Virus record (IMG/VR): IMGVR_UViG_3300031830_000007
Coordinates: 1-25,165 of that record
DNA length: 25,165 nucleotides
Strand: one strand, 5' to 3'
Source: a virus
A model generated the notes under the pieces. It did no database searches and was not told the DNA's origin. It saw only the letters and a list, made by a program, of their open reading frames with translations. The translations under genes and the position numbers were made by a program. Positions 1 to 25,165 of the stretch are shown piece after piece; within the stretch, counting starts at the first letter, position 1; the number at the start of each line of letters is the position of its first letter.

Positions 1-90
1 GAACGGTCGATGCGAACGTGTGTGCGGAACACTCGGTGGTGGATATCCACGCGAGGTGGGTGAACGAACAATCGGTAGTCTCACGTGCTG

Positions 91-110
91 GCGGCGGCGG
101 GCGGCGGCGG
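91..110. repeat. GC-rich tandem 10-mer
   Basis: GCGGCGGCGG occurs twice in perfect tandem. It lies in the first 140 bases, where I cannot support a gene. Two plus-strand frames stay open from the window edge (to 147 and to 209), so the tail of an upstream gene could end here, but neither translation is recognisable. Confidence 0.6.
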
Positions 111-141
111 AAAACTGGGAACAAATTGCTCGCGAGAGGGC

Positions 142-170
142 TTGACAACGAGTATGCGATATGCTATGAT
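142..170 (+). promoter_or_regulatory. Sigma70-type promoter P1
   Basis: TTGACA (142-147), a 17-bp spacer and TATGAT (165-170) make a near-consensus vegetative promoter about 54 bp upstream of the gene at 224. The -10 region is framed by a direct repeat ATGCTA (161-166 and 172-177). The predicted leader holds a small hairpin, GGCCGG (181-186) with CCGGCC (192-197). The direct repeat or hairpin could be regulatory; that is inference. Confidence 0.85.
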
Positions 171-223
171 CATGCTAGGCGGCCGGGAGGGCCGGCCGAG
201 GTAGGATAAAGGGAGGTTCAGGC

Positions 224-553
224 ATGGTTCAGGTAGCCTCTGTCCGCGAATTGGTGGAACGGCAGGTAGCTTCGGCGGCTCGTACACTTGCCGAGGTCCT
301 CGGCGCCGATACGCCGCGCATCAGCGCCTCCGCCGCGGGAGCACTCTGGCAAGAGGCGTACGAGCTTCTTTGCGACTTCCTGATCGATGAGTACGCTTGC
401 GACCTTCTTGATTATGTTTCTGCTCGCGATATCGCGTTAATGGCAGTCGCACTCTACCTCGACCGCGACGACGCTGACGGCGACTGGGTCGATGCAGCGT
501 TTGAATGCCTCCACTCGCGTTTCGACCGCCTTCTGAAGCGCCTGTACGACTGA
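224..553 (+). CDS. Small acidic protein of unknown function (109 aa)
   Basis: I do not recognise this protein. It is predicted to be mostly alpha-helical and acidic, with no signal peptide, membrane segment or cysteine-rich motif. The middle and C-terminal parts (about residues 40-105) are rich in Leu, Ala and Asp. The start is ATG 224, 7 nt after a good GGGAGG ribosome binding site at 211-216. The gene is a single-gene unit: promoter P1 lies directly upstream and a strong intrinsic terminator starts 18 bp after the stop codon. Together with its isolation from the repressor operon, this suggests it is expressed on its own, perhaps in the prophage state or very early in infection. The coding call rests on the promoter, ribosome binding site and terminator framing, not on homology. 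Confidence 0.82.
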   Translation: MVQVASVRELVERQVASAARTLAEVLGADTPRISASAAGALWQEAYELLCDFLIDEYACDLLDYVSARDIALMAVALYLDRDDADGDWVDAAFECLHSRFDRLLKRLYD

Positions 554-571
554 GGTACCCTGACCTAAGAT

Positions 572-606
572 CCGGCCGGGAAGTTGTTCCCGGCCGGTTC
601 TTTTTG
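572..606 (+). terminator. Intrinsic terminator of the 224-553 gene
   Basis: CCGGCCGGGAA (572-582) pairs perfectly with TTCCCGGCCGG (587-597) across a 4-nt GTTG loop. The stem is followed by TTCTTTTT. This is a textbook Rho-independent terminator for plus-strand transcription. Confidence 0.93.
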
Positions 607-906
607 TGTCCCAGTTGCCCACGCCCACGCGGACTACCACCTCCCAGCAGAACAAAAGTTCGGTACGCGTAGGGCGGAAACGACCAGTAGGCAGGGGTAA
701 CGACTGAAGGTTCCTTAGGCGCCATGCCGCGCGCTTCGGAAGTCCACACCCGCATCACGTCCGCCCGTCGCACCTTTCATAGCCCTATCACCCTCGCCAC
801 CCTTCAGCGACACGTTCCCCGTCTTCCCCCCTGCCACGCTATCCGCTGGTGCACCGTCTGCCTAATCGTCCAACACCGTCCCCAGGTTGCTGCCGTCGTC
901 AGCGAA
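607..906. other. Intergenic stretch without a supported gene
   Basis: Open frames cross this stretch on both strands, but none has a convincing ribosome binding site or protein-like composition. On the minus strand it lies directly downstream of the methyltransferase remnant (907-1065), so it may hold more decayed sequence. I see no tRNA, array or strong hairpin here. Confidence 0.5.
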
Positions 907-1065
907 CTAACTACACGATATTCCGGCCAACGCCAGTCTCAGCTGACGACCGCGGTTCAGGCTCTCCCCCGTCAACGACAGCTCACCTCTTGCTGCGCGA
1001 GCGAGAGGTACGGCAACGGCGTACGCCAGGAGAGGTGGCACGGCGTTCCCGATCTGACGGTACTT
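907..1065 (-). pseudogene. C-terminal remnant of a C5 cytosine DNA methyltransferase
   Basis: On the minus strand the sequence encodes KYRQIGNAVPPLLAYAVAV followed by about 35 more residues up to a TAG at 907-909. IGNAVPPLLA is motif X of cytosine-5 DNA methyltransferases and normally sits in the last 40-50 residues of the enzyme. The same motif occurs as IGNAVPPPLA in the complete methyltransferase of this window (4406-5731). Upstream the frame stays open only to about 1131, where a TGA stops it, and none of motifs I-VIII is present, so only the 3' end of a gene survives. Its broken edge abuts the plus-strand promoter at 1077-1106. It is most simply a relic of recombination or replacement. 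A chance match is unlikely given the length of the motif. Confidence 0.72.
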
Positions 1066-1076
1066 GGCGGCGGAAC

Positions 1077-1106
1077 TTGACAACAGATCAACGCATGGTG
1101 TATACT
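1077..1106 (+). promoter_or_regulatory. Sigma70-type promoter P2 (repressor operon)
   Basis: TTGACA (1077-1082), an 18-bp spacer and TATACT (1101-1106) form a strong promoter 48 bp upstream of the first gene of the operon. The -35 element sits in the same CTTGACAAC 9-mer as P1 and P3. Confidence 0.87.
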
Positions 1107-1108
1107 CG

Positions 1109-1121
1109 CTGTCGGTGACAG
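1109..1121. promoter_or_regulatory. Candidate operator dyad CTGTC-GGT-GACAG
   Basis: This perfect inverted repeat has 5-bp arms and a 3-bp spacer. It covers the predicted transcription start of P2. A dyad at this place would suit autorepression by one of the two DNA-binding proteins encoded just downstream. No second copy was noticed at P1 or P3, so this is a candidate only. Confidence 0.4.
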
Positions 1122-1154
1122 GCGGGACGGTTCACTGGAAGGAGGATGACAGCG

Positions 1155-1361
1155 ATGCCGACCGTAACGGTTCAGCTCAGGCAGTCGGAGATGACGGCGT
1201 TGCGCCAGATTGCCGAACAGGAAGTGCGGACGCCGGAGCAACAGGCCACCTACTTCGTGCGCCTGGCTATCCGGACCTGGAAGCCAGCGTGGTTGTGGTT
1301 CGGCCGAGACGAGGACGACGAAAAGCCGGACGAGGAGAGAAGTGACCGGGGGGAGGGGTGA
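1155..1361 (+). CDS. Putative ribbon-helix-helix DNA-binding protein (68 aa)
   Basis: The first 45 residues look like a ribbon-helix-helix (CopG/Arc-like) fold: a short strand TVTVQLRQ, a helix SEMTALRQIAEQEV, then a second helix ending at the Trp-rich segment IRTWKPAWLW. The last 20 residues are a charged tail rich in Asp, Glu and Arg. ATG 1155 is preferred because GGAAGGAGG ends 9 nt before it; the in-frame ATG at 1146 touches the ribosome binding site. This is the first gene of the P2 operon and is followed 4 nt later by the HTH gene, so it probably helps set early gene control. The RHH assignment is moderate, because the sequence is short and the match is by pattern only. It could also be the antitoxin of an unrecognised pair. 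Confidence 0.72.
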   Translation: MPTVTVQLRQSEMTALRQIAEQEVRTPEQQATYFVRLAIRTWKPAWLWFGRDEDDEKPDEERSDRGEG

Positions 1362-1365
1362 CGCC

Positions 1366-1791
1366 GTGCAGTTCGCAGAGAAGCTGCTCCAGTTCCGTAC
1401 CCAAAAGGGGGTCTCGCAAGCCAAGCTGAGTCGCCTCGCCAACGTGACGATCTCGTTGATCTGTCACTACGAAGCCGGTCGACGCCATCCGACCTACGAC
1501 ACTGCACTTGCCATCGCTCGTGCCTTGAACCTCGCACCCTATGAGACTGCTGAGCTTCTCGTCAGTGCTGGCTACGGCAGCGACGTCGACTTGGTCGCAC
1601 TGTCGCTCTTGCTCGAGCACCCAGCGATTCCAGAACCGGCGCGAGAAGCAGCGAGGCACACCATCAGGTTCCTCCGCGAAACGCTCGAGCATGAGCTGTC
1701 CAAGGCGGGACAGGTCGAGGACAGACAGGGAGGGCATGCAGGTGGAAGTGCGGATCGCGAACCAGCAACAGTTGGTCGCGGCGATCAGTGA
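1366..1791 (+). CDS. Xre/cI-type helix-turn-helix regulator (141 aa)
   Basis: Residues 1-60 form a Cro/C1-type (HTH_3) domain. The helix SQAKLSRLANV is followed by the recognition region TISLICHYEAGRRHPTYDTALAIARALNL, split here as the turn plus the YEAGRRHP signature. The rest is an alpha-helical extension without a recognisable LexA-like protease domain, so RecA-dependent self-cleavage is not indicated. The start is GTG 1366, 8 nt after GGGGAGGGG; earlier ATGs in the frame lie inside the previous gene and are unlikely. The last 17 codons overlap the next gene, which fits translational coupling. In this position it is the best candidate for the lysogeny repressor or an early regulator. It is small compared with lambda CI and lacks an obvious oligomerisation or cleavage domain. 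Confidence 0.86.
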   Translation: MQFAEKLLQFRTQKGVSQAKLSRLANVTISLICHYEAGRRHPTYDTALAIARALNLAPYETAELLVSAGYGSDVDLVALSLLLEHPAIPEPAREAARHTIRFLRETLEHELSKAGQVEDRQGGHAGGSADREPATVGRGDQ

Positions 1792-2143
1792 ACGGCTGGT
1801 TCAGGACGACGCCTTGCGCGACGCTGCAGCGACGACCTTCATGAGAATCCTGCACGACTTGGAAAGCCAACCGGTTACGTTGGTTTCCTTCGCATCCTCC
1901 GGCATCGACATCGTCGAGGCCGATAGCCTGTACGAGCTGATGGATACGCAGCCAGCCGAGGACGACATCGACTGGATGGACGAGAAGATCCGTACCGACC
2001 TCGAATTCCGCCAGTGGACTGCCGAAGATATCGCGCACGCCATGAAGCCTACGTACTTCTACACCACCGACCAGGAATCGTTCGACGAAGCGATCCGTGC
2101 CGCGTTGGTCGCGATCGCACAGTCTTGGGGGGTCGACCGATGA
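1742..2143 (+). CDS. Unknown acidic protein, paralogue of the next gene (133 aa)
   Basis: The function is unknown. The N-terminus (IANQQQLVAAISERLVQDDA) and the C-terminal segment (FDEAIRAALVAIAQSWGV) both match the next gene, which has NHQQLVSWIAEQIAEDEE and LDDALRKSLKIVLHFWSV. Between these shared ends this protein carries roughly 65 extra residues, strongly acidic in the middle (around PAEDDIDWMDEK). The gene therefore looks like one half of a tandem duplication with an insertion in this copy, or a deletion in the other. GTG 1742 is preferred because it lies 8 nt after GGAGG; ATG 1736 is only 2 nt from it but remains possible. The gene overlaps the HTH gene upstream by 50 nt and shares ATGA with the gene downstream, so it belongs to the P2 operon. 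Confidence 0.8.
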   Translation: MEVRIANQQQLVAAISERLVQDDALRDAAATTFMRILHDLESQPVTLVSFASSGIDIVEADSLYELMDTQPAEDDIDWMDEKIRTDLEFRQWTAEDIAHAMKPTYFYTTDQESFDEAIRAALVAIAQSWGVDR

Positions 2144-2352
2144 CTTTCGAAAACCACCAACAGCTCGTCAGCTGGATCGCCGAACAGATCGCCGAAGACG
2201 AAGAACTGCGCTACCAGATCGCCCACACCATCGCCACCGCCTTCGGCGTCACCTACCCCTTGACCATCGACCCCATTCAGCTCGACGACGCCTTGCGCAA
2301 GAGCCTCAAGATCGTCCTCCACTTCTGGTCGGTCTCCCTTGACAACGTGTGA
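2140..2352 (+). CDS. Unknown small protein, short paralogue (70 aa)
   Basis: This short acidic helical protein shares an N-terminal pattern (N-x-QQLV-x2-I-x-E-x4-D-x2-LR) and a C-terminal pattern (D-x-A-x-R-x2-L-x6-W-x-V) with the upstream gene, but lacks the roughly 65-residue middle part. It starts at ATG 2140 in an ATGA overlap with the upstream stop, with a G-rich ribosome binding site (GGGGGG) 7-8 nt upstream. Its last codons contain the -35 box of promoter P3 (2339-2344), so the end of the coding sequence and the next promoter are superimposed. No domain is recognised. Co-transcription with the repressor suggests a regulatory accessory or anti-host role, but nothing in the sequence demonstrates this. 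Confidence 0.8.
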   Translation: MTFENHQQLVSWIAEQIAEDEELRYQIAHTIATAFGVTYPLTIDPIQLDDALRKSLKIVLHFWSVSLDNV

Positions 2353-2367
2353 AGGGTGTGGTACAAT
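2339..2367 (+). promoter_or_regulatory. Sigma70-type promoter P3 (SWIM gene)
   Basis: TTGACA (2339-2344), a 17-bp spacer and TACAAT (2362-2367). The -35 box overlaps the last codons of the upstream gene and the spacer holds its stop codon. The promoter gives the SWIM gene expression separate from the repressor operon. Confidence 0.87.
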
Positions 2368-2392
2368 CGAGACCAGGAAGGAGGGAAGCACG

Positions 2393-2698
2393 ATGCAGCT
2401 GCGGACGATCACGCGACAGGACTACGATTGGGTGCGCGACGAGTACGTGCGGTGGTATTCGCGTGAGCGCATGGACTTCTTGTGCAGCGAGTCGCTGGTC
2501 GAGCGGTCGGATACCCGGACGATCACCCGCTTCGACCCACCCGGCCAGCCCAGCACCACCATCGTCACCGAACACCAGCCGGACGGGACACTGGCGATGG
2601 CGTGCGACTGCGCCGACTTCGCGACAGACCAGCGCTGCCGCCATATCGCCACGTTGCTCATTGCCTACTATCGCTACGTCTTCAGCGGGGGAGCATGA
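2393..2698 (+). CDS. SWIM zinc-finger protein (101 aa)
   Basis: The C-terminal half contains Cys71-x-Cys73-x8-Cys82-x-His84 (within CDCADFATDQRCRHI), the CxCx(n)CxH signature of SWIM zinc fingers. Such fingers bind zinc and often mediate DNA or protein contacts in bacterial SNF2-associated, MuDR-type and plant proteins. The N-terminal 60 residues are basic-acidic and unassigned. ATG 2393 is chosen because GGAGG lies 8 nt upstream; an in-frame ATG at 2339 falls inside promoter P3. The gene is monocistronic: P3 lies upstream, and the TGA at 2696-2698 lies inside the terminator stem. It converges with the end of the late operon. A stand-alone SWIM protein this small probably acts as an adaptor or nucleic-acid-binding accessory, but the partner is unknown. 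Confidence 0.86.
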   Translation: MQLRTITRQDYDWVRDEYVRWYSRERMDFLCSESLVERSDTRTITRFDPPGQPSTTIVTEHQPDGTLAMACDCADFATDQRCRHIATLLIAYYRYVFSGGA

Positions 2699-3024
2699 AC
2701 ATGCTCCCCCTTTTCGCACCACCAGCGCAAGAAGCGCCACCAGGACAACGTCCGTTCGCCGATCTCGACCGGCAACTCGTACGTGCCCACCACCCTCAAC
2801 CGGTACGGATCCAGCTCGCTCACCAGCGCATCCGCCACCATGTCCGGCCGTTCGCCCAGCCGCCGCAACGCGATCTCCGCTTCGGCACCGCCGGAAAAGA
2901 CGAGAACCAGCGACTCCTTGCGGACGACATAGGCGACGACCACCAGGCCACGGTTCGCCAGATGCGTGCACAGCGTGTCCAGACCCGTCCGGTTCATCGC
3001 ACGTTCAGCCGATACCAGGACCAC
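2674..3024 (-). CDS. Small protein with Trp/Arg-rich C-terminus (116 aa)
   Basis: This is the last gene of the late operon. Residues 20-45 form an alternating hydrophobic stretch (around GLVVVAYVVRKESLVLVF), which reads as paired beta strands rather than a membrane helix. The C-terminus contains TLSWWRFLRWWCEKGEHVH; its WWRFLRW 7-mer recurs at the end of the zinc-ribbon protein at 6698-7105. GTG 3024, 6 nt after AGAAGGG and overlapping the endolysin by 20 nt, is preferred. ATG 2997 lacks a clear ribosome binding site but is the main alternative. The function is unknown. Its position after the endolysin and its amphipathic Trp/Arg tail would fit a membrane-active or host-takeover accessory, which is inference. 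The 3' end overlaps the opposing SWIM gene by 25 bp. Confidence 0.72.
   Translation of the reverse strand: MVLVSAERAMNRTGLDTLCTHLANRGLVVVAYVVRKESLVLVFSGGAEAEIALRRLGERPDMVADALVSELDPYRLRVVGTYELPVEIGERTLSWWRFLRWWCEKGEHVHAPPLKT
2687..2714 (+). terminator. Intrinsic terminator at the convergent junction
   Basis: GGGGGAGCATG (2687-2697) and CATGCTCCCCC (2700-2710) form an 11-bp perfect inverted repeat with at most a 4-6 nt functional loop, followed by TTTT. The SWIM stop codon is part of the structure. On the minus strand the stem is not followed by a T run, so it is a clear terminator only for plus-strand transcripts. The minus-strand operon reads through it to its own stop at 2674. Confidence 0.88.
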
Positions 3025-4378
3025 TGTAGCCCTTCTGCTTCGCCACTTCCGCACCGATCCGCCGCAGCAACACGTCATACCGCTCCGGCCACACCCCCGG
3101 GTGCCACTCGAACACCGCGCGCTCGAAATACTGCACCACGTGCGGCTTTCCAGCACGACCACAGCGCGGATCGTTACAAGCGATCGGCTCTTCCAGCTCG
3201 TTCGTCAACGGCAGACCGAAAATCGCGAGTCCGCCGTATTCCGACCAGAAGCGCCAGAATCCGCCACCGACGAACTTGCCTGTTTCCGGGAAGAACTTGC
3301 CATCTGCCATCTGTCCACCCGCTCCTTTCCGGTACGGCAGCACGAAGTCTTCCATCAACGTCCCCGGACAACTGGTCGGGCTCAGTTCCTTGTGGCCGAC
3401 CACACGCGACCGCGGGATACCGAGTTCATCGCAGAACCGCGACACGAACAGCCGCAAGGCGTTCAGCTGCGCCGGTGTCGCACGCTGCTCTCCGCCGATC
3501 GGCACCAACACGCTCAAGAACGTCTCGTTCTCTGGCCAACTGCCACAGTGCCACAACACCGCGTCCAGGTCGCGGCACTGCCACATTTCGCCGTTGGGGC
3601 CGATCGCGACATGGTACATCAACCCGTCACCGCGCGCCCCACCGCCCCAGTCACGATAGGTATGGTAGACCGCGTTCCGTACCACTTGTTGCCACGCAGA
3701 ACCCGAATCGGTCGCGTTCGCTACGGTGCCACCATTGTAGTGAACGACCACCCCTTGCTTCGGCCAAAACTTCGCTCTCGGCCCACCCCACGGGTTCGTC
3801 GCCAGCTCTTTCCGTTTGTCGATCAACCCTAACCGACGCGCCAGTTCCTCGACTTCCCGCATCGTCAGTTCCTCCTCTTCCGCGAGAAACTCCGCGACGA
3901 TCGCTGCGACCCGTGCCCCGTACACCGCCGACGGCGCCCACTTGCCACCCAGCTGCTCCACCGTCGGCGCACTACCCCGCTGGACCAGGTGCAGGCGCGG
4001 CGATACCACTGGATCGCCGGCGTCCTGCGGCGCCGGCCCACCAGCATAGGCAGCGAGGTGCTGGACGTGTGCCAGGATACCCGTAACGTCGTCCGGAAAA
4101 CGCGCGTGCGCTGCCGGATCGCTGTCGCTGCCACCCGCCGCCGTTTTCAAGCCGCACCAGTTGTGGTAGTCCGGTGGCACGACACCACCGTAATGCCCCC
4201 AGCCGGTCTCGTGCGCCGCCTGCGCCAAGGCGACTTCGGGTCGGACACGGTAGCGCGGTGCGATGGCGTAGTACAGGGCAATGACGTTCCGGTAGCGGGT
4301 ATGCGCACCTTTCCGCACGGCCACGCGAAAGACGGCTTGCGGGCGGGAACGGCTTTGACCCAAGATCGTTGTGCCCAT
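3005..4378 (-). CDS. Three-domain endolysin: glucosaminidase, amidase, wall-binding module (457 aa)
   Basis: Residues about 30-165 resemble a GH73-type N-acetylglucosaminidase; AAHETGWG supplies the likely catalytic Glu57. Residues about 205-345 form an N-acetylmuramoyl-L-alanine amidase (Amidase_2/PGRP) domain. Its expected zinc ligands are visible: His213 (VVVHYNGG), His329 (VVGHKELS) and Cys337 (TSCPG). Residues about 362-435 form a C-terminal module (FWRFWSEYGGLAIFGLPLT, then VVQYFERAVFEWHP) like the repeats of secreted Chloroflexota proteins, probably binding the wall. The enzyme would cut both the glycan and the peptide linkage of peptidoglycan at lysis. No signal peptide is seen, so export would depend on holins. 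ATG 4378 is 9 nt after GGAGG and is chosen over ATG 4384, which is only 3 nt away. Confidence 0.93.
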   Translation of the reverse strand: MGTTILGQSRSRPQAVFRVAVRKGAHTRYRNVIALYYAIAPRYRVRPEVALAQAAHETGWGHYGGVVPPDYHNWCGLKTAAGGSDSDPAAHARFPDDVTGILAHVQHLAAYAGGPAPQDAGDPVVSPRLHLVQRGSAPTVEQLGGKWAPSAVYGARVAAIVAEFLAEEEELTMREVEELARRLGLIDKRKELATNPWGGPRAKFWPKQGVVVHYNGGTVANATDSGSAWQQVVRNAVYHTYRDWGGGARGDGLMYHVAIGPNGEMWQCRDLDAVLWHCGSWPENETFLSVLVPIGGEQRATPAQLNALRLFVSRFCDELGIPRSRVVGHKELSPTSCPGTLMEDFVLPYRKGAGGQMADGKFFPETGKFVGGGFWRFWSEYGGLAIFGLPLTNELEEPIACNDPRCGRAGKPHVVQYFERAVFEWHPGVWPERYDVLLRRIGAEVAKQKGYSGPGIG

Positions 4379-4405
4379 GTTCATGAACCTCCCACCGTTT
4401 TCGGT

Positions 4406-5731
4406 TCATCCCCGTCGGCCGACAGACGCCTCCAGCACCGTCAGCACGACTGCGTACGCCAGCGGCGGCGGAACAGCGTTCCCGATCCATCTCGCCAGCT
4501 GTGTCCTGCTAGGCGCCGCACCGTCCGCTCGGACGAAGCGGAAGGAATCCGGAATACCCTGCAAACGCGCCGCTTCGTGAGGCGTGAGCGTGCGCGGGCG
4601 AGAAGGGTGCACGAATCTCCCCCTTCCCGGACTCATGAAACCGGTCGTGATCGCGCCAGCTGGCTTGTCCCAAGACAACCGACCGTACATGCTGGGATAC
4701 GTGTGGCCATCGCGGTGACACGGCGGGCGCAAACGATCCGGCAGCTCGTACGAATCGGTCTCGAACAGGTAAGCGATCCGGCGCTCGTTTTCGGGAGATA
4801 GATGTGTCGGCATGTCCAGAAAAGACCCGTCAGCGTCTTGCAGGTCTTTGATCGCCCACCGCACGTCCGGTGTCGGTAACTTCTCTAAACCGGCGAGCGT
4901 CCATTCCGACGGTGTCCCGTAGCGCGACGCCAAGATGAACAAGCGCCGCCTCGTCTGTGCTACGCCATACCGGCTGGCATCGGTCTGCACGCAGCACACT
5001 CGGTATCCCGCCAACTCGAGCGTCCGTACCGAGCGGCCGACAACGTCGTGCGTGTCCAGTCGCGCCGTCGCGACGTTTTCGATCACCACAGCGGGCGCTT
5101 CGAGCGCGATGGCCAGCGCGACCGCGTCGAGCATCAACAGGTTGCGCGGATCTCTGCGACGCGTGTGGTTGTTCAGGTTAGAGTGGCCTTCGCACGGCGG
5201 CCCGGCGAGCAGTAGGTCAAACTTCCCGACCAGCGGCCACAGTTGCGGTTCCGCCAGCCAAGACCGGTCAGGTAGGTCGTCGCCTGGAAGGTGTGCGGGC
5301 GAGCGAGAGAGCAAGCCACCGACGTCGCGTGCCAGCACCGCTGACGGCCGCAGGTTCTCTGCGTACACCTCCAGCGCAGCTGCGTCCATGTCGACTGCGA
5401 GCTCAAAGACCGGCGTCATACCAGCAGCCTTCACCGCTTCCGCGGCACCTAACGAGAGTCCACCGATACCGGAGAACAGGTCGACTATCCGAATCGGTGC
5501 ACCGCGCCCTTCGACTTCCACCAGGCCTCCCCGCAGATACGAGCGCCACCACCGTTTCCACGGCTCGATATCGCTACCTAGATCGGAGATGTCCCGCATT
5601 CTCGAGACCGTGTGCTGGTCGGCGATCTTCACCAGGCGCTCGAGGATCCCGCCAGGGTTGACAGAATAGGATTCTCGCTGTCCGCCCGCCACCAACGGTC
5701 GCATCGGGTCTCCAGGCACCTTGCCCCCCAT
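4406..5731 (-). CDS. C5 cytosine-specific DNA methyltransferase (441 aa)
   Basis: The canonical motifs appear in order: motif I DLFSGIGGLSLG (residues about 84-95, AdoMet binding), motif IV GPPCEGHS with catalytic Cys180, motif VI ENV (218-220), motif VIII QTRRRLF (259-265), motif IX with TPHEAARLQGIP and motif X IGNAVPPPLA near the C-terminus. The target recognition region between VIII and IX is about 100 residues, typical of single-specificity enzymes. About 80 residues precede motif I and are unassigned. The predicted reaction is AdoMet-dependent cytosine-5 methylation of duplex DNA; the target site cannot be read from the sequence. ATG 5731 lies 2 nt after the metallophosphoesterase stop (TGAAGATG), so translation is probably coupled. 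ATG 5704, 5 nt after GGAG, is the alternative. No cognate restriction enzyme of a known family is adjacent. Confidence 0.95.
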   Translation of the reverse strand: MGGKVPGDPMRPLVAGGQRESYSVNPGGILERLVKIADQHTVSRMRDISDLGSDIEPWKRWWRSYLRGGLVEVEGRGAPIRIVDLFSGIGGLSLGAAEAVKAAGMTPVFELAVDMDAAALEVYAENLRPSAVLARDVGGLLSRSPAHLPGDDLPDRSWLAEPQLWPLVGKFDLLLAGPPCEGHSNLNNHTRRRDPRNLLMLDAVALAIALEAPAVVIENVATARLDTHDVVGRSVRTLELAGYRVCCVQTDASRYGVAQTRRRLFILASRYGTPSEWTLAGLEKLPTPDVRWAIKDLQDADGSFLDMPTHLSPENERRIAYLFETDSYELPDRLRPPCHRDGHTYPSMYGRLSWDKPAGAITTGFMSPGRGRFVHPSRPRTLTPHEAARLQGIPDSFRFVRADGAAPSRTQLARWIGNAVPPPLAYAVVLTVLEASVGRRG

Positions 5732-5733
5732 CT

Positions 5734-6726
5734 TCACTGTTCCACCAGCTCCAATCCGAACTGCCACGTGATCGGTCGCCGGTCGCCGACCCCGAACAGG
5801 TGCCAGCGGTTCGCGTTCTGTCCACCCAAGACTTGCAGTACCCAGCTATCGTCCGTCACCGGCGTGCCGGTCAACAGGACACGCGTCCCGGCGATGTCCA
5901 TGTCGCCATAGGCATGGAAGTGGCCACAGCACAAGGCGGCGAAATCACCGATGACTGCTCGCCACCGCAAGACCCGCTGCGCCAACCCATACCACGGCAC
6001 ACCCTGATACATCCGCACCCCGTGTCCATGATACAGCAGGAACCGGTGCTTGCGGACAGTCACGATCCGCAGGAACGGATCCAGCCCTTCTTGCGCGTAC
6101 GACACCGGTATCCCGTCTCGTTCCAGGTGCAGCGCGAGATAGTGGTAGCAGGCGAGGTCCCAGCTGGCCGATTCGACGACCCTCTTTCCGGCCCGTCCAT
6201 GGTTTCCGGCGATCGCTTCCACCCGTACCGACCGCCAGACTCGCTTGAGCCGCCGCAGCCAGTCCGCCAGGTACGCAGCCACTTCCCACGCCTGCCGCAG
6301 CGGATCGCTGACTTCCTGGTGATGTGCCTGCGTCGGATAGATCTCCGATCCATCGTTCACGTCACCCAGCAGGCAGACGACTAGCTCGTCGATGTCGTAA
6401 GACGTGGACAGGAGGTCGTGGATCCGTTGCAGGCGCGGGATCAAGGCATCCATGCGGCGACGCAGGACGTCGGTATCGAAGCTGCTCGTCCGCTTCCCGT
6501 AATGCAGGTCGCTCGCCAAGAGCACCGCCGATTCTTTCTCGCGGTGTCCACTGGCACGTGCAGCATACTCGCCGTACGACTCGAGATACGGGTTGTCGAC
6601 CTTGTATTCGACGCGCCAGCGGCGCAAGGTGTTGCGCGAGATCCGGTAGCGGCGAGCGATTTCTGCATCGGGTAATGTCCGCAGGGCCTCCAGTAATTCA
6701 GGTGTCGGTTCTTTCCGCATCCCCAT
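5734..6726 (-). CDS. HTH-calcineurin-like metallophosphoesterase fusion (330 aa)
   Basis: Residues 12-43 form a helix-turn-helix (LPDAEIARRYRISRNTLRRW). Residues about 67-300 form a calcineurin-like phosphoesterase with all metal-site motifs: SDLHYGK (Asp73, His75), GDVND (121-125), GNHGR (174-178), HGHG (233-236) and GHFH (268-271). Mre11/SbcD nucleases and many other phosphohydrolases share this fold, so the substrate could be DNA ends, nicks, RNA or a nucleotide. The fused HTH favours a DNA substrate. No SbcC-like ATPase is encoded nearby. ATG 6726 is 7 nt after AGGGAG and overlaps the zinc-ribbon gene by 29 nt. The methyltransferase begins 2 nt after its stop, so the two are probably made together. 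HTH-bearing phosphoesterases do occur in phage genomes; the role here is not known. Confidence 0.92.
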   Translation of the reverse strand: MGMRKEPTPELLEALRTLPDAEIARRYRISRNTLRRWRVEYKVDNPYLESYGEYAARASGHREKESAVLLASDLHYGKRTSSFDTDVLRRRMDALIPRLQRIHDLLSTSYDIDELVVCLLGDVNDGSEIYPTQAHHQEVSDPLRQAWEVAAYLADWLRRLKRVWRSVRVEAIAGNHGRAGKRVVESASWDLACYHYLALHLERDGIPVSYAQEGLDPFLRIVTVRKHRFLLYHGHGVRMYQGVPWYGLAQRVLRWRAVIGDFAALCCGHFHAYGDMDIAGTRVLLTGTPVTDDSWVLQVLGGQNANRWHLFGVGDRRPITWQFGLELVEQ

Positions 6727-7105
6727 CGTGGCGCTCCCTGAGCCAACGCAGGAAACGCCACCAGGCCAGTTCGCGAGCCGAGGCGTCCGCCAGTGCGTCC
6801 TGTCCTCTCACCGCCACGGCATGCTCGACCACGAACGGCCGGTGGCAGTCCGCACAGCTGTACCAAGCGCGCTCGACTCGCTCGGCCCCGACACACTCGA
6901 GCGCTGTCCAGCCTTGGACACCCCCACACCAAGGGCAGGTGACACGGTCTACGACCGTCCCGTCGTCTCGCTGAACCCGCTCGGCCATACCTGGCCGCAG
7001 CAGACCGCCACAGACGTCACACACCATCTTGCGACCGTGCCAGGTGTCCAGGACATGGAACGGTGCACAACAGTGTGGGCAGGGTAGCCAATTCTCCCGC
7101 CACAT
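6698..7105 (-). CDS. Double zinc-ribbon protein with WWRFLRW tail (135 aa)
   Basis: Four CxxC knuckles pair into two zinc ribbons: Cys9/Cys12 with Cys29/Cys32, and Cys57/Cys60 with Cys84/Cys87. The segment after them is acidic-basic and ends with ELAWWRFLRWLRERHDGD. The WWRFLRW 7-mer (residues 115-121) is identical to one in the gene at 2674-3024. Zinc ribbons of this sort usually bind nucleic acid or act as protein adaptors; no catalytic residues are visible. The start ATG 7105 lies 3 nt after the upstream holin stop, with a weak G-rich ribosome binding site further upstream. The 29-nt overlap with the metallophosphoesterase suggests a shared task. An alternative view is a late transcription or packaging accessory factor. 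Confidence 0.87.
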   Translation of the reverse strand: MWRENWLPCPHCCAPFHVLDTWHGRKMVCDVCGGLLRPGMAERVQRDDGTVVDRVTCPWCGGVQGWTALECVGAERVERAWYSCADCHRPFVVEHAVAVRGQDALADASARELAWWRFLRWLRERHDGDAERTDT

Positions 7106-7108
7106 CGC

Positions 7109-7441
7109 CTACAATCCACCCCCTTGCAGGCGCTTCAACTCGTAAACGGTCGCTTCGATGACCGCGTTGATCTCTTCGGGTGTCAGCTGCAACCCCAACC
7201 GTTCCAGCGCTGCCTCGATCACGGCATGCGCGAACGCCTTTTTCTCGTCACCCGTCCACAGCTGCTTCTCGCCCAATTGCTCGGCAGCAAGGCAGGCGAC
7301 ACGCGCCAGTTCGCCGACCAGCTCATACGACCGCGACGCCATCACCAGTGGTCCATAGCGGCGTACCAGGACGGTGCCGATCGCCAAGAAGAGCAGACCT
7401 AGCAGACAGAAACCCAACGCGACCAGTTCATCCATTGCCAC
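7109..7441 (-). CDS. LLH-type phage holin (110 aa)
   Basis: A single N-terminal membrane helix (about residues 6-28, LVALGFCLLGLLFLAIGTVLV) is followed by a soluble helical part. That part has the layout of the phage holin LLH family: a region around EKQLWTGDEKKAFAHAVIEA and then a terminal stretch with EEINAVIEATVYELKRL. The family is proposed to oligomerise in the cytoplasmic membrane and trigger endolysin release. GTG 7441 is preferred, since AAGGAGG lies 6 nt upstream; ATG 7435 is 12 nt away. The gene overlaps the upstream holin-like gene by 14 nt and sits upstream of the zinc-ribbon gene in the lysis region. The assignment is by layout and pattern, not by a search. Confidence 0.83.
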   Translation of the reverse strand: MAMDELVALGFCLLGLLFLAIGTVLVRRYGPLVMASRSYELVGELARVACLAAEQLGEKQLWTGDEKKAFAHAVIEAALERLGLQLTPEEINAVIEATVYELKRLQGGGL

Positions 7442-7715
7442 CTTCGGCCTCCTTGCGGTTCAGCTTGTAGAGGCCTGTCGCGGAAGCCAGTCCACCGAGC
7501 CAGGCGATCAGGACGTCCCAAACGTCCTTGACCGTTTCCCAGTGCGTCGCGCCCCAGGCCAGCGTTGCCAAGACCAGCGCAACCACGCTGGCCGCGACCA
7601 GTGCGCGACGGTCGTGCCAGCCGGTAACGGCCTTGACGATCTGCATCACGACGTAAGTCAGGGCGCCGGTGATACCGGCACTCGCCGATATCGTCGTGGG
7701 GTCGAATTCGTCCAT
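7428..7715 (-). CDS. Small multi-pass membrane protein, holin candidate (95 aa)
   Basis: There are two or three hydrophobic segments: about residues 14-32 (weaker), 37-59 (ALVAASVVALVLATLAWGA, strong) and 65-85 (VWDVLIAWLGGLASATGLY). A short charged C-terminus with KLNRKEAEGG follows. Size, topology and position between the coiled-coil membrane protein and the LLH-type holin suggest a second holin or an antiholin. ATG 7715 follows an AAGGGGGG/GGTGAT purine-rich region. The stop overlaps the next start region, so the pair is translationally linked. No enzyme motif is visible. Confidence 0.8.
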   Translation of the reverse strand: MDEFDPTTISASAGITGALTYVVMQIVKAVTGWHDRRALVAASVVALVLATLAWGATHWETVKDVWDVLIAWLGGLASATGLYKLNRKEAEGGNG

Positions 7716-7721
7716 CTGCCA

Positions 7722-8042
7722 TCACCCCCCTTGCTCGGTGACCTCGATCACCTTGCCACCCGGCCCGATCCGGAAGCGGCGACCGAAGCGCTTCTCGTAC
7801 GCGTCGAGGAGGCGCCGAAGCTGCTTCGCCCCCTCCTCAATCCGTGACACTTGCGCTTCCAGTTCTTGAACCCGCTTCTGCAGCACATCCACTTTCGTCC
7901 ACAGACTGTCAATCACTTCTTGCTGCTTGGCGATGATGTCCGCTTTCGTCTCGCGCCGACGCAGCAACCAGTTCAAAACTGAAACACCACCAGCGCCGAA
8001 CAGAAAGCCGATGATGGTGTCGAGAAGGCCGTTGTTATTCAT
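7722..8042 (-). CDS. Membrane-anchored coiled-coil protein (106 aa)
   Basis: An N-terminal hydrophobic helix (about residues 5-27, LLDTIIGFLFGAGGVSVLNWLL) is followed by an Arg/Lys cluster. A heptad-patterned coiled coil runs through about residues 37-85 (VIDSLWTKVDVLQKRVQELEAQ). The C-terminus has the short glycine turn RIGPGGKVIEV. The plan resembles small phage lysis accessories such as XhlA-type proteins, but a tail or anchoring role cannot be excluded. ATG 8042 is selected by GAGGAGG 9 nt upstream; the open frame extends well upstream but would overlap the previous gene. The start overlaps the upstream stop by 8 nt and the stop lies 6 nt before the next gene, so it belongs to the lysis cluster. 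Confidence 0.8.
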   Translation of the reverse strand: MNNNGLLDTIIGFLFGAGGVSVLNWLLRRRETKADIIAKQQEVIDSLWTKVDVLQKRVQELEAQVSRIEEGAKQLRRLLDAYEKRFGRRFRIGPGGKVIEVTEQGG

Positions 8043-8343
8043 CGCCAGCTTCCTCCTCTTTTTGCGAAACGAGCCTGGCGGCGAGCGCCAGTCGTGCAAT
8101 CCGTGCTTGCTCCAAGGACGGACGCACGAACGCGAGTTCCATCGGCAGTCCGATGTCCATAGGCGAGAGAAGCTCCGTCGTGCTGTCCTCGAGCGCACAC
8201 AGCTCCAGCCAGTCCACGATCGCTTCGGCGTCTGCGAACGGCCCCACCCAGCGCGCCCGCTCCAGCACACCGTCCGATTCGACGACGCGGATGTACAGGC
8301 CGCTAGACCGTCTTGCGATCACGGGGATTGCGAGGTGGCGCAT
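8035..8343 (-). CDS. Unknown small protein (102 aa)
   Basis: I do not recognise this protein. The N-terminal third (LAIPVIARRSSGLYIRVVES) reads as beta strands and the rest as alpha helices with a charged C-terminal KEEEAGDE. No cysteine motif, signal peptide or membrane segment is present. ATG 8343 is supported by GGGAGG 5 nt upstream. The gene overlaps its upstream neighbour by 41 nt and its downstream neighbour by 8 nt, so it is firmly part of the operon. Its place after the tail-tip gene suggests a tail assembly or fibre-associated role, or the beginning of the lysis group; no sequence evidence decides between these. Confidence 0.77.
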   Translation of the reverse strand: MRHLAIPVIARRSSGLYIRVVESDGVLERARWVGPFADAEAIVDWLELCALEDSTTELLSPMDIGLPMELAFVRPSLEQARIARLALAARLVSQKEEEAGDE

Positions 8344-8716
8344 GGGGGCCTCCCGGATCGATGACCGTTTCGGTCACGGCGTGTCGCCGGACGATGACCT
8401 TGCCGTCAGGCGTGACGCGGTGGGAGCCGCGGCTCAGTTCGTGCACGAAGCTGTTGTCGGACAACTGTTGCAGCAGCGCCGTGCGCTCACGCTCGCGCTT
8501 CAGTTCCTGCGCGCGGTTCGCGATCGCACTCAACAAGTACGCCTCGCGCGCTGCGTCGTCCTGATAGAGAAACCAGTACGGCAAGCGCACCTGGTCGATC
8601 AGGAACGGCGAATCGCGCTCCGGATCCGCATCGTCTTCGTACCACAGCACGTTGGCGTACACGGTCCCGTCCGGCAGGATGTCGATCGGCCGGTCAGGTT
8701 GCAGCCGGAAGTGCAT
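8303..8716 (-). CDS. Unknown protein downstream of the tail-tip gene (137 aa)
   Basis: The function is unknown. The N-terminal segment (MHFRLQPDRPIDILPDGTVY) and a later segment (SHRVTPDGKVIVRRHAVTET) each carry a P-D-G-(T/K)-V turn between strands. A charged helix (about residues 65-95) lies between them and contains LLQQLSDNSFVHELSRG. ATG 8716 is chosen because GGAGG is 8 nt upstream; an in-frame GTG at 8725 overlaps that ribosome binding site. It follows the large tail-tip gene by 45 bp. Such short genes next to receptor-binding proteins are often fibre chaperones or baseplate accessories, but I cannot name a family. Confidence 0.77.
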   Translation of the reverse strand: MHFRLQPDRPIDILPDGTVYANVLWYEDDADPERDSPFLIDQVRLPYWFLYQDDAAREAYLLSAIANRAQELKRERERTALLQQLSDNSFVHELSRGSHRVTPDGKVIVRRHAVTETVIDPGGPHAPPRNPRDRKTV

Positions 8717-8761
8717 GGCTCTCACCTCCGTCCTTTCACTCTCGATTGTACCTGCTGGTCA

Positions 8762-11700
8762 TTAGAGCGGCACGACAGACGACATGGTGATGATTGAGCG
8801 GACGGTCACTTCGACGTCGAAGCGCGCACCCGCCGCACCGACCCGCAGCTCGATCTGGTTGTTCTGCTGCACCGGGGTCAGGAACTGGGTCTGCAAGAAC
8901 TGGGTGATGTCCAGGTCCAGTTCGTTCGCGTCCCACGGTCCGCCTAACGCACTCGTGCGGTCGACACCGTTGATAAAAATCCGGATCTGTTTGCTGGATG
9001 GCAACGTAGACTCATAAATCCCGTACACCAGCGCGTGCGTGTGGTCGGCGACATAGTGCGAATGTGGTGCTGCGTTCGTCGTCGTCTGGCCGCTGACCGA
9101 ATGGCTGTGCGCAGGTATATTGACGTAATGCTGGTGCTCTTGTGCATAGAGTTCGGCGTTCGTCGGTGCCGCGGCGCCGCGACCGACGAACACGCCGTAG
9201 TCAACGCGAGCCGATGAACCATACGAAACGACTTGTTCTCTGCGCCCGGGATCCGACCATGTTTCGTTGTTCATCGTGCGCGCCCAGATCAGGTCGCCGA
9301 TGACGTCGGACGTGGTCGTCCCGCCACCACCAGCCTGTGTCGTGAAGGCATTGATCGAATGCGAATGCTCGCCGCTTGCTGTCGTCGTCTGGCCACCACC
9401 AGCTGCCGCGACCTGTACGTTGGATCGCAGTGGATGGCACGTGATGTGCAGCATCACGCGGTGCAAGAACCGGATTTCCGGGTCGTAGCGGACATTGATG
9501 ATGACCGGGTGCGTGCTGTCGATCGACCGGCGCAGTGGACCGTTCTGCCGCTCGAACGTGATGTGCTTCTGATGGACAGACAGCGCCCACAGCCGCTCGA
9601 CCACTTCGGACAGCGCGTCTTCGCCGCGTTCTGGCTCGGTATCCGACGACAGCTCGAATTCGATCTCTTCGACGTCGCCGCGGAAGTTGCGCTTGATACC
9701 CCGCACGAACGCTGTCGTGTCAATATCGACGATCACGCGCTTACCGTCGATATCTTCTGCGATCCCCTTGGCCAACAGGTGCACCGTCTGGCCGGGCCGG
9801 ATGTACCAGCCGCCGGTGAACGGATCACGCAATCGCACTGGGCCCAGAACCGACACTTCCCATTCCGTGCGCGGCTCCTTGTGCTCGTTCAGCCAGGCAA
9901 CAGCCAGTTCGTACAAGGTGTTCGCCGCTTCGCGGTAGGCTGCTGGCGAGTTCGCGATCGGTGCCACGTTCTTGAACGCCATGACACGCTCGCGCAAGCC
10001 ATAGGTCGCGATCGAGTCGTCGTCCTCGATGTAGTAATACGGTGTCCCGGTCGGCGTCGTTCCCGATCGGATCGGATAGGGTGACGTGCGATCCGACCAA
10101 CGGAGATCCAAGACGTTGATCCCTTCGCCAGCACCGAGCGGGATGAGGCGGTTAATGACTTCTTCGTCTCGGCGCGTGATCCGGATCTTTTGGATCGGTA
10201 TCGATGTGGGATCCAGATACGGTGGCACGGCCGGGTAGAGAAGCAGCCGGAACGGGCTGGCCGTGACCGTCGAGAACAGGGTGAGCGACTTGGTGTCGGC
10301 TTCGGGCCGCAAGTGCATCAGCTTCTGTTGCGCGACCTTGGCGATCGCTTCGAAACGCGTCGCTCCTTCGAAAATCGCCGTGACGAGCTCGCTGGCCTTC
10401 TCGACCGATGCTGTCCAGCCGGGTAACAGCAGTGTCGATACTGTCGCCCCCGTCGGTTGGCCGTCGACGATCCACGAGATCTTGGTCGTCTGCAGCGACA
10501 GCTCTCGTGCTAGGCCGTATCCGGACAATTCGACGACTGGACCGTCGCCTTCCAGCACCGTCCGCTTGGACGAGAAATATCCCGCGAAGACGATTCCTTC
10601 GCCCTGCCGGATCAGGCGGACGACCTTCCCGACGTCCAGCGCGTCAATATTGGCTGCAGTCACGGGAACCGAGACAGATATTTCACCGAGTTCACCAAGA
10701 TGCCACGTGTAGGACGCGGATAGGACAGGATAGACAGAGACGAAACCGGTTCCTTGGGCGACTTCCAGGCGCAGCGTCCCCAGTGGTGGCAGTGGTGGCG
10801 CAGGATGAACCAACAACGTGGCGCGACCGGTGGCCAGTGTCGCCGCGAGTCTGTTTCTCGAGGAAGAGACACTGGCGCTGGCCGATCCGCGCATGGAAAT
10901 CCCGAATCGGCGCAAATTACTGATTCTGGCCGCGATATTATCGGTTCGGCTGGCGTACACGGCGTGACCAGGCATTGTTATGTTTAGCCGTGAAGACAAA
11001 GCCGAAAAGCCAGAACTCGACGCGCTGGCAACAACTGGACCTGGTAGGCGGATAGATATCGATGAGCGCCCACTTGATTGTGTTCTGCCGATTGACCATC
11101 GGGCACTGTGGGCGATACAAGTTGACCTGAAAGCCAAAGCCGCGCGGTGAACCCCTCTTCTAGCAGCCCTGACGGCGCTGAACGATCTTCCAGCTAGTAC
11201 TGTTGTGGCGTCCCGCAAAACAGGTTCCTTGTATGCTTCGTTAACGGAAGCATAGCCAGTGCCCGAGGTTCCCCCCACCACATAACCGATGTCCGATATG
11301 GCGAAGGAGGCATGACCGACTCTCGCTGTCGGCATCGGTTCTTTGGTCGACCACGTGTTTGTTATCGGATCGTAGGCCTCATTGTTTGCATGGGGGGTGG
11401 ATGTATACCCGCCTACTGCATAACCGATGCCCGATATGGCGAAGGCAGCGGGATTCTCTCTATCTGTCGGCATCGGAGCCTTATCCGACCACGTGTTTAC
11501 TGAAGGGTTGTAAGCATAATTATTGGTAGTGGTGCTTTTGTATCCTCCCACGACATAGCCAATATCCGATACGACGAAAGCGCTGAAATGATAGCTGGGT
11601 CTCGGTATAGAAGCCTTAGTCAACCACGAATCTGTCACGGGGTCGTAGGCCTCGTTTACTGCAACCTGACTAGACGTGTACCCCCCTACTGTATATCCGA

Positions 11701-12049
11701 TGCCTGATATGGCGAAGCCAGCCGGACGGAAGCGTGCTGTCGGCATCGTTGCTTTGGTCGACCACGTATCCGTTGCAGGATTGTAAGCCTCGTTTGCTTG
11801 AGTGTTACTAGTCGACCCGTATCCACCTGCTACATAACCGATGCCTGATATGGCGAAGGCGGCGGAACCGGATCTCGCTGTCGGCATCGCCGCTTTAGTC
11901 GACCACGTGTTCGTCGCAGGGTTATAGGCCTCGTTTGTCGCAATTTGCGAAGGATTGCGTCCCCCCACCGCATAGCCGATATCCGATAGAACAAAGGTGG
12001 CAAGGTAGATTCTTGCCGTGGGTATGGGGGCTTTGGTGAGCCATGGCAT
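8762..12049 (-). CDS. Tail-tip protein: kelch propeller fused to a Gp37/Tal-like body with HxH tip (1095 aa)
   Basis: Residues 1-276 are six kelch motifs of 45-47 residues. Residues 277-420 are rich in Arg, Ser and Ala with degenerate short repeats. Residues about 424-835 resemble siphovirus tail proteins of the ReqiPepy6 Gp37-like type (start LRLEVAQGTGFVSVYPVLSA), placed where a tail-associated protein (Tal) is expected. Residues about 836-1095 hold five HxH motifs at 895, 972, 981, 996 and 1003, like metal-binding fibre tips, then a beta-rich end. ATG 12049 follows GGGGTGAT and lies 6 nt after the upstream stop. The protein is likely the host-contacting tip, with the propeller as an extra binding domain. 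The kelch part is poorer in G+C than its neighbours (27 of 60 bases in 11521-11580 against 37 of 60 in 9601-9660), which hints at acquisition. Confidence 0.9.
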   Translation of the reverse strand: MPWLTKAPIPTARIYLATFVLSDIGYAVGGRNPSQIATNEAYNPATNTWSTKAAMPTARSGSAAFAISGIGYVAGGYGSTSNTQANEAYNPATDTWSTKATMPTARFRPAGFAISGIGYTVGGYTSSQVAVNEAYDPVTDSWLTKASIPRPSYHFSAFVVSDIGYVVGGYKSTTTNNYAYNPSVNTWSDKAPMPTDRENPAAFAISGIGYAVGGYTSTPHANNEAYDPITNTWSTKEPMPTARVGHASFAISDIGYVVGGTSGTGYASVNEAYKEPVLRDATTVLAGRSFSAVRAARRGVHRAALAFRSTCIAHSARWSIGRTQSSGRSSISIRLPGPVVASASSSGFSALSSRLNITMPGHAVYASRTDNIAARISNLRRFGISMRGSASASVSSSRNRLAATLATGRATLLVHPAPPLPPLGTLRLEVAQGTGFVSVYPVLSASYTWHLGELGEISVSVPVTAANIDALDVGKVVRLIRQGEGIVFAGYFSSKRTVLEGDGPVVELSGYGLARELSLQTTKISWIVDGQPTGATVSTLLLPGWTASVEKASELVTAIFEGATRFEAIAKVAQQKLMHLRPEADTKSLTLFSTVTASPFRLLLYPAVPPYLDPTSIPIQKIRITRRDEEVINRLIPLGAGEGINVLDLRWSDRTSPYPIRSGTTPTGTPYYYIEDDDSIATYGLRERVMAFKNVAPIANSPAAYREAANTLYELAVAWLNEHKEPRTEWEVSVLGPVRLRDPFTGGWYIRPGQTVHLLAKGIAEDIDGKRVIVDIDTTAFVRGIKRNFRGDVEEIEFELSSDTEPERGEDALSEVVERLWALSVHQKHITFERQNGPLRRSIDSTHPVIINVRYDPEIRFLHRVMLHITCHPLRSNVQVAAAGGGQTTTASGEHSHSINAFTTQAGGGGTTTSDVIGDLIWARTMNNETWSDPGRREQVVSYGSSARVDYGVFVGRGAAAPTNAELYAQEHQHYVNIPAHSHSVSGQTTTNAAPHSHYVADHTHALVYGIYESTLPSSKQIRIFINGVDRTSALGGPWDANELDLDITQFLQTQFLTPVQQNNQIELRVGAAGARFDVEVTVRSIITMSSVVPL
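11222..12043 (-). repeat. Six tandem kelch repeats (about 138 bp each)
   Basis: Gly-Gly doublets fall at residues 29, 75, 122, 168, 213 and 259. Tryptophans fall at 3, 49, 95, 142, 187 and 233. Each unit contains NEAY/NYAY-(N/D)P before the Trp and IGY-x-x-GG. The first Trp stands at the N-terminus and the sixth unit lacks one, so the ring can close as a six-bladed propeller with a shared blade. The units remain similar at DNA level (for example CCGATATGGCGAAG-like cores). Confidence 0.9.
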
Positions 12050-12055
12050 AGTAGA

Positions 12056-12508
12056 TCACCCCAGCAATCGCTGCTCCACCAGGTCAGCAACCTGCCACCG
12101 CACAGCTTCTTCTACCAGCTCGTTGACATGTCGCAGCGCCATCTGTTCCAGTGCTTGTTCGTCGCGTTCCCCCTTGACAGGCTGGAAAATGAACACCTGT
12201 CCGTCCCGCGCAATCCAGTACGCTCCATCGCTCTCACTCATATTGTGGCGCGACCGCACGACATCTGCTGGTACACCGTTGATCGGTGACTCGTGGTCCC
12301 ACACCCCATACGTGTATCGCGCCATTTCTTCTCGATATAGTGCATCTTGGTCGATATCGTCCAGAATCGCCTGCACCCGCTGCACGAACTGGGCGGCCCC
12401 GCCAGCGAGGTCGCGTGCGAGTTGCAGGATAGCCTGCTTCTCTGGCACAGACAGCATGCGTAGGACGGTGACGCGGTTCGCGATCTTGACACGCTCCTGC
12501 TTCTGCAT
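12056..12508 (-). CDS. Unknown tail-module protein (150 aa)
   Basis: No family is recognised. The protein is largely alpha-helical and charged (for example KQAILQLARDLAGGAAQFVQ and EQMALRHVNELVEEAVRWQV), with a beta-rich central segment around GAYWIARDGQVFIFQPVKGE. ATG 12508 is well placed, 6 nt after GGAGG. It starts 1 nt after the stop of the gene upstream (TGATATG) and ends 6 nt before the kelch tail-tip gene. That position suggests an assembly chaperone or structural partner for the tail tip. No membrane segment or enzyme motif is present. Confidence 0.82.
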   Translation of the reverse strand: MQKQERVKIANRVTVLRMLSVPEKQAILQLARDLAGGAAQFVQRVQAILDDIDQDALYREEMARYTYGVWDHESPINGVPADVVRSRHNMSESDGAYWIARDGQVFIFQPVKGERDEQALEQMALRHVNELVEEAVRWQVADLVEQRLLG

Positions 12509-12509
12509 A

Positions 12510-13094
12510 TCAGTCCTCCCTGATCTGCAGTTGTCCTGCCGGGATCCGCAGCTGGTCGCCGCTCAACATTTCGCGGAATACCAGCAACGTCGCCCAGAAC
12601 CACGCATTGCCACCGGTGCTCGCATCCCAAATCGTCACCAGCGCGATCTGCCCCCAGTCAGCTGTGGCTACCGGGAAGGTAATATCGGTGCCATTCGATT
12701 TCGTGTCCGATGATGTTGCTGGGAAGTTCGTCGTGTTGTTCGTCACCGCGACGCGTGCGTAACCACCACCGGATATCTCTGCGGGGAACGTTCCTGCTTC
12801 GAGAAAGTTCGTGGCTTCCGTCCAGACCGCTGATCCGTCGTTGACCGTCGCGTTATCCGTATCCGGCCAGTTCGGCTCGGATGCCCCTGACGTACCCGCT
12901 GTCGTGCAGCGATAGATGCGGTTCGGAGTTGATGTTGTCGGGGTCACGAACTGGCCAACCGAATAGGCCTGGTTCGGTCGCCACCGCGGCACTGCGTGCA
13001 GACCAATGTGCCACGTCGAAGGAACGGTCTGGGAAGCGCCGAAGAGGACGTTCAGCACACGGGTTTCGCCAGCATTGGTCTTCGAGCCAGGCAT
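12510..13094 (-). CDS. Gp80-like tail protein with inserted carbohydrate-binding-like segment (194 aa)
   Basis: The outer parts match a common phage tail-protein pattern. The N-terminus has TNAGETRVLNVLFGA and TWHIGLHAVP. The C-terminal half continues with EISGGGYARVAVTNN, ITFPVATADWGQIALVTIWD and a final SGDQLRIPAGQLQI. Between them (residues about 38-95) lies a segment with YSVGQFVTP, then IYRCTTAGTSGASEPNWP and VNDGSAVWTE. This is the pattern of small CBM5/12-like phage modules. It therefore probably lies at the tail tip or fibre and contacts saccharides. ATG 13094 is taken although its GAGGTGG site is somewhat distant. The gene sits between the distal tail protein and the tail tip. Confidence 0.84.
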   Translation of the reverse strand: MPGSKTNAGETRVLNVLFGASQTVPSTWHIGLHAVPRWRPNQAYSVGQFVTPTTSTPNRIYRCTTAGTSGASEPNWPDTDNATVNDGSAVWTEATNFLEAGTFPAEISGGGYARVAVTNNTTNFPATSSDTKSNGTDITFPVATADWGQIALVTIWDASTGGNAWFWATLLVFREMLSGDQLRIPAGQLQIRED

Positions 13095-13139
13095 TTGTGC
13101 ACCACCACCTCGTTCTCCAGTGAGCTATCGCACGCCTAC

Positions 13140-13967
13140 CTACGCATACGTATCATACCAGGTTATCGTTATGGTCGCAGCAGGGCAACCAGAGGCGGAC
13201 AAGATGTTCGCTGTCGGTTCTAGGCGAAGTATTGTCGCCTGGAGCGAGCCGACAACCAGTGCAGGTGTCACGTCATTCCATGTGGTTCCCCCATCGCTCG
13301 ATTCCAAGACAATCCATCTTCCAGCCAGAATGCGCAACCGATGGCGATCCGTTGAGCCAACCCGATTGACTGTCACGCGCTCACCAGTCACGTAGTTTTC
13401 GATCGTCGGTGAGGCGTAACCGTTTGCTGCAGTTGCGACAATATCGATCGTGAGATCCTTGACAGGGAGATTGCCAGAGATGCGCACGATATGCATGCCG
13501 TTTCCCGGCAGTACCACCGACGATGCTGATTGTGCCATCCAGTCCGAAAGCCGCCGAAAGGTCAGCGCTACTGAGAAGTGGCGCAAGTTCTCGACACCGA
13601 ACGTCGTTGTCGCTAAGCCCATCGGCCGAACATAAGCCCAGTAATGGTTGCCCAAGGCATCCCGCACCCATAGTCGACCACGACCGATTCTCGCCAGCTT
13701 GCTGCGCATATCCATGTACTGCTGCCAGGCGTCTTGTGCATCCTGGCCGACAATGACGAAGCGGATCGTTTCTTCGGTTGCGCCACGTGGTGCCGGTCGC
13801 GTCCCGAGAAGGTCAAACGCATAGTCCGCCAGTGGCACGTCGGCAAACGCTGTTCGGAGCTCACCCCCTGTCTCCCATTCCATGGCATATGTCGGGAACG
13901 TGATAACGATGTCGCCAGCTAGGCTCTCCAAACGGATAGGCCATCCCGGATACGCAGCCATGCTCAT
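13140..13967 (-). CDS. Distal tail protein, Dit-like (275 aa)
   Basis: Position is the main argument: in siphophages the gene right after the tape measure usually encodes the distal tail (hub) protein. The content fits. There is an N-terminal beta-rich domain, a central segment with GVENLRHFSVALTFRRLSDW, and a C-terminal beta sandwich-like half ending in ATITITWYDT. ATG 13967 overlaps the tape-measure stop by 4 nt (ATGA), so translation is coupled; an in-frame ATG at 13961 is possible. The protein would form the hexameric ring joining the tail tube to the tip complex. The predicted fold is inferred from context and strand-rich composition. Confidence 0.8.
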   Translation of the reverse strand: MSMAAYPGWPIRLESLAGDIVITFPTYAMEWETGGELRTAFADVPLADYAFDLLGTRPAPRGATEETIRFVIVGQDAQDAWQQYMDMRSKLARIGRGRLWVRDALGNHYWAYVRPMGLATTTFGVENLRHFSVALTFRRLSDWMAQSASSVVLPGNGMHIVRISGNLPVKDLTIDIVATAANGYASPTIENYVTGERVTVNRVGSTDRHRLRILAGRWIVLESSDGGTTWNDVTPALVVGSLQATILRLEPTANILSASGCPAATITITWYDTYA

Positions 13968-16900
13968 CGCAGCCCCCTGCGCCGCAGCTCTTGCGCGATC
14001 AGGTAGCCGATGTCGTGGACGACACGATTCGCTTGCTCTTCGTCATGCGCATTGATCGTCACTGGCCCGTGGAAATTGATATCGACGTCGATTCCCCCAC
14101 CGACCGCACCTGCTGCGGCAATATCCCTTGCGGGCACGACGTATTCTGGCCCCCGTTCCCCGAAAAGGTATCGGCTGCCAGAAAAGAGACCCGCACCGAT
14201 GACCGGTTCGCGCAGCAAGCCACCGGCACCGAAGGCAATGTACTTGCGTGGATCGACCGGTATCCCGTGCTCGCGGATCTCGAAGTGCAGGTGATCACCG
14301 GTCGAGTATCCCGTGCTGTCAACGGTGCCGATCTGCTGCTTGCCAGCTATTTGTTGGCCAACTGACACCAGAATGCGTTCCAAGTGTGCATAGTACGTCG
14401 TCAAGTCACCCTTGTGTGCGAGGATGACCAGGTTGCCGTAACCGCCTGCCGACCAACCGGCAAACGTCACTGTCCCGCGCCGTGCGGCGTACACCGGGGT
14501 GCCGCGCGCAGCGGCAAGGTCGATACCGCTATGCGGCTTGCCACCGTACGCACCAGACTTGGCGAACTCCGTCCAGCCGAATTCCTGTGTGATGACGTAG
14601 TGCTCCAGTGGCCGGTACCACTTGTCATCCAGTTTGGATTCTAGCTTCTTCAGAAGATCCCTGACGAAATCCCTGATCCAGCCGAGCACACGTTCGCGCA
14701 GGACAGACGCGATACTGCCTGCCCAGCCGGACGTGTCGATGTTGAAGAACGACGTCAACTGACTGACGACCCAGTCGGCACCCTTCGAGAGCCACTCTTC
14801 GAGAATTTCTGCCGCTGTGCCGACCACCGAGGATACGGTGGACACGATCGTGTCAATGAGGCCACCCATCGGCTGGAAACCGGGTGCATCGACTGCGTGT
14901 TGCATGAAGCGCGCCGTGACGTCAGCCGGTAACACCTTTGCTCCGCGCGGCAAAAGAACCAGCTCTGGACCCTCTTCGCCAACAAGCGCCAAGCCACCAG
15001 GGTGATAATCAGTGCCCTCGGCATACGCGCGTACACCGCGACTGTAACCCGGTATGCGTGGAATATCTGTCCAGTAAATGTTCCGCAGGTAATCGATTCC
15101 GAGCTTTTCACCGACCCAGCGCAACGCCGCAGCGATGGCGCGCTCCACGGCATTGAAAGCGTCGATCAGCGCGTTGAGCGGAGCGATCGCGAAGTTGTAT
15201 GCGGAACCCAGGATGGACTCGATGTTGTCGCGAAACGTCTTGAACGGCCATTCTAGAGCATCGTAGATTCCCTGCTTGAGTCCTTCGAAGAAGCGCTTCA
15301 GTTGCTCCCAAATGGACGTCGCCTTATTCCAGACCTCGTCCCAAATGCGTGCGGCCGTGTCGCGCAGCTTTTCAAACGGCCACTTGAGCGCATCCAGCAT
15401 AGCCTGCTTGGCATCCTCGAAGTGCCGCTTCAAATCGTCCCAGATCGTGGTCGCTTTCCTCTTGATCTCGTCCCACAAGTCCGCCAGCTTGTCCCGAGTC
15501 TCGGTCACCTTCTGTAGGGCGGTATCTTTGAGACCGGTGACTCTTTCGATGACAAAGGTCTTGATGCGCTCCCAGATCTCCTGCACCTTCGTCAGGATAG
15601 CGTTCCAGCGCTCTTCCAGCGCGGCGCGCAGGTCGGAGATGAGATCCTTGCCCCGCGCAATAAGTTCGGTCACCCTGCCGATGACGGTATCCTTGACGGA
15701 AGTCCAGATGTTTGTCACTGTGTTCAGGATGCTCTGCCAGATGCCGACCAGGCGATCCCGCAACCCGGTAATGATGCTGATGATCTTTTCGACCAGATCG
15801 GGAATCAACGAGCGGCCGACCAGCCAGTCATAGATCTTGCGGAAGATACCGGTGACGATGTCCCAGATTTTGCCGAGGACCGCTGCGAGGCTACCTACCA
15901 GGCCGCCGAGGATACCGAGAATCGCTTCCTTGAATCCTTCGACGATCTGCTTCGCCCCGTCCCATGCGCGCTGCCAGTCACCGGTGAAGACGCCGACCAG
16001 GACATTGACCAGACCCATGATGACGTTGGCGACACCTTCGATAATCCTGAGACCGGCCTGAATCCCCTCGAAGAACAGTTTAACGATCAGCGGCAGCAGT
16101 ATCTGAACCACCTCAGCCAGCAGGCGGAACGCTACCAGCAAGGCTCCGCCGACAATCCCAGCGATGACCCCTAGCGCCGGCGCGACCGCTGCGAACGTTT
16201 CCTTGAGCTGCTGCCAGGTCGGGCCCAGCTCGTCGCGAATGACCGTCGCCGTGTCCTTGAAGGCTTGCTTGATGCTGTCAAAGGCGGGCGCGAGCATGTT
16301 TTTGATGAAGCCAGCGACCGTCTCGATCGTCCCGCGGTTTTCCTCGAACAGTCGGAACAGCGTTTCCAGTGGTTTCTGTAGCGGCCCCAACGACTTCTCG
16401 GGGTCCAATGCGCCTGCCACGACGGCCGAGCGCAGCTCACTCAGTGCTTCGCCGAGATGGCGACGGGCCTCGACAGCTAGAGCATCCCAATCAATGCCGC
16501 CGATCAGGTTCTTCAGCCAGTTGAAGAGGTGCTCTGCCCCACCGGTGAGCGCACCCCAAGCCGACGCAAGCGCATCGCCTGCAGTCTGCGCCACCTCTCC
16601 CCAGTTCACCTGGTCGAAGAGCTTAACGAGCCATTCCGCGATTCGGTCGGCTACCTCAGTTACGACGCTCCAGGCCGTCGCTAGCGCTGTCGCTGCGTCC
16701 TGCGCGACCTGTTGCCAGTCGATGGACGCGAACCAGCTAAGTACCGCCCCGATCAGTTTGACTTCGGTGGACAGCACCGCGACCAGCAAGTCACCGATCG
16801 TGCGCCCAAGTTCACCCCAGTCGATTTGGTTGAAGGTATCCACGAGCCACCGGTAGAGGCGGTCGAGGCCGGTAGTGATCGCCCCCCAAGCGGCCAGGAG

Positions 16901-19900
16901 CGCGTCTTGTGCTTGCTGTGCGACCTGGGCCCAGTCGATGGAGGTGAAAAAGTCGAGGAACCAGGCGAAGAGGCGGCCGACCGGAGCAGCGACCGCTGCC
17001 AGTGCACTGGTAAACAGGTCGATGGCAGTGGAAGCCACCGCGCTCCAGTCAATCTCGGTCAGCTTGTTCCAAAGCTTTGTTCCCAGTTCGACTAGCGCCG
17101 TGCCAAGCGCGGATAAGCCTTCGCTGATCGTCTTGCCGACCTCAGACCAGTCCACCTGCTTGATGGCGTTGACGATGTTCTGACCCAGCTGTAGGAAAGC
17201 CCCGCCGAGCGACTTCAGGATGTCGCCGCCGACATCGAAGAGGGTTCGGATACCGCCAACCAGCCCCTGCTCGCTGAACGCCTGCTGGATAGCCTGAAGG
17301 CCTTCCAAGATCTGTTTGGCAACGGGCACGAAGATGTCACGAATGCCGAACCAGTTCTTGGAGAAGGCCTGCCACACCAAGGTAACGAGATTGACGAAAC
17401 CCCAGAAGCCGCCGAAAAGACCTTGGAAGAGGCCGGTGACGATGAGCATCGGCGCCTTGAGAGCGGCGAAGCCGAGTTGTAGCGCTCCCAGGCCAACGGA
17501 CAACGCCTTGATGGGGTTCAGGACGGACATGAATATCCCGACCAAAGATCCGAACCCGCTGGCAATCCCGCCAGCTACTTGGCCGATGCGCGTAAACCAT
17601 CCAACGACGCCACCCAGGACAGCTAGCCAGTTGACAGAAGTAATGACGCCAATGATCGTGCGCCATGCTGCGACGATAGCAGCAGTAGCGCGCTGGATCC
17701 CTGGCATGGACTTTATGAAGCCGCTTATCGCATTGATGACTGTCGAGAACGCTTTGGTTACGATTTGCGGAAAGCTGCGTATCGCGCTGATCGCTGCCGA
17801 AAACGCAGCCGTTACCGCGCCACCGAAGGTCTTCAGCCACCCGACGATGGTGTTCAGGATGGCCGCCCAGTTTCCGGTCGCGATCGCACCGATAGCGGTA
17901 CGCAGCGCTCCAAAAACACTGCCGACCACGCCCTGGATCTTTGGAAACAGCGCCAGGAGACTGCCTATCGCTGTGGTTACTGCCGAGAATGCCTTTGTTG
18001 CGAGTCCACCGAGTTGCGATAGCCACCCGGTGATGGTACCCAGGATGGCCGACCAACCTCCAGCAGCGATCGCACCAACAGCTGTACGCAACGCTCCGAA
18101 TATGCTGGCCACCGCGCCTTGGATCTTCGGTAGAAGTGCCAAGAACTTCCGTATCGCGCCAGCGGCCGCCGAGAACTCCTTCTTTACAGTTTGACCGAAT
18201 TGCAATAGGGTTGTGCGGATTTTCCCCAGGGTAGTTTTCAGTTGTCCGGTCGCGACAGCGCCAGCGATCGCACGCAGCGCGCCAACAATGACGTACAGAA
18301 CCTCGGCGGCGCGCTGTGTCGCACCATACACCAGGAGACTCACCGCGCTGGCAGTTGCTGTGAAACCCTTCTGCACGGCACCCAGCATTGGTATCAACGC
18401 TGCGAAGGCACCAATGACTTGACCGCTGAGCACTTTGGCGAGGGCAACGTTATACGCAATCGCCGGGGCCAGTGCGACATTGAGGTTCTGCAACAGGGCG
18501 GTGAACGGCAGCATGGCAGCGCGCAAACCGAGGAACGCGACGCCGAGCGTTGTTGCGGTGATCACGAAGCGAGAGACAAGACCTGCCACCTCAGTGAAGA
18601 ATGGAGCGAACGGTTGGACTGCCTGCATGATGCGCTGGCGCGTCTCAGCAGCGATACGCTCGAACCGCTTCCGCTGCTCCTCGGCTTGCTCGAACACCGA
18701 TGGGTCGGCTAGCGTCCACTGGGTTGCCATCTCCATGGATGACTCTTGTGCCTGCTTGCCGATTTGCTGTAGCGATTCGCGCAATGCGTCGTAACCAGCA
18801 GCGAGCGCTTCGACCTTCTTCGACCATTCCTCGACCAGGTCGCGCTGCCGCGCAGTGATCTCGGCAATCTTCGCGTGCTCCTCGCGCAGCTTCTTGAGAT
18901 TCTCGATGTGCGCGCCCATCGCTTGCTGTGCTTCGGCGAAGGTCATGGCCTTCCCGGCGCCCAGCGCTTCGTCAGCCATCTTCCGGAGCTGCTCGCGTAG
19001 GGGCTCGACCTTGAGCTCGCGCTCCAGGTCGACCTTCTTTGCCTGCGCCTCCAATCGGCGGATCTCGTTTTCAACGCCCCTTATCTCTTCTTCTGGAGCA
19101 CCGGCCAGAATCAGCTCCACCCTACGGAGTTCGAGCTGTTTGATCTGCTTTTCGAGTTGCCTCAGTTGCTCAATGTAGGGCTGCTCTTCTGCCAGCGGTG
19201 CTTCGACTAAGTCACGGATAGCCCGTTCTGTATTGCGGATAGCCGACTCAACGTCGCGCAGCAACCGCTCGTATTCGCGCAGGACAGCCTGCTGTTCGCG
19301 CAGTGCTGTGCGCGCATCGTCGAGGGCACTGCCGTAGCGCTTGATCGCTTCTTTGAAGTCTTCGGCACTCGCGCGACCTGACGCGATCTGGCGAGCCAGT
19401 TCGCGCACCTCCATCGCAGACTTGGACGCTGCCCCTGGCAGGAGCGACTCCATAACACCAGTCGCGCGGCGTAGGACTTCTTCAGCATACGCCGAACGCC
19501 TGGCTAGCTCGTCCAATCCACTGGTGTCGACGACGAACGGTGTGGTGACGATGTCCTGAATAGCGCGACGCAGGATATTGAACGCACCAGCTGCGGCGAT
19601 AGCGGGAACCCGCATCTTCTCCAGTCCGTCGCGTGTCCGTGAGGACTGGTTCTGTAGTTCTGCCAGCTGGTTGCGCAACTCATCGATAGCGTTACGCAAC
19701 TCGTCCATCGCATTGCGCAACGCATCGGCTTGGTCTTCCAGTGCTGCAACGACCGCTTGTTGCTGCTCGACCAGTCGCTGCCAATACTCTTGTTCTCTTC
19801 GCAAGTTAGCCAGTTCACTGGCAAATTCAGAGACGCGGCGGATCGCTTCACCGAACGACAGCGCTTGGTTCAGGCCAAGCGCGGCATTGGCTGCCTCCTC

Positions 19901-21604
19901 CAGCTGTTCCCGGAGTGGGCCGATGTTCAGGTCGCGCTCGAGATCGACCATCTCGGCCCGCTTGCTCAGAATTTCGATCTTTGTCGTTAGCTCATCGATG
20001 AACGCAGCAGGTACTCCGGAGAACTCGAGGCGCAGTTTTTGCAAGCGCAGCCGTTTGATCTCGCGGTCGTACTGCTTCAGTTGGTCGAGAAAAGGAAGTT
20101 CTTCAGTCAGCTTGGCGCGAGCGAGGTCCCTGATTGCACTTTCCAGTTCGCGTATGCGGTCGGTGACCCGGCGCAAGTTATCCCGGTACTCGTCCAGGAT
20201 CTTGCGCTCGCGCCTGAGCTGCATCTCGATGTTTCGTAGCTGGATACCAAGGGTGCGTAGCTCGATCTGCAATAGCCGGATCTGGATACGGATCGCTTCG
20301 ATCTGCCCCGTTACGCTGCCCAAGTCGTCGAATGAATCAATGATCTGGCCTACACCGTTTTCGACGTCATCGACGAGCGACGGCGAGTGACGAGCGAACG
20401 GGTTGATCCACTGCAGCGCTTCATAAATAGCCTGACCCAGGGCCAACGCGAACGACGCTGCTTCGTAGAGCGCGTCGCGAAGCACGCCAACGAAGCCGTA
20501 AAGGCCAGCCACGACGACCTGCACGGCTCCATTGACCTTCGCTGCCCAATCGGTCAACAGCGCCTCACTGGACACGAAATTGCCGATCTCGACCAGTGCA
20601 TCGCGAAATGCCTGGAATAGCGGTTGGAACCCTTGTGCGAGGAAAAACTGGATCCCTTCGCGGACGGCCTCTATTGCTCCCGTCCACGTCCGCATAATCG
20701 TGTCGCTCATGTCGCCAAGGCGGTTCTCCGACCAGGCGACCAGACCTTCGATGAACGTCTGGGCATCGACTTGGCGCTTCTCGACCATTTCCATGGCCTG
20801 CGCCACAGAAACACCCAGGGTGTCGGCCAGGATCTGCCACGCCGGTATACCAGCATTGGTCAGCTGTCGCATCTCCTCACCGACCACCTTGGTGCGTTGT
20901 GCCATCTGGAACAACGCCAGCGAGACGCGTTCGAAGACGGCTGCCGAACCACCGAAGGCAGCAGTGATGTTGACGATCGCGCCCAAGATGCGCGGTAGCG
21001 CTTCAGCCGGGGCTCCCGAAGCAGCAAGATAGTTCAGCGCTTTCGCAAGATCTTGAATCCCGTAAGGGGATTTGGCCGCAAGCGAGACAAGATAGGACAG
21101 AACTTGGTTCGCCTTTTCGACCGAACCGTACAGCGTCGTCAGCCGGATCTGCAGCAGTTCAAGGCTCGCGTTGAGATCGAATACCGATTCACGCCATGTC
21201 GTGAACACCGAACCGGCGACCTGCAGGGCCTTCAAGGCGACACCGAACTCTAGCGTAATGAGCATGACGCGACCGATGCGCGTGCTCATGGTGCTGAAGA
21301 TGCCGCCCAGGTCGACCATCTCTTCGGCGACGGTCACCGCGGTCTTCTGCACGTGCTGCAGCGAACTACTGAGGGACTGGATCTGCGGTGCAGCACCGCG
21401 TGCCGCCGCACCAGCTCGCTGCGTCGCCTGGCCGAACGACTCCATGGCCTGGGCGCCACGCAGTGCACTGGCGGCCGCGCGGTTCGTGGCCTCCATACCG
21501 GACATGAAATTCTTGATCGCTTCCTGTGTCCGGCCCAGTGCCTGCTCAACACCTTGCGCTTGCGCCTGAATCAGCACCTTGAGCTTCGCGAGCGTGTCCG
21601 CCAC
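13964..21604 (-). CDS. Tape measure protein with C-terminal M23 peptidase (2546 aa)
   Basis: Residues 1-400 hold a tape-measure N-terminal domain (for example LQIRLTTLYGSVEKANQVLS). Residues about 435-950 are coiled coil in two homologous halves. Hydrophobic and repeat regions follow to about 1900, then Trp-rich helical repeats to about 2130. The C-terminal part has two glycine-rich segments, VGEEGPELVLLPRG and FGERGPEYVVPARD. Between these lies an M23/LytM peptidase (about 2335-2457) with His2358-x3-Asp2362, and HLHFE giving His2438 and His2440. The protein sets tail length and is ejected; the peptidase would cut host peptidoglycan during DNA entry. At about 0.15 nm per residue the tail would be near 380 nm if fully used. 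The start is GTG 21604, 10 nt after AAAGGAGG. Confidence 0.96.
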   Translation of the reverse strand: MADTLAKLKVLIQAQAQGVEQALGRTQEAIKNFMSGMEATNRAAASALRGAQAMESFGQATQRAGAAARGAAPQIQSLSSSLQHVQKTAVTVAEEMVDLGGIFSTMSTRIGRVMLITLEFGVALKALQVAGSVFTTWRESVFDLNASLELLQIRLTTLYGSVEKANQVLSYLVSLAAKSPYGIQDLAKALNYLAASGAPAEALPRILGAIVNITAAFGGSAAVFERVSLALFQMAQRTKVVGEEMRQLTNAGIPAWQILADTLGVSVAQAMEMVEKRQVDAQTFIEGLVAWSENRLGDMSDTIMRTWTGAIEAVREGIQFFLAQGFQPLFQAFRDALVEIGNFVSSEALLTDWAAKVNGAVQVVVAGLYGFVGVLRDALYEAASFALALGQAIYEALQWINPFARHSPSLVDDVENGVGQIIDSFDDLGSVTGQIEAIRIQIRLLQIELRTLGIQLRNIEMQLRRERKILDEYRDNLRRVTDRIRELESAIRDLARAKLTEELPFLDQLKQYDREIKRLRLQKLRLEFSGVPAAFIDELTTKIEILSKRAEMVDLERDLNIGPLREQLEEAANAALGLNQALSFGEAIRRVSEFASELANLRREQEYWQRLVEQQQAVVAALEDQADALRNAMDELRNAIDELRNQLAELQNQSSRTRDGLEKMRVPAIAAAGAFNILRRAIQDIVTTPFVVDTSGLDELARRSAYAEEVLRRATGVMESLLPGAASKSAMEVRELARQIASGRASAEDFKEAIKRYGSALDDARTALREQQAVLREYERLLRDVESAIRNTERAIRDLVEAPLAEEQPYIEQLRQLEKQIKQLELRRVELILAGAPEEEIRGVENEIRRLEAQAKKVDLERELKVEPLREQLRKMADEALGAGKAMTFAEAQQAMGAHIENLKKLREEHAKIAEITARQRDLVEEWSKKVEALAAGYDALRESLQQIGKQAQESSMEMATQWTLADPSVFEQAEEQRKRFERIAAETRQRIMQAVQPFAPFFTEVAGLVSRFVITATTLGVAFLGLRAAMLPFTALLQNLNVALAPAIAYNVALAKVLSGQVIGAFAALIPMLGAVQKGFTATASAVSLLVYGATQRAAEVLYVIVGALRAIAGAVATGQLKTTLGKIRTTLLQFGQTVKKEFSAAAGAIRKFLALLPKIQGAVASIFGALRTAVGAIAAGGWSAILGTITGWLSQLGGLATKAFSAVTTAIGSLLALFPKIQGVVGSVFGALRTAIGAIATGNWAAILNTIVGWLKTFGGAVTAAFSAAISAIRSFPQIVTKAFSTVINAISGFIKSMPGIQRATAAIVAAWRTIIGVITSVNWLAVLGGVVGWFTRIGQVAGGIASGFGSLVGIFMSVLNPIKALSVGLGALQLGFAALKAPMLIVTGLFQGLFGGFWGFVNLVTLVWQAFSKNWFGIRDIFVPVAKQILEGLQAIQQAFSEQGLVGGIRTLFDVGGDILKSLGGAFLQLGQNIVNAIKQVDWSEVGKTISEGLSALGTALVELGTKLWNKLTEIDWSAVASTAIDLFTSALAAVAAPVGRLFAWFLDFFTSIDWAQVAQQAQDALLAAWGAITTGLDRLYRWLVDTFNQIDWGELGRTIGDLLVAVLSTEVKLIGAVLSWFASIDWQQVAQDAATALATAWSVVTEVADRIAEWLVKLFDQVNWGEVAQTAGDALASAWGALTGGAEHLFNWLKNLIGGIDWDALAVEARRHLGEALSELRSAVVAGALDPEKSLGPLQKPLETLFRLFEENRGTIETVAGFIKNMLAPAFDSIKQAFKDTATVIRDELGPTWQQLKETFAAVAPALGVIAGIVGGALLVAFRLLAEVVQILLPLIVKLFFEGIQAGLRIIEGVANVIMGLVNVLVGVFTGDWQRAWDGAKQIVEGFKEAILGILGGLVGSLAAVLGKIWDIVTGIFRKIYDWLVGRSLIPDLVEKIISIITGLRDRLVGIWQSILNTVTNIWTSVKDTVIGRVTELIARGKDLISDLRAALEERWNAILTKVQEIWERIKTFVIERVTGLKDTALQKVTETRDKLADLWDEIKRKATTIWDDLKRHFEDAKQAMLDALKWPFEKLRDTAARIWDEVWNKATSIWEQLKRFFEGLKQGIYDALEWPFKTFRDNIESILGSAYNFAIAPLNALIDAFNAVERAIAAALRWVGEKLGIDYLRNIYWTDIPRIPGYSRGVRAYAEGTDYHPGGLALVGEEGPELVLLPRGAKVLPADVTARFMQHAVDAPGFQPMGGLIDTIVSTVSSVVGTAAEILEEWLSKGADWVVSQLTSFFNIDTSGWAGSIASVLRERVLGWIRDFVRDLLKKLESKLDDKWYRPLEHYVITQEFGWTEFAKSGAYGGKPHSGIDLAAARGTPVYAARRGTVTFAGWSAGGYGNLVILAHKGDLTTYYAHLERILVSVGQQIAGKQQIGTVDSTGYSTGDHLHFEIREHGIPVDPRKYIAFGAGGLLREPVIGAGLFSGSRYLFGERGPEYVVPARDIAAAGAVGGGIDVDINFHGPVTINAHDEEQANRVVHDIGYLIAQELRRRGLR
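16485..17152 (-). repeat. Seven tandem (D/N)W repeats in the tape measure
   Basis: Residues 1485-1706 contain DW or NW at the start of seven consecutive units of 34-38 residues, for example IDWSAVASTAIDLF, IDWAQVAQQAQDAL and IDWQQVAQDAATAL. Later Trp residues recur within the units (AFAWFL/YRWLV/LSWF-like). The units are periodic helical segments, as expected for a ruler. Confidence 0.9.
17585..18130 (-). repeat. Second tape-measure repeat family (KIQG units)
   Basis: Residues about 1159-1340 contain PKIQGAVASIFGALRTAVG, then 62 residues later PKIQGVVGSVFGALRTAIG, then a diverged PGIQRATAAIVAAWRTIIG about 80 residues on. Each is followed by a W-x(1-2)-(A/V)-(I/V)-L and GW(L/F) pattern. The units are hydrophobic and distinct from the (D/N)W family. 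Confidence 0.85.
18890..20167 (-). repeat. Duplicated coiled-coil module in the tape measure
   Basis: Residues about 490-590 and 795-895 align without gaps at an offset of 305 residues. Anchors are AIRDL (490 and 795) and DLERDLNIGPLREQL against DLERELKVEPLREQL (554 and 859), followed by LSFGEA against MTFAEA. This is an internal duplication of a coiled-coil block. Confidence 0.88.
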
Positions 21605-21621
21605 CGGTGCCTAGCCTCCTT

Positions 21622-21954
21622 TTAGCGATCAAAGTAGGCAGCGAGTGCCCCCATGGTGGCCTTGATCTTGCGAGCCAGCTCTTCCTCGTCCGGATCCGTG
21701 GTATCCCACCGTGGCCAGAAGTCTTTCAGTCGATACGGTCGCTTGCCTTTCGGTCGGTGGATATTGGCCAGCATCGCCGCCAACAGGACAGCGCGCCAGT
21801 CGTCCCGATCGCGCCCGATCGGGTCGATCCGGTCATAGGCCATCCACTCGGCGAATTCACGCGCAGAAATCTCGCGCTGGGCACGGGCAACCGACATACC
21901 CAGCGCGAGCGCCAGCTTGAACCAGAATCGCCGTTCAGGCCGTCTCTTCAGTGC
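21622..21954 (-). CDS. Tail assembly chaperone, T-frame made by frameshift (about 110 aa extension)
   Basis: The frame encodes ALKRRPERRFWFKLALALGM followed by a DUF4035/gpT-like region (SAREFAEWMAYDRIDPIGRD) and a charged end. Sequence upstream of the internal ATG at 21897 is clearly protein-like, and the pattern (R)RFWFKLALALGM followed by the FAEW region is typical of the distal part of fused tail chaperones. I therefore infer it is not started independently but reached from the upstream chaperone by a +1 shift at 21955-21958, giving a fusion of about 236 residues. Tail chaperone pairs before the tape measure gene use this in many siphophages (gpG/gpGT). The frame ends 17 nt before the tape-measure start. 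Independent start at ATG 21897 (91 aa) is the alternative. Confidence 0.85.
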   Translation of the reverse strand, partial: ALKRRPERRFWFKLALALGMSVARAQREISAREFAEWMAYDRIDPIGRDRDDWRAVLLAAMLANIHRPKGKRPYRLKDFWPRWDTTDPDEEELARKIKATMGALAAYFDR

Positions 21955-22333
21955 TTTTCGTCAGCTCCTCGACCGACTCGGCTGTCATTCCATTCAACCG
22001 CAACGCTGCCTCGAACACGCGCTGCAATGCACGCGCTGACTTCTTGCCGAGTTCGGCGATCTCGTTGTCGCTGAACATGCGTTCCTTCGTGACGGGGTCG
22101 ACAATCGAGAGGGCGACGAGCTTGGCGCGGAAGTTTCGCAAGTTCAAATCGCGGCTGTTGCCGCGCGTGACCATGACCGACTCCTCGAACTTGTCCCGCT
22201 CCGCGCCAGTCATCCCGCGGATCAGAACCTTGCCGCCCCACTCGGGGACATCGACGACTTCTTCCGGAAGGTCGGCAGCAGCCAGGATCTGCTCCTTGGT
22301 CAAGAAAACGACCTGCGTGCCGTTCGGCTCCAT
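21935..22333 (-). CDS. Tail assembly chaperone, G-frame (132 aa)
   Basis: The position between the tail tube and tape measure genes and the composition match the short tail assembly chaperone (gpG-like). The N-terminus has a short strand-rich part (NGTQVVFLTKEQILAAADLP, EEVVDVPEWGGKVLIRGMTG). A helical part with AERDKFEESVM and RNFRAKLVALSIVDP follows, then a helical C-terminus. The protein is thought to coat the tape measure and recruit tail tube subunits. ATG 22333 (MEPNGTQ) is chosen since GGGAGG lies 6 nt upstream; the ATG at 22351 is upstream of the ribosome binding site. The 3' end contains the candidate +1 frameshift site, so a minor longer product is expected. A strong hairpin lies in the leader. 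Confidence 0.9.
   Translation of the reverse strand: MEPNGTQVVFLTKEQILAAADLPEEVVDVPEWGGKVLIRGMTGAERDKFEESVMVTRGNSRDLNLRNFRAKLVALSIVDPVTKERMFSDNEIAELGKKSARALQRVFEAALRLNGMTAESVEELTKSTEETA
21955..21958 (-). promoter_or_regulatory. Candidate +1 programmed frameshift site (AAA-A)
   Basis: In the upstream chaperone frame the codons read ACG AAA AGC. A tRNA-Lys on AAA can move one base forward and pair perfectly with the next AAA, after which GCA CTG AAG continue in the T frame. The T frame has a TGA immediately before this place and the 0 frame ends 18 nt after AAAA, so the shift must happen in a short window and this is its only fully re-pairing site. A -2 shift would give the same frame. Confidence 0.68.
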
Positions 22334-22388
22334 GAACAACCTCCCATGCATCGGCTTTCACGACGATCTGCATGTCCGGGAGACCTCC

Positions 22389-22430
22389 CCCCCCAGGGAA
22401 GGTGGGGGGTGTTGGGCCTTCCCTGGGGGG
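22389..22430 (-). other. Strong intercistronic hairpin between tail tube and chaperone genes
   Basis: CCCCCCAGGGAAGG (22389-22402) and CCTTCCCTGGGGGG (22417-22430) form a perfect 14-bp stem with a 14-nt loop. There is no T run on the minus strand, so it is not a classic terminator. It lies 23 bp after the tail tube stop and about 55 bp before the chaperone start. It may protect the tube mRNA, mark a processing site or lower downstream expression. Confidence 0.85.
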
Positions 22431-22453
22431 CGGTCGCCCCTTCACGAACTATT

Positions 22454-22879
22454 TTACGGTGTCGCGTTGAAGTCCGGTCGGCCAGTGACAGCGATCGTGA
22501 TCGATGCGCGCATGGCGTCGTCGAGCGCGCTGTTCACTTCGTAGCTCGTCACATAGCCCCGCAATTGCCAGGCCGTCACGCCGTCGGCCAAGACGAGCTT
22601 GAAGTTGCGGAGCTGGCCGGTGTCGACCAGCTGGCGCAACAGCGCGTGCGTCGGCTCAGCAGGATCCAGAATGATGTCGAAGCTGACTTCTCCGGCCGAC
22701 TTCGTTGTGGCGACGACGTCCGTCCACCCCTGCGAGTCGCGGTTGGTGACGTCCGCCGTGTTCACCGTGATCGTCGGGCCGGAAATGTCCGTCACCCGCG
22801 CGATCGTTGTGAACGTCTCCGGTGACCCACCGTCGCCGACCTTGATGATCGTATGCATACCAGGGTAAATGACCGCCAT
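22454..22879 (-). CDS. Major tail tube protein (141 aa)
   Basis: The sequence has the common plan of siphophage tail tube proteins. An N-terminal part begins PGMHTIIKVGDGGSPETFTT, followed by a domain with VTDISGPTITVNTADVTNRD and WTDVVATTKSAGEVSFDIIL. The C-terminus has GYVTSYEVNSALDDAMRASI and ends ITVAVTGRP-like (ITIAVTGRPDF). This LxxGxxVTxxxxxxxxDxxxxxxITxxVTGxP pattern is typical for subunits that stack in hexameric rings. ATG 22879 is 7 nt after AAGGAGG. The strong ribosome binding site and the hairpin after the stop fit the need for high expression relative to the following chaperone. Confidence 0.92.
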   Translation of the reverse strand: MAVIYPGMHTIIKVGDGGSPETFTTIARVTDISGPTITVNTADVTNRDSQGWTDVVATTKSAGEVSFDIILDPAEPTHALLRQLVDTGQLRNFKLVLADGVTAWQLRGYVTSYEVNSALDDAMRASITIAVTGRPDFNATP

Positions 22880-22913
22880 CGTGACCCCTCCTTTCTCAGT
22901 CTCTTGTCATCGT

Positions 22914-23264
22914 CTAGCGTCGCCGGATGCGCAGAACGGCGAACTCCAACCCGTTCGCTCCGTTTACGTGGATGTAGCCATCCGGATTCGCCCAGCCGAC
23001 CAGGTCAAATAGCTGGGTAACGACGATCCCACCGGCCGGTACACTGTGCGTCAGGTGCCCGATACGGCCAAACGGGTTATCCGGAACCGACAACACTGTA
23101 AAGCTCGCGGCCGATTCGCCAGTGTTGCGAACCAGCAGGATTTCCTGGCCAGTAGCCCGAAATTGGTTGTTGTTGGTCGTGTCGGCAGGTGTGAAGGTGA
23201 CCAGTTGCGCTGTCGTTGACCAAGTACCAGGCAGCACGATCGGTGTCAGCGTCGTTCGCGCCAT
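22914..23264 (-). CDS. Small beta-rich structural protein (116 aa)
   Basis: I recognise no named family. The sequence is strongly beta-strand forming and rich in Thr, Val and Asn, with turns at FTPADTTNNNQFRATGQEI and AGGIVVTQLFDLVGWANPDG. The end VNGANGLEFAVLRIRRR is basic. It reads like a compact single-domain beta sandwich, as in decoration or tail-surface proteins. ATG 23264 has GGAGG 8 nt upstream. It lies between the zinc-finger gene and the major tail tube gene, so a structural role in the virion (decoration or tail surface) is a reasonable inference. No cysteine is present, which fits secretion-independent thermostable design but proves nothing. Confidence 0.82.
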   Translation of the reverse strand: MARTTLTPIVLPGTWSTTAQLVTFTPADTTNNNQFRATGQEILLVRNTGESAASFTVLSVPDNPFGRIGHLTHSVPAGGIVVTQLFDLVGWANPDGYIHVNGANGLEFAVLRIRRR

Positions 23265-23306
23265 CGTTCAGTCCTCCTTTCGTTTTCTGTTTGATCAAGA
23301 AACCGT

Positions 23307-23588
23307 TCAGTTTGCCGGTGGTCGCCAGTCGTTGACTTGCTGGCTGGCGCGGTGCCAAGCGACATGTTGCTCAATCGCTTCACGGCTCAACGTACTGTAT
23401 GGGCACAGCGTGCACTGGTAGTTGGTGTAGTTTGCCCAGTTTGTCTCGCTGTAACCCGCATCATGCGGATCAGCCTTGATTGCGATAGGCGTCTCAGGTT
23501 TTGGGTTGGGTCGATCGCGTTGTCCTTCGTTGCCGATTGCGACGTCTTTCGGCGGAGCACGGTTGTCTCGCGTGCGGGTCAGTTTCAT
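23307..23588 (-). CDS. Small protein with one classical C2H2 zinc finger (93 aa)
   Basis: Residues 57-79 have Cys59-x2-Cys62-x12-His75-x3-His79, within YQCTLCPYSTLSREAIEQHV. This is the exact spacing of classical C2H2 fingers; the usual Phe and Leu core positions are Thr and Ile. The first 45 residues are polar, rich in Pro, Arg, Lys and Asp, and probably disordered. The gene lies in the head-tail completion cluster, between the tail terminator-like and the small beta-rich genes, where an unlinked regulator would be unexpected. It may bind DNA or a virion protein during assembly. ATG 23588 has an AAAGGA site about 10 nt upstream. Some phages carry small zinc-finger proteins in head or tail operons, so context alone does not give a function. 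Confidence 0.83.
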   Translation of the reverse strand: MKLTRTRDNRAPPKDVAIGNEGQRDRPNPKPETPIAIKADPHDAGYSETNWANYTNYQCTLCPYSTLSREAIEQHVAWHRASQQVNDWRPPAN

Positions 23589-23611
23589 GTGCGGCGTTCC
23601 TTTCTGGAAGA

Positions 23612-24025
23612 CTAGACCAGGATCGGTACACGGATCGTCACGACGACACGTGCCTCGACAACGGGCCCAACGTCTCGGTTCACGAATGCGAACCCTGCGC
23701 TTGTGACAGCTGCGACAGCAGACCCTTCACCCAACTCTGTCCACGTCGCCAGTCGCTCAATCACTGCATCGACGACGTTCTGCGCTGACCGCCAGGCAGC
23801 CTCGCTAGTCTTTTGGTCGACCGGTATACCCAGCCAGACTTCCCAACGCCATTCGGCGGTCGACAGGCCACGTGCGACGCGGTCGACCCGGACTTCCAGT
23901 GGCCGCAGCGCCACCGCTGGCCACTCGCGCGCGATCTCCAGCGTCGGGTACTCGTAGACGGCCTTGATCTCGGGAATGGTCCGCAGGACATTGGCGAGGG
24001 CGCGTCGGATCGCAGCGACTTCCAT
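23612..24025 (-). CDS. Tail terminator-like protein (137 aa)
   Basis: The N-terminal helix (EVAAIRRALANVLRTIPEIK) is followed by strands (VYEYPTLEIAREWPAVAL), a strand-helix-strand core with EWRWEVWLGIPVDQKTSEAA, and a C-terminal sheet (VVEARVVVTIRVPI). This plan and the place after the gp10-like gene match tail terminator or tail completion proteins (lambda gpU-like) that cap the tail tube and join it to the head. ATG 24025 is coupled to the stop of the upstream gene, with GGAG 6 nt before the start. The family call comes from gene order and fold pattern. Confidence 0.8.
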   Translation of the reverse strand: MEVAAIRRALANVLRTIPEIKAVYEYPTLEIAREWPAVALRPLEVRVDRVARGLSTAEWRWEVWLGIPVDQKTSEAAWRSAQNVVDAVIERLATWTELGEGSAVAAVTSAGFAFVNRDVGPVVEARVVVTIRVPILV

Positions 24026-24028
24026 GGC

Positions 24029-24568
24029 TTACTCCGTCAGCTCCTCAACGATCCGCTCCAAGATGAGTGTCCCGTGCGACGTGCTGGCCCATTCCTGCTG
24101 CACGTCCTCGATCGCCTGCGACATGAACCGCGTCGCCGGTGTCCCTTCGCCTTGGATCTTCTTCACCACCGCCATCACGAACGGGTACAGCTCGCGTTCC
24201 GGTAAATGCGTCTTCAGCGCTGCCCAGGCAGCAATCGGTGCGATCGGTGGACGGTGTGGGCGCCCACCCATTTCGACCGGCGCCGCATATTCCCACATCG
24301 GCCCACGCAAGATGTCCGAACCAGTCGCGATCACGGCATACGCTGGTTCTGTCGGCGACCCCTCGGGCTCCGTATGGATCGACGCAGCCAGCGCACCGGA
24401 CGCGATATGGTTGTCTTCCTGCAACTTGTTCGCTGCCCGCTGGGCGATCGCTTCAGCCGTCAGACGCGCCCATTCGCGCAGCACCTGATAGACGCGCGGC
24501 CCGCGCGTCACCCCGATCATCGGCGCGTCCGTCGGACGGACTTCGTATCGAACCTTGAAGACGAGCAC
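24029..24568 (-). CDS. HK97 gp10-like head-tail connector protein (179 aa)
   Basis: The pattern of HK97 gp10-like proteins is visible. A long helix with AEAIAQRAANKLQEDNHI is followed by the SGxLxxSI box (IASGALAASIHTEPEG) and then a strand region with AYAVIATGSDILRGPMWEYA and GGRPHRPP (the GT/GGRPH-type turn). The C-terminal helix covers FMSQAIEDVQQEWA. The family belongs to the head-tail connection and lies between the gp6-like and terminator genes, as in many siphophages. The start is GTG 24568, 8 nt after GAGGAG. An out-of-frame ATG at 24573 is not used. The C-terminal 15 residues end 3 nt before the next start. Confidence 0.9.
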   Translation of the reverse strand: MLVFKVRYEVRPTDAPMIGVTRGPRVYQVLREWARLTAEAIAQRAANKLQEDNHIASGALAASIHTEPEGSPTEPAYAVIATGSDILRGPMWEYAAPVEMGGRPHRPPIAPIAAWAALKTHLPERELYPFVMAVVKKIQGEGTPATRFMSQAIEDVQQEWASTSHGTLILERIVEELTE

Positions 24569-24580
24569 CGCATTGACTCC

Positions 24581-25165
24581 TCACGCAGCCGTTGCCGTCA
24601 CTATCGTCCGGTACGGCTGCAACAGTGCCTGCACCTGGGGTGGGACACCCACGTTACGGTTCAGGACAAAGCCTGTCGCCCCGACCTGGACGGAGTACGC
24701 GGCTGGGCCGGTCTCCCAGAGCGCCTGGCACCACAGTAACACCGCCTGGCGGATCGCTTCCCCGCCCGGTCGGTAGTGCACGGCAACGAGCTGGTCGCTG
24801 GCGTCACGCACCTGTGTTGCCCAGCCAGCGCGGTAGCGAACCCAAACGGTCGCTGTGCCGGACAGCCACGATACAGTGGCTGAATGGCCTGTCCCACCTG
24901 GTAGTCGGCGCAGACGGTTCAGGTGGTGATAGACGGCGTAATCGACGCCTTCCACCAGCGTCTGCGTTCCTTCGCGCACTTCCAGCACGGCAACGATCGG
25001 TCGGTGGCGGAGCAACAGCCACTGACTGCCACCGTCCGCGTACTCGCTGTACTCACGCTCGATCACCCCGGACAACAGCTGCTCGACTGCGTCCGAGACC
25101 GCGTTCAGGATCGCACACAGGACGTCCTGCTCCTCTTCGCTGTGTCCGGGCCTCAACGGCGCAGT
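24581..25165 (-). CDS. gp6-like head-tail connector, 5' end outside window (at least 195 aa)
   Basis: The visible part begins inside the first helix (EEEQDVLCAILNAVSDAVEQ), continues with a region containing YSEYADGGSQWLLLRHRPIV and strands with LVEGVDYAVYHHLNRLRRLP, and ends in a C-terminal helix-turn segment. The plan (helix, GxxTxxLLLRxRPI-like strand, VDYxxYxxxGxLxR) is that of phage gp6-like connector/adaptor proteins that bind below the portal. The frame remains open to the window edge; the in-frame TTG at 25156 is unlikely to be the true start because the family usually has another 15 or so residues. It is followed by the gp10-like gene after 12 nt. The partial call is secure as coding and fairly secure as to family. 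Confidence 0.84.
   Translation of the reverse strand, partial: TAPLRPGHSEEEQDVLCAILNAVSDAVEQLLSGVIEREYSEYADGGSQWLLLRHRPIVAVLEVREGTQTLVEGVDYAVYHHLNRLRRLPGGTGHSATVSWLSGTATVWVRYRAGWATQVRDASDQLVAVHYRPGGEAIRQAVLLWCQALWETGPAAYSVQVGATGFVLNRNVGVPPQVQALLQPYRTIVTATAA

Follow-up and report, generated by a model that had tools for sequence, protein, structure and literature searches.

In siphophages, the parts that bind receptors usually sit on separate fibers or at the distal end of the tail spike. The window analyzed here, that is, the whole stretch of DNA (a 25,165-base virus record, possibly fragmentary), holds a tail-tip gene whose product begins with kelch repeats and continues into a tail hub, which raises the question of what a propeller does in front of a hub. 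The best explanation, which is considered likely, is a tail hub bearing an exchangeable N-terminal kelch adsorption head that has a dedicated partner.

The gene and its neighborhood

The kelch–hub gene, 8762–12049(−), where (−) marks the minus strand, is an uninterrupted open reading frame of 1095 aa with an ATG start and no internal stops; GGGGTGA stands just 5′ of the ATG, and the stop of the preceding gene is 7 nt away. It takes a hub-type position, past the tape measure and between Dit and the lysis genes, in a series that runs tape measure, Dit-like, Gp80-like, partner, kelch–hub, holin, and lysin. The tape measure gene, 13964–21604(−), recognized by domain and family matches, encodes a very long protein (2546 aa), which carries an M23 peptidase domain close to its end; a 186-bp imperfect tandem repeat (17835–18175) lies within the gene. 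The Dit-like distal tail protein, 13140–13967(−), was assigned by position and has homologs in contigs L094, L175, L177, and L272 (29–38% identity, E down to 2e-47 by tblastn). Upstream of the partner gene, 12056–12508(−), which encodes 150 aa, lies a gene for a Gp80-like tail or fiber protein, 12510–13094(−), matching Pfam Gp80 at E = 7e-28. The endolysin, 3005–4384(−), has Glucosaminidase and Amidase_2 domains, and shares 54–56% identity with the L175 and L177 lysins in its second half. A C5 cytosine DNA methyltransferase gene, 4406–5767(−), has the lysin gene on one side and, on the other, a phosphoesterase/exonuclease gene (5734–6726) whose product starts with a helix-turn-helix. A megablast search of the window against cultured phages gave no match, and relatives picked by endolysin (L005–L008) yielded no useful tail genes.

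A six-bladed propeller at the N-terminus

The kelch part of the protein consists of six units of 45–47 residues, within the 44–56 residues typical of the kelch repeat, with Gly-Gly in every unit and periodic aromatics, namely Trp at residues 3, 49, 96, 142, 187, and 233. Unit 1 (residues 3–48; 11906–12043(−)) was delimited by sequence and AlphaFold2 strands; unit 2 (49–95; 11765–11905(−)), unit 3 (96–141; 11627–11764(−)), unit 4 (142–186; 11492–11626(−)), and unit 5 (187–232; 11354–11491(−)) by Pfam, repeat analysis, and AlphaFold2 strands; and unit 6 (233–278; 11216–11353(−)), which has no closing Trp strand of its own, by repeat analysis and AlphaFold2 strands. Self-match at lags of 40–51 residues is 0.31, compared with at most 0.15 across 5000 shuffles, and Pfam recognizes Kelch_1 (E = 3.1e-29), Kelch_4 (1e-22), and a whole-propeller model (1.4e-19) in the kelch–hub protein. 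The six periodic repeats that an earlier note had read in this gene are thus borne out.

The fold was predicted from residues 1–295 with an alignment of 42 kelch sequences, and this separate model alone was used because a mixed full-length alignment modeled the kelch part poorly. AlphaFold2 returned a mean pLDDT of 95.2 and a pTM of 0.90, with five full four-stranded blades and a sixth that has three strands of its own, leaving the strand at residues 3–5 free. Since the last unit is three-stranded and this strand is available, the ring appears to close via the N-terminus, the first strand of unit 1 completing blade 6, a reading based on the strand list together with the structural matches. The top PDB matches (TM 0.8–0.86) are all six-bladed kelch propellers, comprising KLHL/KEAP1 domains and designed SAKe propellers. 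Residues 3–278 are accordingly predicted to form a closed six-bladed kelch propeller whose N-terminal strand finishes the last blade, just as the earlier note had supposed when it called for a structure prediction of this part.

An alternative is an enzyme head, resembling galactose oxidase or N-acetylneuraminate epimerase, that would act on surface glycans. A weak match to NANM (E = 7.5e-5, below the Pfam cut-off) and annotation names such as 'galactose oxidase' lean in this direction, but the blade repeats resemble one another, have short loops, and carry no additional insertions, and the best structural matches are kelch domains with a binding function, along with designed SAKe propellers, so that an enzymatic head is regarded as very unlikely.

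Linker, hub, and C-terminal spike

The propeller is followed by an Ala/Ser/Arg-rich linker (residues 279–421; 10787–11215(−)), which matches no family and is predicted to be disordered, with pLDDT of 26–39 over most of its length. The tail-hub domain of the gp27/Mu gp44/Tal type (residues 422–822; 9584–10786(−)) was identified by structure matches, alignment, and an HMM match at residues 426–836. In the full-length model, residues 422 to about 821 contain the two tube-like domains of the gp27/gp44 fold and align with MuSo2 3cdd (VIA-align Z 23.3), Mu gp44 (21.8), the monocin tip (20.9), 80alpha Tal (19.6), and T4 gp27 (17.3). The full-length monomer model has a pTM of 0.46, and the geometry of the full-length protein and of the trimer is without confident prediction. 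The C-terminal part (residues 823–1095; 8765–9583(−)), which comprises a stretch rich in Gly and HxH along with a C-terminal beta domain, was delimited by alignment and by phrog_4311, which matches residues 619–1088 at E = 1.3e-27. The NCBIfam model TIGR01665 gave no match to the protein up to E = 0.1, and Pfam PF14594 (Sipho_Gp37) gave none in the window and a weak one in L177 (E = 8e-4, below cut-off). To judge from its sequence, the protein would be a distant relative of the TIGR01665 tail spikes, outside formal membership.

An assembly artefact, or a stretch yielding two separate translation products, would make kelch and hub truly separate genes. In line with this, GC at third codon positions (GC3) is 0.55 for kelch plus linker (0.54 for the linker alone) versus 0.75 for the hub, the linker has no coding preference in favor of its own frame, and kelch stands alone in many phages. 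Against it, the frame is open end to end, whereas the other reading frames of the linker hold stops; in-frame internal starts near the hub were inspected and none has a Shine-Dalgarno-like sequence; and the same order in one frame is found in L175 and L177, which are independent contigs from other metagenomes. Separate genes are therefore extremely improbable. Within the linker, GC peaks at codon position 2. A separate coding frame inside the linker was considered and rejected, since stops interrupt the other frames and the Ala/Ser/Arg composition accounts for the GC at position 2.

Fusion and replacement of heads among relatives

With the tail-spike part alone as query, no relative was recovered from viral contigs, and an alignment with phiEf11-type proteins was required to recover hub relatives in IMG/VR. 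The resulting hub-family scan gave 80 loci, in which, except for L094, the hub lies no more than about 60 residues from the start of the stop-to-stop frame, or the gene is cut or broken; most of the approximately 75 other members found begin straight with the hub. Kelch scans and narrower scans brought in the fusions of L175/L179 and L176/L177. The former is 1491 residues long and consists of two propellers with a CarboxypepD_reg domain between them, followed by the hub, and the latter, of 1217 residues, of one propeller, CarboxypepD_reg, a linker, and the hub. The two propellers of L175 (5649–7800) differ in that the first has diverged blades (26% mutual identity) and the second is nearly uniform. 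Dit-like, Gp80-like, partner, downstream, and lysin genes are syntenic in the window, L175, and L177. The fusion is thus present in three phages, as the earlier note had suggested be sought.

L094 belongs to a sister phage whose hub is 49% identical to that of the window but whose head, of 529 residues, is not kelch; no kelch was found across its 34.6 kb. This head (L094, 4414–6000) is made of roughly three repeats of about 130 residues with 'STGNQ..VGFAPDVAIFL' as well as 'DTGTLTL' linker repeats, and has no family match. In the hub tree, L177 falls outside a group of the window with (L094, L175), each fork having 99–100% support, and L094 is nested within the fusion clade (support 100/99). 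The kelch domains of the window, L177, and the second propeller of L175 cluster in a quick tree (SH-aLRT 92). The simplest history that we infer is an ancestral kelch head in the clade, replaced in L094, with an extra propeller gained in L175. The drop in GC3 from hub to kelch is not present in L177, so a later head swap in the window from a lower-GC donor is possible. Taken together, the kelch head looks like an exchangeable module, as within one hub clade there may be one propeller, two propellers, or another beta-rich head.

It should be noted that the earlier note named kelch as a separate gene, with no fusion, in related phages as a finding that would speak against its reading. This holds for more distant phages only, many of which encode kelch as its own gene near tail genes, often with a partner gene after it; in the closest kelch-bearing relatives the two are fused.

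Variable loops and the role of the head

Identity among the six blades of the window is 0.55–0.92 in the strands, 0.70 in the AB loop, and 0.36 in the CD loop (largely because the last unit has a different ending), and falls to 0.23 in the BC loop and to 0.04 over the final three DA-loop residues. In L177 and the second propeller of L175, variability is also highest at the DA end, the BC loop, and a two-residue AB turn. In KLHL20, it is the BC and DA loops that give the substrate face its shape (PMC6720452). The variable DA and BC loops may thus mark the ligand face, and a binding head whose frame stays constant while its face changes would be expected to show such a pattern. The proposal of a receptor-binding-like kelch head on a Tal-type tail protein gains from the predicted fold, the recurrent fusion, and this one-face variability. 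Also in its favor, stand-alone kelch genes adjoin tail-tip genes in other phages.

One point against it is that a different virion protein might be what the variable face binds. The propeller would then be an internal protein-docking module for the partner or another fiber, making no host contact. The usual ligands of kelch domains are indeed proteins or peptides, genetic linkage ties the 150-aa partner to kelch, and a Gp80-like fiber gene is nearby. Yet it is mostly the face loops that vary, as one would sooner expect with a changing ligand than with an unchanging partner in the virion, and L094 swaps the whole head for an unrelated one while retaining the hub and other tail genes. A docking role is therefore considered unlikely. 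It is also conceivable that the head is a relic of recombination with no present role and that the C-terminal spike does the binding, given that most family members found function headless; every blade, however, has retained the framework residues, with variation in the loops, and every clade member seen keeps some large N-terminal head, which renders a relic hardly credible.

For the adsorption head, the following arrangement is proposed. The protein would be the trimeric tail hub, or tail spike, of a siphophage, with the gp27-like core as a threefold ring at the tail tip and the His-rich C-terminus as the central spike, so that three propellers would be displayed at the tip, each on a flexible tether. 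The variable DA and BC loops, which together form one face of the ring, would be supported by the conserved framework of the blades, and this face would most likely bind a host-surface molecule, bringing the tip to the cell.

A partner gene family linked to kelch

The partner found no match in Pfam or PHROG family searches, with no firm PHROG, but is 35–41% identical to the gene at the same position in L175 and L177. An HMM seeded from these three genes and from neighbors of stand-alone kelch genes matches 41 of the 79 viral kelch loci, some of which are near-duplicates and some cut, and the match nearly always directly adjoins the kelch gene, downstream of separate kelch genes and upstream in the fusion phages. 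The same HMM matches none of the 80 hub-family loci and none of the 79 bacterial kelch loci, and the gene is absent from the kelch-less sister contig L094. When the partner alone was used for a scan, eight loci were obtained, every one beside a kelch gene and one of them new. About half of the viral kelch loci lack the partner; this set includes non-tail genes and loci truncated at contig ends. Family members have about 135–150 aa and a core 'ERARYRVEIWDKxSPINGVP...YLIYIDG', and are also found at L181 (7919–8320), L178 (1447–1863), and L002 (4276–4689). No match was found among 393 genomes of one Chloroflexota class, in a search that had no positive control, or among cultured phages by tblastn. 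The position recalls that of fiber-plus-chaperone gene pairs, and the product is most likely a dedicated partner of the kelch head, acting as a folding or assembly factor or as a second adhesion subunit.

The likely host

Among 400 genomes from the phylum of L025 (Chloroflexi), one related hub was found at E = 2e-69, and a second in another genome of the same class at E = 1.7e-48 (L272, 8114–10207, and L273, 82–3609(−)). Both are extended N-terminally by about 270–300 residues without kelch, and the hub with E = 2e-69 adjoins a related Dit-like gene. These extensions are taken as other heads in the same arrangement. The hub gave weak partial matches only against 398 genomes from the phylum of L026. 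A Chloroflexota host for the phage of the window is likely.

Comparison with known systems

The closest known counterparts are the TIGR01665 put_anti_recept spikes, including Enterococcus phiEf11 gp21 and those of Bacillus vB_BhaS-171 and Caldibacillus CBP1, with which the hub, the Gly-/HxH-rich stretch, and the beta domain align over residues 426–1095. phiEf11 and BhaS-171 match TIGR01665, whereas the window protein aligns to them yet misses the model; moreover, phiEf11-type spikes start at the hub, whereas here 421 residues with a kelch propeller come before it. The hubs of MuSo2 (3cdd), Mu (1wru), and 80alpha Tal (6v8i) share the fold of residues 422–820 (Z 17–23) and have no N-terminal head. 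As the alignment to most of these solved hubs starts close to their first residue (chain positions about 1–15 in most rows), the 421 residues preceding the hub are an addition.

Propellers serve adsorption elsewhere. In Staphylococcus phages phi11 and 80alpha, the receptor-binding protein has a propeller closed by an N-terminal strand, with wall teichoic acid as the proposed ligand; that of phi11 is five-bladed and forms the receptor-binding platform (PMC4901313). Like the window protein, this is a beta-propeller in a siphophage tail with N-terminal strand closure; unlike it, the propeller is five-bladed and non-kelch, and is encoded by a separate gene past the tail tip with its own coiled-coil stem. 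PRD1 P2 and the seven-bladed PhiKZ gp131C, cited in the same paper as suspected receptor-binding parts (PMC4901313), differ from the window in propeller class and position. Kelch repeats themselves have been met in phages. Phage CBB has kelch proteins, of which CBB_552 was found in virions, and the authors of that study call kelch unusual in phages (PMC5259590); these proteins are encoded by separate genes without hub fusion. In Myxococcus phage Mx1, a kelch gene comes after baseplate J, again separate and not fused to a hub, and in Brevibacillus phage Jimmer a separate kelch gene with a signal-peptide-like start lies outside the tail cluster. A tail-fiber protein of Paenibacillus phage phiERICV has kelch repeats 34% identical to those of the window and has a weak relative of the partner gene after it, but its baseplate genes are of the contractile type and the kelch lies towards the C-terminus of the fiber protein, not on a hub. 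Among open-licence papers, none was found that describes a fusion of kelch with a tail hub. Both kelch in phage tail proteins (phiERICV, Mx1, CBB) and propeller heads as separate fibers are thus already known, whereas the placement before the hub, the swapping of heads among close relatives, and the partner family linked to kelch appear to be new.

Implications

A broader reading, held tentatively and at somewhat less than even confidence, is that in a siphophage lineage, probably of Chloroflexota, the N-terminus of the hub serves as a dock for exchangeable heads, and that kelch heads need a chaperone or co-adhesin partner across unrelated phages. A propeller before the hub would put adhesion on the very protein that gates the tube, a point relevant to the way in which binding sets off the release of DNA. 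With its stable framework and its variable face loops, the propeller is naturally suited as a binding scaffold, and the partner gene offers a testable marker of kelch-headed phages and a candidate assembly factor. Finally, the swap of heads among close relatives would aid in understanding the host range of the poorly sampled phages of Chloroflexota.
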